NCBI RefSeq assembly: GCF_000355675.1
Contig: NC_020888.1
Span: forward strand, 2,188,883-2,252,882
Reading direction: 5' to 3'
Source: Thalassolituus oleivorans MIL-1
Lineage (GTDB): Bacteria > Pseudomonadota > Gammaproteobacteria > Pseudomonadales > Oceanobacteraceae
Length of the DNA stretch: 64,000 bases
Part shown: positions 1 to 64,000 of the stretch, piece after piece
Numbering within the stretch: position 1 is the first letter of the stretch
Layout: each line of letters starts with the position of its first letter
Notes under the pieces: generated by a model
Databases searched by the model: none
Told to the model about the DNA's origin: nothing
The model's input: only the letters and a program-made list of their open reading frames with translations
Translations under genes and position numbers: made by a program

Positions 1-277
1 AGTAATGTGTATTCTCATCTACCGGCCACCAACATGAAGCAGCGCGCGGCACATCAGCCAGTTCAACGCGTTCGATGCAGTATTGCAGTTTTAAGTATTC
101 AGCTTCTGGGCAGAAACCTAAAAACTCAGCAGGAAAACCATCAACTGCGGTATCCAACTTACCTTCTAGCGTCAGATTCTTTAGTTTGTCTGTCCAAGCT
201 GCATCTTGACTACAGTCGATCAAGAAATCGCCTAACAAGCGGCTGTGTTGCTTTTTAACGATACGAGGCTTAGCCAT
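1..277 (-). CDS. Unknown protein, N-terminal part only
   Basis: An open frame on the minus strand begins at an ATG and runs off the left window edge, giving about 92 residues that start MAKPRIVKKQHSRLLG. Two ATG codons are adjacent (280 and 277). An AAGGA stands just upstream and its spacing fits the second ATG better. The visible part is soluble-looking, with several aromatic and cysteine residues (FCPEAEY, SCWWPV) and no signal peptide. I do not recognise the family. It starts 17 bases after the stop of the SDR gene on the same strand, so the two are probably co-transcribed. Confidence 0.65.
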   Translation of the reverse strand, partial: MAKPRIVKKQHSRLLGDFLIDCSQDAAWTDKLKNLTLEGKLDTAVDGFPAEFLGFCPEAEYLKLQYCIERVELADVPRAASCWWPVDENTHY

Positions 278-297
278 CATGTGTCCTTAACGTGTTG

Positions 298-969
298 TTA
301 CCAGGGTAATGCCTGGCCATTGGAATGCCAAAAGCCACCACTGTTCTCCAGTGTTAGCTCATCAATACGTGCTGCTATACCCGCTGCGGCATCAGCCGGT
401 GTGATATCACCGGTAAAACCGACCATGCGCGTTTGTACATAACCCGGATGAATTTGGGCCACTGCGACACCGGCGGGTTTCAAATCAATTGCCAAACTCT
501 TACCAATTGCGTTTAGCGCTGCTTTCGAGGCGCGATAACCAAAATACCCGCCGGATGTATTATCGGCGATTGAGCCCATGCGGCTAGTAATATTCGCGAC
601 CTTGCTACCTTCTGTCATAAGCGGCAGGAAGTTCATGGTAACGTTCAGCGGTGCTATGGCATTCACTTCCATTTGTTGGCGAATACCCTCTAGGCTCATA
701 TTTGCAACCGTTTCATTGGTAAACAAACCGGCATTGTTGATGAGGATATCGACAGGGCCATCCAGCAACTTATGCAACATCCCCACGACCTTAGGAAGAT
801 TCTCTTCATCGGTCACATCAATGCCCGCAATCACTTGATCAGCAATGTCTTCAATCTCTTCATTCCCTTCACGGCATATCGCCGTAACTGAATCGCCACG
901 CGCTTCATATAGACGAGCCAATTCAAGGCCAATTCCGCGGTTTGCACCGGTAATAACAACGTTAGCCAT
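298..969 (-). CDS. Short-chain dehydrogenase/reductase (SDR)
   Basis: This is a classical SDR NAD(P)-dependent oxidoreductase of about 223 residues. The N-terminal Rossmann motif TGANRGIG binds the cofactor, NNAG follows in the middle, and the catalytic set is a Ser in NITSRMGS with Tyr and Lys in YRASK. The short length and the sequence resemble the C-factor/CsgA-like subgroup, but the substrate cannot be told. I chose the ATG at 969 because AGGAG lies six bases upstream of it; an adjacent ATG at 972 and a longer frame from 996 are less likely. The partial unknown gene follows after 17 bases, which suggests an operon. Confidence 0.88.
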   Translation of the reverse strand: MANVVITGANRGIGLELARLYEARGDSVTAICREGNEEIEDIADQVIAGIDVTDEENLPKVVGMLHKLLDGPVDILINNAGLFTNETVANMSLEGIRQQMEVNAIAPLNVTMNFLPLMTEGSKVANITSRMGSIADNTSGGYFGYRASKAALNAIGKSLAIDLKPAGVAVAQIHPGYVQTRMVGFTGDITPADAAAGIAARIDELTLENSGGFWHSNGQALPW

Positions 970-1254
970 CATCTGCTCCTGTAGTTGAGTTAGCACATAA
1001 TATATGTACCCATACGGATGGCGACATAGTACCGACTTTTTATGACAACGTCTGTACAGGCGTTATTAGATTACAGCGATAGGGGCTTTAATATAAGTCA
1101 GCGACCTGTGTATCGTGTCAGCCAATATACAGTTCACTTGCGCCTAATGGTCGTGAGTGCTAAAAAATGGGAAGCATCAAAATAAGTAGTTTGCTTAGCT
1201 GGAATAGTTTTATTCGGTGTACTGAATAAATCATTTACAACGGAGGGCAAGTGA

Positions 1255-2043
1255 ATGATACCCGTCGATGGCAATTTTATTTTAGCCGTTGCACCTCGCT
1301 TTTCAGGATCGAAAGCGGAGGCACAGGCGCATATTGTAGGGCAAATATCCGCTGTATTTGCTCCAATTCTCGACTCTTACGATATTAATACCAAATTACG
1401 CATTGCCCATTTTATGGGACAAATAACTCATGAGTGTGCGGGCTTCCGCACGACCGAGGAATTTGCCTCGGGTGCAGCTTACGAAGGCCGAACTGACTTG
1501 GGCAATATACACGCAGGCGATGGCAAGCGTTATAAGGGTCGTGGCTTGATTCAATTAACGGGGCGCTATAACTATAAAAAAATCGGCGATATATTGGATT
1601 TACCACTAGAAGAGCATCCAGAAATTGCGGCCGAACCTGTTATCTCATTAAAAATCGCCTGCGAATATTGGAAACGCCGCAACATAAATGAGATTGCGGA
1701 TGGCGATGATTTAATCAAGGTAACCACGCTTGTTAATGGTGGCCAGAACGGTTTGGAAGATAGACGTAAGTATCTACAAAAATCGAAAACGGCAATAGCT
1801 AACTTAGAAGGTATTCGGGTGGCTATTCAGGAAGGTGGAAATACCGTGGTGCTAAGACGCGGCTCGTTCGGTAACGCAGTAATTGAATTACAGAAATTAC
1901 TTGCTGCCGCAGGCTATCGGCTTTCAATTGATGGCGATTTTGGTGCCGCGACCGAACTTGCCGTCGTTTCGTTTCAGCAATCGAAAGGTTTAATCATCGA
2001 TGGTATCGTCGGAAAATCAACATGGTCAGCGCTTAAGCATTGA
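1255..2043 (+). CDS. GH19 chitinase/endolysin-like protein with peptidoglycan-binding domain
   Basis: This 262-residue protein has an N-terminal glycoside hydrolase family 19 lysozyme/chitinase-like domain (about 1-185) and a C-terminal PG_binding_1 repeat (about 195-260, including GSFGNAVIELQKLL and DGDFGAATELAVVSFQ). The putative catalytic Glu is in QITHECAGF, and the conserved GRGLIQLTGRYNY block is present. The arrangement is typical of phage endolysins, which cleave murein. There is no signal peptide or membrane segment, so secretion would need a holin or lysis. GGAGGG precedes the ATG. No phage genes flank it, so it is either a domesticated phage lysin or a stand-alone wall hydrolase. 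Confidence 0.85.
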   Translation: MIPVDGNFILAVAPRFSGSKAEAQAHIVGQISAVFAPILDSYDINTKLRIAHFMGQITHECAGFRTTEEFASGAAYEGRTDLGNIHAGDGKRYKGRGLIQLTGRYNYKKIGDILDLPLEEHPEIAAEPVISLKIACEYWKRRNINEIADGDDLIKVTTLVNGGQNGLEDRRKYLQKSKTAIANLEGIRVAIQEGGNTVVLRRGSFGNAVIELQKLLAAAGYRLSIDGDFGAATELAVVSFQQSKGLIIDGIVGKSTWSALKH

Positions 2044-2063
2044 TGCCTTTTACGCCCATAAAA

Positions 2064-2085
2064 AAACCACGCCGAGGCGTGGTTT
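2064..2085. terminator. Bidirectional intrinsic terminator
   Basis: A perfect 9-bp stem (AAACCACGC / GCGTGGTTT) with a CGAG loop sits between the convergent GH19 and desaturase genes, with A-rich and T-rich flanks on the two sides. Confidence 0.85.
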
Positions 2086-2111
2086 CTATTTAATTAGAGT
2101 TATCTAATTAA

Positions 2112-3251
2112 TTAAGCAACGCGAGCTTCCGCCATCATTGCTTGCAGACGCTTGCTCTGCATTTTCAAAGAATAATCTAGTTCTTTAAAGCGCGTATGAA
2201 TCGCTGCGGATTCCCACTTCTCTCGTAAATGCTTACGAGTTTCATCCAATCGTTCTGATTGAAGCTCGGTCCACTCGTTCAGCATTTCGCGGAACTCTTC
2301 GTATTCTTTTTCTAGCAGTACTGTCCACTTCTCTGAGTTTTCAGCTTTTGCTAGTTTTTCTTGGGCATGCTTAAACTGCATCTTCACTTTCGCGCGTTCG
2401 ATTTTGAAATCTGGCACGACGCGGAGATTGCTAGTCAAACCAACCCATGAACAGGCGGCGATGAACCACTTGGTTGGGTCCCAGTGATACCAACGAATAC
2501 CATTACGGTAATCTGTTTGGAAAATATGGTGGTAGTTATGGTAACCCTCACCGTGTGTTAAAAACGCGAAGAATGCGTTATCACGTGCGGTGTTCTCATC
2601 TGTGTATGGCTGCGAGCCCCACTTGTGAGCAATTGAGTTAATGAAGAAAGTTACGTGGTGAGTAGTCACAATACGCAACAAACCAGCCAGTAGTAACATG
2701 CCCCATACATCGCCGAATATAAAACCGAGCGCCAACGGCACACCGATGTTCATAACCAGTACGATTGGGCCGTAGTACTTGTACTGCCACATTACAATTG
2801 GGTCTTTCATTAGATTTTTGACATTGTCGAAGTTAGGAATGCCGCTTTTGTATTCGCGTAGCATCCAACCCATATGAGAGAACCAAAAACCGCGTTTTGC
2901 AGAGTATGGATCTAACTCAACGTCATCAACGTGACGATGGTGAACACGGTGGCCAGAAGACCAGTGCAAAATAGTATTTTCAAGAGCTGCGGCGCCCCAT
3001 AGTGCGTACCAAATACGCAGTAATGGATGTGCTTCATAGCTATTGTGAGACCATAGACGATGATAACCGCCGGTGATGCTCATGCCGGTTAGCCAAGTGA
3101 TTACAGCGTATGCAACCCATGCAGACGTGCTGTAACCATAGGTGATTCCGTACCATGGCACTATGGTAAGAACACCGAGTGTTGTGACGGCAAACATAAT
3201 TGCCGGCACCCAGTTGATCGGTGCGTTTTCTTTATTATGTTGTTCGCTCAT
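2112..3251 (-). CDS. Acyl-CoA delta-9 desaturase-type fatty acid desaturase
   Basis: This membrane di-iron desaturase inserts a cis double bond into saturated acyl chains, as in the aerobic stearoyl-CoA desaturase family. Three histidine boxes are visible: HRLWSH, HRVHHRH and HNYHH, the last in GEGYHNYHH. Hydrophobic hairpins lie before the first box and between the second and third. The last ~95 residues are a charged, helical, coiled-coil-like tail rich in Lys, Glu and Arg, beyond the catalytic core. I place the start at the ATG at 3251 (MSEQHNKEN), behind AGAGA; an in-frame ATG at 3278 would add nine residues. The gene appears to be a single transcription unit. It probably adjusts membrane fluidity. 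Confidence 0.9.
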   Translation of the reverse strand: MSEQHNKENAPINWVPAIMFAVTTLGVLTIVPWYGITYGYSTSAWVAYAVITWLTGMSITGGYHRLWSHNSYEAHPLLRIWYALWGAAALENTILHWSSGHRVHHRHVDDVELDPYSAKRGFWFSHMGWMLREYKSGIPNFDNVKNLMKDPIVMWQYKYYGPIVLVMNIGVPLALGFIFGDVWGMLLLAGLLRIVTTHHVTFFINSIAHKWGSQPYTDENTARDNAFFAFLTHGEGYHNYHHIFQTDYRNGIRWYHWDPTKWFIAACSWVGLTSNLRVVPDFKIERAKVKMQFKHAQEKLAKAENSEKWTVLLEKEYEEFREMLNEWTELQSERLDETRKHLREKWESAAIHTRFKELDYSLKMQSKRLQAMMAEARVA

Positions 3252-3477
3252 GGAATTCTCTGTATAAAAAATAGACATTCTCAGCTTAGCGCAGGCCTGT
3301 TACAGCCATGCGTCATCATAACGTATTCTGACAAGAAAGACCGCTCGCATAATGGACGGAGATCATTAAATAGGTAAAGTTTTCGCCATTTTTGACTTCT
3401 CTGGCCCACTTTCACGGCATATATTCCCACAACTCATTAATGGACAACCACTATTTCCATTTTCTCTAGGCCAAAAA

Positions 3478-3499
3478 AAACCGCACTGAAGTGCGGTTT
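3478..3499 (-). terminator. Terminator of the nqr operon
   Basis: The stem AAACCGCAC / GTGCGGTTT has a TGAA loop and an A-run on its left side, which gives a U-tract in the minus-strand transcript. It lies 19 bases beyond the nqrF stop. Confidence 0.85.
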
Positions 3500-3518
3500 C
3501 CTTGAATAACCTTAGTGA

Positions 3519-4742
3519 TTAACCACCAAAGTCATCCAGCATGATGTTTTCTGGCTCAACACCGAGATCCAGCAACATCTTGATGACAGATTGGTTCATG
3601 ATTGGCGGGCCGCACATATAGAACTCACAATCTTCTGGAGCTGGGTGGTTCTTCAAGTACTCGTCAAACAGTACGTTGTGAATAAACCCAGTTAAGCCAT
3701 CCCAGTTATCTTCTGGTTGAGGATCAGACATAGCAACATGCCACTCGAAGTTTTCGTTTTCAGCCGCTAACATGTCGTAGTCTTCTTTATAGAACAGTTC
3801 ACGCAATGAACGTGCGCCGTACCAGAAGCTGATCTTACGCTTGGAGTTCAAACGCTTTAGCTGGTCGAAGATATGCGAGCGCATTGGTGCCATACCTGCA
3901 CCACCGCCAACAAATACCATTTCGGCATCGGTATCACGGGCGAAGAATTCACCAAATGGACCATACACTGTCACTTTATCGCCTGGCTTCAGGTTGAACA
4001 CATAGCTCGACATGATGCCTGGGTTGATATCTTTAGTGCCCGGAGGTGGTGTCGCGATACGAATGTTGAATTTCACCAGACCACGTTCTTCTGGATAGTT
4101 CGCCATTGAATAAGCACGAATGGTGTCTTCCTTATTAACCGCTTTCAGGTTAAAGAAGCCAAAACGCTCCCAGTCGCCACGATATTCTTCTTCAATATCA
4201 AAATCAGAGAAATTAATCTCGTATGGCGGGCACTCAAGCTGCACATAACCACCTGCACGGAAGTCTACACTTTCGCCTTCAGGTAGTTGCAACGTAAGCT
4301 CTTTAATGAAGGTCGCTACGTTAGGGTTAGAAACAACGGTCGTTTCCCACTTCTTAACACCGAACACTTCTTCAGGTACTTCAACAACCATGTCTTGTTT
4401 AACTGGAGTCTGACAAGACAAGCGCCAGCCTTCACGAGCATCACCTTTAGTAAAGTGAGACGCTTCAGTAGGCAGCATTTCGCCACCACCGGAAGACACG
4501 ATGCACTTACACTGGGCGCAAGTACCACCGCCACCGCAAGCAGATGACAAGAAGATGTTGTTAGATGCAAGTGTTTGCAACAGCTTACCGCCCGCTTCTG
4601 TTTCAACTGTGCGCTCACCGTTGATCAGAATTTTTACTTTTCCGGAGCTGACCAGCTTGCTACGTGCACCAAGGATGATGGCAACCAGTGCCAATACGAT
4701 CCCAGTGAACATGACAACGCCGAGTATGATTTCAAGTTCCAC
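3519..4742 (-). CDS. nqrF: Na+-NQR subunit F (NADH dehydrogenase, 2Fe-2S/FAD)
   Basis: NqrF is the electron entry subunit of the sodium-pumping NADH:quinone oxidoreductase in the inner membrane. The 407 residues show one N-terminal membrane helix, a plant-type 2Fe-2S ferredoxin domain ([12 protein letters not shown]), a FAD-binding domain (RAYSMANYP) and an NADH-binding domain ([18 protein letters not shown] near the C-terminus). Length is normal for the family. The start is GTG, preceded by AAGGAG at good spacing. It is the last gene of nqrABCDEF, ten bases after nqrE, and is followed by a terminator. Confidence 0.97.
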
Positions 4743-4752
4743 AATCGACTCC

Positions 4753-5367
4753 TTACAGTGATACGCCAGAGAATGACATGAAACCCAGCGACATCAGACC
4801 GACGGTCATGAAGGTAATACCTAGGCCTTGCAGGCCAGCAGGTACATCGCTGTACTTCAACTTTTCACGAATACCAGCCAATGTGGCAATCGCTAGTGCC
4901 CAACCTAAGCCAGAACCGATACCGTAAACGGTACTTTCTGCAAAGTTGTAATCACGCTCTACCATGAATAACGAGCCGCCCATGATGGCGCAGTTAACGG
5001 TAATCAGAGGTAAGAATACACCTAACGCGTTGTAAAGAGCTGGTACGTATTTGTCTAAAACCATTTCCATGATCTGAACAATCGCTGCAATCACACCAAT
5101 ATAAGTCAACAGACCTAAGAAGCTTAAATCAACGCTAGCGTATTCTTCACCAGCCCAAGACAAAGCACCTTCTTTCAACAAGTAGGTATAGATCAGATTG
5201 TTAGCAGGAACGGTAATCGTCTGCACGACAACCACCGCAATGCCCAAACCAATCGCCGTTTCAATTTTCTTTGAGATGGCTAAGAAAGTACACATACCCA
5301 AGAAGAAGGCGAGTGCCATGTTCTCAACAAAAACCGCCTTAACTAAAAGGCTGACATAATGTTCCAT
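4753..5367 (-). CDS. nqrE: Na+-NQR subunit E
   Basis: NqrE is an integral membrane subunit of Na+-NQR. The 204 residues form about six hydrophobic helices and include the conserved segment [10 protein letters not shown], whose Cys belongs to the intramembrane iron site shared with NqrD. Its ATG overlaps the nqrD stop in TAATG, with AGGAGG upstream, so the two are translationally coupled. NqrD and NqrE are paralogous and related to RnfE/RnfA. Nothing unusual is seen. Confidence 0.97.
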
Positions 5368-6029
5368 TAGTGGCCTCCTGAATGTTCGGTATTAGGCAAA
5401 ATTTTGAAGTCCGCTTTTTCATTTAGATCTTTACGTACGGTACGTAATACCCAAATAAAGCCGCCGATAATAAAGAACGCAGACGGTGGTAACAGTAACA
5501 AACCATTAGACTGATACCAGCCACCATCGGTTACCAATGGTAGGATTTCGAAGCCCAACAATTTACCTGCACCAAACAATTCGCGAATAGTACCCACTGT
5601 GATTAACACAACGGAATAACCTAAACCGTTACCGATACCATCAAAGAAGCTCAATACAGGACCGTTCTTCATTGCGAACGCTTCAGCACGTCCCATCACG
5701 ATACAATTGGTAATGATTAGACCGACGAATACTGATAGCTGCTTACTAATATCATAGGCGTAGGCTTTCAGAATTTGATCTACTACGATTACCAAGGATG
5801 CGATGATAATCATCTGCACGATAATACGAATATTATTCGGAATATGGTTACGAATTAAGGCAATACCAAAGTTCGAAAATGCCGTTACCGCCGTTAATGC
5901 AATACACATTACCAAGGTTACTTTTAGGCTGGTTGTTACTGCCAGCGCCGAACAAATCCCCAAAATTTGGATAGCAATTGGGTTTTTGCTGAATAACGGT
6001 TCCGTGAGGACAGTTTTAATATCAGACAT
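5367..6029 (-). CDS. nqrD: Na+-NQR subunit D
   Basis: NqrD is a six-helix membrane subunit of Na+-NQR, 220 residues. It carries the paralogous motif [14 protein letters not shown], matching [10 protein letters not shown] in NqrE; the two Cys residues are known in the family to bind the intramembrane iron centre. The start follows the nqrC stop by one base, with GGGGG upstream. The gene lies in the canonical position between nqrC and nqrE. Confidence 0.97.
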
Positions 6030-6030
6030 C

Positions 6031-6828
6031 TCAGGCCCCCTGCTCTTTCAATTTAGTTAACAGACTACCGAATGCTTTGTCACCAACCCAGAAACGCACT
6101 AGGTTTTTAACACCGCGGCTGGTCAAGGTAGCGCCTGACAAACCATCTACTTGGTGTGAATTACCCGCTTCAGCTGAACCTTTAACAACCGTAATGGCAA
6201 CGTTGCCTTGATCGTCGTATAGCTCTTTGCCTTCCCAGAGGGCTTTCCATTTAGGATTGTCTACTTCACCGCCCAAACCTGGAGTTTCAGCATGTGAGTA
6301 GAAACCTAAGCCAACGATGGTGTCCATATCGCCTTTCAGCGCGATAAACCCATACAAGGTCGACCACAAGCCGTAACCATGAACAGGCAATACGATGGTT
6401 TCGATACCAGTATCGTTATTCACAATGTACACCGCTGCGTATTTTTCTAAACGCTTGATGCTGGCAGGGTCTTCATTGCCATCAAGTGCACGCGACAAAG
6501 CTGGCGTTTTTGACGACTTACGTTGATCGAAGTTTTTCGGATCAAGGCCAGCCGCTTTAATTTCAGCTAATTCTGCGTCCGTTGCGAAACGGCCTGCTTC
6601 TAAGTTAACAATACGAGTCGTTACTTGCTTGAACTGTTCAGCGATACTTTTATCACCGTGAAGTAAACCGGCTGCAGATAAAATATTTTTTTGCTTATCC
6701 AGCAGCTTGTTCGCTTGCTGTTCTTTGCGCAGACCTACCGCAGCACCCGCCACGATAACGGAACACACCAAGCACAGTAAGATCGCTACAATTAAGGTCT
6801 TTTGAATGCTGTCGTTATTACTGGACAC
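6031..6828 (-). CDS. nqrC: Na+-NQR subunit C (covalent FMN)
   Basis: NqrC is a periplasm-facing flavoprotein subunit anchored by one N-terminal helix. FMN is attached by a phosphoester bond to Thr in the SGAT motif, here [12 protein letters not shown] around residue 230. I start the gene at GTG 6828 ([10 protein letters not shown]...), because GGAGG sits seven bases upstream and the N-terminus then matches the family; a TTG two codons earlier is less likely. The gene overlaps the end of nqrB by 11 bases. Confidence 0.96.
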
Positions 6829-8029
6829 GGGCAATCCTCCGCTTCATGTTTGCCTGAACCACAAAATGATCGAACAAAGGTGCGAACAAGTTTGCGAACA
6901 GAATGGCTAGCATCATGCCTTCAGGGAAAGCAGGGTTGATTACGCGGATGAGCACAACCATAAAGCCGATCAAGCCACCGTAGTACCACTTTGCTTTATT
7001 GGTCATCGATGCCGATACCGGATCGGTCGCCATGAAAAACATACCAAAAGCAAAACCACCCACCACTAAGTGCCAGTACCAAGGCAATGCGAACATTGGG
7101 TTTGTGTCAGAGCCAATACCGTTCAATAGCAATGATGTCGCCACCATACCAATCATGACACCGGCAACAATGCGCCAAGAAGCAATGTTCATGATGAGTA
7201 ACACAGCACCGCCAATCATGATGGCTAATGTACTCACTTCACCCATAGAACCAGGAATAAACCCTAGGAATGCATCCATCCAGCTGATGCCACCTTGAAC
7301 CACGTTATCTACGCCGCCTTCAGCTGCCATACCTAACGCTGTTGCACCGGTATAACCATCGGCTGCCGTCCATACCGCATTACCTGACATATTGGCAGGG
7401 TAAGCAAAGAACAAGAAAGCACGACCGGTAAGGGCTGGGTTCAGGAAGTTTTTACCGGTTCCACCGAAAACTTCTTTACCAATCACAACACCAAAGCTGA
7501 TACCAAGGGCAACCTGCCACAATGGAATGCTTGGCGGTAAAGTCAGAGCGAACAACACCGAGGTCACGAAGAAACCTTCGTTCACTTCATGCTTACGGAT
7601 CGTTGCGAACAATACTTCCCAGAAGCCACCAACAATGAAGGTAACGGCATAAACAGGAAGGAAGTAAGCAGCACCGTAAACAAAATTGTCCCAGATACTG
7701 GCTGCGTTGTGTGCGCTACCGCCCAAAAGAGCAATTAGCATTTCACGCCAGCCTTCCATCGCTGTACCCGCACCCGCTGCAATGGCATCGTTCGCCTGCA
7801 AACCAATGTTGTACATACCGAAGAACATTGCTGGGAAAGTACACATCCACACAGTAATCATGATGCGTTTGAGGTCGATACCATCGCGCACATGCGATGT
7901 ATTATTGGTTACATTCGGTGGTGAATATAAGCCAGTATCAATCGCTTCATATAGCGGATACATTTTTTCAAACTTGCCACCCTTCTCGAAGTGAGGAGCG
8001 GCACTATCTAACATACTACGCAGGCCCAT
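6818..8029 (-). CDS. nqrB: Na+-NQR subunit B (covalent FMN, Na+ channel)
   Basis: NqrB is the large membrane subunit of Na+-NQR, 403 residues with about ten helices; in this family it forms the sodium path and binds riboflavin and FMN. The covalent FMN site is Thr in [10 protein letters not shown], around residue 226. The [14 protein letters not shown] segment is strongly conserved. Start and spacing are canonical: GCGGAGG lies upstream and the nqrA stop falls just before. Its 3' end overlaps nqrC. Confidence 0.97.
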
Positions 8030-8031
8030 AA

Positions 8032-9366
8032 TTAACCCTCCGCTTCTATTCGGGTGAGATTTTTACGCAAAATCGGACCGTACTCGTACTTACCTGGGCA
8101 AACAAAGCTGCACAGCGCGATATCTTCTTCGTCCAATTCCAGCGCACCCAGAGCAATAGCACTTTCCATATCTTCTACAATCAACGCTCGCAGCAGTTGA
8201 GTTGGCAAAATATCGAGAGGCATAATGCGCTCGTAAGAACCGACCGGCACCATGGCGCGCTCACTACCGTTGGTTGTAGTAGTAAAGTCGAATACCTTGC
8301 TCATCAATTTTGACAAGTAGATAGGCATCACAGAAAAACGGTTAGTACCCGGTGTTAAGTAATGCAACATGGGGCGCTCACGGCCTTCGCGCAATACCGA
8401 TACCTGGTTATGAAAACGACCTAAGAAGTTCAATTCGCCAGACGCAGTACGTCCACCAAACACAGAACCTGAAATCAGGCGGTTTTCACCGTCTTTCAAT
8501 TCGCCTTTAGTCACTTCAGCAAGCGAAGCACCTAATTGCGTGCGAACTAAGCGCGGCTTATTCACTTGCGGGCCAGCTAACGCAATCACACGATCGGTAA
8601 ATAGTTTACCCGTAGTAAACAACTTACCGATCGCAATGACGTCTTGATAGCCCACAGTCCATACCGTGCGATTAGCACTAGCGGCGTACAAGAAATGAAT
8701 ATGAGTACCCGGCAAACCTGCAGGGTGCGGACCAGCAAACTCTTCCGTCTGCTCAACGCCCGCAGAAGGAATGGATGCACCTGGTGCTTTGCACACGAAC
8801 AACTTGCCTTCGCTTAAGCGACGCAACGCACGTAAGCCATTTTTAAAGGCTTCAGTTTGTCCTTTGATGACCAATTCAGGGTTACCTGCTAGCGGGTTGG
8901 TATCCATAGCGTTCACGAAGATCGCTTTTGGACGGCTACCCAGTGCCGGTACTTTCGAATATGGTCGAGTACGCAAAGCCGTCCACAAACCTGATGCAAC
9001 TAGGTTTGCTTCAACGTCTTTCGCATCCAGAGAATTTAATTGCTCTGGCGTATAACTCGTAAAGGTCTCTTCTTCGTCACCATCGAGTTCGATAACAACA
9101 GATAGAAATACACGACGCGCTCCACGGTTAATGGCTTTCACCACACCAGCAGCAGGAGCCGTATATTGCACCCCTTCCGTCTTCTTATCGGTGAATAACA
9201 CCTGGCCTTTCTTGACTCGATCACCTTCCTGAACCGCCATTGTTGGCTTCATGCCAACATAATCAGGACCCATAACAGCAACTTGCGTCACCTTTGGGCC
9301 GTCTGTAATGGTTTGTTCAGGGTTGCCGGTGATTGGTAAGTCGAGACCCTTCTTGATATTGATCAT
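8032..9366 (-). CDS. nqrA: Na+-NQR subunit A
   Basis: NqrA is the cytoplasmic, cofactor-free subunit of Na+-NQR, implicated in quinone reduction. The 444 residues are the normal length. The N-terminus has a barrel-sandwich/biotinyl-lipoyl-like fold region ([18 protein letters not shown]) and the C-terminus the conserved [10 protein letters not shown] stretch. It is the first gene of the operon; GAGGCGT precedes its ATG. The promoter should lie in the 9367-9630 gap. Confidence 0.97.
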
Positions 9367-9633
9367 ACGCCTCGCCTAATCACGTGTAGTTCCAATGTGA
9401 ATGCTCCTGATAGATGCAAAAAAACACGCACAGCAAAGACCCGAATTGGGTTCGCGGAACGTAAAATATCTTTTTGCACAGGAAACAAGCACTTGGACTT
9501 CTTTCCCAAGTAAAAAATCGCGCTAAGTATAAAGACCACACATCGAATAATCCACCGGTGATACTGCCAATTACGGCGCGATTACGACGTTTGTCGTGGC
9601 CCTTTTCCAATATTGTTCAAAGCTTAGACAAAA
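9367..9633. other. Non-coding gap upstream of nqrA
   Basis: This stretch must hold the nqr promoter and leader. I see only a small ACCC-GAATT-GGGT inverted repeat and A/T-rich runs. I see no convincing coding frame and no recognised operator. Confidence 0.5.
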
Positions 9634-9634
9634 A

Positions 9635-9660
9635 AAAGCCGTTGCATAGGCAACGGCTTT
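9635..9660. terminator. Terminator downstream of the GAPDH gene
   Basis: An 11-bp perfect stem (AAAGCCGTTGC / GCAACGGCTTT) with an ATAG loop is flanked by an A-run on the left and a T-run on the right. It can work in either direction and serves the minus-strand GAPDH gene. Confidence 0.9.
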
Positions 9661-9709
9661 TTTAAATTAACGAATTTACATTCGTTCAGTTAATTTAATT
9701 GTTTATAAA

Positions 9710-11158
9710 TTAACCACGTGCTGGATAGGTCGGATATTCCACACCACACACTTGCTGCGCAATACGCACAACCTGACGGCTGTAGCCGTACTCGTTATCG
9801 TACCAAACGTACAGATTTACGCGGTTGCCGTTAACGATGGTTGCTTTCGCATCCACAATACCTGCATGGCTATTACCCACGAAGTCAGTTGAAACAACTT
9901 CAGGAGAATTAACCCAATCAATTTGCTTTTGTACCGCTGAGTGCAAAGACTGTTCGCGTAGATAGTTATTAACTTCTTCCACGGTAACGTCTTTCTTCAA
10001 GTTCAATGACAAAATGGCCATAGAAACGTTTGGAGTTGGTACACGAATAGCGTTACCAGTTAACAAACCTTTCAATTCAGGCAATGCCTTGGCAACCGCG
10101 CTAGCGGCACCAGTCTCAGTGATAACCATGTTCAATGGCGCTGAGCGACCACGACGATCACCGCTATGATAGTTATCAATCAAATTTTGGTCATTGGTAT
10201 AAGAATGCACAGTTTCAACGTGACCATTCACAATACCGTAGGCATCGTTCATAACTTTCAACACAGGTGTAATAGCGTTGGTAGTACAAGAAGCCGCCGA
10301 TAAAATTTTATCTGATGCTTCAATATCACCATTGTTGATACCGTAAACGATGTTCTTCAACTCGCCTTTACCAGGAGCAGTCAGCAATACACGCGCAGTG
10401 CCCTTCGCTTCCAAATGCTGAGACAGGCCAGCTTGATCGCGCCATACACCAGTGTTATCAATCACCAATGCGTTTTTGATGCCGTACTGAGTGTAATCAA
10501 TTTCAGCAGGGTTATTGGCGTAGATGATCTTGATGTAGTTACCGTTCGCAATGATGGCTTCGTTTTCGTGATCAATGCTCAAAGTACCACGGAAAGTACC
10601 GTGTACTGAGTCACGACGCAGCAAGCTCGCACGCTTAACTAGGTCATCACCTTTACCACGACGAACCACGATTGCACGTAAACGTAGGCTATTACCTGCG
10701 CCCGCTTTCTCAATCATGATACGTGCGAGTAAACGACCAATACGGCCGAAGCCATAAAGAACAACATCGCGATCTTCAGAAATTGGAGCAGCATGGCCAA
10801 TAACGTCTTTCAATTCATCTGCAACAAATGCTGCAACGTCACGACCGTTGGCTTCTGCAGCGAACTTAACCGCCAATTTACCAATGTCGATGTGCGCTTG
10901 AGCAACATCTAATTCCAGCAATGCTTTCACAACTGGGAAAGTGTCATGCACTGACAGTGCTTGCTTTTCCATGTGACGCACAAACCGGTGCGCTTTAAGC
11001 AAATCGATAACGGAGCGGTTAACAACCGGACGACCGTAGATTGAAGTAACGATATTCTTCTTACGATACAAAGTACCAATAAGAGGAATCATAGATTCAG
11101 CGATGGCTTCACGGTCCATCCAGTCCTGCAAACAGACGTCGTGTTTGTCTTGGCTCAC
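9710..11158 (-). CDS. Glyceraldehyde-3-phosphate dehydrogenase, long form
   Basis: This is a phosphorylating GAPDH-type enzyme that interconverts glyceraldehyde-3-phosphate and 1,3-bisphosphoglycerate. At 482 residues it is about 140 longer than the usual ~335, because of an N-terminal helical extension (about 1-125) before the Rossmann motif YGFGRIGR. The catalytic Cys is in SAASCTTNAITP, about residue 290, and the His/substrate region is HSYTNDQNL. The start is GTG with GGAAGG upstream. P. aeruginosa has a similar long GAPDH beside mfd, which supports vertical descent. A gluconeogenic or Entner-Doudoroff role is plausible, but direction cannot be read from the sequence. Confidence 0.93.
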   Translation of the reverse strand: MSQDKHDVCLQDWMDREAIAESMIPLIGTLYRKKNIVTSIYGRPVVNRSVIDLLKAHRFVRHMEKQALSVHDTFPVVKALLELDVAQAHIDIGKLAVKFAAEANGRDVAAFVADELKDVIGHAAPISEDRDVVLYGFGRIGRLLARIMIEKAGAGNSLRLRAIVVRRGKGDDLVKRASLLRRDSVHGTFRGTLSIDHENEAIIANGNYIKIIYANNPAEIDYTQYGIKNALVIDNTGVWRDQAGLSQHLEAKGTARVLLTAPGKGELKNIVYGINNGDIEASDKILSAASCTTNAITPVLKVMNDAYGIVNGHVETVHSYTNDQNLIDNYHSGDRRGRSAPLNMVITETGAASAVAKALPELKGLLTGNAIRVPTPNVSMAILSLNLKKDVTVEEVNNYLREQSLHSAVQKQIDWVNSPEVVSTDFVGNSHAGIVDAKATIVNGNRVNLYVWYDNEYGYSRQVVRIAQQVCGVEYPTYPARG

Positions 11159-11324
11159 GGGTTCACCTTCCGTTAAAAATCAGTGGGCAAAATTCGGGGG
11201 CACATTATGCCCAGATACAATCGGTTTCACAAATGTTTGGCACTGCCAATATCACCATTTTGGTTAACAGTGTGTATGCCATTCGTTACACTAGCCGCCT
11301 TTTTACACCTTCTGCGGAGCATCC

Positions 11325-14300
11325 ATGGTCAGTCCACTCAGCCCTGAAATTCATAATCGCGCTGCCGAGCGTCGGTTCTGGGGGAGTTTGCAGGGCGCCA
11401 GCCAAGCATTAGCCATAGCCGCCGCAGCACAGCAACAGGCCGGTCTAACACTGGTAATTACTACCGATACCGGTAGCGCCTTACGCCTTGAAGAAGAAAT
11501 TCGTTTCTTCGCTCCGCATCTACCTGTTCTGCATTTCCCCGATTGGGAAATCTTGCCGTACGACGTTTTCTCGCCACACCAAGACATCGTCTCCCAGCGC
11601 ATCGCCACACTGAGTAAACTGCATGATCTAAAACAAGGGGTGCTCATTGTTCCAGTCACTACCCTGCTTCATCGCTTACCACCTAATAGCTTTTATCAAG
11701 GGCAGAGTTTTGTTTTAGATGTCGGTGGTAATTTTGATCCTGAGCATACCCGTCGCCAACTCGAAATCGCGGGTTATCACTGTGTCGATACCGTTTATGA
11801 GCACGGTGAGTTTGCAGTTCGTGGTGCCATTATGGATATTTATCCAATGGGCCAAGAGCTACCTTTCCGTGTCGATCTCGTCGATGACGAAATTGATTCG
11901 CTGCGAACGTTCGACCCGGAAAGCCAGCGCACAATCGACAAGGTAGATGCCATACGTATTTTGCCTGCGCGTGAGTTTCCATTAAACACGGCCGCTATTC
12001 GTACCTTTAAAGCACGTTGGTTTGATTTTTTCGAACATGACCCTAAAGCGTGCCCCGTCTTTACCGATGTCACTCAAGGTATTGCACCAGCCGGTGTCGA
12101 ATATTACTTACCACTATTTTTTAGCGATGATCTTGGCAATATTTTTGATCATTTACCGAAAAATACGCTGATTATTCACGATGCTCGTTTAGAAGAAGCA
12201 GCAAGCCAATTTCGTATAGACGTTGAACAACGCTATGAAAGTCGGCGCTATGATCGCTTGCGCCCTATTCTGGCGCCCGCTGAATTATTTTTAGCGACCA
12301 ACCAACTATTTGAAAAACTCAACGACTACCCACAAATTCAGTGGTTTTTAGAGGGTGCGCCAAAGCGCTCGGGCGCTATCGACTTCGATACCCAAGCACT
12401 GCCCGATGTCAGTGTTGATTCACGCTTAGAGCAACCGCTGCAGCGCTTGCAAACTTGGTTGAGCAACACCAATGGTCGGGTTTTATTTTGCGTCGAATCC
12501 GCCGGGAGGCGTGAAGCGCTGCGCGAACTGTTAGGCCGCATTCATATTCATCCGCAAGATGTCGTTGAGTGGCAAGAGTTTATCGACGGCGACGAACCGC
12601 TAGGTTTAATTATTGGGCCATTAGAGCAAGGCGCACAAATTGGTGACGATTTATTCGTTGTTACCGAAAATCAATTATTTGGCCAACGCATTCAACAACG
12701 TCGTCGCCGACAAAAGCAGAAAACTGATAGCGAATTAGTCGTTCGTGATTTATCGGAATTAAAAGAAGGCGCCCCCGTCGTCCATTTGGATCACGGCGTT
12801 GGTCGTTATATGGGCCTACAAATTCTCGACGCTGGCGGCCAAGTTAACGAATTTTTATTACTGGAATATGCTAACGGCGACAAATTGTATGTTCCTGTTT
12901 CTGCCTTGCATTTAATCTCTCGCTACGGTGGTGCAGAACATGAACATGCGCCGTTAAATAAATTAGGCACCGATAAATGGAGCCAAGCGAAGCGTAAAGC
13001 CGCCGAAAAAATCCGCGATACGGCAGCCGAGTTATTGGATATTTACGCGCGTCGCCAAGCGCGTAAAGGCTTTGCATTTACCGAACCCGATGACGATTAC
13101 AAACGCTTCTCCGCGGGCTTCCCATACGAAGAAACACCCGACCAGCAAACTGCAATTGATGCCGTAATTAGCGACATGACTGATATTCGTCCTATGGATC
13201 GCCTAGTGTGTGGCGATGTGGGCTTTGGTAAAACAGAAGTCGCTATGCGCGCCGCATTTTTAGCCGTACAAAGTGGTAAGCAGGTTGCTGTATTAGTCCC
13301 CACGACCCTGCTAGCGCAGCAGCACTATCAGAACTTTGCTGACCGCTTTGCTGAATGGCCTGTAAAAGTGGATGTGCTTTCGCGCTTTAATTCCGCCAAA
13401 GAAACCCAAGCCGCGCTTGAACGTATGGTGGAAGGTAAAACCGATATCGTTGTCGGCACGCATAAATTACTGCAAAAAGATGTGAAGTTTGAACATCTCG
13501 GATTATTGATTATTGATGAAGAGCACCGCTTTGGTGTAACGCAAAAAGAGCGTATTAAATCGCTTCGCTCCGAAGTCGATATTCTTACGTTAACAGCAAC
13601 GCCTATTCCACGTACTTTGAATATGGCGATGGCGAGTATTCGCGATTTATCGATTATTGCCACACCGCCAGCGAAACGATTAAGTGTTAAAACCTTTGTT
13701 CGTCAAAGCGATAACGCCACCATTAAAGAAGCGGTACTGCGTGAAATATTACGTGGCGGCCAAGTGTATTATTTACACAACGAAGTAAAAACCATCGAAA
13801 AAGTAGCCCGGGATTTAGCAGAATCGATTCCCGAAGCCCGCGTCGGCATTGCTCATGGACAAATGTCAGAACGCGAACTAGAAAGCGTGATGAGCGACTT
13901 CTACCACAAACGCTTCAATATGTTGGTATGTACCACCATTATTGAAACGGGTATCGATATTCCATCGGCCAACACCATTATCATTGATCGCGCCGATAAA
14001 TTTGGTTTAGCGCAGCTGCACCAGTTGCGAGGCCGTGTTGGCCGTTCTCACCATCAAGCCTATGCGTATTTACTCACGCCAGTAGATCGTAAGGTTACTA
14101 AGGACGCGGAAAAACGCTTAGAGGCGATTTCAGCAGCTCAAGATTTAGGCGCAGGCTTTATGCTGGCTACCCACGATTTGGAAATCCGTGGTGCGGGTGA
14201 ATTGTTAGGTGACGAACAGAGCGGGCAGATTGAAGCCATTGGCTTTACTCTCTATATGGAAATGCTAGAACAAGCCGTAAAAGCCATTCGCTCGGGCAAA

Positions 14301-14777
14301 GAACCTTCCGTCGACTTATCCATGCCACATGGCGCCGAAGTTAATATGTATACCCCAGCGTTAATCCCAGGCGACTATCTACCCGATGTAAACAGCCGCT
14401 TAACCCTGTATAAACGTATCGCCAGTGCGACCGATGATCATCAGTTGAAAGAGCTGCAAGTAGAGATGATCGACCGTTTTGGTTTGCTACCAGAGCCAGC
14501 GAAGCAACTATTTAGAGTTACATCACTCAAATTGCGTTTAACACCATTAGGCATCGTGCGTTTGGACGCCTCTGCCAGCCAAGGTAAGATCGAATTTGGT
14601 AGTGAAACCTCGATCAACCCGTTTGTGTTGATTAAACTAGTGCAAACACGCTCGGCCAGTTTCCGACTTGAAGATGGACATACCTTGCGTTTCTTCTTCC
14701 CAATGGACACTATCGAAAGTCGATTCAAAACCGTCGACCAGATTCTTACCGACCTGCAAAAGGACCCTAATTCGTGA
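11325..14777 (+). CDS. mfd: Transcription-repair coupling factor Mfd
   Basis: Mfd is a DNA translocase that removes RNA polymerase stalled at lesions and recruits UvrA. The 1150 residues match full length. In order there are a UvrB-like N-terminal module that includes FPDWEILPYD, an RNA-polymerase-interaction region around VVHLDHGVGRYMG (about 485), Walker A GDVGFGKTEV (about 630), the DEEH box IIDEEHRFG (about 728), helicase motif RADKFGLAQLHQLRGRVGRS, and the C-terminal TRCF domain. The ATG follows GCGGAG. The csiV start overlaps its end by four bases. Confidence 0.98.
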   Translation: MVSPLSPEIHNRAAERRFWGSLQGASQALAIAAAAQQQAGLTLVITTDTGSALRLEEEIRFFAPHLPVLHFPDWEILPYDVFSPHQDIVSQRIATLSKLHDLKQGVLIVPVTTLLHRLPPNSFYQGQSFVLDVGGNFDPEHTRRQLEIAGYHCVDTVYEHGEFAVRGAIMDIYPMGQELPFRVDLVDDEIDSLRTFDPESQRTIDKVDAIRILPAREFPLNTAAIRTFKARWFDFFEHDPKACPVFTDVTQGIAPAGVEYYLPLFFSDDLGNIFDHLPKNTLIIHDARLEEAASQFRIDVEQRYESRRYDRLRPILAPAELFLATNQLFEKLNDYPQIQWFLEGAPKRSGAIDFDTQALPDVSVDSRLEQPLQRLQTWLSNTNGRVLFCVESAGRREALRELLGRIHIHPQDVVEWQEFIDGDEPLGLIIGPLEQGAQIGDDLFVVTENQLFGQRIQQRRRRQKQKTDSELVVRDLSELKEGAPVVHLDHGVGRYMGLQILDAGGQVNEFLLLEYANGDKLYVPVSALHLISRYGGAEHEHAPLNKLGTDKWSQAKRKAAEKIRDTAAELLDIYARRQARKGFAFTEPDDDYKRFSAGFPYEETPDQQTAIDAVISDMTDIRPMDRLVCGDVGFGKTEVAMRAAFLAVQSGKQVAVLVPTTLLAQQHYQNFADRFAEWPVKVDVLSRFNSAKETQAALERMVEGKTDIVVGTHKLLQKDVKFEHLGLLIIDEEHRFGVTQKERIKSLRSEVDILTLTATPIPRTLNMAMASIRDLSIIATPPAKRLSVKTFVRQSDNATIKEAVLREILRGGQVYYLHNEVKTIEKVARDLAESIPEARVGIAHGQMSERELESVMSDFYHKRFNMLVCTTIIETGIDIPSANTIIIDRADKFGLAQLHQLRGRVGRSHHQAYAYLLTPVDRKVTKDAEKRLEAISAAQDLGAGFMLATHDLEIRGAGELLGDEQSGQIEAIGFTLYMEMLEQAVKAIRSGKEPSVDLSMPHGAEVNMYTPALIPGDYLPDVNSRLTLYKRIASATDDHQLKELQVEMIDRFGLLPEPAKQLFRVTSLKLRLTPLGIVRLDASASQGKIEFGSETSINPFVLIKLVQTRSASFRLEDGHTLRFFFPMDTIESRFKTVDQILTDLQKDPNS

Positions 14778-15556
14778 TTCAGTTCGTGGTTAATACAATG
14801 CGTACCGCTCTTCCCGCGACATTCATGTTGTTATGCTCCTCTATGGCTTGTGCTACTCCGTGGTATCGCGTGGAGGTGATGATCGTTGCCTATCTCGATG
14901 AGGCAAATATGGCGCAAGAGCACTGGGCTGCCGCTATCGCTAGCGATACCGACTCAAATCTTGCAACAGAGACAACGACTGAGCCATTAATCGACCCAAT
15001 TAACTCTATGACTTGGTGGTTAAACCCAAGTGCAGTCCAGCAGCGCTATAATGCGCTACTGGCTGGATATGATTTTTCCGATGTACCAACCGCTAAGCAA
15101 CTAGAGTTAGCAGCACCTGAACTCAATGATGCCATCGACCGTATCAACTACCGTAGTGATATGACAGTGGTATGGCATGAAGTATGGGCTGAACCGATTC
15201 AAGAAGAAGGATTGGCACTACCACACCCGCTACATATTGAATTGAAGCGCGACATGGATATCGAAATAACCGGGCAATTTAGCCTGCATCGCAGTCGCTA
15301 TTTGCACTTTAATACCGATATCTTAGTGCAGCACTACCATGATGTAGCGGAATCGCCGTTGGATGTATTAACACTACCCAGCAGTGACCAATCAGGCGAG
15401 TGGCTGCCAAGCGGTGAACAATCAGAAGCTCAACCCCACAGCATTCCATTGCGTGCATCCACTATTCGTCAAACCCGCCGCATGCGCAGCGGCGAATTAC
15501 ATTACCTCGACCATCCAATGCTAGGCATTGTGGTGAAGGTTACTCCGATCGAGTAA
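14774..15556 (+). CDS. csiV: CsiV-family periplasmic protein
   Basis: The 260-residue protein has an N-terminal signal peptide (hydrophobic stretch ending ACA before TPWYRVEVMI) and the conserved opening WYRVEVMIVAY of the CsiV family. In Vibrio cholerae CsiV is a periplasmic peptidoglycan-binding activator of LpoA and murein synthesis. The start is GTG at 14774, overlapping the mfd stop, with AAGGA nine bases upstream; an ATG at 14798 would also leave a signal peptide. The C-terminus carries RRMRSGELHYLDHPMLGI, typical of the family. Its place directly after mfd is conserved in other gammaproteobacteria. Confidence 0.85.
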   Translation: MIQFVVNTMRTALPATFMLLCSSMACATPWYRVEVMIVAYLDEANMAQEHWAAAIASDTDSNLATETTTEPLIDPINSMTWWLNPSAVQQRYNALLAGYDFSDVPTAKQLELAAPELNDAIDRINYRSDMTVVWHEVWAEPIQEEGLALPHPLHIELKRDMDIEITGQFSLHRSRYLHFNTDILVQHYHDVAESPLDVLTLPSSDQSGEWLPSGEQSEAQPHSIPLRASTIRQTRRMRSGELHYLDHPMLGIVVKVTPIE

Positions 15557-15582
15557 TACCACTTAACGATAGAGAAAGGCGA

Positions 15583-15987
15583 TTAATCATCGACGTCGTC
15601 TTTCTCGCCAACGACTTCCATATCATGCTTTTCAATGGCTTGAGCTAATTGCGCTCTTACATCATGCAAATCCGCTTCATCGTCATCAAGCGCGAGTAGC
15701 ATTCGATCTGCTCGACTACGGCTTAAACGATTACTCTTCCACTTACGCTCAAATCCGCCAGACGCAGCAATAGCAGTCAATACTGCGGCTAACGTCGTTA
15801 GCAAAGAAGCATGCTGGGTCATATTGATTTGAATCAGCGTACCAGCAAGAACACTGGCAATTATAGAGCCGAATAAAACGAGGTGATGAGCGAAACTCCA
15901 GCGTCGCTGAGCATGATAACGCTCATCGCGCCACTGCGAAATTCTTTCAATTAAGCGATTTTTTGCTGTATCCGAGGGAGGAACCAT
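15583..15987 (-). CDS. Small two-helix membrane protein, SLATT/DUF4231-like
   Basis: This 134-residue protein has a basic amphipathic N-terminus (RISQWRDERYHAQRRW), two membrane helices forming a hairpin (about 30-75), then a basic segment (ERKWKSNRLSRSRADR) and a charged helical tail. The layout resembles SLATT/DUF4231 two-helix proteins, some of which occur in anti-phage or conflict operons. The match is by pattern only and the function is unknown. AGGA precedes the ATG by eight bases. It lies 75 bases downstream of the GNAT-like gene on the same strand, inside an otherwise conserved neighbourhood. Confidence 0.7.
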   Translation of the reverse strand: MVPPSDTAKNRLIERISQWRDERYHAQRRWSFAHHLVLFGSIIASVLAGTLIQINMTQHASLLTTLAAVLTAIAASGGFERKWKSNRLSRSRADRMLLALDDDEADLHDVRAQLAQAIEKHDMEVVGEKDDVDD

Positions 15988-16062
15988 GACGACGTCCTAT
16001 TCGATTAGAGTGGCAACAGCACCACTCTAACCCAAGGTTCATTGTCGACCAAATGATAAAGA

Positions 16063-16839
16063 TCAAGCCAAACTCTTGCCGAATTTTTCTGCGCGAACTT
16101 TACGACGACCAAACATCAGTTTCTTGAAAAAGAAAACTATACAATCTAGTGAAATCTCAGCGACACATGGCAATTCTGTGCCACGCTGCCACGTAGGATT
16201 TAAGCGTTCGAACAGTTGAATATTGCGATTTTCGGCACGCATACTCGGCGAAATAGTTGCAACGTGACTTTTTAGGGCATGGTAGTTATCACCAAAATCT
16301 AACAACTGATTTTTTTCGTCATAAGCATATGGATATAAAGCCTTACAATACGTATCGACGACTTCTTTTAAATCAGCATTACGCTGGTTATCTGGATTTA
16401 TGCTCGGGTAATGTACAGGAACATTATTAGTCATTAACAAAAAGGTTTTGTAGCCTTTAGAGATCAATAACCAAAATACTTTAGCGCCACGATTTTTTAA
16501 TTTTGTTTTTACCGCCTGCAATGCAAATGCAGTATGCATTGCTTTATTACCCCAGTAAGCCTCCTCGACAATGGTATCACCACTGAATACACCAATTGCC
16601 TGCTCACCTTTATAAGTAATTGGCATTTCAGTCCAAGTACTAAAGCCAACGATACGCTTATTGGTTAGATCTTTTAATACAAACACACCCGACTTTTTAC
16701 TCATATCCAAAATGAAAGTATCTAGATCGGCATTCTCGTAGTAGTTATTAAAAATGGTGTGCATTTCTATCAACATAGGTACAGACACTTGGTTAATCGC
16801 AAAAAACTTACAAGACAAACGTGGCGACTTAGCAATCAT
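16063..16839 (-). CDS. Putative GNAT-like acyltransferase, unassigned
   Basis: I do not recognise this 258-residue protein with certainty. The N-terminal half looks like an acyltransferase/GNAT fold: a strand-helix start, then VFVLKDLTNKRIVGFSTWTEMP, in which an internal strand pair would bind acyl-CoA. The second half has aromatic-rich segments and a basic C-terminus (FFKKLMFGRRKVRAEKF). No signal peptide is seen. Base composition looks more A/T-rich than the neighbouring mfd and mtnP genes. It may be co-transcribed with the two-helix membrane protein that follows, and the pair looks like an accessory insertion. Confidence 0.6.
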   Translation of the reverse strand: MIAKSPRLSCKFFAINQVSVPMLIEMHTIFNNYYENADLDTFILDMSKKSGVFVLKDLTNKRIVGFSTWTEMPITYKGEQAIGVFSGDTIVEEAYWGNKAMHTAFALQAVKTKLKNRGAKVFWLLISKGYKTFLLMTNNVPVHYPSINPDNQRNADLKEVVDTYCKALYPYAYDEKNQLLDFGDNYHALKSHVATISPSMRAENRNIQLFERLNPTWQRGTELPCVAEISLDCIVFFFKKLMFGRRKVRAEKFGKSLA

Positions 16840-17170
16840 GTGGAGGCCTCGATCTGAGACACTAACATTTCTTATTAAGGTGAAATTTAGTGTCGGTAAT
16901 TATTATTTTTATGCATTTAGCTTACTTCGTTTTGGGCGAGTAATTATTGATAAATATCGAATCTTTAATCACTGGCGATCAACAGCACCTTGGACGCCCT
17001 ACTCTCAAATACCCTCCCGGCGATACCTGACAGTGCGTTCAATATATGAGAGATATTTCCGAGCGGCAACACTTTGTTACAGTCGGTTACCGACTTTACA
17101 GAACGAAAAGAAACGGTTGATTATGGCCACGCTTTTGAAATAGTGGCGAATAAAGACCCACAACAAACGA
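16840..17170. other. Non-coding gap, A/T-rich
   Basis: The region upstream of the GNAT-like gene is A/T-rich near 16880-16960. Plus-strand frames here have no ribosome site and no recognisable protein. I see no tRNA, repeat or mobile-element end. Confidence 0.4.
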
Positions 17171-17172
17171 AA

Positions 17173-17196
17173 AAGGCCACCCATACGGGCAGCCTT
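17173..17196 (-). terminator. Terminator of mtnP
   Basis: The stem is AAGGC..CCC / GGG..GCCTT with a two-base internal mismatch, an ATAC loop and an adjoining A-run that becomes a U-tract in the minus transcript. It lies just after the mtnP stop. Confidence 0.7.
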
Positions 17197-17224
17197 AGCT
17201 CAAGCCTAGCCCACCAATTAAGCA

Positions 17225-18016
<792 letters not shown>

Positions 18017-18053
18017 CTATTACGTCGTACTTAAATTCGTTTGATTAACTTTT

Positions 18054-19094
18054 CTAGGCAATGCGTCCGGCCAATAACAGGCGCGCTTTTACGGCCTGAT
18101 AGCGCTCTGGGTCAATGTCGTAACTGGCGGGTATTAATTGCGCTAGGCTTAAGCTCTGATAACCGTTGCTCTGTAGCTCGCGCACTGCCGCCACAATATG
18201 CTCGGCGCCTTCGCGGTTGTTACAAGCAAGCAGAGCATTACATCCCGCACGTGCAGCAAGGCTGGCACGTTGGAAATAATCACCACCGCTGGCTGCGCCC
18301 GCCATTGATAAGTCGTCACTGAAAATAACACCAGTAAATTGCAATTCAGTGCGCAAACAGCCCTGTAGCCACTTCGCTGAAAATCCAGCAGTGTTATCGG
18401 CATCAACGGCAGGATAACGCACATGTGCCGGCATAATGCCGACAAGCTGCTGTCGATCCATTAAATGCTTAAACGGCGCAATGTCACCGTTAATCTCGGC
18501 GCTAGAACGATTATCAATCGGCAACTCGTGGTGCGAATCGCCAATAACTGCCCCATGCCCAGGAAAATGCTTCCCAACAGCGCACATTCCAGCATCTTGC
18601 ATACCACTAACCCACGCCTGCGATAATGCCATAACGCTTTCAGCGTTATGACCAAAAGCACGATCACCAATTACCCGCGAACAATCGCGTTCAATATCCA
18701 GTACTGGCGCGTAACTTAAATCGACACCGTGTTGCAGCAACTCTACCGCCATTAACCAACCAAGATCTCGAACATCTTGCAGGGTTTGGTCAGGGTTTTT
18801 CAGGTAGTCATTTTCGAAACTCAGCATCGCGGGCAACCTTGTAAAGCCCTCGCGAAAACGCTGCACTCGCCCGCCTTCTTGATCCACACTGATCAATAGA
18901 TCAGGGCGTATTTCATGTAAGGCTTGGGTTAAGCGCTGCAATTGCTGCGGCGATTGATAATTACGACTAAATAAAATTAAACCGCAAATTTCTGGCTGCA
19001 TTAAAAAGGTTTTATCATTCGCGGTTAGCTCAAACCCCGCAATATCAGCAACCACACCGATAGCGTTATTTTGAATGATTAAAGGTTGCGACAT
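18054..19094 (-). CDS. nagZ: Beta-N-acetylhexosaminidase NagZ
   Basis: NagZ is a cytoplasmic family 3 glycoside hydrolase that removes GlcNAc from GlcNAc-1,6-anhydroMur peptides during cell-wall recycling. The 346 residues include SVDQEGGRVQR, the hallmark KHFPGHGAVIGDSHHELP (catalytic His loop, about residues 170-190) and FSDDLSMAGA with the nucleophile Asp. There is no signal peptide, as expected. AGGA lies eight bases before the ATG. The start lies 16 bases inside the L,D-transpeptidase gene, which couples two wall-related genes. Confidence 0.95.
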   Translation of the reverse strand: MSQPLIIQNNAIGVVADIAGFELTANDKTFLMQPEICGLILFSRNYQSPQQLQRLTQALHEIRPDLLISVDQEGGRVQRFREGFTRLPAMLSFENDYLKNPDQTLQDVRDLGWLMAVELLQHGVDLSYAPVLDIERDCSRVIGDRAFGHNAESVMALSQAWVSGMQDAGMCAVGKHFPGHGAVIGDSHHELPIDNRSSAEINGDIAPFKHLMDRQQLVGIMPAHVRYPAVDADNTAGFSAKWLQGCLRTELQFTGVIFSDDLSMAGAASGGDYFQRASLAARAGCNALLACNNREGAEHIVAAVRELQSNGYQSLSLAQLIPASYDIDPERYQAVKARLLLAGRIA

Positions 19095-19597
19095 GGGATA
19101 GTCCTAAAACTGTGTGCCTGAATCCAAACGGGGGTACCCGCAGATACACGATCAAATAGATCAACGACATCTTGGTTACGCATACGGATACAACCATGTG
19201 ACAGCGGCACCCCCATAGGCTCACTATCCGGTGTGCCGTGAATATAGATATAACGACGTGCACTATCGACATTACCAAAGCGATTGCGACCGATTTCTTG
19301 CCCTTGTAACCAAAGAATACGAGACAAGATCCAATCTCGATTAGGATAACGCTGAGCAAGCTCAGGCGAATAACGTTCACCTGTGGGACGACGACCAACA
19401 AAAACACTGTTAAGCGGCTGTTCAGCGCCAATGCAGGCTCTAATTTTATGCCATCCACGAGGAGTACAATTAGACCCCTCTGCCTCTCCAGCTCCATTCA
19501 GCGCTGTCGATACCGGATATTGAATACATAGCCCTGCGCTGGTAAAGCGCAGAAGCTGGTCTTCAATAGATATTTCGATCAGACATTCGTCCGACAT
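19079..19597 (-). CDS. L,D-transpeptidase (YkuD) family protein
   Basis: The 172-residue protein is essentially one YkuD catalytic domain. The active-site motif is YIHGTPDSEPMG...SHGCIRMRN, with catalytic Cys at about 139. Family members form 3-3 cross-links or attach proteins to murein. No signal peptide or membrane segment is present, so a cytoplasmic or otherwise exported location must be considered; L,D-carboxypeptidase-like or recycling activity is possible. GGAGCG precedes the ATG. It is followed, with overlap, by nagZ. Confidence 0.88.
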   Translation of the reverse strand: MSDECLIEISIEDQLLRFTSAGLCIQYPVSTALNGAGEAEGSNCTPRGWHKIRACIGAEQPLNSVFVGRRPTGERYSPELAQRYPNRDWILSRILWLQGQEIGRNRFGNVDSARRYIYIHGTPDSEPMGVPLSHGCIRMRNQDVVDLFDRVSAGTPVWIQAHSFRTIPCRNL

Positions 19598-19628
19598 GTT
19601 CGCTCCAAGAAGCTGACGCTAAAAACAA

Positions 19629-20279
19629 CTACACCGATTTTTTCAGAGCCGGAGCTTTTAGACCAGCCCCTAAGAAAGGTAAGAGTTGATCTACGACTTG
19701 CGCCACATTGGTTGGTTCACCTAAATCATGCTCCGCCATGGCAGTTAACGAATCAACGCCCGATAAAGTAAACATGGTAGCGCCCAACATAAAGTGGATT
19801 CGCCAAAAGCGATCAGCATCCGATAACTCAGGTGTAGCCGCTGTCACTAAGGCCATATACTGTTGGAACACAGGGCCATATTCAGACTTCAAGAATTTGC
19901 GTAAGTGTCCTTGGCCTTGGGTATATGCTAAACCGAGCAGACGCATGAAAATATCCAAACGCTGTGGCCGAGTACCGCCACTGCGCAAGGCAACACCAGA
20001 TAACAACACCAATAAACCATGCAGCTCAATGCCGTCGTCAGCTTGGCGAGATTTGTAAGCTTCTAATGCTTCAGCAAGGTTTTCAGAAAAAGGCGTTAAA
20101 AAGCGCGCGAACACGGCCTGAATTAGCGACTTCTTTGAACCAAAATGATAATTCACAGCCGCCAGATTGACACCGGCTTTGGTCGTGATGTTACGCAGGG
20201 AGGTTTCAGCAAACCCCCGCTCTGAGAATAATTCTTCGGCGGCATCCAATATGCACTTCGCCGTATCTTTCTGTGCCAT
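19629..20279 (-). CDS. psrA: TetR-family regulator PsrA
   Basis: PsrA is a long-chain fatty-acid-responsive TetR repressor/activator of beta-oxidation and, in pseudomonads, of rpoS. The 216 residues begin MAQKDTAKCILDAAEELF, with the DNA-binding helix-turn-helix ending VNLAAVNYHFGSKKSLIQAVF and a C-terminal ligand domain. I use ATG 20279, which matches the family N-terminus; the longer frame begins with TTG. A sequence fitting the PsrA operator lies 29 bases upstream, so autoregulation is likely. Divergent lexA and downstream nagZ match the Pseudomonas order. Confidence 0.9.
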   Translation of the reverse strand: MAQKDTAKCILDAAEELFSERGFAETSLRNITTKAGVNLAAVNYHFGSKKSLIQAVFARFLTPFSENLAEALEAYKSRQADDGIELHGLLVLLSGVALRSGGTRPQRLDIFMRLLGLAYTQGQGHLRKFLKSEYGPVFQQYMALVTAATPELSDADRFWRIHFMLGATMFTLSGVDSLTAMAEHDLGEPTNVAQVVDQLLPFLGAGLKAPALKKSV

Positions 20280-20307
20280 GTCTCTAGCATCCAACTAACG
20301 AGTGTTT

Positions 20308-20321
20308 GAAACATACGTTTA
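20308..20321 (-). promoter_or_regulatory. Putative PsrA operator
   Basis: GAAAC-ATAC-GTTTA matches the published PsrA half-site pattern (G/C)AAAC(N2-4)GTTT(G/C) with one end base deviating. It lies between psrA and the lexA promoter region. Confidence 0.65.
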
Positions 20322-20431
20322 AAACGCTTTATTCGCAAGTAAGAAACCGCCAAATTCCGAGCTAAGAGCACAGTGGACAATGATAAAAATTAGTATTTAG
20401 CGGTTTCTGGGGCTTTACAGAGCAAAAAACA

Positions 20432-20447
20432 CTGTATATATTTCCAC
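20432..20447 (+). promoter_or_regulatory. Second, imperfect LexA box
   Basis: CTGTATATATTTCCAC has a perfect left half and A/T centre, but ends CAC instead of CAG. It lies 19 bases before the perfect box, a tandem arrangement like that of other lexA promoters. Confidence 0.5.
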
Positions 20448-20450
20448 TTA

Positions 20451-20466
20451 CTGTATGAATTAACAG
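20451..20466 (+). promoter_or_regulatory. LexA (SOS) box
   Basis: CTGTATGAATTAACAG fits CTG-N10-CAG exactly and lies 15 bases before the lexA ATG, so it should repress the lexA-sulA unit. Confidence 0.85.
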
Positions 20467-20481
20467 CTTGGACAAAACATC

Positions 20482-21081
20482 ATGGTTAAGCTCACCGCAC
20501 GGCAGCAACAGGTTCTGGACTTTATCCGCTCTTCATTAGAGGAGACAGGATTTCCACCGACTCGCGCTGAAATAGCAACAGAGCTAGGTTTTAAGTCGCC
20601 CAACGCCGCTGAAGAGCACTTAAAAGCCCTTGCTCGCAAAGGCGCTATCGAAATGATGCCTGGTGCATCACGTGGCTTACGTATCGTCGAAGAAGCGAAT
20701 CTAGGCCTACCTATCATAGGTCGAGTGGCGGCTGGAGAGCCTATTTTGGCACAAGAGCACATCAACGATTATTGCGAAATCCCACCATCCTTTTTCAAAC
20801 CTGAAGCCGACTTTTTACTTGAAGTACACGGTGACAGCATGAAAGACATTGGCATCATGAATGGCGACTTCATAGCAGTTCACAAGATGGATACCGCCCG
20901 CAATGGCCAAATTATCGTTGCCCGGGTAGGTGAAGAAGTGACCGTTAAGCGTTATCAAAAGAACCGTAATCACGTCACCTTATTCCCAGAAAATGAAGAC
21001 TATCAACCGATTGAGGTCGACTTAAAAAAAACGGAGTTTGCCGTGGAAGGTCTGTACGTTGGTGTGGTTCGTCGCAGTTAA
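20482..21081 (+). CDS. lexA: SOS repressor LexA
   Basis: LexA is the RecA-stimulated self-cleaving repressor of DNA-damage genes. The 199 residues comprise a winged-helix N-terminus (RQQQVLDFI...PPTRAEIA) and a peptidase S24 C-terminus. The cleavage site is in GRVAAGEP (Ala-Gly), the catalytic Ser in HGDSM and the Lys in EVTVKRY. Length is typical. SOS boxes overlap the promoter. sulA follows after 39 bases without a box of its own, implying co-transcription. Confidence 0.98.
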
Positions 21082-21120
21082 TTGATTAGATAAGTAGTAC
21101 GTTTGATTAAGGGGATTGTT

Positions 21121-21579
21121 ATGCGCCAGTTAAGCTTTGAAATTGAACAGCCAGCAATGTCTGCGAGTACGAGTATCACACCATCGTTAGGTCGCATGGT
21201 TGACCACGCAAAGTTAGGCCACACAAACAGCGGTAGCTTAACGGAGGTAATAGTAAGTGAAGGTGGAGCCATTCAGCCCTTCCAACTTTTACCTATGCTA
21301 GCGCACTGCAATGCCCATCAGCGTTGGTTAATGTGGCTCAGTCCAAATCTCAGCATGAACAAGCACTGGCTTAAAAGCGTGGGTCTTAGTGACTCCCCCG
21401 TGGTTCACCTGGATAGCAACTGCGAATCGCAACTAACCCTTTGTCAACGCATTCTGCAGGCGAAAACAAGCCATTTGATTATCGAGTGGTGTGGCGATCT
21501 TAGTACTGAGGATCGCGCTGAGATTCGCAGTTTAGCGATCAATAGCGGCAGCCATGTTGTATTGACCCGTTCGCTATGA
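21121..21579 (+). CDS. sulA: SOS cell-division inhibitor SulA
   Basis: SulA-family proteins bind FtsZ and block division during the SOS response. The 152-residue protein has the RecA/SulA-like core: VIVSEGGAIQPFQLLPMLAHC, RWLMWLSPN, and the C-terminal IIEWCGDLSTEDRAEIRSLA. I start at ATG 21121 behind AAGGGG; an upstream TTG would add six residues. Synteny with lexA matches Pseudomonas. A strong terminator follows. Confidence 0.88.
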   Translation: MRQLSFEIEQPAMSASTSITPSLGRMVDHAKLGHTNSGSLTEVIVSEGGAIQPFQLLPMLAHCNAHQRWLMWLSPNLSMNKHWLKSVGLSDSPVVHLDSNCESQLTLCQRILQAKTSHLIIEWCGDLSTEDRAEIRSLAINSGSHVVLTRSL

Positions 21580-21618
21580 AGTCATAATCAAAACGATTAC
21601 TGTATGCAAAACATAAAA

Positions 21619-21640
21619 AAGCCCCATTGGGATGGGGCTT
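21619..21640. terminator. Terminator after lexA-sulA
   Basis: The stem AAGCCCCAT / ATGGGGCTT with a TGGG loop is followed by a run of eight T on the plus strand and preceded by an A-run, so it can also stop the opposite gene. Confidence 0.92.
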
Positions 21641-21679
21641 TTTTTTGGGCGTCGTAACCGCAAGCTAAAACTTAAGCAA

Positions 21680-21931
21680 TTAATGCAAGCTACGATGGTG
21701 TTCTGGCGCATCGAAATCTTCGCGCTCTACTTCCATGCCAGATAGCTCACCGACCTTACGCACTCCGGCTTCAAGCATTACGCGAGCCACATCCATATGA
21801 TGGGCCTGTAAACTAGCCTTAGCGTCTTCAGAAAAGTGGATACACACAAGTGCATCACCGTCTTGTTCATCCGCACGGCGCAACGCAATGTCACCGTTCG
21901 ATAATTCAACTATTTCAAAAAAGCGTGCCAT
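21680..21931 (-). CDS. Conserved hypothetical protein, 83 aa
   Basis: This small soluble acidic protein (MARFFEIVELSNGDIALRRA...) belongs to a conserved family found next to lexA-sulA in pseudomonads. No catalytic motif or signal is seen, and the function is unknown. GAGGCGG precedes the ATG. It is in the same orientation as the DUF6586-like and YfaZ genes, with a 96-base gap. Confidence 0.8.
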   Translation of the reverse strand: MARFFEIVELSNGDIALRRADEQDGDALVCIHFSEDAKASLQAHHMDVARVMLEAGVRKVGELSGMEVEREDFDAPEHHRSLH

Positions 21932-22027
21932 ATCCGCCTCTCAAAAGTGGGCGCGGGAGTTTATCACAGCATGCACCTTTAACACTAAGTTAAAGTGGCA
22001 CGTAACTGTAATCCTTGAACTGTCTAT

Positions 22028-22516
22028 TTAGCTTTCTTGGCGATTCTCGCGTTGAGCATCGATCAAATCACTCAACTGACTTAACCATTTGCTAGCAGGT
22101 GACGCGTTATCTTGAAGCAAAGTAATGGAATTTAAACTTGCTGCATCACCAAACGGATCGAAGGTGTCGACTTCAATAGTCCTTGATGAAGTTGGCTGCG
22201 CCTGTTCGGCAACTGCTTTGAGCATAGCAGTCAGCCACGAAAAACTGTCAGCACGAAGAAACTGTATTTCTTTCATTTCACCCGTTACGAGCGGTGTATG
22301 TGCTAATAAATCTTCAAGTGTGGCAACTGGCTGACGATAATTCGCCATCTCAGCCAATTCGTTTAGATAAGAAACGTAAGCATCGTACAACAAGTACTGA
22401 GCGCCCTGCTCTAATCCATCAAGCAAGGCCTCAGGACCGTCCAAGCGCTCTCTCTGCTCTAGCAGCAAGCGTACTTGATATAACTTTTGATTGGTAAAAC
22501 CGATCCACTTAGACAA
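22028..22516 (-). CDS. DUF6586-like conserved protein
   Basis: This mostly helical soluble protein resembles the family found beside lexA-sulA in Pseudomonas, by the TNQKLYQVRLLLEQRE opening and overall length. The function is unknown. The start is uncertain. The longest frame begins with TTG at 22549 and would overlap yfaZ by 23 bases. I prefer TTG 22516, which has GAGGA seven bases upstream, places TNQKLY near the N-terminus as in relatives, and leaves a ten-base gap to yfaZ. Confidence 0.75.
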   Translation of the reverse strand: MSKWIGFTNQKLYQVRLLLEQRERLDGPEALLDGLEQGAQYLLYDAYVSYLNELAEMANYRQPVATLEDLLAHTPLVTGEMKEIQFLRADSFSWLTAMLKAVAEQAQPTSSRTIEVDTFDPFGDAASLNSITLLQDNASPASKWLSQLSDLIDAQRENRQES

Positions 22517-22526
22517 GTAAGCGTCC

Positions 22527-23102
22527 TCAGAAATCCAATTTAAAGCCAAGGTGTAAACCTTCGCCTAACTTGTAACGACTATTGGCGTTTTCAAACTGAA
22601 TGCTGGTGTAGCGAAATCCAGTGTACAAGTGGGCCGTTGGCAGCAAGTTATATTGAATACGAATATCAGAATCGACCATATTTTCGACTTCTGAAAACGA
22701 AATAACTGGCGGCGCATAGTAGGCGTAACCGGCTAACGCGAGATCGCGATTAAACGGCATGCTGTAGCGGAAAAAACCACCCACACCAATTGCAGCACCA
22801 TCGGCGTTATCAGTAATCACTGCGTATGCGTTACCGCCAACACCAATGTAAAGATCGCTCTGATTGTTACGAACATCAACCACATGCACGCCACCAGAAA
22901 TGATGTCGCCATCACTGGAGTTGTGTAACACAGCGGCATTCAGGTGCATGCCTGTGCTCAATTGCGTTGCATCGTATGCCAAACGAACGTTGTCGTCTGA
23001 CAGGCTTAAATCGAGTGAACCACCAGCGTGAACCAAGCTACCACTTACTGTCAGCGCACCAACGGCGAACAATCGCGCCATCTTTGCTATGGTCAATTTC
23101 AT
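22527..23102 (-). CDS. YfaZ-family outer-membrane protein
   Basis: The 191-residue protein has a signal peptide (MKLTIAKMARLFAVGALTVS...VHAGG) followed by alternating amphipathic strands that end in Phe (LGFKLDF), typical of a small outer-membrane beta-barrel. The pattern SLDLSLSDDNVRLAYD with YAYYAPPVISFSE fits the YfaZ family, whose function is not known. GGGGAAG precedes the ATG at 23102; a frame extending to 23144 would only spoil the signal peptide. The DUF6586-like gene follows closely. Confidence 0.82.
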   Translation of the reverse strand: MKLTIAKMARLFAVGALTVSGSLVHAGGSLDLSLSDDNVRLAYDATQLSTGMHLNAAVLHNSSDGDIISGGVHVVDVRNNQSDLYIGVGGNAYAVITDNADGAAIGVGGFFRYSMPFNRDLALAGYAYYAPPVISFSEVENMVDSDIRIQYNLLPTAHLYTGFRYTSIQFENANSRYKLGEGLHLGFKLDF

Positions 23103-23216
23103 CGTCTTCCCCAAATATAAAAAATCGCGACGGTGAGCAATCACGTCGCGTTTAGACTAGGCATGATAACAGTGTGGCGACGGCGTTTAAATGCCGTCGC
23201 CACCCGATTCATTGCC

Positions 23217-25121
23217 TTACTTCATCAGATCTAGCAACAGCTTGTTCAAACGAGCAACGTATAAAGCGGGCTGCTTCAATTGACTGCCCTCCGCTAACTG
23301 GGCTTGGGCATGGATTAAACGAGCAAGGTCGACGAAGCGCTCTTCATCTTGCTCTTGGTCCAAACGCTCGATCAGTGGATGTGATGGGTTAACCTCAAGA
23401 GCGATTTCAGGCTCTGGCATTTTTTGCCCAGCAGCTTCCATCATGCGACGTAAATGACCGCCCATGTCGTACTGGCCAACAACCATACAAGCCGGTGAGT
23501 CGGTTAAACGAGAGGTCACGCGCACCGATTTCACTTCGCCTTCTAATGCTTTTTCAATACGTTCGACTAAATCTTTATGGCTATCTTCAAGTGCTTTTTG
23601 TTGATCCTTTTCAGTGTCATCAGCCAGCTCATCAAGATCCAACTCACCTTTCGTGACGTCTTGGAACACCTTACCGTCGAAGTCTGCTAAGTGACTGACC
23701 ATCCACTCATCAACGCGATCAGTCAGCAATAGCACTTCGATATTTTTGCGCTTGAAGTACTCCAAGTGCGGGCTCGTAGAAACCGCTGCGTGGTTGTCGC
23801 CGGTAATAAAGTAGATTTTCTTCTGACCTTCACGCATGCGCGCGACATAATCAGCAAGACCAACATTCTCGGTTTCGCCTTCACTTAACGTAGTAGCAAA
23901 GCGGAACAATCCAGCGATTTTTTCACGGTTAGCAAAGTCTTCAGCAGGGCCTTCTTTTAGCACTTCACCAAACTGATCCCAGAAAGATTGATACTTTTCA
24001 GGTTCGTTTTTAGCGGTTTTTTCTAAGGTATCCAGTACACGCTTCACCAACGCAGAGCGCATGCTATCGACCTGCTTATCTTGCTGCAGAATTTCGCGTG
24101 ATACGTTTAACGATAAATCGTTAGAGTCCAGTACACCTTTTACAAAGCGCAGATATAAAGGCAAGAACTGTTCGGCGTCATCCATAATAAATACGCGCTG
24201 AACGTATAACTTCAAACCACGGCTAGCATCACGATTCCAAATATCAAACGGTGCTTTCGCCGGAATATAAAGCAAGCTGGTGTAATCTAACTTACCTTCA
24301 ACACGGTTATGCATCCAAGTTAATGGCGCATTCCAATCGTGTGAAATGTGCTTGTAAAACTCGGTGTAATCTTCGTCTGTTAAGTCTGATTTACTACGAG
24401 TCCACATGGCCTTGGCTTGGTTAACGGCTTCAGGGGCTTTTGCTTCTTCCCCCTCTTCGCCAGCGGCTTCTTCTGCGTCGGCTTGGACAAATACCGGAAT
24501 CGCGATGTGATCCGAATATTTTTTGATTAATGACTGCAAGCGGAAACTATCAGCGAATTCTTCTTCACCTTCTTTTAGGTGCAAAACAATACGCGTACCA
24601 CGCTCTGCTTTTTCAATGTTCTCTAGGCTGAATTCACCCTCACCGGCAGACTCCCAGCGAACAGCATTTGCGGCATCTTCACCGGCACGACGTGTCTCTA
24701 CAACAACGTTATCAGCAACGATAAAGGCAGAATAGAAGCCCACACCGAACTGACCAATCAGTTGTGAATCTTTCTTTTGGTCACCACTTAATTTACCTAA
24801 GAATTCAGCCGTGCCCGACTTGGCAATCGTACCAAGGTGGTTGATCACGTCGTCGCGTGTCATACCAATACCATTGTCTTCAATCGTCACGGTACGTGCG
24901 TCTTTATCGAAATGAATATCAATCTTTAGATCTGCACCACCTTCCAACAAGGCATCGTTTTGCAGTGCTTCAAAACGTAATTTATCGCATGCATCCGAGG
25001 CGTTGGACACGAGTTCACGTAAGAAGATTTCTTTGTTCGAATACAAAGAGTGAATCATTAGGTGCAGTAGTTGCTTAACTTCGGTCTTAAATCCTAATGT
25101 TTCTTTGCTTGCAGCGTTCAT
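23217..25121 (-). CDS. htpG: Molecular chaperone HtpG (Hsp90)
   Basis: HtpG is the bacterial Hsp90, an ATP-dependent homodimeric cytosolic chaperone. The 634 residues include the GHKL ATP-binding domain ([34 protein letters not shown]), the middle domain with [11 protein letters not shown], and the C-terminal dimerisation domain. A charged stretch rich in Glu and Ala (about 215-230) links the N and middle domains. AAGGAG precedes the ATG. A sigma-32-type promoter lies upstream, consistent with heat-shock control. Confidence 0.98.
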
Positions 25122-25163
25122 TGCTTTCTCCTTAATAGAGCCACATCAAATCTGATAAATCTA

Positions 25164-25191
25164 ATGTGGGGGTAAGAAGAAGCATTTCAAG
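25164..25191 (-). promoter_or_regulatory. Sigma-32 (heat-shock) promoter of htpG
   Basis: Read on the minus strand, CTTGAA (25186-25191), a 14-base spacer and CCCCACAT (25164-25171) match the sigma-32 consensus CTTGAA-N13-15-CCCCATNT with one deviating base. It lies 42 bases before the htpG ATG. Confidence 0.8.
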
Positions 25192-25248
25192 AGCAAGTTT
25201 GTGTTTTGCTCGAATTCAGTGCATGACGCACAAAACGCTAGGCTAGGT

Positions 25249-26757
25249 CTAAGGTCGCGGATAATGTTGACGCATTGCACAATGCTGCTCTACTTGCATC
25301 GGCCCAGGCAACAAGGCCGTTACAATGGCAATAGAGGGAATGCCCGTAGCGGCAACATCAGCCACTTGATCTCCGGTAATACCGCCGATACAGGTTAAAG
25401 CTCGTTCCGAACCATACCTCTGCTGCCAAACGGCGATTTGCTCGCAGCCCAATGGCAGATATCGTAAGGTTTTTGACAGCGGCTTATACACAGGCCCAAA
25501 AGCAATATAGCTGGGCTGATAACCTCGGGCGTGAGCAATTTCCCATTCAGTGTGAGTACTAATGCCAGTAATCAAGCCTGCATTACGAATAGCCTGCCAG
25601 TCCGCGGTAACGCAGTCCTCTTGTCCCAAATGCACACCGTCTGCACCCAATTCAATGGCGAGCTGCCAGTAATCATTGATAATGAAGCGCGTATTAGCAT
25701 CACGGCATAACTGCATAGCCGTGCGCGTTTGCGCAGTAAAATCGGCGGTTGGATCTTTTACCCGCCATTGAAGGGTATCCACACCTAACGCCAACAATTG
25801 CTCTAGATGCGCTAATTCACTGGTCAACGCATACAGGCCCAAACTACCGACTTTTGGTGATGATTTAACAGCATTAGCCATTAATGAAGATAACGGTATA
25901 ACTTCAGGCCAAGCATCTATGCTGGGTAATTGATTAATGGCAAAACAATTGTGATAGCCGCTCCCCCGATAAGATGCATTCTGAAACGCCGCTTGCGCAT
26001 AAATTGCTGCAAATAAAATGGCATCGTAACACCGTTGTTGGTTTGCAATATTGGCGGCTAACGCGGCACTAAAATGACAACCACTGCCATGCGCCTGCCA
26101 AGCGAATCGAGTTTGTTTAATAGCGAATTGCGGGAGCACTTGGCATTCCGGCTCTTCTGAACGCAGTGTCTCCGCTTGATGACTTACGTAGGTTAATACC
26201 GCTTTATCGTTTACATCATCACCGCCGGTAATACAGACAGTTTCAACCCCAAATGCATGCAACGCCGTTATCGCATGTTGAAGTGACGCTTGTTCGTCGG
26301 CAATTAACCATCGGGCTTCGACTAAATTCGGCGTAATGACCGTGATCAATGGCAATAAATCGCGCCAAAATAAATCATCATCAGGCGTCGGCAAGCCGTC
26401 GCCCGAGGCTTGTTTTACTGGGTCCCAAATAATAGGACAAGCCACATCCGACAATCGAGCTAAAAGCCATGTTCTAAATTCTTCGCTCGGAGGTAACCAA
26501 CCGAGTTTAATAGCGCTAGGCAACCCGTCGATTAAGCTCGACTGCCATTGCTGCTCCAACTGCTCTACCGGCAATGAATAATGATTTTGAACTCCGACAC
26601 TATTTTGCGCAGTAATTGCCGAAATTAAGGTCACGCAGTCGACATTGAGTGCATGGGTCATGGCTAAATCAGCTTGCGCTCCCGCCCCACCCGAACTGTC
26701 AGAAGCTGCGATAGACCAAACACGAGGGCGATGTAATAGCGTATCGAGCGTACTCAT
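25249..26757 (-). CDS. thiDE: ThiD-ThiE fusion (HMP-P kinase / thiamine-phosphate synthase)
   Basis: This bifunctional thiamine enzyme has 502 residues. The N-terminal half is ThiD (WSIAASDSSGGAGAQADLA; HGSGCHFSAALAANIA near 235), which phosphorylates HMP and HMP-P. The C-terminal half is ThiE (FIINDYWQLAIELGADGVHLGQED; GFGPVYKP-like AFGPVYKPLSKT; CIGGITGDQV), which joins HMP-PP and the thiazole phosphate. I start at ATG 26757, which overlaps the thiG stop as ATGA; a longer frame to 26856 only reads through thiG. It is the last gene of the operon. Confidence 0.94.
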   Translation of the reverse strand: MSTLDTLLHRPRVWSIAASDSSGGAGAQADLAMTHALNVDCVTLISAITAQNSVGVQNHYSLPVEQLEQQWQSSLIDGLPSAIKLGWLPPSEEFRTWLLARLSDVACPIIWDPVKQASGDGLPTPDDDLFWRDLLPLITVITPNLVEARWLIADEQASLQHAITALHAFGVETVCITGGDDVNDKAVLTYVSHQAETLRSEEPECQVLPQFAIKQTRFAWQAHGSGCHFSAALAANIANQQRCYDAILFAAIYAQAAFQNASYRGSGYHNCFAINQLPSIDAWPEVIPLSSLMANAVKSSPKVGSLGLYALTSELAHLEQLLALGVDTLQWRVKDPTADFTAQTRTAMQLCRDANTRFIINDYWQLAIELGADGVHLGQEDCVTADWQAIRNAGLITGISTHTEWEIAHARGYQPSYIAFGPVYKPLSKTLRYLPLGCEQIAVWQQRYGSERALTCIGGITGDQVADVAATGIPSIAIVTALLPGPMQVEQHCAMRQHYPRP

Positions 26758-27569
26758 AATGTATCTTCTCGCGGCGGCTGCCCGCCAAAAGGTAATCCCC
26801 ATGACTGCGTCGATGGCGCCGCCGCGCTGCGCTCGACCATAAGTCCAGCCTGCCATGCTATGCGCCCACCTTCCACTGCCGCTTTAAAAGCTTGTGCCAT
26901 TGCAACAGGATCGATCGCACGCGCTACCGCGGTATTTAATAGCACGCCATCAAAACCAAGCTCCATGGCCTCCATCGCTTGAGATGGCTTACCAATACCT
27001 GCATCTATAATCAAAACCGCATCCGGCAAACGCTGACGTAAGTTTTGCAATTGATAGCGATTCAACAAACCTTTTCCAGTACCGATAGGCGCTGCCCAAG
27101 GCATAACCGCAGGGCAACCGACAGCCAGTAATTCACGACATAAAATAAGATCATCAGTACAGTAAGGCAGGACATTAAAGCCATCATTAACCAGCTGCTC
27201 CGCTGCGCGCACTAATTCAAACGGATGAGGTTGCAAGGTCTGCTCATCACCAATGACTTCTAGTTTAATCCACGGAGTTGAAAATAATTCGCGAGCCATA
27301 TGCGCAAGTAAAATTGCTTCTTTAGCACTATGACAACCAGCGGTATTGGGTAATAGCAGGACGTTATTATTTACTGCCCAATTTTTTAATACTTGCCAAT
27401 AATCATTACTGTGTAATTCTCCAGCCGTCTGCCGTCGCAACGATAAGGTAACCACACCGGGACGAGCACCGGCAAACGCCTCTAGCATTACAGTAGGCGA
27501 AGGATACAAAGAAGAACCTAACCATAATCGGCTATTAAAAAGTTGCTCTGCAATTACTAAATTAGCCAC
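26754..27569 (-). CDS. thiG: Thiazole synthase ThiG
   Basis: ThiG makes the thiazole phosphate carboxylate from DXP, dehydroglycine and ThiS-thiocarboxylate. The TIM-barrel protein of 271 residues shows LPNTAGCHSAKEA, the Schiff-base Lys in WIKLEVIGD (about residue 100), and GTGKGLLN with IDAGIGKPSQAMEAMELG phosphate-binding loops. The start is GTG, with AGGAG nine bases upstream. It overlaps thiS by eight bases and thiDE by four, so translation is coupled. Confidence 0.96.
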   Translation of the reverse strand: MANLVIAEQLFNSRLWLGSSLYPSPTVMLEAFAGARPGVVTLSLRRQTAGELHSNDYWQVLKNWAVNNNVLLLPNTAGCHSAKEAILLAHMARELFSTPWIKLEVIGDEQTLQPHPFELVRAAEQLVNDGFNVLPYCTDDLILCRELLAVGCPAVMPWAAPIGTGKGLLNRYQLQNLRQRLPDAVLIIDAGIGKPSQAMEAMELGFDGVLLNTAVARAIDPVAMAQAFKAAVEGGRIAWQAGLMVERSAAAPSTQSWGLPFGGQPPREDTL

Positions 27570-27806
27570 CAGTAATGACTCCTAATACATCAATCGTATC
27601 ATTCGGCTGTAATCGAATTTGCCAATAGTCATCCGCGCTTATAATACGTTGATTTACTGCTGCGATATAACGTTTCCCGTGTTCAGTTTCATTCCGTTCC
27701 GCATCCTTAGAGTCTGGCGGAATTGGATAACCCTCTTGCTCTAAAATTTGCAATAACGTGAATTTAGAAGAAACCGATTTTAACTCGCCATTGAATACTA
27801 TTTTGA

Positions 27807-27822
<16 letters not shown>
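27562..27822 (-). CDS. thiS: Sulfur-carrier protein ThiS, lengthened
   Basis: ThiS is a ubiquitin-fold sulfur carrier whose C-terminal Gly-Gly becomes a thiocarboxylate; here the protein ends VLGVITGG. At 86 residues it is about 20 longer than the usual ~66, because of a hydrophilic insert around residues 34-52 (SKDAERNETEHGK). GGAGG precedes the ATG. It overlaps thiO by 16 bases and thiG by eight. ThiF, which activates ThiS, is not in this window. Confidence 0.92.
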
Positions 27823-31012
<3,190 letters not shown>

Positions 31013-31017
31013 CTGAC

Positions 31018-31118
31018 TTCTGTTCCCTACGCTGGCACTAACCAGATCAGGTTCAACGGGACCCGCAATTGCGATCTCAGCCTGTGTGGTTTAAAAAAAC
31101 CGATCAGGCACCCCGACA
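31018..31118 (-). ncRNA. TPP riboswitch (THI element)
   Basis: The minus strand carries the conserved THI-box elements in order: GGGGTGCC near 31106-31114, CTGAGA at 31076-31081, ACCCGTTGAACCTGATC-like sequence near 31040-31055, and the closing TGCCAGCGTAGGGAA at 31023-31037. Thiamine pyrophosphate binding would turn off the thiC operon. Confidence 0.96.
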
Positions 31119-31131
31119 GAGTTGAGCTTGG

Positions 31132-31160
31132 AGTGTACGACGACCTTGGAAGTTGAACAA
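31132..31160 (-). promoter_or_regulatory. Sigma-70-type promoter of the thi operon
   Basis: On the minus strand TTGTTC (31155-31160), a 17-base spacer and TACACT (31132-31137) would start transcription just before the TPP aptamer. Confidence 0.6.
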
Positions 31161-31200
31161 GCCCCTAATTTAGGAGCACGAAACACTCATCGATAATCCG

Positions 31201-31650
31201 TTACACCAACAGAAAATGCGCACGCGCCGTGGCAATAGGCTGATCAATATCGTTTTGCCAAGCAGTAATCGCGACGTTTGCCACGCGGTTACCTTGACGC
31301 CAAACTTGACACTCAGCGTAGGTATCCTGATGTCGGCCCGCCCGTAAATAATCGAGTGAAAAATCAATAATTTTCGGCATGGCCAAACTGTCCATCGTCA
31401 TCAATAAATGCAATGACGCCGACATTTCCATAAAGCCACCAATAACGCCACCATGTATCGCGGGTAAAATTGGGTTACCGATATTATTCGGGTTTTTGGG
31501 TAAATAAAATCGCGGCGCGCTCAAGCCATCTGTGCGCTGGCTTTGATCAACCGGCTGTAAACCAATCAACTGAGCATAAGGGATGGACTCTATCAGGGCG
31601 CGATAATCTTTATTATTACGCGCCGCGGTTAATACTTGTTCAAATGTCAT
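31201..31650 (-). CDS. PaaI-type hot-dog thioesterase (second of pair)
   Basis: This 149-residue single hot-dog-fold protein of the PaaI/YbgC-like acyl-CoA thioesterase group shows the typical helix entry ILPAIHGGVIGGFMEMSASL and the strand FSLDYLRAGR. It would hydrolyse acyl-CoA; the substrate is unknown. Its ATG overlaps the stop of the preceding thioesterase gene (ATGA), so the pair is translationally coupled and may form a hetero-oligomer. It is probably cytoplasmic. Confidence 0.85.
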   Translation of the reverse strand: MTFEQVLTAARNNKDYRALIESIPYAQLIGLQPVDQSQRTDGLSAPRFYLPKNPNNIGNPILPAIHGGVIGGFMEMSASLHLLMTMDSLAMPKIIDFSLDYLRAGRHQDTYAECQVWRQGNRVANVAITAWQNDIDQPIATARAHFLLV

Positions 31651-32162
31651 TTTGCATCCCCCGATTTCGCTGTCCCCATCGCTTGGCCTATACGCATAAA
31701 GGCGGCGGCACAGGTTGCTACTAAATCACCTGTTAAGCCTTCAGATTCTGCATTCGCAACAGCCTCCGCGTAAGTTTTCCCTTGAATGACATCGCAACGA
31801 GTGAATACAACGCTGCTCGAAATCCGGGTCACCTTTGCCACGGCGAATAAATCCAAACCTGCTGTCGCGGCTTTCATATAATCAACCCGTAAATCCAGTG
31901 TCGGACACAACTCATGTCCAGGCAAAAAGGTAAATACGCCAGTACCACAAGCGGTGTCCATTAAGGTCGTCAAACTGCCCCCATGCACCGTACCCGTTAA
32001 TGGATTACCAACGATACTTGGGCTGTAAGGCAAGCGCATCACCAAGATTTGATCATCAACAAACTCAATGGTCATTCCTAGTAATTTACAATGGGGTAAC
32101 ACGGGTAAGAAGCGCGCGGCTTTCTCCGTATTGGCGATATGTTTTTCCTGCATATTACTCAT
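31647..32162 (-). CDS. PaaI-type hot-dog thioesterase (first of pair)
   Basis: This is a single hot-dog-fold acyl-CoA thioesterase of 171 residues. The family motif is PLTGTVHGGSLTTLMDTACGTG, where the HGG loop and Asp take part in catalysis, followed by LDLRVDYMKAA. I start at ATG 32162 behind GGAG; upstream in-frame codons are not needed. It is paired with a diverged paralogue downstream. Aromatic or medium-chain acyl-CoA substrates are possible but cannot be read from the sequence. Confidence 0.85.
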   Translation of the reverse strand: MSNMQEKHIANTEKAARFLPVLPHCKLLGMTIEFVDDQILVMRLPYSPSIVGNPLTGTVHGGSLTTLMDTACGTGVFTFLPGHELCPTLDLRVDYMKAATAGLDLFAVAKVTRISSSVVFTRCDVIQGKTYAEAVANAESEGLTGDLVATCAAAFMRIGQAMGTAKSGDAK

Positions 32163-32444
32163 AATTACTCCGACAATGCGGGCTAGCACCAATAAGCGTT
32201 ATTGCACCAGACTAGCAGTTCTCCGTTAGAAGAATCGTGGTGGCGCAAATGGTGAGCTTTCGATATGGGTCGTTATACCCGAATTTCCTTTAATCACAAT
32301 GAACAAAACGCACACGATGACTAACATAAATGCTCAGAACAATCTTTTCCATCTGAGCAATGTAGTCACTACTAGCCTTATGCTCATTTTTATTGCTTCA
32401 ATACGGGTTATTGAAAACCAGACCCAGTGAATGAGTAAGACACT

Positions 32445-33260
32445 ATGCAAAAATTTGATCATTACTATCAGGCCGCAGAAACTCAGGCAGATATCACATT
32501 AGATGGGTCGTGGGGACAAGGTAAAACCACGTTTGGTGGAATGTCTGCAGCACTGGCTTTAGCCGCTATCGAAGCTGCAATAGATTCCGATAGTGACAAG
32601 CCGTTACGCTCTGTCAGCGTTAGTTTTTGTGGTCCCTTACAAACGGAAGTGCCTTTCAATATCGCAACACAATCTTTACGCCAAGGCCGTTCGGTGAGCC
32701 ATTGGCAAGCCCAAGTACACCAAAATGACGAATGCTGCACCGTCATCAATGCCTGTTATGGCAGTACGCGGAACTCGGACATCGTTGTCAGTCCAGCCAA
32801 CCAAAATTGCGGCGAGGCTGGTTCGGGGCAAAAGCTACCTTACATTGCCGGAATGACACCCGAATTCGTTAAGCACATTGACTTTACCTATGTTAGCGGT
32901 GGTATCCCATTTACCAACAGTCCACACGACCATGTTCATGGTTGGATGCGGTTTAGCGATTGCGATACCCAAATTACCGATGCACATTTACTCGCGCTGA
33001 TTGATGCTTGGCCGCCGACAACCTTGCAAAAGCTAAAGCGTGTTGCACCTTGTGCCAGCGTTACTTGGAACGTTGAAATGATCACACCATTAGCCGATTT
33101 AGCCAAACCCATAGAAGGCAAAGACTGGTTGTATTACGAAGCTGACATACGTGAGGCCCACGGCGGCTACGCACATACAGAAGCGCGTATTTTCTCAGCA
33201 GATGGCGCCCTGCTCGCCCTAAGTCGTCAGCTCGTTGTGGTCTATGACCGCCGTGACTAG
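32445..33260 (+). CDS. Acyl-CoA thioesterase, TesB-like double hot-dog
   Basis: The 271-residue protein has two tandem hot-dog domains, as in the TesB/acyl-CoA thioesterase II-like family. The N-terminal domain shows WGQGKTTFGGMSAALALAAIEA followed by LRSVSVSFCGPL. The C-terminal domain shows DAHLLALIDAWPP and EADIREAHGGYAHTEARIF. It would release free fatty acid from acyl-CoA in the cytoplasm. It is transcribed divergently from the PaaI pair across a 282-base gap where I see no specific site. Confidence 0.85.
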   Translation: MQKFDHYYQAAETQADITLDGSWGQGKTTFGGMSAALALAAIEAAIDSDSDKPLRSVSVSFCGPLQTEVPFNIATQSLRQGRSVSHWQAQVHQNDECCTVINACYGSTRNSDIVVSPANQNCGEAGSGQKLPYIAGMTPEFVKHIDFTYVSGGIPFTNSPHDHVHGWMRFSDCDTQITDAHLLALIDAWPPTTLQKLKRVAPCASVTWNVEMITPLADLAKPIEGKDWLYYEADIREAHGGYAHTEARIFSADGALLALSRQLVVVYDRRD

Positions 33261-33405
33261 CAAATTGACGTATTCTTCCATAGGCTTGCGCCAAACTTAC
33301 GATTCATAGTCGTTACAGACTGCAAAAAGTTACCGTAATAAAGTTGCCCATATGGTTAGGGGCAACTATTACTTACTCATGCTTTTGCAACTTTGAATCC
33401 AATCT

Positions 33406-33780
33406 ATGACGATCAACATACTTATTTGTGACGACTCCAGCTTTGCTCGTAAACAAATGGCGCGAGCGATTCCGAGCGGTTGGGACGTAGAAGTCCACTT
33501 CGCCTGCGACGGCGTTGAAGGTGTAGAAGCCATCAGCAAAGGGCTCGGTGAAGTGGTATTTCTTGATCTGACGATGCCAAATCTCGATGGATATGGAGTG
33601 CTCGAAACCATCCGACAACGCGATTTACCGGCAATGGTTATCGTCGTATCTGGCGATATTCAACCTGATGCACAAGAGCGAGTTCGCAAACTCGGTGCTA
33701 TGGCCTTTATCAAGAAACCCATAGATGCCGACAAGGCCCGCCAAGTGCTGGTTGAGTACGGCATTATGACTGAGGCTTGA
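33406..33780 (+). CDS. CheY-like response regulator
   Basis: This is a stand-alone receiver domain of 124 residues. The acidic pocket is ICDDSS, the phospho-acceptor Asp is in VVFLDLTMPNLDG (about 48), with Thr/Ser in IVVSGD and Lys in FIKKPI. No output domain is attached, as in CheY. The CheC-like gene begins one base after the stop, so the two are coupled and the CheC protein is its likely phosphatase partner. No clear ribosome site is seen before the ATG. Confidence 0.94.
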   Translation: MTINILICDDSSFARKQMARAIPSGWDVEVHFACDGVEGVEAISKGLGEVVFLDLTMPNLDGYGVLETIRQRDLPAMVIVVSGDIQPDAQERVRKLGAMAFIKKPIDADKARQVLVEYGIMTEA

Positions 33781-33781
33781 T

Positions 33782-34396
33782 ATGAGTGCTGCGCACGAAA
33801 TACTCAACGAAGATCAACGCGACTGTTATCAAGAATTGACCAACGTTGCTATGGGGCAAGCTGCCGATCGCCTAGCACGACTGCTAGACGCCTATGTCGT
33901 GCTGCCCATTCCAAGGGTCAATATTATTGAATGCAGCGACCTGCATATGGCAATTCAAGATGCCGAAACCGATTCCGCTGTCTCAGCCGTATGCCAAGGG
34001 TTTATTGGTTCCGGTATTGCTGGTGAAGCATTACTACTCTTCAACGACACCAGTTTTGCCGACCTCGCCAAACTTATGAGTTACACCGGTCCACTTAACC
34101 GCCAAGCCGAGTTGGAACTCCTGATGGATGTGAGTTCAATTTTGATTGGTGCCTGTACTCATGGTATCGGCGAACAACTAGAAATTCACTTTACCCAAGG
34201 GCATCCCGTCGTTTTAGGGCAGCACTGTAAAGTCGATGACATATTAAAAAGTGGCAATCAACAATGGCAGCGTACGCTGGCAATCGAAATCCACTACACC
34301 ATCGAACATGTGAACATTGAATGCGACCTGCTACTGCTGTTTACCGAAGATTCTGTAGCACGCCTCAATCAAAAAATTGATTTCTTATTGGACTAA
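33782..34396 (+). CDS. CheC/CheX-like phosphatase
   Basis: CheC-type proteins dephosphorylate CheY-P. The 204-residue protein has a first active-site motif that fits D-x3-E-x2-N-x22-P: DCYQELTN near residues 14-21, with the Pro in VVLPIP. The second repeat (ELLMDVSSILIGA, about 117-129) has Asp and Ser where the Glu and Asn would be, so only one site looks intact. GAGG precedes the ATG. It lies between the receiver and the diguanylate-cyclase-like gene. Confidence 0.88.
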   Translation: MSAAHEILNEDQRDCYQELTNVAMGQAADRLARLLDAYVVLPIPRVNIIECSDLHMAIQDAETDSAVSAVCQGFIGSGIAGEALLLFNDTSFADLAKLMSYTGPLNRQAELELLMDVSSILIGACTHGIGEQLEIHFTQGHPVVLGQHCKVDDILKSGNQQWQRTLAIEIHYTIEHVNIECDLLLLFTEDSVARLNQKIDFLLD

Positions 34397-34399
34397 TGC

Positions 34400-35368
34400 A
34401 TGAGCGAAACCCATATTGAAATCGGCGATATCCATTGGCTGATGGATATACTACAAAATATTGATGTTGGGCTAGTCGTGTTAGATCGCGACTACAACAT
34501 CCATGTGTGGAATGGCTTTATGGAAAGTCATAGCGCCATCAGTCCGCAGAAGGCCAAAGGACAAAATCTCTTTAAATTATTTGAAGAAATTCCTGAAGCG
34601 TGGTTTCGGCAAAAATCCGAACCGGTATTTCAACTAAAAACTCGCACCTTCACCATTTGGGAGCAGCGCCCCTACTTATTTCGCTTTAAAAACTCGCGGC
34701 CGATCACCGGCCGTACGGCGTTTATGTTCCAAAACACGAGTATTATTCCACTAGAATCTCTCGACCGGCAGGTAAATCATATTTGCGTCATTATTTATGA
34801 CGTAACTGATATTGCTGTCAGTCGTGCCGACGTGAAAAATGCGAATAAGACACTGACCGAAATTCAAAGCAAAGACCCGTTAACGGGTTTATGGAATCGC
34901 GCTGGTTGGGAACCTCAGTTAATACAGCAATTTAACGAATGCCAAGCAGCCGGAAATGAATGCAGCTTAGTCACCTTCGACTTAGATAATTTTCGTGCCT
35001 ATAACGGTCACTTCGGCCACCAGCAAGGTGATCAAGTGCTTAGTAATATTGGGAAATTACTCGAAAAAGCCGTTGGTCTACGTTTATCAGCTCGCCTCGG
35101 TGGTGAGGTTTTCGGGCTGCTGCTTCCCGGCCAAAACGGTGAGCAAGCAACGGCGACGGCGGAGAAACTCCGCCGCGCAGTGTTATTATTAAATTCCGGA
35201 AATGACACCCCAAATATCCCCAAGATAACCGCTAGTTTTGGCGTAGCTTCATTAGCAAAAGACACTCATAGTGCTCATGAATGGTTACAAAGCGCAGATA
35301 AGGCGCTTTACCATGCAAAGGAAAGTGGCCGCAATCAAACAACCCTCTATCAGCACCGGCCCAGCTAA
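34400..35368 (+). CDS. PAS-GGDEF protein with a degenerate GGDEF signature
   Basis: The 322-residue cytoplasmic protein has an N-terminal PAS domain (about 10-145; VGLVVLDRDYNIHVWNG), then a GGDEF domain (about 160-318; DPLTGLWNRAGW, TFDLDNFRAYNGHFGHQQGD). GGDEF domains make cyclic di-GMP from GTP. Here the signature reads GGEVF (about 233-237): the fourth position, normally Glu, is Val, and the usual FK after DxD is FR. Activity is therefore uncertain and it may be a sensor or weak cyclase. It starts three bases after the CheC-like stop and completes a three-gene operon. Confidence 0.9.
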   Translation: MSETHIEIGDIHWLMDILQNIDVGLVVLDRDYNIHVWNGFMESHSAISPQKAKGQNLFKLFEEIPEAWFRQKSEPVFQLKTRTFTIWEQRPYLFRFKNSRPITGRTAFMFQNTSIIPLESLDRQVNHICVIIYDVTDIAVSRADVKNANKTLTEIQSKDPLTGLWNRAGWEPQLIQQFNECQAAGNECSLVTFDLDNFRAYNGHFGHQQGDQVLSNIGKLLEKAVGLRLSARLGGEVFGLLLPGQNGEQATATAEKLRRAVLLLNSGNDTPNIPKITASFGVASLAKDTHSAHEWLQSADKALYHAKESGRNQTTLYQHRPS

Positions 35369-35444
35369 TTTGGCCACAAAGGCCATTGTGACTTCTATCA
35401 ACAGGCGTTAACGTGGCGCACTTAATTAATCACCATTGTGCGTT

Positions 35445-36458
35445 ATGTCTGCCCAAGTAATTTCTCGCTTATTTATTGACCCGCCGCTTCGCGGAGCGAC
35501 TCATTTTGGTTTTGACCGCAAAGAAATATTGGGGTTAGCCGGACTAAGCACCGATGCCCTCGACAACTGCAAAGCTGGGTTAGACGCCCAAAGCTATAGC
35601 CAGTTAATGATAGCGATCTGGAAACATTGTAACGACGAGTGCATGGGCTTTGCCCCGACTCCTGTTCGCTTTGGTACATTTGCGATGATGGCTAAGGCCG
35701 TCATTTCCTGTACATCGCTTGATCATGCCCTACATAGAGCACAGCGTTTTTACAGCTTAGTTGCTGGCGCGCCCGGTATACGCATAGAAAAGAGTGAGCA
35801 CCTTGCTCGAATCGTCATTGAACACAATCCTTCATTCGATCCGGATCGTTTTCTCAGTGAATCCCTACTCGCGGTCTGGCATCGCTTTAGTAGCTGGCTT
35901 GTAGGTCAAGGTATTCCATTGCTATCGGTTAGTTGTGCATACCCTAAACCTCAACATGCAGCCTTGTATCAAACGGTTTTTGCCACGCCAATTAACTTTG
36001 ATGCGGATGCAACGGCATTAATCGTACCTGCGCGTGTTTTAGATTTAGCCATTATTCAAACGCCAGCGAGTTTACGCGCTTTTTTGCAGCACTCACCTGC
36101 GGATTTTTTAGCACGGCCAAACCCGCATCAAAGCATGACTGGGCGGGTACGTAAGCTGTTGCAACAATCACAGCCAAATAACTTACCTAGCCTTAATCAA
36201 GCCGCGGATACTCTCGGTACATCGGCAGCCACCCTAAGACGCCGCCTTGCTGCAGAGCAAATATCCTATCAACAATTGAAAGATGCCTTTCGCCAACAAG
36301 AGGCTTCGCGCTTGCTTGCCCAGAGTGATACCTGCATTCGCGACATTGCAGATTACCTTGGTTTCACTGAAAGCAGTGCATTTCAACGGGCATATCGTAA
36401 ATGGACGGGGGTAACTCCTGGTAGTTACCGCGCAAATCAGAGAAAGGCTTCGCAATAA
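35445..36458 (+). CDS. AraC-family transcriptional regulator
   Basis: The 337-residue protein has an N-terminal Arabinose_bd-type effector domain of the OruR/ArgR-like subgroup (about 15-205) and a C-terminal AraC double helix-turn-helix (LNQAADTLGTSAATLRRRL...IRDIADYLGFTESSAFQRAYRKWTGVTPGSYR). I take ATG 35445; an upstream TTG would add three codons. No clear ribosome site is present. It is preceded by the signalling operon and followed by the hybrid kinase, with no obvious metabolic target beside it. The effector is unknown. Confidence 0.9.
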   Translation: MSAQVISRLFIDPPLRGATHFGFDRKEILGLAGLSTDALDNCKAGLDAQSYSQLMIAIWKHCNDECMGFAPTPVRFGTFAMMAKAVISCTSLDHALHRAQRFYSLVAGAPGIRIEKSEHLARIVIEHNPSFDPDRFLSESLLAVWHRFSSWLVGQGIPLLSVSCAYPKPQHAALYQTVFATPINFDADATALIVPARVLDLAIIQTPASLRAFLQHSPADFLARPNPHQSMTGRVRKLLQQSQPNNLPSLNQAADTLGTSAATLRRRLAAEQISYQQLKDAFRQQEASRLLAQSDTCIRDIADYLGFTESSAFQRAYRKWTGVTPGSYRANQRKASQ

Positions 36459-36569
36459 CCATCACTTAGTTCCATCAAAGTCAGGTAGATTACACTTGCC
36501 CAAACGATGACAGCGGTAGAATCAGGCTATAAACTGATTAAACTATCAATTTTGCCGAGATAAGTTCGA

Positions 36570-39254
36570 ATGCAACTTGTGCTGTTTGTTTTATTATTAC
36601 TGGTTACAACAGCACCGACGCAGGCTCTTACACTAGAACCAAGTATTTCTGGCAATTTACTCGGACGCCAACTCGACGCTTGGGAAGAAGTCACACCATT
36701 AACTAATCCGCAAGATATCCAGCAGCAAGTTTTCGACTGGCAGCCGCAAACGGCACAAATCCCCAACCCTGGCATCACACGTCATCCTATCTGGTATCGT
36801 CTGCAAGTCGATGTTCCAACGCCTTATGATCAATGGTCGGCGTTAATTGGGTATGCACTGATCGACAAACTGGATGTATTCGTATTCCAGCAAGACACTC
36901 TCATAGGGCAATACGAACTGGGCGATCACCTGCCTTATGAACAACGCTTAGTTAATGATCTTGAGTTTCAAGTGCCTTTAGATTTCTCAAGCACAGGTAA
37001 TTACACCTTGTATTTTCGAATTGAGAACTCTGGTATGTTGCAATTTCCGCTCAGCTTATGGACACAAGCTGAATTAAAAAATCACTCGCAAAATCGTGAC
37101 ATCGTTCTCGGCATTTATATTGGTTTCTTAGTTGCCATCGGTATCTATAACTTTGCACTCTACATTGCCATTCGACGTCGTTACATACTGTATTTTGTTT
37201 CTTTTTTATCCAGCTACACGATTTTCTTTATCGCCTTATTCGGTATGGGATACCGCTATATCTGGCCAGATTTCCCTTGGTTTGAAGAACGAGCAACCAT
37301 CTTCATGTCGTCATTCTGTCTACTCTTTGCATCATTATTTTCTTCGGAATTTCTAGACGCAAAGCCGCGTTTTCCCAAGGTGGTAAAGGCGATGAAGAAT
37401 TTGGCCATCGCATTATCAATAGTTGCAATTATAGCCACACAAATACCTGATTACCCCGACGCAATTTCAGTGATGATGACTCTGGCACTAATCATTCCTA
37501 TTCTGTTAATCATAGTCACTACGATGGCGGGACTATCTCAACGCGGTTCAGGAAGACTATATATTATCGGCCTGTATTTAATGGCTTTGGCGATTATTCT
37601 GCACGACCTAAGTCGTCAAGGAATTATTCCTATGTCACTGCCATTGCAATATGTATCTCATATTGGTGCTGCTGGGCTAATTCTGGTGCATAGTCTTGCC
37701 ATTGTTTGGCGTTTAGGTGAACAACGTTTGGCCTTAATTAAAAGCCAGCGCGCCATGTTAAAAGCGCAAGAAGAATCGATAAACTCGCAAAAAAGATTGC
37801 AAGAAGCCGTAAAAAATCGCAATCAAAGTGAAGCCGACAACCGCGCAAAATCGGCATTTATGGCAATGATGAGCCACGAAATTCGCACTCCACTTAATGG
37901 AGTACTCGGTATGGTTGAATTACTCCAGCACACGCTCTTAGATCAGCAACAGCGCCAGTATATCGACACCATCGCTGATTCTGGTGAATCCTTACTCAGT
38001 ATTCTCAATGATATTCTAGATCTTTCTAAAATTGAGTCGGGCAAATTACAAATAGAACACCGGCCGCTAGACCTTCACGAGCTGATCAACAACGCTTTAA
38101 TGCTCTACAGTCGTCAAAGCCGCGAAAAAAAGTTATTACTGGTCGCAAACATTCATCCTCCCTTATTCCGCACTATCATCGCGGATGAATTACGACTCAA
38201 GCAGATATTGCTCAACTTTATCAGTAACGCCATTAAATTTACGCAACATGGCCATGTCTGTGTCAGTGCAGAAATTGCTAATAATGATTTAATACTAACC
38301 GTCACAGATACAGGTATCGGTATAGACAAAGAGTACATTACACGGTTATTCGATAGTTTTTCTCAAGCCGACATTTCGACTTCCCGCACCCACGGTGGAA
38401 CCGGACTAGGACTGGCAATTTGTAAACGTCTAGCCGATGCCATGGGAGCTAAAATTCAAGTTAGCAGTTCCATTGGTGAGGGGGCTAGCTTTCGTCTGCA
38501 GCTACCCAATGTAATGCCTGCCGACAAAATAGATCTCCCTTCATTAAGCTATAGCCACTTTCACTTACAATTAAATAATCCAATCGAGCAGAGTACAGTC
38601 AGCGACTTTTTGTTAGCGCTAGGTATGCACGCAGAAAACCAGCACAGCACTAATAATGTGGTATTAATAACCGATTCGCCCGACAATCGCCCTCGCGGTT
38701 ATTCCAGCTCACTATTGTTAGTCGACGAGCACTGGTCACGCTTCTCTTCAGACATTCAATTGCAACGTCCACTACGTACCACTGAATTATTGAATGCTCT
38801 ACTACGATTGCAGCAAAAGCAGCTACTTGAGCAAGAACATTGTTCAAATGAATCCCCACCTGTGATCTGGATTGCTGAGGACAATTTTGTAAATCAAAAA
38901 GTGATCGGCGGCCTGCTAAAACACTTAGGGGTAACCTATCGAGTGTTCGACAACGGCCAGGAGTTATTTGAGACCTATAAACTCAGTCACGAAAAGCCTG
39001 ATTTAATTCTGATGGATTGTGAAATGCCAATCATGGATGGCTTCGAAGCAACCGTTAATATTCGCTCAACAGAAGCCACCAATAATTGGCATCGAGCTCC
39101 CATCATTGCTTTAACCGCCCACCCTGCTCGAGACCTAGAGGATCAAGCCAAAGAAAGCGGAATGGACGGTATTATCAGCAAACCTATTCGCAAAGAAGCC
39201 CTCCACCGCCTGTGCCAGCAATGGTCACCGAACAAGAAAACGCCTCTTATTTGA
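36570..39254 (+). CDS. Hybrid sensor histidine kinase (7TMR-DISM)
   Basis: This inner-membrane hybrid kinase has 894 residues. In order there are a signal peptide, a periplasmic 7TMR-DISMED2 sensor (about 25-175), seven membrane helices (about 185-385), a coiled-coil linker, HisKA with the phospho-His in MMSHEIRTPLNG (about 435), HATPase_c (NFISNAIKFT, DTGIGI, GGTGLGLAI), a degenerate middle region (about 650-740), and a receiver with Asp in LILMDCEMPIMDG (about 817). The DISMED2 fold often senses carbohydrates or small ligands. No dedicated response regulator gene lies beside it. Confidence 0.93.
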   Translation: MQLVLFVLLLLVTTAPTQALTLEPSISGNLLGRQLDAWEEVTPLTNPQDIQQQVFDWQPQTAQIPNPGITRHPIWYRLQVDVPTPYDQWSALIGYALIDKLDVFVFQQDTLIGQYELGDHLPYEQRLVNDLEFQVPLDFSSTGNYTLYFRIENSGMLQFPLSLWTQAELKNHSQNRDIVLGIYIGFLVAIGIYNFALYIAIRRRYILYFVSFLSSYTIFFIALFGMGYRYIWPDFPWFEERATIFMSSFCLLFASLFSSEFLDAKPRFPKVVKAMKNLAIALSIVAIIATQIPDYPDAISVMMTLALIIPILLIIVTTMAGLSQRGSGRLYIIGLYLMALAIILHDLSRQGIIPMSLPLQYVSHIGAAGLILVHSLAIVWRLGEQRLALIKSQRAMLKAQEESINSQKRLQEAVKNRNQSEADNRAKSAFMAMMSHEIRTPLNGVLGMVELLQHTLLDQQQRQYIDTIADSGESLLSILNDILDLSKIESGKLQIEHRPLDLHELINNALMLYSRQSREKKLLLVANIHPPLFRTIIADELRLKQILLNFISNAIKFTQHGHVCVSAEIANNDLILTVTDTGIGIDKEYITRLFDSFSQADISTSRTHGGTGLGLAICKRLADAMGAKIQVSSSIGEGASFRLQLPNVMPADKIDLPSLSYSHFHLQLNNPIEQSTVSDFLLALGMHAENQHSTNNVVLITDSPDNRPRGYSSSLLLVDEHWSRFSSDIQLQRPLRTTELLNALLRLQQKQLLEQEHCSNESPPVIWIAEDNFVNQKVIGGLLKHLGVTYRVFDNGQELFETYKLSHEKPDLILMDCEMPIMDGFEATVNIRSTEATNNWHRAPIIALTAHPARDLEDQAKESGMDGIISKPIRKEALHRLCQQWSPNKKTPLI

Positions 39255-39272
39255 TCGATTTATATCAAATAA
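39247..39272. terminator. A/T-rich inverted repeat at a convergent gene end
   Basis: TTATTTGAT and ATCAAATAA form a 9-bp stem around an 8-base loop. It overlaps the last codons of both the hybrid kinase and prephenate dehydratase genes, which end ten bases apart. Confidence 0.5.
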
Positions 39273-40113
39273 AAGCTGCTCGACTGCGATGACTATGAGC
39301 GGGATAACTGCCCAGAATTCTCAACTCGCGTGCGAAATACGCTAACTCTTCTAAGGCATTAGCAACGTTGGTTTGTTGTGGATGCCCATGAATATCCACA
39401 TGAAAGTGGCTCGCGTGCATAGTGCCACCATCCATATAGCTTTCTAGCTTTATCATATTGACATTATTCGTCGCAAAACCGCCCAATGCTTTGTAAAGAG
39501 CAGCCGGAATATTCCGTACAGAAAACAATAAACTAGTGATGTACTTAGCATCTGGAATAAAGGTTTGATGCTCCTCTCGTTGGCTAAAAACGAGAAAGCG
39601 AGTGGTATTGCCGGTCACATCTTGAAAGTTCTCTTGCACTATATCCAAGCCATACAACTCGCCAGCTAATGCTGAAGCAATCGCTCCCGCCTGACGATTA
39701 TTTCCCTGACTCAATACTTGTGCAGACTTAGCCGTATCGACCGCTGCAACAGCCTTAATATTCAAACTATGCAGGCGCTGGTAACACTGCGCCAAAGCTT
39801 GAGGATGCGAAGATACTTCGCGAATATCTTCTAATCGAACACCCGGTAGAGCCAATAAGCAATGATTAACAGGCTCAAAATGCTCGGCAGTAACAAACAA
39901 CTGGGTCTTAGGTATCAGGCGATAGATTTCTTCCACACGCCCCGCCGTAGAATTCTCCAGTGGAATCATGGCGCGGTCGGCCAAACCTTGACTAACCATA
40001 TTCATGGCAGAAAAAAAGTCTTCACAAGCAACGGCTTCCCATTCGGGAAAAACGTGGCTGCACGCTAAATGCGAATAAGCACCCTGAGTTCCCTGATAAG
40101 CAACACGTTGCAT
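39265..40113 (-). CDS. pheA: Prephenate dehydratase (monofunctional)
   Basis: This enzyme converts prephenate to phenylpyruvate in phenylalanine synthesis. The 282-residue protein has the PDT domain (VAYQGTQGAYSHLA; MIPLENSTAGRV; DVTGNTTRFLVFS, with the catalytic Thr-Arg-Phe) and a C-terminal ACT domain. No chorismate mutase domain is attached, unlike E. coli or Pseudomonas PheA. The ACT motif usually read as ESRP is ESYM here, a form I associate with alphaproteobacterial enzymes. I start at ATG 40113 (MQRVAYQG) behind GGAG; the longer frame to 40158 adds an unlikely leader. Confidence 0.93.
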   Translation of the reverse strand: MQRVAYQGTQGAYSHLACSHVFPEWEAVACEDFFSAMNMVSQGLADRAMIPLENSTAGRVEEIYRLIPKTQLFVTAEHFEPVNHCLLALPGVRLEDIREVSSHPQALAQCYQRLHSLNIKAVAAVDTAKSAQVLSQGNNRQAGAIASALAGELYGLDIVQENFQDVTGNTTRFLVFSQREEHQTFIPDAKYITSLLFSVRNIPAALYKALGGFATNNVNMIKLESYMDGGTMHASHFHVDIHGHPQQTNVANALEELAYFARELRILGSYPAHSHRSRAAFI

Positions 40114-40307
40114 AATTTTAACACTCCTTTCGCACCAAATAAGTGCAATCATATTCATTAGTCATTGCACGCACCAATATAATGCATCAATAATCTAAAC
40201 TCATTTTACCAAATGCCATGATCGCATGAAGCCGACGGGACGGCGAGTACTGGCACAGAGACTGCAAGTCCGAAGTATCAATAGGGAAACCGTCACGGAC
40301 AGTCACT

Positions 40308-41264
40308 ATGAAAACACATGAAAACCTTTGGCCTGCGGAATTAGCCCAAGACTCCGAAGATCTGGCCTTGTTGGATCAAGCCAGTGTCGTTTTGAGTAAC
40401 TTTCCGAAGACTTGGTTATGCCAATGGCAAGAGGTTTGGCTGCCGCTTGCAGGATGGCTCGCTAGCAAGAAGCGATATGCAGCACTGCCGCCCATTATTG
40501 GCATTCATGGCGGGCAAGGTTCAGGAAAGTCCACTCTCAGTTTAGCCTTAGCCAAAATCTATAAAGAAGCCTTTAACTGGAACGTCGCTATCGTTTCCAT
40601 TGACGATTTGTACCTAACTCACGCCGAACGCGAAGAACTTGCAGCTACTGTTCACCCATTATTAATTACTCGTGGCGTACCGGGCACGCATGATTATGAA
40701 CTAGGACAAACCCTATTCGGCAAATTACGGCGCTTAAGCGCGGGCCATAAAGTAGCCATTCCAGCGTTCGATAAGGTATCCGATGATCGCTTGCCAGAAG
40801 ATCAATGGCATCAAATAGAAGGTCCTATCGACATGATTCTGTTTGAGGGTTGGTGTGTTGGCTGTCAGGCCGTTCCAGAACAAGCATTAGAGCAGCCAAT
40901 CAATGACTTAGAAGAAAAAGAAGACATTGGCGGACACTGGCGACGCTGGGTTAACGAGCAGCTGAAATATCACTACCACGACTGGTTCAATGCCATTGAT
41001 ACATTGGTCATGCTCAAAGTACCTGATATGCAAGCGGTTAGCCGCTGGCGCACCCAACAGGAGGAAGAGAATATTCGTAATCGCCGCGGTGACGGTGAAG
41101 ACCGCAGCTTGGATGAAATAGCGCTAGCCCGTTTTATTCAACACTATCAGCGGCTGACAGAGGAGGCATTAAGTTCACTTCCGAGTTATGCTGACTTAGT
41201 ACTTACCATCAATCATCAGCACTGTGTCGACAGCGTGATACAGACTGACGGGAGGCTTGCATGA
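40308..41264 (+). CDS. D-glycerate 3-kinase (plant/GLYK type)
   Basis: This P-loop kinase of 318 residues phosphorylates D-glycerate to 3-phosphoglycerate. Walker A is GIHGGQGSGKSTLS (about 64-77). Other landmarks are SIDDLYLTHAER, RGVPGTHDYELG, IPAFDKVSDDR and LFEGWCVGCQ, which match the GLYK/YggC-like family related to phosphoribulokinase. It overlaps the next gene by four bases (ATGA). The two genes after it use 3-phosphoglycerate to make glucosylglycerate, so this kinase probably supplies or recycles the glycerate moiety; that link is inferred from context. Confidence 0.9.
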   Translation: MKTHENLWPAELAQDSEDLALLDQASVVLSNFPKTWLCQWQEVWLPLAGWLASKKRYAALPPIIGIHGGQGSGKSTLSLALAKIYKEAFNWNVAIVSIDDLYLTHAEREELAATVHPLLITRGVPGTHDYELGQTLFGKLRRLSAGHKVAIPAFDKVSDDRLPEDQWHQIEGPIDMILFEGWCVGCQAVPEQALEQPINDLEEKEDIGGHWRRWVNEQLKYHYHDWFNAIDTLVMLKVPDMQAVSRWRTQQEEENIRNRRGDGEDRSLDEIALARFIQHYQRLTEEALSSLPSYADLVLTINHQHCVDSVIQTDGRLA

Positions 41265-42082
41265 TAGAAGAATCCATTCGTCCTGCCCTACCAATCGTGG
41301 TCATGACCGACTTGGATGGAACACTACTGGACCATGATAACTACAGCACTGCGGCAGCCAAACCCGCATTAACTTGGCTTCACACCCATCAGATTCCGTT
41401 AATATTCAATACCAGTAAGACCTATAATGAGGTCTATCAGCTAAGACGGACGTTAGATAACCACGATCCTTTTGTGTGTGAAAACGGCAGCGCTATTTTC
41501 ATCCCCAAAGCAGAAGGGACAGGTTACAACACCGAGTTTATAGGACTGCGTTACTCCGCCATATTGAAAGTGCTTCATCAATTGCGTCAGCAGGGATTTC
41601 ACTTTCGAGGCTTCAACGATATGCCAGCTACAGAGGTAGCCGCTCTGACAGGGCTTTCTATCGAAGACGCCCATAGCGCTAAGTCTCGTGATGGTACAGA
41701 GCCCGTTCTATGGCAAGGCAGCGAAGCTGAATTAGTAGCATTTAAGCTAGCCCTTACTGAACACAAATTACAACTTCTCGAAGGGGGACGTTTTCTTCAC
41801 GTTATGTCGCAAGTTGATAAAGCCGAAGGCGTAATCTTTTTTCGCCACCACTATCAAGAATTGTGGCAAGCTAACCCTATTGTAATTGCTTTGGGTGACA
41901 GCGATAACGACCGAGCCATGTTAGAAGCGGCCGACTATCCAATTGTTATTCCAGGCAAGAAATCGACACTTAAAATAAATAATAGTGCTGTGCAGTACGC
42001 AACGAGTCATGGTCCGAAGGGCTGGAACCAGACACTATTACCTCTATTAGAACAACTGCTGAAGGAGACTCGCAGTGGCTGA
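41261..42082 (+). CDS. gpgP: Glucosyl/mannosyl-3-phosphoglycerate phosphatase (HAD)
   Basis: This HAD-superfamily Cof/MPGP-type phosphatase of 273 residues would remove phosphate from glucosyl-3-phosphoglycerate to give glucosylglycerate. The motifs are the DLDGTLLDHDNY nucleophile, FNTSKTYNEV (motif II Ser/Thr), VDKAEGV (motif III Lys) and ALGDSDNDRAMLEAADYPIVI (motif IV). Family members often accept both mannosyl and glucosyl substrates; the adjoining GpgS-type synthase favours glucosyl. It overlaps the glycerate kinase by four bases and gpgS by eight. GGGAGG precedes the ATG. Confidence 0.9.
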   Translation: MIEESIRPALPIVVMTDLDGTLLDHDNYSTAAAKPALTWLHTHQIPLIFNTSKTYNEVYQLRRTLDNHDPFVCENGSAIFIPKAEGTGYNTEFIGLRYSAILKVLHQLRQQGFHFRGFNDMPATEVAALTGLSIEDAHSAKSRDGTEPVLWQGSEAELVAFKLALTEHKLQLLEGGRFLHVMSQVDKAEGVIFFRHHYQELWQANPIVIALGDSDNDRAMLEAADYPIVIPGKKSTLKINNSAVQYATSHGPKGWNQTLLPLLEQLLKETRSG

Positions 42083-43286
42083 TTTTTATCAGAATGGCAT
42101 CATCACTACGCTACACAATTTAGTCGATCGACCGTTAGAAGACTTAGAAAAAGAACTGATGAGTTTTTCTCGAACTCGACCAATGTCGTTAGTACTTCCA
42201 TCGCTGTACTCCGAACTTGAAGGCCCAGCGCTTGATAACATCATCACAGAACTTACCCAAGTGCCTTATCTCAATGAAATTGTGATTGGTCTTGATCGCG
42301 CCACCGAAGCCGAGTTCGAACATGCTAAGCATTTTTTCTCACGATTACCGCAACACCATCGTATTTTATGGAACGATGGCCCGCGCCTGAAGAAGCTAGA
42401 TGCGATGTTGGCCGAGCAAGGTTTAGCTCCCACCGAGCTGGGTAAAGGGCGTAACGTTTGGTATTGCTATGGCTATGTCTTGGCATCAGGTCGTGCAGAA
42501 TCCGTTGCCTTACATGATTGTGACATCATCACCTACGACCGCAGCCTACTTGCCCGTCTGATTTACCCTGTTGCAAATCCTGGTTTCAATTATGAGTTCG
42601 CTAAAGGGTATTACGCACGCATTGCCGATCAAAAACTCAATGGCCGTGTCAGCCGTTTACTCGTAACGCCGTTAATTCGCGCACTGAAAAAAGTGTATGG
42701 TTCTCTCGACTTCTTGGAGTACTTAGATAGCTTTAGATATCCATTATCAGGTGAATTTTCGATGCGCGCCGACGTGCTAAATGACATCCGTATTCCAAGT
42801 GATTGGGGCTTAGAAATTGGTGTTCTATCTGAAATGCGTCGCAACTACTCGACTAATCGTATTTGCCAAGTAGATATCGCAGATAACTACGATCATAAAC
42901 ACCAACCACTATCCCCAGATGATGCAGCGGCCGGCTTGTCGAAAATGAGCACCGATATCTGCAAAGCTATTTTCCGCAAACTAGCGACCCAAGGCGAAGT
43001 ATTCAGCACCGAAACCTTCCGCAGTATCAAGGCGACCTACTTCCGGATTGCCTTAGACTTTATTGAAACTTATTACAATGATGCGCGTATGAATGGACTA
43101 ACCGTTGATCGCCACAGCGAAGAGAAAGCGGTAGAGCTGTTTGCAGAAAACATCATGAATGCGGGCGAACATTTCTTAGCCAACCCCATGGAAACTCCCT
43201 TTATCCCTAGCTGGAACCGAGTAATCTCAGCGGTGCCTGACATTCTCGACCGTATTTACGAAGCGGTCGAAGAAGACAACGCCTAG
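42075..43286 (+). CDS. gpgS: Glucosyl-3-phosphoglycerate synthase (GT81)
   Basis: GpgS transfers glucose from an NDP-glucose to 3-phosphoglycerate. The 403-residue GT-A protein shows SLVLPSLYSELEGPAL, VIGLDRA, GKGRNVWYCYGY, the metal-binding HDCDI (DxD, about 147-151), the acceptor region RYPLSGEFSM, and IPSDWGLEIGVLSEM, which are diagnostic of the GpgS family. The start is GTG with AAGGAG upstream, inside the end of gpgP. UDP-glucose could come from galU, also in this window; donor preference is not visible. It is the last gene of its operon. Confidence 0.93.
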   Translation: MADFYQNGIITTLHNLVDRPLEDLEKELMSFSRTRPMSLVLPSLYSELEGPALDNIITELTQVPYLNEIVIGLDRATEAEFEHAKHFFSRLPQHHRILWNDGPRLKKLDAMLAEQGLAPTELGKGRNVWYCYGYVLASGRAESVALHDCDIITYDRSLLARLIYPVANPGFNYEFAKGYYARIADQKLNGRVSRLLVTPLIRALKKVYGSLDFLEYLDSFRYPLSGEFSMRADVLNDIRIPSDWGLEIGVLSEMRRNYSTNRICQVDIADNYDHKHQPLSPDDAAAGLSKMSTDICKAIFRKLATQGEVFSTETFRSIKATYFRIALDFIETYYNDARMNGLTVDRHSEEKAVELFAENIMNAGEHFLANPMETPFIPSWNRVISAVPDILDRIYEAVEEDNA

Positions 43287-43298
43287 GGCAAAATCACA

Positions 43299-43324
43299 CA
43301 AGGCTGCTATATACTGCAGCCTTG
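43299..43324 (+). terminator. Hairpin after gpgS
   Basis: CAAGGCTGC and GCAGCCTTG form a perfect 9-bp stem with an 8-base loop, beginning 13 bases after the gpgS stop. Only a short T-run follows. Confidence 0.65.
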
Positions 43325-43415
43325 TTTGATGATCAGCTCACACTTCCACTCTGACCCACATACAGTATCCCTACTGGCCGTATATTTTTTATTAGGAATC
43401 CTGTAAAAAGGCGAC

Positions 43416-44276
43416 ATGAAAACTCCGAAACGAATCCAGCCCCTAATCGACGAAGGCCTTGTCGATGAAGTTATTAGCCGCCTTATGAGCGGTAAAGAAG
43501 CCGATGTATACGTTGTCCGCAGCGACTCTGAAATTCGCTGCGCAAAAGTATACAAAGAAGCCGCTCAACGCAGCTTCAAAAAAGCTGCGCAGTACCAAGA
43601 AGGGCGAAAAACACGCAACAGCCGTCGTGCTCGGGCGATGGAAAAAGGCTCCAAGTTTGGTCGTAAGCAACAAGAAGCGACGTGGCACAATGCCGAGGTC
43701 GATGCGCTTTATAAATTGGCCGACGCTGGCGTTAGAGTACCAACGCCTTATGCCTGCATCGATGGCGTACTGCTGATGGAGCTAATAACCGACGAAGATG
43801 GCTATGTCGCGCCACGCCTTGGCGAAGTGACTATGTCGGCCGAGCAAGCGATTGAAGATCATGCAGTAGTCATTGAATACATAGTTCGTATGCTGTGCGT
43901 TGGTATCGTTCACGGTGATTTGTCCGAGTTCAATATTTTAGTCGACGAATATGGCCCCGTTATTATCGACCTTCCACAAGCCGTGGATGCTGCCGCGAAC
44001 AACAATGCAGAAGCCATGCTGGCTCGCGATGTGAATAAAATCCGCAGCTATTACGGTCAGTTCGCGCCGGAACTACTGGACACTCAATACGCAAAAGAAA
44101 TGTGGGCCTTGTACGAGGAAGGAGACTTGCATCCTGATATTGAGCTCACCGGACACTTTGATGGGCCAACCGAAGAAGCCGACGTCGATGCAGTGTTAGA
44201 AGAGATCAAAGCTGTACTAGCGGAAGAACAAGAACGCCAAGAACGGCTCAAAGATGACGATGAGGATGATCTTTAA
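43416..44276 (+). CDS. RIO1-like serine protein kinase
   Basis: This atypical protein kinase has 286 residues. The nucleotide loop is SGKEADVYVV (about 26-35), Lys is in IRCAKVYKEA, the catalytic loop is HGDLSEFNIL (about 166-175) and the metal Asp is in IIDLPQAVD (about 187). It lacks the usual DFG. The C-terminus is very acidic (DDDEDDL). Bacterial RIO-like kinases of this size occur in Pseudomonas (PA4780), but cellular targets are not settled. It is a separate unit downstream of gpgS, after a hairpin; a link with osmolyte metabolism would be speculation. Confidence 0.92.
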   Translation: MKTPKRIQPLIDEGLVDEVISRLMSGKEADVYVVRSDSEIRCAKVYKEAAQRSFKKAAQYQEGRKTRNSRRARAMEKGSKFGRKQQEATWHNAEVDALYKLADAGVRVPTPYACIDGVLLMELITDEDGYVAPRLGEVTMSAEQAIEDHAVVIEYIVRMLCVGIVHGDLSEFNILVDEYGPVIIDLPQAVDAAANNNAEAMLARDVNKIRSYYGQFAPELLDTQYAKEMWALYEEGDLHPDIELTGHFDGPTEEADVDAVLEEIKAVLAEEQERQERLKDDDEDDL

Positions 44277-44448
44277 CCTTCAAATTTGTATCGAATAGAG
44301 CCATGGACTGGCTTCTTAGCACAACAATTCTATTTTTCCTCTATCTCCCAACACAAAACATCGACTTGGCCTGATTTATCTTATTATTAAAGTCATCAGA
44401 TACGATAGACTAAGACCATAATAACTATTAACTACCGCGGAGAGAGCG

Positions 44449-45375
44449 ATGAAAGCACTTCATTGGCTACTAACTCGAACGTTTACCTACATCTCACTTA
44501 TACTGGCCTTCGTGGCTATCTACCTTATCGGCGACGATATGGGTAAATTGTTCCTATATTTTGTACTGCCATTCTACGTTGTAAGCTTAACCTTCCAATT
44601 GATTGCACCTAAGGTGAAAGCACCGTTAGAAAAGAACGAGCTGCTGACGGATATCATTTCTAACTCGGTAACAATCGGCCTCGTAAACACCATCCAGACT
44701 TGGGGTGTCGGTGTTGTTTTTGCCCTATCGTCTTCTAGCTTGTTGATCCACTACGGCATTATCGATGCTGAGTTTGGCTTAGCTAGCTTGCCATACTGGG
44801 CACAAGTAGTACTTGGCCTATTGATCATGGACTTCTTTTTCTATGTTACTCACCGCATGGCGCATGAAGTTCCATTTTTCTGGAACTTCCACGCCATTCA
44901 CCATTGCGCACATCGAGTAACCTTTATGAATGCGTACCGTGTGCACCCTGTAGATGCCATGTTCCGCCGCTACGTTCCGCTCTTCTTCGTGATGCTTACG
45001 GGTATTAGCCACGAAGCTTTTATCGCAGCTTCGATTATTGGTTCGGTTCTAAGTACGGTTACCCATTTGAACGTTGATCTACGTCACGGCTGGTTTAACT
45101 ACATCTTCGCGACCAACGAAAATCACCGCTGGCATCACTCGACCAAAATGTCAGAAGCTAAGAATTTCTCTATTATTACTATTTGGGACCACATGTTCGG
45201 TACCTTCTATTTACCGCGAGATCGTGACATGCCGACCAAAATCGGCTTAGGTGACGAAACGGGCTATCCGCTTCACAACTACTGGCAGCAACTGGTCGAA
45301 CCATTCCGTAAAAAGAAAGAAGAAGTCAAACCTGCCGTCACCAGCACAAGTGCGAAAGAAGAGGCACTGAGTTAA
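44449..45375 (+). CDS. Sterol desaturase/fatty acid hydroxylase family protein
   Basis: This 308-residue integral membrane protein of the di-iron hydroxylase superfamily has histidine clusters HRMAHE (about 135), HAIHHCAHR (about 148) and HRWHHS (about 226). About five hydrophobic helices precede or flank them. The charged C-terminal tail (KKKEEVKPAV) is probably cytoplasmic. Substrates in this family vary (sterols, fatty acids, ether lipids, carotenoids) and cannot be assigned here. GCGGAGAGAG precedes the ATG. It shares a terminator with the convergent phosphorylase gene. Confidence 0.9.
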   Translation: MKALHWLLTRTFTYISLILAFVAIYLIGDDMGKLFLYFVLPFYVVSLTFQLIAPKVKAPLEKNELLTDIISNSVTIGLVNTIQTWGVGVVFALSSSSLLIHYGIIDAEFGLASLPYWAQVVLGLLIMDFFFYVTHRMAHEVPFFWNFHAIHHCAHRVTFMNAYRVHPVDAMFRRYVPLFFVMLTGISHEAFIAASIIGSVLSTVTHLNVDLRHGWFNYIFATNENHRWHHSTKMSEAKNFSIITIWDHMFGTFYLPRDRDMPTKIGLGDETGYPLHNYWQQLVEPFRKKKEEVKPAVTSTSAKEEALS

Positions 45376-45413
45376 AACACGCCGCATAGCGTAATAAACT
45401 AGCTCAAATCGTC

Positions 45414-45448
45414 AAAGGCAGTCGCCGTTACAAAACGCGACTGCCTTT
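45414..45448. terminator. Bidirectional terminator between convergent genes
   Basis: AAAGGCAGTCGC and GCGACTGCCTTT make a 12-bp stem with an 11-base loop, followed by a T-run. It lies between the sterol-desaturase-family gene and the GH13 gene. Confidence 0.9.
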
Positions 45449-45456
45449 TTTATTGG

Positions 45457-47202
45457 CTAAACACTTTGAGTAAGCCAAACCGTTTGATAGGGGTACAAGA
45501 CTAGCTCGTCGATCAAAGTCGTTGGTTCCAACGCAAGAATATCCATCAAGCCATTTTCTAAAAATCCCAATGCCGCTAACGGCAATTTAAGTATCCGCTC
45601 CGTCACATTCGATATCGCATAGATACGTTGCGAAGCATCAACACTGGTACGCTTTAAAATAAATACGTCAGAGTTAATTTTCACCACATCTTGGCGAGCA
45701 TCAGGGCTAAACGCCGGTTGTTTGCGTCGAATCCGAATCATACGACTCAATTCGTGAAAAACTTCCGCTTGTGCCGTTACCGAATTCGATAACAAATATT
45801 CTAGCTCGTCTTTATCCCAAACCTTACGATTGATGGATCGCGTACGTCCTGTTTGCTCCACATGGGCTAAATCATTCGCCGATGCAGTAAAGCTATGAAT
45901 ATACAGTGCAGGAATGCCCTGCATCGCCAACATAATAGCTTGAGAACATAAGAAGCGCTGAACTTGAAAATGATCAACCCCGCGCCTTGTCCCCATACAC
46001 GCATCGAATAGCGTAATGTTTATTTCATATGGGCTTTCGCTACCATCGCTATTCGCTTTCATGCTCACAAAGCCACCAAAACGATGCATGCAGTCGATTA
46101 AATCTTGTACCTCCCGCTCAGGTAGAATCCCCTCCACAGGACGAACCCCAATGCCATCATGCGATGCCGTGAAGTTTAAATACGTACATCCTTTAGGCAA
46201 TACAGGAATAGAGTCAGCCCAATCCGATATAAAGGATGAATTGCCTCGATTTAAAGCGTGCAATACCAAAGGAGGTAAGCCAAATTGATATACCATATGC
46301 GCTTCGTCAGATTCACCAAAATAGCTTAGATTTTCGACAACTGGCACATTGGTTTCAGTAATTACGACGACTTCAGGAGCTACAAAATTGACGACATCAC
46401 GCAGCAGTTTTACCACCTCGTGAGTCTGCGGCAAATGCAAACAACGCGTACCAATTTGTTTCCACAAAAAGGCCACGGCATCGAGTCGAATAAAGCGTGC
46501 CCCGCGTTCAATATAAAACAAATAAATCTGAATAAATTCGAGCAATACTTTGGGATTGGCAAAGTTCAAATCTATCTGGTCTTCACTAAAAGTCGCCCAT
46601 ACGTGGCGAACACCTCGATGGGTATGCACAGGAGTCAACAACGGCGTATTGCGTGGGCGCGTGACCAAAGAAACATCCGTACTTGGATCAACCTCGATAA
46701 AGTATTCCGAATAGGGTTCATGATTACCGATGTAATCAACAAACCACAAATTTTCACGTGAACAATGATTGATGACTAGGTCGGCCATTAAATCAAACGA
46801 CGCAGCAATACTCGCAACATCATCCCAAGTACCCCACTCCGGATTGACTTGGCGATAATCAATTACCGAAAAACCATCATCCGAACTGTAGGGAAAAAAC
46901 GGTAAAATATGCACAGCGTTGACCGTTCCGGACAAGCGCTCAGACAAAAATTTGGCGAGTGTTTGCATAGGCACCTCTCCGGGCGCCTGAATACTATTGC
47001 CGTAAGTAATTAAAATAACGTCTTGTTCAGACCAGCGCGGAGAATCTGCACTGGTCGGCACTTGGAGTAACGTGCGCTGATTTGCTTCAACATAGTTTTG
47101 GCAGACACGCAGAAGGTCGTTAGCGAGTGCATCGACGTCTGTTGAGTTTCCATAAATCCGTTTTAAACGGTAAGCGAACTGTCCGAGCGCAGCATCTGAC
47201 AT
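45457..47202 (-). CDS. GH13_18 phosphorylase, probable glucosylglycerate phosphorylase
   Basis: This alpha-glucan-fold phosphorylase of the sucrose phosphorylase subfamily has 581 residues. The motifs are HILPFFPYSSDDGFSVIDY, LVINHCSRENLWF, the nucleophile Asp in FIRLDAVAFLWK (about 241), the acid/base Glu in ITETNVP (about 281) and FTASHDGIGVRP (about 346). Sucrose phosphorylases are near 500 residues, whereas glucosylglycerate phosphorylases such as E. coli YcjM are longer, which fits this one. It would split glucosylglycerate with phosphate into glucose-1-phosphate and glycerate. It starts nine bases after eda, with AAGGA, as the last gene of the zwf operon. Substrate is inferred from length and nearby gpgS/gpgP. 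Confidence 0.82.
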   Translation of the reverse strand: MSDAALGQFAYRLKRIYGNSTDVDALANDLLRVCQNYVEANQRTLLQVPTSADSPRWSEQDVILITYGNSIQAPGEVPMQTLAKFLSERLSGTVNAVHILPFFPYSSDDGFSVIDYRQVNPEWGTWDDVASIAASFDLMADLVINHCSRENLWFVDYIGNHEPYSEYFIEVDPSTDVSLVTRPRNTPLLTPVHTHRGVRHVWATFSEDQIDLNFANPKVLLEFIQIYLFYIERGARFIRLDAVAFLWKQIGTRCLHLPQTHEVVKLLRDVVNFVAPEVVVITETNVPVVENLSYFGESDEAHMVYQFGLPPLVLHALNRGNSSFISDWADSIPVLPKGCTYLNFTASHDGIGVRPVEGILPEREVQDLIDCMHRFGGFVSMKANSDGSESPYEINITLFDACMGTRRGVDHFQVQRFLCSQAIMLAMQGIPALYIHSFTASANDLAHVEQTGRTRSINRKVWDKDELEYLLSNSVTAQAEVFHELSRMIRIRRKQPAFSPDARQDVVKINSDVFILKRTSVDASQRIYAISNVTERILKLPLAALGFLENGLMDILALEPTTLIDELVLYPYQTVWLTQSV

Positions 47203-47211
47203 TCAACATCC

Positions 47212-47820
47212 TTAGGTAGCGATAGCGATAGTCGTAATGGCTTGCCAGTTTCGTGCCGACATTGCCTCCTTCGGCGTTAACCAACTTCCTCCCACGGCAA
47301 AGACATTTTTTAAAGCTAAATAATCGTGATAGGTTTCAGGGCCAATTCCACCGGTCGGACAAAAACGCACATCGGCAAATGGTCCACCTAAGGATTTCAG
47401 CATATCCACGCCGCCAGCCGCTGCTGCTGGAAAGAATTTCTGCCACATAAAGCCCGCGTCACGAACTTGCATAACCTCTGTCGGCGTCAATACACCCGGT
47501 AAAAATGGACCGCCCCACTCGCGCGCACAGGCTAAAATATCGCGGGTAAATCCGGGGCTTACTGCGAACTCCGCGCCCTCTTTTAGAGCATTTTCTAAAT
47601 CTTTACTTGAGGTCACTGTCCCTACGCCTACGATAGCTTCGGGCACCGCGTTTTTAATCTCTTTAATGGCCTCCAATCCGTGCGCAGTACGCAAGGTAAC
47701 TTCCAATAAACGCACCCCTCCTGCGACCAAGGCTTGAGCCATAGGAACGGCCGTGTCTAAATCATCAATAACGATAACAGGCATCACAGGTTTTGCGCGC
47801 TCTAACCATAAATCCCACAT
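47212..47820 (-). CDS. eda: KDPG aldolase Eda
   Basis: Eda cleaves 2-keto-3-deoxy-6-phosphogluconate to pyruvate and glyceraldehyde-3-phosphate, the last Entner-Doudoroff step. The class I aldolase has 202 residues: catalytic Glu in RLLEVTLRT, Schiff-base Lys in WQKFFPAAAAGG and the phosphate loop FCPTGGIG. AAGGATT precedes the ATG. It lies six bases after edd in the operon. Confidence 0.97.
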   Translation of the reverse strand: MWDLWLERAKPVMPVIVIDDLDTAVPMAQALVAGGVRLLEVTLRTAHGLEAIKEIKNAVPEAIVGVGTVTSSKDLENALKEGAEFAVSPGFTRDILACAREWGGPFLPGVLTPTEVMQVRDAGFMWQKFFPAAAAGGVDMLKSLGGPFADVRFCPTGGIGPETYHDYLALKNVFAVGGSWLTPKEAMSARNWQAITTIAIAT

Positions 47821-47826
47821 AATCCT

Positions 47827-49650
47827 TCACTCCCATCCTATGCTAATCGCACCTTCGTCGGCAGAACCGGCGTTGCGACGAAATACCGTAAATAATTCTC
47901 GGCCCACACCCATCGTTGAACTGCTCACATCCAAAGGCGCAAAGGCTGATATATTCCTTTGTGCGAAGTCCTCGGTTAATACGTTTAATGTTCCTGCGTG
48001 TCCATCTAAGCGAATAACATCGCCGTCTTTGACCATGTGCAGAGGGCCGTCAACGAGAGCCTCAGGGGATAGATGTATCGCGGCTGGAATCTTCCCTGAC
48101 GCTCCGGATAATCGTCCATCGGTTACTAAGGCAACACGAAAGCCTTTATCTTGTAAGTTAGTTAGTGCGGGAGTCAGCTGATGCAATTCCGGCATACCGT
48201 TTGCCCGCGGCCCTTGCCCTTTAACCACAACAATAACGTCGCAATTTAATTGATCTGCTTTATAAGCTGCCAACACTTGCTCTTGATCGGTAAATACTCG
48301 AACAGGCGCTTCGATAACCCAACGATCATCAGGAACCGCCGATACTTTCATCATGGCGCGACCTAAATTACCGTGCACTAGCTTCATTCCACCCTCGCGC
48401 ATAAACGGCGCATGTGCAGGGGCTAATACCGATAAATCCAAGCTTTCACTGACAGCTGGACGCCATTGAATAACGCCATGATCGTCGAGCCATGGTTCCT
48501 GAAAATAGTGATGTAATCCATTACCCATAATGGTTTTTACATCGGTATGAAGTAGTCCAGCATCCGCGAGTTCGCGCATTAAAAATGCCATGCCTCCGCT
48601 TTGATGAAAGGCATTAATATCCGCACTTCCGTTAGGATAAACTCGTGTCAAAGCAGGCGTAACATCCGATAAATCTGTCATGTCTTGCCAGTCGATTTGA
48701 ATACCAGCCATGCGCGCAATGGCGATTAAATGAATACTATGATTCGTTGAGCCGCCGGTCGCCAGTAAGCCGACAATGCCATTGACTATGGTACGTTCAT
48801 CAACCATTTGCCCTATCGGAGTATAATCGGGCGCCAATGCCGTTATTTCGCTCACGCGCTGCGCCGCTAATTCGGTTAATGGCTGGCGTAAAGCATCATC
48901 GGGGTTCACAAATGAAGACCCCGGCAACTGCAATCCCATAATTTCCATCAGCATTTGGTTGGAATTAGCAGTGCCATAAAAAGTACAGGTGCCACTGCTG
49001 TGGTAAGACTTCATTTCACTATCGAGCAATTCCTCTTCGCCGACATCTCCTGCAGCGAACGCCTGTCTTACTTTTGCTTTAGCTTGGTTACTAATACCAC
49101 TGCGCATCGGCCCAGCCGGAACAAATACCGCAGGGATATGACCAAAGCGTAACGCCGCCATTAATAAACCGGGAACGATTTTATCGCAGATGCCGAGCAT
49201 TAAAGCGCCATCAAAAACTTGGTGTGACAACGCAATAGTGGTACTCATGGCGATAACATCACGACTAAACAAGGACAACTCCATACCGGTTTGTCCTTGC
49301 GTAACGCCGTCGCACATTGCTGGAACACCACCGGCTACTTGGCCAACATGCCCAGCCTTGAGCAAAGCTCGTTTCAATATATCGGGATAACCTTGGTACG
49401 GCGCGTGAGCCGATAAAACATCGTTATACGCCGTAACAATTCCAATATTTGCACCACGATGACTCGACTTTAAAATCAATTTATCGTTGTCTGGAGCCGC
49501 AGCATAATCATGAGCTAAATTAGTACAACTAAGCTGTCCTCGCACAGGGCCGTTCGCCAAATCATCGGCTATGCGTTGCAAATAGGCCGCACGAGTTTGT
49601 CGGCTACGCTGCTTAATTCGCTCGGTGACACTAACAATAACGGGATGCAT
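47827..49650 (-). CDS. edd: 6-phosphogluconate dehydratase Edd
   Basis: Edd dehydrates 6-phosphogluconate to KDPG. The IlvD/Edd-family iron-sulfur protein has 607 residues with the Cys-bearing motifs MCDGVTQGQ, GICDKIVPGLL and GTCTFYGTANSNQ, and the C-terminal TDGRLSGASGKIPAAIH. Its ATG shares one base with the pgl stop (TAATG), and GGAGCG lies upstream. Length and motifs are normal for 6-phosphogluconate dehydratase rather than IlvD. Confidence 0.97.
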   Translation of the reverse strand: MHPVIVSVTERIKQRSRQTRAAYLQRIADDLANGPVRGQLSCTNLAHDYAAAPDNDKLILKSSHRGANIGIVTAYNDVLSAHAPYQGYPDILKRALLKAGHVGQVAGGVPAMCDGVTQGQTGMELSLFSRDVIAMSTTIALSHQVFDGALMLGICDKIVPGLLMAALRFGHIPAVFVPAGPMRSGISNQAKAKVRQAFAAGDVGEEELLDSEMKSYHSSGTCTFYGTANSNQMLMEIMGLQLPGSSFVNPDDALRQPLTELAAQRVSEITALAPDYTPIGQMVDERTIVNGIVGLLATGGSTNHSIHLIAIARMAGIQIDWQDMTDLSDVTPALTRVYPNGSADINAFHQSGGMAFLMRELADAGLLHTDVKTIMGNGLHHYFQEPWLDDHGVIQWRPAVSESLDLSVLAPAHAPFMREGGMKLVHGNLGRAMMKVSAVPDDRWVIEAPVRVFTDQEQVLAAYKADQLNCDVIVVVKGQGPRANGMPELHQLTPALTNLQDKGFRVALVTDGRLSGASGKIPAAIHLSPEALVDGPLHMVKDGDVIRLDGHAGTLNVLTEDFAQRNISAFAPLDVSSSTMGVGRELFTVFRRNAGSADEGAISIGWE

Positions 49651-50351
49651 TATTCGCTCCTGTAAATACTCAAAGGCACTTGAGATTGGTACAGCAAGGT
49701 TCTCACTGGCATTGCCGCAATATTTTGGCGTTCTGTTTTTTCCGTTGCCTGCTCATATACGGCATTTTTATCAGCACCTTCAAAATGCAGATACAGGTGA
49801 CGACAATTAGACAGAAGACCCCATGTGAGCGTCATACGCGGAAGTTCAATAGGCTCATCAATAACCGGACAACACCATGCGGCACCACCTTCGTTTAGAC
49901 ATTTACTTAAGGCATCGGAATCAGGGAACCAAGAAGCAGTATGCCCATCGTTACCCATACCTAGCACAGCAAAATCTAGGCGTACCATCAATTCATGCAA
50001 TTTATTCTCGCACTCCATAAACCCAGAGACCGGATCTTTCGCGCGATTTTTTAAGGGTAAAAAGTAGGCGCTCGCCGCTTTATTTTTCAATAAATGCTCG
50101 CGTACTAAACGGGCATTACTCGCTGCATTGTCTTCATCAACCCAACGTTCATCAACTAATGTAATTAATACTTTTTGCCAAGGGATATCTCGTGTGGACA
50201 GTTCTTCAAAAAAGCGGATTGGCGTACTTCCTCCACTGACGGCGATACACACTCGGCCTCGAACTTCAATTGCTTCAGCCATGCGCTCAGCAAGATCATC
50301 CGCTAATTGTTTGGCTAATACATCCGAACTTTTAAATCGATTACCACTCAT
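49650..50351 (-). CDS. pgl: 6-phosphogluconolactonase Pgl
   Basis: Pgl hydrolyses 6-phosphogluconolactone to 6-phosphogluconate. The 233-residue SOL/DevB-type protein shows CIAVSGGSTPIRFFEEL, ITLVDERWV and VLGMGNDGHTASWFPDS. GAGGAG precedes the ATG. It is translationally coupled to edd and lies 47 bases after zwf. Confidence 0.95.
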   Translation of the reverse strand: MSGNRFKSSDVLAKQLADDLAERMAEAIEVRGRVCIAVSGGSTPIRFFEELSTRDIPWQKVLITLVDERWVDEDNAASNARLVREHLLKNKAASAYFLPLKNRAKDPVSGFMECENKLHELMVRLDFAVLGMGNDGHTASWFPDSDALSKCLNEGGAAWCCPVIDEPIELPRMTLTWGLLSNCRHLYLHFEGADKNAVYEQATEKTERQNIAAMPVRTLLYQSQVPLSIYRSE

Positions 50352-50398
50352 TCTAAACTCCTCAACTGTTTCTACCGATTAAGATAAATACAGTATAT

Positions 50399-51856
50399 TT
50401 AGCTATTTTCGTCCCATAACCGCCCTTCTTTCGCTAACAGCAATGTGGCTGCCGCTGGACCCCAAGAGCCAGAAGTATAGGGTTCTGGACGTTGTTCGAT
50501 TTCTTCCCAATAGCTTAAAATAGGATCAACCCAACGCCACGCTTCTAGTAATTCATCATCACGTAAAAATAAAGTCGCATTCCCGCTCAACACATCGAAC
50601 AACAAGCGTTCGTAAGCCTCTGGCACTCGGGTTTGCTTATGATTTGCAGGATTTAAACTTAAATTCATTGGTCGCACATTCATACCTGGGCCTACGCGTT
50701 TTTCGCACAACATTAAGCGCACGCCTTCATCCGGTTGCAGACGAAACACCAATTTATTAGCCATAGTGCTTTTATGTTGCAATGGAAATATTGAGTGCGG
50801 TATTTCTTTAAAATGCACCACAATCTCACATGCTCGCTCAGCCAGACGTTTACCTGTACGTAAATAAAATGGAACCCCCGCCCAACGCCAGTTATCAATT
50901 TCGACTTTTACCGCGACAAAAGTTTCAGTCATGCTTTTAGGGTGTACGCCCGGCTCATCTCGATAGCGTGGAACTGGCTTGCCCTCAGCAACACCGGCAT
51001 CGTACTGGCCGCGAACAACGTTATCGCTAATGTGATTGCCAACAATCGGTTTTAAGGCGCGCAATACTTTTACTTTTTCGTCGCGTACAGAATCCGGATC
51101 TAACCGAGCCGGAGGCTCCATTGCCGTGATACACAGCAATTGCAGCAGGTGATTTTGAAACATATCGCGCATTGCACCCACTTGTTCATAAAACTCGGCG
51201 CGCTTCTCGACTCCAATAGATTCTGAAATAGTGATTTGTATATGATCGATATAATGCTGATTCCATTGCGACTCAAACAATGAATTGGCAAAGCGCAGCA
51301 CCATTAGATTTTGTACCGTCTCTTTACCTAAATAATGATCAATACGATAAATCTGACATTCGTCAAAATATTCAGAAACGATATTGTTAATGGCAGATGC
51401 CGATTCGTAATCATGGCCGATGGGCTTTTCGAGGACGATTTTACTGTTGCTTTTGATCAACCCACTATCGTGTAACCCTTGGCAGATAGGAGTATAAAGA
51501 TCGGAACCTGTTGCTAGATAATACACACGATTTGGATCATCGCTGCCCAATGTCGTAGCGAGATCGAGATAACCTTGCGCGCTATTAAGATCAATCGTCA
51601 AGCAATGCAGGCACTGACTAAAACCTTCCCACGTTGCTAATTCTAAATATTCAGATGGCAGATGTGATTTGAGCGCTTTTTCAATACGCCCTAAGAAATC
51701 CTCGCGCTCTAGTGTTTGGCGAGTGGCGGCGAAAATACGTCCGCTGGGTAAACGACCATCTCGATACAGTAGATATAGCGCCGGCATTAACTTACGTAAT
51801 GCTAAATCTCCAAGCCCGCCAAATAACACCAGCTCATATGGTGCATTAATGTGCAT
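50399..51856 (-). CDS. zwf: Glucose-6-phosphate 1-dehydrogenase Zwf
   Basis: Zwf oxidises glucose-6-phosphate to the lactone and makes NADPH or NADH. The 485 residues include the Rossmann-type LVLFGGLGDLALRKLMPALY, the signature RIDHYLGKE (about 178) with catalytic His nearby, and the EKPIGHD motif. It reads FGGLGDLA where the common motif is GASGDL. GGAGG precedes the ATG. It opens the zwf-pgl-edd-eda-GH13 operon. I looked for a HexR-like palindrome upstream and found none that convinces. Confidence 0.97.
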   Translation of the reverse strand: MHINAPYELVLFGGLGDLALRKLMPALYLLYRDGRLPSGRIFAATRQTLEREDFLGRIEKALKSHLPSEYLELATWEGFSQCLHCLTIDLNSAQGYLDLATTLGSDDPNRVYYLATGSDLYTPICQGLHDSGLIKSNSKIVLEKPIGHDYESASAINNIVSEYFDECQIYRIDHYLGKETVQNLMVLRFANSLFESQWNQHYIDHIQITISESIGVEKRAEFYEQVGAMRDMFQNHLLQLLCITAMEPPARLDPDSVRDEKVKVLRALKPIVGNHISDNVVRGQYDAGVAEGKPVPRYRDEPGVHPKSMTETFVAVKVEIDNWRWAGVPFYLRTGKRLAERACEIVVHFKEIPHSIFPLQHKSTMANKLVFRLQPDEGVRLMLCEKRVGPGMNVRPMNLSLNPANHKQTRVPEAYERLLFDVLSGNATLFLRDDELLEAWRWVDPILSYWEEIEQRPEPYTSGSWGPAAATLLLAKEGRLWDENS

Positions 51857-52262
51857 CGTTCACCTCCGCTGTTCAATTTCAGGGCGCCGCTATAACAACT
51901 CGCCTCAATCTAATTGCTTGATGGTGCTAAAACATCTCGTAGAGATCCTGTCACGTCCATGCCAAGTCTGCTAGTACCATTTGACGCCTCTGTAGACCAC
52001 GTCATGCTTTGGGTTCCCCCTCAACCTAACGCCTGTCACAAAATAGTCGTATTACTAGTGTAGACAAGCAGGTTCTATACCGTCGGCATTATCTTTGCAC
52101 CATAGTGAATCAGAGCGATGCTGATATAATGCACGCACGTTTTAGCATAAGAGCTGTTGGTCACGGTGAACGCCCTTTAGGGTTGACGTAAAACCGCAAC
52201 AAATCTGACATAATCTATGCAAACTCCACCTTCTCATCTGTATCAGACAAGGATAGAAAAAT
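51857..52262. other. Divergent intergenic region between zwf and galU
   Basis: This 406-base gap holds the promoters of both units. Apart from the extended -10 element for galU, I see no small gene, riboswitch or clear operator; short T/A-rich blocks lie near 52030-52070. Confidence 0.5.
52122..52130 (+). promoter_or_regulatory. Extended -10 promoter element of galU
   Basis: TGATATAAT is a perfect TGn-TATAAT extended -10. No good -35 is needed or seen. It implies a leader of about 125 bases before the galU ATG. Confidence 0.55.
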
Positions 52263-53096
52263 ATGATTCGCAAATGCCTGTTCCCTGTTGCCGGTTATGG
52301 CACACGTTTTTTGCCTGCAACAAAGGCTATGCCTAAAGAAATGCTACCAATCGTTAATAAACCTTTGGTGCAGTACGGCGTTGAAGAAGCAGCAGCCGCG
52401 GGTTTGAACCGCATCGGTTTCATCACTGGTCGCGGTAAACGCTCCATTGCCGACCACTTCGACATCAGCTATGAGTTAGAGCGCGAAATCGCTGGTAGCG
52501 GCAAAGAAGAGCTGCTGACCTCTATTCGTAAGCTTATCGACGAAAACGAATTTGCCTTCAAACGTCAAAATCACATGAAGGGCTTAGGCCACGCCATCCT
52601 TTCTGGTCGTTATCTGATGGGCGATGAGCCTTTTGCCGTTGTTCTTGCCGATGACTTATGTGTTGTTGACGAAGGCGAAGAAGGCGTATTGGCGCAAATG
52701 GTTAAGCTATACAAGCAGTTCCGCTGTTCTATCGTCGCTATTCAGGAAGTACCTGAAGATGAGGTACACAAGTACGGCGTAATCGCTGGCGAATACATGA
52801 AAGACGGTCTGTACCGTGTTACCGACATGGTTGAAAAACCAGCCAAAGAAGATGCACCAAGCAATCTAGCGATTATCGGTCGTTACATCCTGACTCCGGA
52901 CATCTTCGAACTTATTGAGAACACAAAGCCAGGCAAAAATGGCGAAGTACAGATTACCGATGCGCTACTGAAACAGGCTCAAGATGGCTGCGTACTGGCG
53001 TATAAATTCAAAGGCCGTCGTTTTGATTGCGGTAGCATCGACGGTTTTGTTGAAGCAACAAACTACGTGTACAACAACGTGTTTAAGAAAGACTGA
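52263..53096 (+). CDS. galU: UTP-glucose-1-phosphate uridylyltransferase GalU
   Basis: GalU makes UDP-glucose from glucose-1-phosphate and UTP for envelope polysaccharides and, here, possibly for glucosylglycerate. The 277 residues show the nucleotidyl-transferase motif FPVAGYGTRFLPATKAMPKE, the VVLADDL metal site and VEKPAKEDAPSNLAIIGRY. AGGA precedes the ATG. It is transcribed divergently from zwf. It can also use the glucose-1-phosphate released by the GH13 phosphorylase. Confidence 0.98.
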   Translation: MIRKCLFPVAGYGTRFLPATKAMPKEMLPIVNKPLVQYGVEEAAAAGLNRIGFITGRGKRSIADHFDISYELEREIAGSGKEELLTSIRKLIDENEFAFKRQNHMKGLGHAILSGRYLMGDEPFAVVLADDLCVVDEGEEGVLAQMVKLYKQFRCSIVAIQEVPEDEVHKYGVIAGEYMKDGLYRVTDMVEKPAKEDAPSNLAIIGRYILTPDIFELIENTKPGKNGEVQITDALLKQAQDGCVLAYKFKGRRFDCGSIDGFVEATNYVYNNVFKKD

Positions 53097-53144
53097 TCGC
53101 ACACTCTCCTGAAAACATGAAAATGTAGTCAGGAAGCAGGAAAA

Positions 53145-53175
53145 TTGTGAGGCGAATTGCTTATTCGCCTCACAA
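53145..53175 (+). terminator. Perfect hairpin after galU, no U-tract
   Basis: TTGTGAGGCGAAT and ATTCGCCTCACAA form a 13-bp perfect stem with a TGCTT loop, 49 bases after the galU stop. No T-run follows, so it may be a transcript-end stabiliser or a weak terminator. Confidence 0.5.
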
Positions 53176-53230
53176 CTTCATCATTTCGACGATACAGCCC
53201 CAACTTTTTGTTTTTTATCGAAAAAAGCCA

Positions 53231-53259
53231 TTGACGAAAAACGAAACGCTCCGTAATAT
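53231..53259 (+). promoter_or_regulatory. Strong sigma-70 promoter for the tRNA genes
   Basis: TTGACG (53231-53236), a 17-base spacer and TAATAT (53254-53259) lie about 20 bases before tRNA-Asn. Confidence 0.8.
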
Positions 53260-53279
53260 ACGCCTCGCTGTTACGAAGT

Positions 53280-53355
53280 TCCCCGATAGCTCAGTCGGTA
53301 GAGCAGTAGACTGTTAATCTATTGGTCGTTGGTTCAAGTCCAACTCGGGGAGCCA
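53280..53355 (+). tRNA. tRNA-Asn (GUU)
   Basis: The 76-base cloverleaf has acceptor TCCCCGA/TCGGGGA with discriminator G and encoded CCA, D-arm GCTCAGTCGGTAGAGC, anticodon GTT in CTGTTAA and T-arm GTTCAAGTC. Confidence 0.97.
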
Positions 53356-53369
53356 ACAAACAGCAAGTT

Positions 53370-53446
53370 CGGGGTATAGCGCAGTCTGGTAGCGCGCCTG
53401 GTTTGGGACCAGGATGTCGGGAGTTCGAATCTCTCTACCCCGACCA
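53370..53446 (+). tRNA. tRNA-Pro (UGG)
   Basis: The 77-base cloverleaf has acceptor CGGGGTA/TACCCCG with discriminator A and encoded CCA, anticodon stem CCTGG/CCAGG around TTTGGGA (anticodon TGG) and T-arm GTTCGAATC. It follows tRNA-Asn by 14 bases, probably in one transcript. Confidence 0.97.
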
Positions 53447-53541
53447 ACTCTTTATAGCTGACATTCTGCTCAGTTAGTCTTAAAAAACATTCCAAAATCG
53501 TGTATAAATACCACCCAACAAATTATTATGTTGTGGCTGTT

Positions 53542-53793
53542 ATGTCTTCTGTTGCTCCTCTTGTTCAATACCCGATTCCATGTCCGGAATGTAACTTCTA
53601 TACATCAAACCCTGCGTCTGTCTTGCTACAAAGCAAAACATTTGAGTGTCGTCGTTGCCAACACCAACAAGCATTGAATGACAAACAACTCGCCACCTTA
53701 AAAAGAACCGTTTCACATTTGCAAAATTGCGGACTATACCAAACCGCCACAACAGACCACGCCGACGCTGAAAGTAGCGAATCCTTCGCCTAG
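53542..53793 (+). CDS. Small zinc-ribbon protein, unknown function
   Basis: The 83-residue soluble protein has two Cys pairs, CPEC and CRRC, spaced like a zinc ribbon (about residues 14-45), then a helical, polar tail rich in Asp, Glu and Ser. I do not recognise the family. I choose ATG 53542; a GTG 14 codons earlier is in frame but adds a leader that looks unrelated. The ribosome site is weak in both cases. It follows the tRNA genes and is closed by a good terminator. Confidence 0.65.
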   Translation: MSSVAPLVQYPIPCPECNFYTSNPASVLLQSKTFECRRCQHQQALNDKQLATLKRTVSHLQNCGLYQTATTDHADAESSESFA

Positions 53794-53820
53794 CAAATAT
53801 AACGGTACTGTAAAAACAAA

Positions 53821-53842
53821 AATGCCTCCAAAAGGAGGCATT
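53821..53842. terminator. Bidirectional terminator
   Basis: AATGCCTCC and GGAGGCATT form a 9-bp stem with an AAAA loop and T-run, between the zinc-ribbon gene and the convergent FKBP gene. Confidence 0.92.
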
Positions 53843-53863
53843 TTTTAGATCAGAATAAAGAAC

Positions 53864-54565
53864 TTACTCTTTATCTTGACCAACGATTTCCAACAATTCA
53901 ACTTCAAAGATCAAAGCAGAGTTAGCTGGAATTTTAGGGCTTGGGCTTTGCGCGCCGTAAGCTAGGTCAGCCGGAATAAACAACTTCCACTTCTCACCCA
54001 CTTTCATCATTTGCAAAGCTTCAACCCAACCGCGGATTACGCGATTCACTGGGAATTGAGCAGGCTCACCACGCTCTACCGAGCTATCGAATACAGTACC
54101 GTCGATTAGAGTGCCATGGTAATGAACACGCACTTGGTCAGTGGCTGCTGGAGTCGCACCTTCAGCCACTGCGGTGATCACTTCATACTGCAAGCCAGAT
54201 TCAGTCGTTTTCACGCCTTCGCGCTTAGCATTTTCGGCTAAGAAATCCTGACCAGCTTTAGCAGCTGCATCATTCAATGCTTGCTGCTTACGCTCTTGCT
54301 CTTCGGTGATTTTTTGGAATGCAGCTTGAATCGCTTCTTCATTCAATTTTGGTTCTACATTACCAATCGCATCACGAATACCTGCAATAACTGCTTCAGC
54401 ATTCATCTCGAATGGTTCGCGAGACAATTGACGACCAATGTTCAGACCCACACCATAACTTGCCTGATCAGCGGCACTTTCTAACTTCACAGATTCCTCC
54501 TGACCACAACCGGTCAACAATACAGTACCCAACAATAACGCTGGAGCCATTTTTAATAATTTCAT
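53864..54565 (-). CDS. FKBP-type peptidyl-prolyl isomerase lipoprotein
   Basis: The 233-residue lipoprotein has a signal sequence with lipobox LLTGC. An N-terminal FKBP_N dimerisation domain (YGVGLNIGRQL; long helices rich in Gln, Glu and Ala) is followed by a C-terminal FKBP domain (VRVHYHGTLIDGTVFDSS; FPVNRVIRGWVEALQMMKVGEKW; IPADLAYG). It resembles FkpA and Mip, periplasmic chaperone-isomerases. Location is the periplasmic face of a membrane. It is a single-gene unit with a terminator just after it. Confidence 0.93.
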   Translation of the reverse strand: MKLLKMAPALLLGTVLLTGCGQEESVKLESAADQASYGVGLNIGRQLSREPFEMNAEAVIAGIRDAIGNVEPKLNEEAIQAAFQKITEEQERKQQALNDAAAKAGQDFLAENAKREGVKTTESGLQYEVITAVAEGATPAATDQVRVHYHGTLIDGTVFDSSVERGEPAQFPVNRVIRGWVEALQMMKVGEKWKLFIPADLAYGAQSPSPKIPANSALIFEVELLEIVGQDKE

Positions 54566-54684
54566 GTTTCTTTCCTGAAGAAGAGATTATAAAGGCGAAT
54601 ACCCTACTACAGCCAAGCAGCAATTCCTACGGCGGTTATGACCATAAACGTAAAGGATTGTTTGCCGACTCTAGACGATAACCC

Positions 54685-54900
54685 TTAACAGACGTAATTA
54701 CCCTTACTCGCACGCTCATCACATTCGCGTCGAATGTTTTTACACACTTGGATTTCCGCAGGCGAAAGCCCACTAGCCATTGCACATTTATAATTACGCT
54801 GGCGCAACTCTTTATCGGGCACACCGGCCATATTCGACGGCTGACATGCCACTAATAGGGTTGCTAAAGCAATAAATAGATATCGCACGCAAATCACCAT
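54685..54900 (-). CDS. Small putative lipoprotein, 71 aa
   Basis: A hydrophobic N-terminus ending LLVAC makes this a likely lipoprotein, with about 53 mature residues. The mature part holds three further Cys (YKCAMA, VCKNIRREC, NYVC at the very end), which may form disulfides in the periplasm. No family is recognised. The ribosome site before the ATG is weak. It lies upstream of the FKBP gene on the same strand with a 119-base gap. Confidence 0.6.
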   Translation of the reverse strand: MVICVRYLFIALATLLVACQPSNMAGVPDKELRQRNYKCAMASGLSPAEIQVCKNIRRECDERASKGNYVC

Positions 54901-55077
54901 GACTATTTAATCCACGTTGAAGCGTGTCATATGCTCAAAGTTTTGTCCACCGTTTGGCGACTCAGGCCACAATAACAAAGAATAAAGGAATATCATGCAA
55001 AAGTTAGCCTGCTTTAAAACCCCATAACTGCGAAGAATGGGTATAATCTCAGCAAAAGAAGATATCAAGGACACACC

Positions 55078-55905
55078 ATGCTACGCATTATTTCGCTATC
55101 TCTCATACTGGTATTTATTGCAGGCTGCAGCGGGCAATCAACCGCCGAACTTCGACGCCTACAAATGCTTGAAGCACAACGCGCAGAAGAAGCAGCACGA
55201 GAAGCACAAAAGCTCGCCGCTGAACGCGACACTCGAATTCAAACTCGTCTTAACGACGCACACAACGCCTGGGAAAATGATCGTAATTTAACCAGCATCG
55301 ACATCACATCACTGTTTGAGAATCACGGTGCCCAACTCACTGCAGGAAAAACGTATTTTGTTGAATTTGAGCTGCAAGCAGCTCGTTACAATTACGGCGA
55401 AGATAAACAAAGTTTCACCATTGTTGGCATGCGTAATTTACCGAGCAGTAAAGTTTACAGCCCGATATTTCCCGACGAAAATGCTCTCTACCAGCCAGGA
55501 CAAAAAGCCAAATCTGTGCTTGAGTTTACCCTGCGAGACGAAAAAGAAGAAAATCAAATGGCCCAGTTGGTTGAGCGCGAAGATGGGCAACGCTGGGTCG
55601 CTGCTGTGCTCAACTTTAAAGATTACGAATCTTTAGTAACTTTGCAAAATAGTTGGCGCTGGGAGCCAGGCTTGTTTGATGACATCAGCTGGCATGTTCC
55701 ACCAGAAGTTGCTTATCCACAAACCAGCAGTCGTTCCCTTTCAATGCAAATAGGTTTCCGCTTTTGCCCTCTTGATCGCTGCTATTTAGACTCCAATTAT
55801 CGCAAGCATGCAATCCATGGAGTACGAGCCGATGTTATTAGCATAGCTATTGGTAATCGTGACACTGACAACATTCTGGCCGAATTTGTGCGTGATGCCC
55901 TATAA
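55078..55905 (+). CDS. Putative lipoprotein with coiled-coil start
   Basis: The 275-residue protein has a signal peptide with lipobox FIAGC. A charged Ala/Glu/Arg helix (about 22-60, coiled-coil-like) follows, then a beta-rich domain of about 200 residues. I recognise no family. Two Cys in FCPLDRCYLD near the C-terminus could pair. It precedes a DUF898 membrane protein and an M48 peptidase on the same strand, 89 bases before the first, so the three may act together at the envelope; this is inferred from position only. Confidence 0.75.
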   Translation: MLRIISLSLILVFIAGCSGQSTAELRRLQMLEAQRAEEAAREAQKLAAERDTRIQTRLNDAHNAWENDRNLTSIDITSLFENHGAQLTAGKTYFVEFELQAARYNYGEDKQSFTIVGMRNLPSSKVYSPIFPDENALYQPGQKAKSVLEFTLRDEKEENQMAQLVEREDGQRWVAAVLNFKDYESLVTLQNSWRWEPGLFDDISWHVPPEVAYPQTSSRSLSMQIGFRFCPLDRCYLDSNYRKHAIHGVRADVISIAIGNRDTDNILAEFVRDAL

Positions 55906-55994
55906 TTTTTAAAAGACATAACCCGACATATTATTTATTATTGTAAAAATTATTACCTAGTTGGTTTAATACCAGCCTAAACAAGGATGTTAGA

Positions 55995-57074
55995 ATGACA
56001 AATCCGATAAATGGGGCAAGCATTGCGTCTGCCCCATCACTTCCTGTGCAATTTTCTGCGACTAAATTTGGCTACTTTAAACTGTGGCATGTCAATTTAC
56101 TGCTCTCGATAGTAACGCTAGGTATCTACAGCGCATGGGCGAAAGTACGCAATACTCAGTACCTTTACGGGCACACTCAGGTTGATGGGCATCGTTTAGC
56201 TTACCTAGCAACACCATTGCAAATTCTTAGAGGCCGCTTTATTGCGGTTATCGCTTTTGTTGCCCTAAGCACAATCGCTAACTTTTTTCCGATAGCTGGC
56301 CTAATTTTATACGGCGTATTATTACTCGCCCTCCCGTGGCTAATCATTCAAGGCATTCGCTTCACACTTCATATGACGGCCTATCGTAATATTCGCTTCT
56401 CTTTTACTGGAACTTATACCGATGCGCTCATTAACTTCATTGTGTTACCGATTTTATCGATATTCACCTTGTATTTAGCGATGCCTTGGGTAATGCGCCG
56501 CATTCAATTATTTATGATGAACAATATTACCTTCGGCGGTGAGAAGTTCAGTCTTAACACCAGTACAGGACAGTACTATCTGGCGGCACTGGCAGCTTTC
56601 TTATTGAGTATCGCGGTCATTGCCATCGGGGCAACACTAATCTTTTCTGGCGTCGATTTCACCGCATTCAAAAGCGAAGACCCAAAAGCTTCTAAGCAGC
56701 TCATACTTTCCATCTTCTTGCCACTTTACGGCCTTATGTTTTTAACTGGCTATTTATCAATGGCGTTGTTTAACGCCATGATTCGCAACCATGTAGTGAA
56801 TAACTTACAAGTTGAAAACGTCGCTCGTTTTTCGTCCTCGGTTAAAGTTATTCCTTACATGTGGTTGACCGTATCAAATGCAATCATCTTAATATTCACT
56901 ATCGGCCTAGGACACCCAATCGCTCTGATACGTAAATTGGACTATTTATCGAAGTGCACCCAAGTGCAAGTTCTGCCTAAGATGAACGAACTGATTAATA
57001 CTGTTGGTATTACTGATAGTGCATTTGGCGAAGAAGCTGCTGGATTGTTCGATGCAGACGTTTCATTGATTTAA
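55995..57074 (+). CDS. YjgN/DUF898 family membrane protein
   Basis: This 359-residue polytopic inner-membrane protein has about seven to eight helices. The family pattern is seen as a repeat: FGYFKLWHVNLLLSIVTLGIYSAWAKVRNTQYLYGHT near the N-terminus and a related IGLGHPIALIRKLDYLSK near the C-terminus. DUF898 proteins have no established function. AGGA precedes the ATG. The stop overlaps the start of the M48 peptidase by one base (TAATG), so the two are coupled. Confidence 0.9.
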   Translation: MTNPINGASIASAPSLPVQFSATKFGYFKLWHVNLLLSIVTLGIYSAWAKVRNTQYLYGHTQVDGHRLAYLATPLQILRGRFIAVIAFVALSTIANFFPIAGLILYGVLLLALPWLIIQGIRFTLHMTAYRNIRFSFTGTYTDALINFIVLPILSIFTLYLAMPWVMRRIQLFMMNNITFGGEKFSLNTSTGQYYLAALAAFLLSIAVIAIGATLIFSGVDFTAFKSEDPKASKQLILSIFLPLYGLMFLTGYLSMALFNAMIRNHVVNNLQVENVARFSSSVKVIPYMWLTVSNAIILIFTIGLGHPIALIRKLDYLSKCTQVQVLPKMNELINTVGITDSAFGEEAAGLFDADVSLI

Positions 57075-58129
57075 TGAGAACGTTAACCGGACTATATTTG
57101 TTGGCTGGCGAGTCCGCTAGTCAACAAACGCGACTTACTCTGCTAGATAACGGCGACATCAGGTTACACAAACTATTAGATGATGCGCCGATTCGATCCG
57201 CAACGGCTGATTCAGTTAGCCTTGGCAGTGCGATTCCTGGCCTTCCCGTAGATCTAATTTTTGCAGATAAGGCAACTTTTACACCCGACGATGTATATTT
57301 TCGCTGGCCATCATTGAGCCAAGGGTCGCGCTTCATTGAATGGTTGGAATCACACATAGTCGCAATCATTGCCGCGACAATTCTGGTACCAATTATTTTT
57401 TGGTGGATTATCACCCGCGCAGTTCCAACGACAACCGCACTTGTTGTACCCCACTTACCTACCGGTGTCGCAGACGTTTTAGGTGAGCATACCCTAACCC
57501 TTTTAGACAAAAGCATGTTCGATGACACCTCGATAAGCGACGAGCAGCAAGCGAGCATCAATGACTTATGGTTTGCCGTAATCAATCCATTGCCTCTAGC
57601 ACACCCACACTATCAACTATTATTTAGAGATAGCGCTATCGGTGCCAACGCAATTGCTCTTCCTGATGGTACTGTGGTTGTAACCGACGATTTAATTACC
57701 TTACTAACCGACAAACCAAATGCACTAAAAGCCGTGCTATTGCATGAAATTGGTCATATTGAATATCGACATAGCCTGCAAATGATCACCCAAAGCACGA
57801 TTACCGCTGTTATATATACCATGCTGGCTGGTGACATTGATGGTGCCGGAGAGGCCGTGATCGGTGCGGGCGTAGGTTTATTACAAAATGCTTATAGTCG
57901 CGACATGGAAGCTGAAGCCGATAACTTTGCATTCAACCACGCACCAGATATTGGTATTTCTGCGAATGATTTCGCTATAGCCATGCGATCACTCGCGGCA
58001 TCCCATGGTGTTGATCCAGAAGCCGACAGCGATGATTATAGCTGGGAGGAACTACTGCATACCCACCCAGATATAAAAGAACGAATAGATCGTGCCGAAA
58101 ACGCAGCGGCACTTGAGTCTAAGCCTTAA
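57074..58129 (+). CDS. M48-family membrane metallopeptidase
   Basis: The 351-residue protein has an N-terminal non-catalytic domain (about 1-95), a single membrane helix (about 97-117) and a periplasmic M48 peptidase domain. The zinc motif is LLHEIGHIEYRH (about 224) and the third ligand Glu is in SRDMEAEADNFA. C-terminal THPDIKERI is also conserved in this group. DUF898 and M48 genes are often paired. Its substrate is unknown. A terminator follows six bases after the stop. Confidence 0.9.
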   Translation: MRTLTGLYLLAGESASQQTRLTLLDNGDIRLHKLLDDAPIRSATADSVSLGSAIPGLPVDLIFADKATFTPDDVYFRWPSLSQGSRFIEWLESHIVAIIAATILVPIIFWWIITRAVPTTTALVVPHLPTGVADVLGEHTLTLLDKSMFDDTSISDEQQASINDLWFAVINPLPLAHPHYQLLFRDSAIGANAIALPDGTVVVTDDLITLLTDKPNALKAVLLHEIGHIEYRHSLQMITQSTITAVIYTMLAGDIDGAGEAVIGAGVGLLQNAYSRDMEAEADNFAFNHAPDIGISANDFAIAMRSLAASHGVDPEADSDDYSWEELLHTHPDIKERIDRAENAAALESKP

Positions 58130-58134
58130 ACAAA

Positions 58135-58158
58135 AAAACCGACGTTAACGTCGGTTTT
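58135..58158. terminator. Bidirectional terminator
   Basis: AAAACCGACG and CGTCGGTTTT form a 10-bp stem with a TTAA loop, flanked by A and T runs, between the M48 gene and the convergent barrel gene. Confidence 0.92.
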
Positions 58159-58176
58159 TTTAGCTCGCTTCAAATC

Positions 58177-58938
58177 TTAAAAACCGATTGAAACCGAAGC
58201 GCCATAATAAAGACCAGACACATCAACATCTGTCGCGATATCTGTTAAATCTTCATCTGTTTTCATGCTTAAAGAGCGGTAACCAGCTTCTAGGCCGATA
58301 TCCGCAATTGGCACTGGAAGGTCGTAACCTAAACCATAAGAAATATCTGACAGAGTATTACCGCTGTAGCCAATGTAATTCACATCAACTTGAGCATAAA
58401 CACCAAAAGGCGTATCCACTTTTACTGCACCGTAAACCATAGGAACGGTGGCATCTAAATCAACACGCTCAGTACCAGACAGTGTGTTGCTAACTTCAGC
58501 ATAACCATCAAACATACGGCCCGTTAAACCAAAGTTAATATCGACGTATGGAAGTGGCAACGGCAAGCCCCAGTATAGGGTTACGTCGGTATGGGACAAA
58601 TCAAGATCGCTCGTTACAGGTCCTGCGAACGCTTGACCATTAAAACTAGTAGAAAGAGCAAGAGTACCGTCACCAGAAAGGTCTAAGCTGGTTTGCTTTA
58701 ACTTGATATTCGGTAGCATAGGCACTGGATGTTCAAAAAACACAGTCAACTGAGTGCCATTTTCAGAGTCGAGACCTAAACCGTTATTGCTGCTATCAAC
58801 AGAAATGTCGTCGTCAATTTGGCCTGTTGGTTCGGCGTTCCATACGCTGGCTTTAGCACCAACGGTGAACAATAAATCTGCGTGGGATGCAACGGGTGCT
58901 AGCGCAACGATAAAGGCTGCAATGGCCGTCTTTTTCAT
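58177..58938 (-). CDS. TIGR04219-type outer-membrane beta-barrel protein
   Basis: The 253-residue protein has a signal peptide (MKKTAIAAFIVALAPVASHA) and alternating barrel strands ending in Phe (GASVSIGF). The pattern with VGAKASVWNAEPTGQIDDD at the start and repeated short Leu/Pro turns (PLPLPYVDINFGL, GYDLPVPIADIGLEAGYR) fits the TIGR04219 family. Its function is unknown. AGGAATATT precedes the ATG. Confidence 0.85.
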   Translation of the reverse strand: MKKTAIAAFIVALAPVASHADLLFTVGAKASVWNAEPTGQIDDDISVDSSNNGLGLDSENGTQLTVFFEHPVPMLPNIKLKQTSLDLSGDGTLALSTSFNGQAFAGPVTSDLDLSHTDVTLYWGLPLPLPYVDINFGLTGRMFDGYAEVSNTLSGTERVDLDATVPMVYGAVKVDTPFGVYAQVDVNYIGYSGNTLSDISYGLGYDLPVPIADIGLEAGYRSLSMKTDEDLTDIATDVDVSGLYYGASVSIGF

Positions 58939-59023
58939 CAGAATATTCCTATTGTTGTGATCTGTTCCTACGGAACCGGTCTAAACCAGTTGCCTTAGTT
59001 TGCACACAATTGGAAACTTTGCC

Positions 59024-59059
59024 AATCATTTGCGGGCCTTTTATCGCCCACAAATGATT
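59024..59059 (-). terminator. Long hairpin downstream of purC
   Basis: AATCATTTGCGGGC and GCCCACAAATGATT pair over 14 positions with one C-A mismatch on DNA (a G-U pair in the minus transcript). The loop is eight bases. No U-tract follows, much like the hairpin after galU. Confidence 0.55.
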
Positions 59060-59080
59060 AAGATTTTATTAAACGCTCGA

Positions 59081-59791
59081 TCAGAACTGAACACCGATAC
59101 GGCGACCCACTTCTTCATACGATTCAATCACATTGCCCAAACCTTGGCGGAAGCGATCTTTGTCGAGTTTTTCACGAGTTTCTTTATCCCACAAACGACA
59201 ACCGTCTGGAGAAAACTCATCACCCAACACCACTTCACCTTTGAATAAACCAAACTCAAGCTTGTAGTCGACCAACAACATACCACCATCAAGAAACAAA
59301 GCTTTTAACACTTGGTTCACTTTAAAGGTTAGCTCTTTCATTTTGTTGAGTTCTTCTTCTTCGGCCCAACCGAAAGAGCGCGCATGATATTCGTTAACCA
59401 TAGGATCACCCAGCGCATCATTCTTTAAGAACAATTCAAACGTTGGTGGCACTAAATCAATACCTTCCTCTACGCCTAATCGACGTACTAAGCTACCCGC
59501 AGCGACGTTACGTACAACACACTCTAGAGGAATCATGTCCAAACGTTTTACGAGAGAATCAGTATCAGACAGTAGTTTTTCAAAGTGAGTAGGAATACCC
59601 GCTTCTGCCAACTTGGTCATAATGAAGGCGTTGAACTTGTTGTTCACCATACCTTTGCGGTCAAGCTGTTCGATTTTCTTACCGTCGAAGGCAGAGGTGT
59701 CATTACGAAACTCCAGTACCATGTAGTCCGCATCATCTGTGGTGTACACAGATTTTGCTTTACCTGAGTAGAGTAATTCGCGCTTTTCCAT
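59081..59791 (-). CDS. purC: SAICAR synthetase PurC
   Basis: PurC joins CAIR and aspartate in purine synthesis. The 236 residues begin [18 protein letters not shown] and include the ATP-site [19 protein letters not shown]-type segment ([10 protein letters not shown]) and [26 protein letters not shown] use ATG 59791 with CCGGAG upstream; the longer frame to 59815 adds eight residues. Its position after dapA-bamC-MBL matches Pseudomonas. Confidence 0.97.
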
Positions 59792-59835
59792 GGGGTTCTC
59801 CGGAAATAATTTCAAAATTCGTTACTGGTCAATAA

Positions 59836-60606
59836 TTACTGGTCATTGAGGTGATACCACGGGGATATCATATCTTGTTCGAGCAACGTCACTTCGTGCG
59901 GCTCGCAACCGATTGCCTCGGCCAATACTTGGCTTACCAAATATCGGTCATTGTTCTTTTCACTGATATGCCCTGCCGTTATGTGGCGCAAGCCGGGCCA
60001 GTTTACCCGTCGTATAAATTCTGCGCATTGCTGGTTACTAAGATGACCAAATGCACCAGCAACGCGAGCACGCAAACTAGGCGGATATGGCCCTGTTTGC
60101 AATAGCTGCGGGTCGTGATTTGCTTCAACTTGTAAGCCATGACAGCCCTGATACACATCGACTAAATGCGGTGTCAGCGAGCCGAGGTCCGATAGTATAC
60201 CAAGCCTGTGGCCATCTGCATTCTGTAAAACGAATTGTAGTGGCTCTTGAGCATCATGAGGAACAACAACAGGGATAATTTCTAGGCTACCAACACGAAC
60301 CGCTTCATCTGCTCGTATGCACCGCCAACGGTCGTGTCCAACCCAGTCCATTTTTCGGGCAGTACCAAAGGATGCATAAAAGGGAATATTGAGATGATCA
60401 CAAACAGCAACAACCCCGCGTGCGTGATCACCGTGTTCATGAGTAACAAATAAGGCATGCAGCTGACCTGGATCGACACCAGCCTCTAATAAGCGCTGCA
60501 TCAGCGAGCGCTTAGAAAAGCCACAGTCAATCAGTACGCACACATCATCCTGCTGAACTATCGTGGCGTTTCCTTTGCTGCCACTACCTAACGATGCGTA
60601 TTTCAC
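59836..60606 (-). CDS. MBL-fold metallohydrolase (YycJ/WalJ-like)
   Basis: The 256-residue cytoplasmic metallo-beta-lactamase-fold protein opens with SLGSGSKGNATIV and carries the metal motif THEHGDHARG (about 56-65), then further His in ITAGHISEKNND. It resembles the YycJ/WalJ group, some of which act on nucleic acids or in cell division; the precise role is open. The start is GTG, overlapping the bamC stop by four bases (GTGA). Confidence 0.88.
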   Translation of the reverse strand: MKYASLGSGSKGNATIVQQDDVCVLIDCGFSKRSLMQRLLEAGVDPGQLHALFVTHEHGDHARGVVAVCDHLNIPFYASFGTARKMDWVGHDRWRCIRADEAVRVGSLEIIPVVVPHDAQEPLQFVLQNADGHRLGILSDLGSLTPHLVDVYQGCHGLQVEANHDPQLLQTGPYPPSLRARVAGAFGHLSNQQCAEFIRRVNWPGLRHITAGHISEKNNDRYLVSQVLAEAIGCEPHEVTLLEQDMISPWYHLNDQ

Positions 60607-61274
60607 TTCGTTAGCTGGGTTTTAATCTCAGTCAGCACTTCTTTGGTCAGAGCATCGTCTGCCAAAGTTTCGGTATCTAACAAGAGGGATAAATACACAC
60701 CCAAACGGGCACGATTCATCTTCAGTTGGTAAGTCACAAACTCTGGCTCGTCGCTACTCCACAAACGTCCCCACCAACTCTTCTTCTCGGCATCTTCGGC
60801 AACAGGTGCTGGCAGTTCAAGATAGTACGTACCCACACTGCGATTGAGATCAGAGAGCTTAAATGAGGTTTCTGTTAACGCATCCGCTACTTTCGACCAT
60901 GCGTTAGCAAAGCCACTATCTAAGCGCAAAATTTGGCTGCCAGCACCGTCTCGCTCAAGACGCGGATTCAAACTGTCATCGCGGTACTGACTTAACGTCG
61001 CCGACTCATCGTCCATCGCTGCTTCATCAGGCATTGGATCCGGCTTTGGCACCTTAAACTTTTTCGGCTCTTCGCCACTCGCTAACGTCTCAGATTGCGG
61101 CGCGTCAGGAATAGCAAAACGATCTTCCACCAAAGGAGCCATGTCCGTGGGTAACTGAGTACTAGGCGCTTCCTCTGCCTTCAGATAATCGTTGGTTCGG
61201 TCACGAAAAGTGTCTCCGAACATCCAGCTGCATCCACTTAAAGATGCCAGCACAAGCAGGAAAAGAATTCGCAT
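60603..61274 (-). CDS. bamC: Outer-membrane assembly lipoprotein BamC (short form)
   Basis: The 223-residue lipoprotein has lipobox LSGC. BamC is a non-essential accessory of the BAM complex that inserts outer-membrane proteins. After the lipid anchor comes an unstructured acidic/proline segment (FRDRTNDYLKAEEAP...), then a helix-grip domain (ILRLDSGFANAWSKVADALTETSFKLSDLNRSVGTYYLEL). E. coli BamC is about 344 residues with two such domains; here only one is clearly seen. Position between dapA and the MBL gene supports the call. Confidence 0.88.
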   Translation of the reverse strand: MRILFLLVLASLSGCSWMFGDTFRDRTNDYLKAEEAPSTQLPTDMAPLVEDRFAIPDAPQSETLASGEEPKKFKVPKPDPMPDEAAMDDESATLSQYRDDSLNPRLERDGAGSQILRLDSGFANAWSKVADALTETSFKLSDLNRSVGTYYLELPAPVAEDAEKKSWWGRLWSSDEPEFVTYQLKMNRARLGVYLSLLLDTETLADDALTKEVLTEIKTQLTK

Positions 61275-61283
61275 AGTATTCCG

Positions 61284-62159
61284 TTAAATCAGTTTTAGAG
61301 CTGACAGAGCCAGTTCTACTTTTGGATAAAAACGTTCATCCAATTCAACAAGAGGCAATCGAATGCCATTTTGCATCAATCCCATGCGTGTTAAAGCCCA
61401 CTTCACTGGAATTGGATTTGCTTCAACAAACATAGCGTTATGCAAAGACATCAATGAATCATTAAGTGCTTTCGCTTCATCGGCTTTGCCGTCCAATGCC
61501 AGCATACAAAGTTGATGCATTAGTCGCGGCGCAACGTTGGCAGTAACCGAGATATTCCCCTTACCACCCAATAAAATCAGTTCGTAGGCTGTTTCATCAT
61601 CACCTGAGTATACCGCCAAGCGGTCACCAACCAGATCAATCAGCTTACGCGCACGGTCTAAATCACCAGTCGCTTCTTTAACTCCGATGATTTGCTCAAC
61701 ATCCGCTAACGCGGCAATGGTTTCTGGCAGCATATCAATCGCTGTGCGGCCAGGTACGTTGTACAAAATTTGTGGAATATCAACGGCAGCCGCAATGGCC
61801 TCATGGTGTTTAATCAGACCACGCTGTGGCGGTTTGTTGTAATAAGGCGTCACCAACAAGCAAGCATCCGCACCGACGCGTTTTGCTTCTTGGGTCAACT
61901 CAATCGCTTCAGCGGTATTGTTCGCCCCAGTACCCGCAATGATAGGACGACGACCCGCAGCCTTTTTGACCACGGCTTCAATAACACCAATGTGTTCTTC
62001 TGTTGTGAGAGTGGCCGACTCACCGGTAGTTCCCATAGCAACGATGGAATCAGTACCTTCGTTTATATGGAAATCCACCAGGCGATCGAGACTTTGCCAG
62101 TCTACTTGGCCGTCGGCATGCATAGGGGTAACCAACGCAACAATACTGCCGGTAATCAT
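61284..62159 (-). CDS. dapA: 4-hydroxy-tetrahydrodipicolinate synthase DapA
   Basis: DapA condenses pyruvate and aspartate semialdehyde, the first step of lysine/DAP synthesis. The TIM-barrel enzyme has 291 residues: GTTGESATL, catalytic Tyr in [12 protein letters not shown] (about 133), Schiff-base Lys in GVKEATGD (about 161) and the Arg of [14 protein letters not shown] precedes the ATG. It starts a minus-strand series with bamC nine bases downstream. Confidence 0.98.
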
Positions 62160-62252
62160 GAAACACTACTCCCAATAAAAAGGGTCGCGATGAGCGAAAA
62201 ATTCAGAGGCGCAATACTACTGGCGCAACCATTATGTGACAAGTCAGTTACT

Positions 62253-63317
62253 CTATACTGGCGCGTTCGTTGTGCCCGCGGGCCAAGCTCGTATCACCGC
62301 TTTGAATAAAGTTGCTAGGGGGATGGCAAAAAAGACACCCCAGAATCCCCAAAGGCCACCAAAAACAAGAACGGCGACAATAATCGCGACCGGATGCAAA
62401 TTTACCACCTCTGAAAATAGCAAAGGCACTAGCACGTTACCATCCAAACCTTGGATGATGGCATACACAGTGAGTAGATAAATAAAATCATTGGTCCACC
62501 CCCACTGCACATAACCAACAAGCGCAATAGGCACCGTGATCACTGCCGCACCAATATATGGAATCAATACCGACAAGCCGACGCCAATCGCCAAAAGTGC
62601 TGCATAGTTGATTCCCATAATGACAAACGCTACATAACTCACGCCACCAACAATAATGATTTCAACCGCTTTACCGCGGATGTAATTTGCAATTTGCACA
62701 TCCATTTCTGCCCAAACGTTATTCAATAAATTGCGCTTGGTTGGCAAAAAGGCGGTACACCACTGAACGATTTTGGTGGAATCTTTCAGCAAGAAGAAAA
62801 CTAAAATCGGTACTAAAACGCAGTATATGAGTAGCCCCATAACACCAGTAATACCCGATACCGAGAAGGTCAGCGCCAACTGTCCAATCGAAGCTATTTC
62901 ATCACGAATTTGCTGCGTCCAAAGCTTAACCTGCTCTACCGTTACTAAATCAGGATATTTCTCTGGCAACAACATCATCAACTCTTGCCCTTTCGTTGCC
63001 ATGCGCGGCAATTCATAAAAGAACTGAGTCGTTTGTTTCCAAGTGGCGGGCAAAATAATCAACAGCAGCGTCAGCAAAATTGACAAGAACAGCAGGAATA
63101 CCACCACAGTGGCCGATAAGTGCCCTAGACCAAGACCCTTAAAGAAGTTCATAGCGCCCTGAAGAAGATAAGCCACGACCATCGCCGTTAAAAACGGCGC
63201 CAGCACCGAACCCAAGGCCATAATTAGGAGCAGCAAACCGCCGATAATGAAAAGCAACAACAAGGCTTCTTCATCAGAGAAATAGCGATCAATCCAGCCG
63301 CGAACGACCTTCAGCAT
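62253..63317 (-). CDS. AI-2E-family (PerM/UPF0118) permease
   Basis: The 354-residue protein has about eight membrane helices in the arrangement of the AI-2E transporter superfamily: N-terminal pair (about 20-60), a soluble segment around 90-140, and the C-terminal signature LIPYIGAAVITVPIAL with LVPLLFSEVVNLHPV. Members export varied small molecules or ions, and the name does not prove autoinducer transport. It begins two bases after the TusA-like stop and is probably co-transcribed with it. Confidence 0.92.
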   Translation of the reverse strand: MLKVVRGWIDRYFSDEEALLLLFIIGGLLLLIMALGSVLAPFLTAMVVAYLLQGAMNFFKGLGLGHLSATVVVFLLFLSILLTLLLIILPATWKQTTQFFYELPRMATKGQELMMLLPEKYPDLVTVEQVKLWTQQIRDEIASIGQLALTFSVSGITGVMGLLIYCVLVPILVFFLLKDSTKIVQWCTAFLPTKRNLLNNVWAEMDVQIANYIRGKAVEIIIVGGVSYVAFVIMGINYAALLAIGVGLSVLIPYIGAAVITVPIALVGYVQWGWTNDFIYLLTVYAIIQGLDGNVLVPLLFSEVVNLHPVAIIVAVLVFGGLWGFWGVFFAIPLATLFKAVIRAWPAGTTNAPV

Positions 63318-63319
63318 AG

Positions 63320-63562
63320 TTAAGCTCCCTTCTTAATCCAAAATTCATAACGGCCATCAACATCAGTTGCAGCCAATAGTTCGTGCGTACTCAACTGCAA
63401 GAATCGCGGAATATCACGCCAACTGCCAGAATCTGTAGCAATGACATGCAGCACGTCCCCCACCGAAAGATTACGCAGAGCCAGCTTTGTTTTTAATAAC
63501 GGCATAGGACACATTAACTCGCTAGCATCCAATTGAGCAGCAGACGCGATAGAATTAGACAC
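63320..63562 (-). CDS. TusA/SirA-like sulfur-carrier protein
   Basis: The 80-residue protein has the TusA fold with the sulfur-binding Cys in ASELMCPMPLLKTKLAL. TusA-like proteins relay persulfide sulfur, for example in tRNA thiolation or molybdenum-cofactor chemistry. I start at GTG 63562: AAGG precedes it at eight bases and the length matches TusA. The alternative ATG at 63595 falls on a TATAAT sequence that looks like the -10 promoter box. P. aeruginosa has a similar gene (PA1006) divergent from a BepA-like protease, as here. Confidence 0.88.
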   Translation of the reverse strand: MSNSIASAAQLDASELMCPMPLLKTKLALRNLSVGDVLHVIATDSGSWRDIPRFLQLSTHELLAATDVDGRYEFWIKKGA

Positions 63563-63708
63563 CTTTACCACCTTTTGCCAAACTGGGCTGTGCATTATAC
63601 GGAAGTGCCGCCAGAGCGCTATGCACGTTACTGTCCGAACGCGATATTCTATGCGAACTCTTACTAAGGTTTGTGTCTAACCAACGTATCATTTTTAGGA
63701 ACGACTTC

Positions 63709-64000
63709 TTGAATGTTCGAACGATCAGTCTGATCGCAGGTTTGCTAATGGGTTCCTCTGTCAGTTTTGCCGACAGCGAACTTCCGGCACTAGGCGACCG
63801 AGCGTCTGGCTATGTCTCCATGCAACAAGAACACGACCTTGGGCGCTTATGGTTAAGGCAGCTTCGTTCCCAAGTTTCCAGTTTAGACGACCCCTTAGTA
63901 CTCACCTACTTCGAAGATCTGATATATCGCCTAGTTCCACACAGCGAACTGCGAGAAATGGATTTGGAATTCATTGTCGTCGATAGCCCCGAATTAAACG
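63709..64000 (+). CDS. bepA: BepA/YfgC-type periplasmic M48 protease, N-terminal part
   Basis: The open frame runs off the right edge, so only about 97 residues are visible. A signal peptide (NVRTISLIAGLLMGSSVSFA) is followed by LPALGDRASGYVSMQQEHDLGRLWLRQLR and the strand-helix start YFEDLIYRLV, typical of the BepA family, which degrades or assists outer-membrane proteins such as LptD. The zinc motif would lie beyond the edge. The start is TTG at 63709 with AGGA nine bases upstream; an in-frame GTG at 63673 is an alternative. Confidence 0.82.
   Translation, partial: MNVRTISLIAGLLMGSSVSFADSELPALGDRASGYVSMQQEHDLGRLWLRQLRSQVSSLDDPLVLTYFEDLIYRLVPHSELREMDLEFIVVDSPELN

Follow-up and report, generated by a model that had tools for sequence, protein, structure and literature searches.

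A predicted glucosylglycerate synthesis and recycling gene set in Thalassolituus oleivorans MIL-1, with the phosphorylase gene at the end of a zwf-pgl-edd-eda operon

Genes for glucosylglycerate (GGA) phosphorylases (GGaPs) often occur with genes for glycerate kinase, GpgS or GpgP, while the exact metabolic function of GGaP is still without experimental confirmation and putative GGaPs are also present in organisms not thought to accumulate GGA (PMC7178133). In Marinobacter, GPGS, GPGP and GGAP are found together in 198 of 250 genomes (PMC10873239). The Marinobacter GgpPS and GGoP pair follows a parallel logic, with a fused phosphatase-synthase and a GH13_18 phosphorylase (PMC10873239), and MIL-1 has a similar pair, which differs from its GGA system in the solute, the motif (VGAIYQ) and the locus. 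In E. coli, ycjM, annotated as a glucosylglycerate phosphorylase gene, adjoins sugar-related genes and annotated ABC transporter genes, and no GGA synthase is annotated in the 20 kb examined there.

T. oleivorans MIL-1 is a marine obligate hydrocarbon degrader. We analysed a window of 64,000 nucleotides of its genome, in which the following features, named by their predicted functions, are relevant here.

40308-41264, plus strand: GLYK-type D-glycerate (3-)kinase, 318 aa
41261-42082, plus strand: GpgP, glucosyl-3-phosphoglycerate phosphatase, HAD-IIB MPGP subfamily, 273 aa; overlaps the kinase ORF by 4 nt
42075-43286, plus strand: GpgS-type glucosyl-3-phosphoglycerate synthase, 403 aa, GTG start; overlaps the phosphatase ORF by 8 nt
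43298-43325, no strand assigned: hairpin read from the sequence directly 3' of gpgS, where the synthesis operon may end
45414-45452, no strand assigned: inverted repeat with a T-run between the convergent fatty-acid hydroxylase gene and GGaP, possible shared terminator
45457-47202, minus strand: GGaP, GH13_18 glucosylglycerate phosphorylase, 581 aa; TETN at 282-285, PYE at 391-393
47212-47820, minus strand: eda, KDPG aldolase (PF01081, 1e-68; TIGR01182, above the subfamily cut-off)
47827-49650, minus strand: edd, phosphogluconate dehydratase (TIGR01196, 926 bits, cut-off 708)
49650-50351, minus strand: pgl, 6-phosphogluconolactonase (TIGR01198, 173 bits, cut-off 124)
50399-51856, minus strand: zwf, glucose-6-phosphate dehydrogenase (TIGR00871, 580 bits, cut-off 401)
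52263-53096, plus strand: galU, UTP-glucose-1-phosphate uridylyltransferase, divergent from zwf (TIGR01099, 387 bits, cut-off 327)

The original prediction, of an overlapping kinase-phosphatase-synthase operon and a 581-aa GH13_18 protein encoded last after zwf-pgl-edd-eda, was confirmed by the ORFs and the family checks. The three overlapping plus-strand ORFs form one operon (40308-43286), presumably co-transcribed, and GGaP is the fifth gene of the minus-strand operon, 9 nt downstream of eda. The opposed operons are separated by two unrelated genes, for a PA4780-family RIO1-like kinase and a member of the fatty-acid hydroxylase family. The coordinates of that prediction were 40308-47202, outside which zwf-pgl-edd-eda and galU lie, yet these genes are part of the picture; galU (52263-53096, plus strand) went without mention in it. 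The GGA gene sets described in PMC7178133 resemble that of MIL-1 in the genes near GGaP and in the predicted reactions but differ in their neighbours, as zwf-pgl-edd-eda is unmentioned in the part of the review considered here, whereas the MIL-1 GGaP gene is the final one of that operon, encoded on the other strand. Marinobacter shares the three enzymes with MIL-1, and two of its loci (L120 and L121) have a codirectional four-gene order with no link to zwf-pgl-edd-eda, unlike MIL-1.

The 318-aa kinase aligns with the solved D-glycerate 3-kinase 7xpc over residues 55-286, which is most of the chain (phmmer 4.4e-24; 1.2e-19 for 6ckg), and contains the P-loop GGQGSGKST, two features expected of the GLYK family. 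It is probably of the D-glycerate 3-kinase type, and 3-phosphoglycerate rather than 2-phosphoglycerate is the predicted product. No glycerate kinase of the PF02595 or PF05161 families was found in the closed MIL-1 genome. The phosphatase belongs to the HAD-IIB-MPGP subfamily (TIGR01486, 210 bits, cut-off 164.75) and matches the solved structures 1xvi (3e-33) and MpgP 3ztw (4e-20). The synthase matches the NCBIfam equivalog NF040724 (GpgS_Meth) over residues 3-402 with 374 bits, below the 700-bit cut-off, and by this comparison is a full-length relative of that model outside its strict membership; a profile of 11 relatives is closer to solved GpgS (2e-9) than to MpgS (2e-6). All four cycle proteins fall short of the NCBIfam equivalog cut-offs, a subfamily cut-off being the only one that the phosphatase passes, and the NCBIfam listing has no GGaP or GLYK model among its entries.

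Two signatures have been described for GGaP: (T/S)ETN at the strand-5 tip, and Glu replacing Gln in loop A (PMC7178133). The 581-aa protein, which matches PF00128 (GH13), has T282-E283-T284-N285 at strand 5 and P391-Y392-E393 in loop A, which reads NSDGSESPYEIN and does not fit the sucrose phosphorylase pattern N(L/V)D(I/L/V)YQ. In an alignment of 14 rows that includes E. coli YcjM (42% identity to the MIL-1 protein, with both motifs in common), ETN is invariant, preceded by T in 13 rows and by S in one; PYE is invariant as well, as are D241, E283 and D349, which we take to be the GH13 catalytic Asp, Glu and Asp. Both published signatures mark the protein as a probable GGaP (EC 2.4.1.352, GH13_18), with phosphorolysis of GGA but not of sucrose as the predicted reaction.

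Taken together, the four genes very probably constitute a system for GGA synthesis and recycling. GpgS would join glucose from UDP-glucose to 3-phosphoglycerate, and GpgP would then remove the phosphate to give GGA; GGaP would convert GGA and phosphate into glucose-1-phosphate and D-glycerate, which the GLYK-type kinase would return to 3-phosphoglycerate. GalU could close the sugar side by converting glucose-1-phosphate into UDP-glucose; alternatively, glucose-1-phosphate may be turned into glucose-6-phosphate, a step that needs a phosphoglucomutase, and enter Zwf-Pgl-Edd-Eda. The chemistry is not new, because the gene set has already been described (PMC7178133); the unusual part is that in MIL-1 and close relatives the recycling gene comes last in an operon for central sugar breakdown.

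Comparison with 142 relatives showed that GGaP is present in 86 genomes (GGaP-type matches only, out of 99 genomes with any GH13_18 match) and GpgS in 86, with both in 85 and only one of them in 2; p-values for co-occurrence over the 142 genomes ignore shared ancestry. The two exceptions are G101, with GGaP at a contig end and no GpgS, and G085, with GpgS but neither GGaP nor a GLYK or PF02595 kinase. When kinase matches below 30 bits were dropped (88 of 89 genomes remained), a glycerate kinase was found in 85/85 genomes with GGaP and GpgS versus 20/56 without GGaP (GLYK and PF02595 being the families counted for these 56). In 80 of the 86 GGaP genomes (all except G101 and the GLYK-positive G001, G004, G005, G006 and G008), a PF02595 or PF05161 kinase was present in 9/9 genomes without GLYK versus 4/71 with it. 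That a glycerate kinase, from one or another of three families, is present in every genome with both GGaP and GpgS is good evidence that glycerate returns to phosphoglycerate. Gene order was compared as well, one piece being used for matches split in pieces and the outer span in G082: GpgS lies upstream of GGaP in all 44 genomes in which the two are codirectional within 10 kb, outside the family group the two lie near each other in the same direction in 32 of 47, and GLYK lies on the same strand at most 2.5 kb from GpgS in 66 of the 76 genomes holding both. Among 59 fetched loci inspected, 5 carry a fusion of the kinase and phosphatase genes, and one shared open-frame length indicates such a fusion in eight genomes. 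A PF02595 glycerate kinase gene of G125 overlaps GGaP by 1 nt; the gene upstream of GGaP in this genome, considered as a candidate eda, encodes a LysE-type translocator. The closed GGA cycle of the original prediction is thus well supported by motifs, co-occurrence, linkage, fusion and kinase replacement in up to 142 relatives.

A role of the GH13_18 enzyme as sucrose or glucosylglycerol phosphorylase, with the GGA synthesis genes as mere neighbours, is scarcely probable. Sucrose phosphorylase is its best NCBIfam match, and its five best solved matches are labelled sucrose phosphorylase, glucosylglycerol phosphorylase or unnamed; however, these carry LPE(I/V)H and (D/A)IYQ in place of the GGaP motifs, the MIL-1 protein lacks the sucrose and glucosylglycerol motifs, and it scores 214 bits against the 334-bit sucrose phosphorylase cut-off, which the second GH13_18 protein of MIL-1 passes (501 bits). 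This second protein has the glucosylglycerol motif VGAIYQ, and 4 kb separate its gene from one for a glucosylglycerol-phosphate synthase; thus the glucosylglycerol role looks filled. That locus, outside the view of the original prediction, is about 1.43 Mb from the GGaP locus; the two are the only PF00128 genes of the genome, both read as solute phosphorylases, and no glycogen-branching enzyme of the PF00128 family was detected in it. A use of GGaP mainly for external rather than self-made GGA would agree with the ABC transporter genes beside E. coli ycjM and with the putative GGaPs, noted above, of organisms not thought to build up GGA (PMC7178133), but neither MIL-1 operon has a recognisable transporter gene, and 85 of the 87 genomes with GGaP or GpgS have both, which makes this use very improbable. 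In mycobacteria, GpgS serves methylglucose lipopolysaccharides, a precedent for GGA as an intermediate of a polymer or lipid instead of a free solute; here, however, a phosphorylase and a glycerate-returning kinase accompany GpgS and the operon has no further sugar-transfer gene, and we consider such a role most unlikely.

Linkage of GGaP to zwf-pgl(-edd-eda) is confined to one clade, and a single origin suffices for it on the GGaP tree. The eda-GGaP gap is 4-82 nt in 17/17 loci with eda upstream, whereas in genus g2 the order is zwf-pgl-GGaP (zwf-pgl retained in 6/7 loci) and edd is located elsewhere (Edd matches below 300 bits were dropped as ilvD-like, leaving 101 of 137 genomes). The link may be a neutral rearrangement without regulatory meaning, in which zwf-pgl(-edd-eda) ended up between the former neighbours galU and GGaP; galU adjoins GGaP divergently in G036, G048, G050 and G090 as well as in Endozoicomonas and Aliagarivorans loci, and one origin would be enough. 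Against this, eda-GGaP is kept with short gaps in four genera (g1, g5, g7 and g8) at GGaP identities down to about 72%, and we regard neutrality as a serious but less probable explanation. There is no support for a swap of GGaP alone for a foreign copy in the clade, because constraining all the family rows to stay together fails for GpgS (AU p 0.0002-0.0003) as well as for GGaP (p 1.7e-87). The trees come from a quick search under a simple model with long-branch warnings, and L173 was lost from the GGaP tree. None of the papers listed by our literature searches describes GGaP linkage to zwf-pgl(-edd-eda).

The proposed split of the cycle over two opposed operons holds in MIL-1 but not as the general state, being a trait of some lineages and not the commonest arrangement. 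Since in this clade the breakdown gene lies with zwf-pgl-edd-eda and is transcribed apart from the synthesis genes, separate switching is possible; synthesis and breakdown running together would only burn ATP and UTP. GGA glucose may be reclaimed through the Entner-Doudoroff route, as was also proposed originally; gene order alone makes this plausible, and the g2 operon without edd-eda points the other way. A joint reading, that zwf-pgl-edd-eda mainly burns the cell's own compatible solutes, that GGA is both osmolyte and reserve, and that galU decides its fate, is offered tentatively, and we think it rather unlikely. If true, GGA would yield NADPH, pyruvate and 3-carbon units once osmotic stress ends, and the divergent galU would choose between re-synthesis and burning.

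The sequence gave no support for the proposal that GGA is made under salt or nitrogen stress. The main text of the MIL-1 proteome paper (PMC6304351) has no match to the terms sought. In the window, a HexR-type operator consensus (at most 2 mismatches) had 52 matches versus 54.7 expected, with none between zwf and galU. No palindrome is common to most upstream regions of zwf (23 loci) or GLYK (21 loci), the commonest 8-mers occurring in 11/23 and 10/21 loci. Sigma-70-like sites were rarer than chance (9 versus 22.6 in shuffles) and terminator-like sites in the region were not commoner (17 versus 14.2); the scan classed the hairpin at 43298-43325 as terminator-like for the minus strand alone, and the inverted repeat at 45414-45452, read from the sequence, is absent from its listing.

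The clade in which GGaP lies apart from synthesis and is joined to a central-carbon operon makes GGaP function testable. The named loci compared are the best 80 out of at least 569, which biases them towards the MIL-1 sequence, and several have short flanks; one of them, a Larsenimonas locus (L133), shows a weak resemblance to eda (34%) about 3.4 kb away from GGaP.

The four proteins that the original prediction had joined into a glucosylglycerate (GGA) cycle, a glycerate kinase (GLYK type), a phosphatase (GpgP), a synthase (GpgS) and a GH13 enzyme, proved to be genuine open reading frames in the single-contig T. oleivorans genome (3,920,328 bp; the window is bases 2188883-2252882). The first three form the plus-strand synthesis operon (40308-43286), whose successive genes overlap by 4 and 8 nt, and the GH13 gene (45457-47202, minus strand), which encodes the candidate glucosylglycerate phosphorylase (GGaP), lies 9 nt from eda in the zwf-pgl-edd-eda-GGaP operon. 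The NCBIfam cut-offs were passed by zwf, pgl, edd and the neighboring galU. Two unrelated genes separate the opposed operons:

Window 43416-45375: RIO1-like (PA4780-family) kinase gene and a gene of the fatty-acid hydroxylase family

Six further loci were fetched from the genus: in five (L036, L038-L041), gpgS and GGaP are adjacent and convergent, about 70-100 nt apart, and the sixth (L037) is from a genome that has them on separate contigs. The intervening pair is missing in all five loci that carry both genes on one fetched stretch.

The solved relatives of the GH13 protein are sucrose and glucosylglycerol phosphorylases. The review PMC7178133 names two marks of GGaP, a (T/S)ETN that replaces the usual acid/base loop, and a Gln to Glu change in loop A; both were found in the window protein and in E. 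coli YcjM, an annotated glucosylglycerate phosphorylase; the ETN and PYE residues were invariant in the alignment (n = 14). A PF00128 search of the genome gave two matches, both phosphorylases, so the genome has only one such gene besides GGaP. It encodes a 482-aa GH13_18 protein and shares a second locus of the genome (L034, about 806-814 kb) with a gene for a HAD-GT20 fusion, 4 kb away:

L034:9822-11270, plus strand: second GH13_18 gene (VGAIYQ)
L034:15369-17627, plus strand: fused HAD-GT20 gene

NCBIfam calls the 482-aa protein a sucrose phosphorylase (501 bits, cut-off 334), but its VGAIYQ motif, a glucosylglycerol mark, speaks for a glucosylglycerol-type enzyme. The HAD-GT20 protein passed as glucosylglycerol-phosphate synthase (771 bits, cut-off 569), and the pair would form a parallel glucosylglycerol system. 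In relatives, a further GH13-like gene (about 540-550 aa) adjoins a prephenate dehydratase-like gene (L042:2583-4238, L050:14935-16554).

Among 142 related genomes, 86 had a GGaP-type gene, 86 had GpgS and 85 had both, and GpgS lay upstream of GGaP in all 44 genomes that carry the pair codirectional and no more than 10 kb apart. Glycerate kinase was present in every one of the 85, as GLYK in 76 (66 of them with GLYK codirectional with GpgS and at most 2.5 kb away) and, in the nine without GLYK from six family groups, as a PF02595 kinase in seven and a PF05161 kinase in two. Compared to these nine of nine, 4 of 71 tested GLYK holders had a second kind of kinase (Fisher test, 3e-9, not corrected for ancestry), and neither PF02595 nor PF05161 kinases were found in the window's own genome. 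Of the 56 genomes lacking GGaP, 20 had GLYK or PF02595, the two kinds scored there. Kinase and phosphatase matches fell in open frames of equal length in eight genomes, and GLYK and GpgP formed a single protein in 5 of 59 fetched loci:

L060:7162-9138, L072:6441-8183, L159, L167 and L173: GLYK-GpgP fusions, 576-658 aa

In G125, a relative without GLYK, the gene for a PF02595 glycerate kinase and the one for GGaP have a 1-nt overlap (L171:418-3266). Taken together, co-occurrence, replacement, fusion and overlap provide good genomic evidence that glycerate freed by GGaP would be re-phosphorylated. According to PMC7178133, genes for glycerate kinase, GpgS or GpgP are often found alongside GGaP, whose metabolic function it describes as unconfirmed, and PMC10873239 reports that 198 of 250 Marinobacter genomes have all three of GPGS, GPGP and GGAP; the cycle is therefore already known in kind.

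Beyond the window's family group, 32 of 47 genomes with both GGaP and GpgS had them codirectional and no more than 2.5 kb apart; inside it, this was so in 11 of 38, 23 had them convergent within 2.5 kb, and 4 had them further apart or on other contigs. Since convergent pairs also occur in Halomonadaceae and roseobacters (best 80 of at least 569 named loci), opposed orientation is by itself common. Of the 37 family genomes that carry Edd as well as GGaP, 21 had an Edd gene on the strand of GGaP and no more than 5 kb away, compared to 0 of 38 others; in one of the 21 (G037), Edd is upstream of GLYK. The eda-GGaP gap was 4-82 nt (17 loci with eda before GGaP). Seven loci were fetched from genus g2 of the family group. 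In six of them zwf-pgl precedes GGaP, five times with a gap of 157-319 nt and once with one of 3.5 kb; edd-eda is absent from all seven, L055 also lacks zwf-pgl, and Edd is encoded elsewhere (56-59% identity to the window's Edd). In G009, pgl and GGaP are separated by about 3.5 kb (L058:5752-9258), a stretch that holds no recognized pathway gene and contains a 465-aa minus-strand ORF. The Entner-Doudoroff-linked and g2 sequences clustered (99), apart from the family's other genera, in a GGaP tree made by a quick method and simple model with long-branch warnings. Among the best 80 of at least 569 named loci, the zwf-pgl-edd-eda block adjoined GGaP in the Thalassolituus locus only; L133 had a weak eda-like match 3.4 kb from GGaP. 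A literature search, covering mostly titles and abstract openings, returned no account of this linkage.

Running all steps together would waste ATP and UTP, and thus synthesis and breakdown should be controlled separately, which two separate operons would permit. Marine cyanobacteria from nitrogen-poor waters use GGA as a solute. The original prediction had proposed synthesis under salt or nitrogen stress; an operator search at the operons found none, and the sequence gave no sign of control by either.

Divergent from zwf lies a gene that could complete the sugar branch:

52263-53096, plus strand: galU

GalU could turn Glc-1-P back into UDP-glucose, and therefore the sugar half of the cycle could close too. 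In the lineage with GGaP linked to zwf-pgl(-edd-eda), galU was present in 17 of 24 fetched loci, compared to 6 of 35 other fetched relatives, and it adjoins GGaP in several. In one simple history, galU and GGaP would once have been divergent neighbors, and zwf-pgl(-edd-eda) would later have come between them. Among the best 80 of at least 569 named loci, galU was found in three, and in one of these (L132) it is about 7 kb distant.
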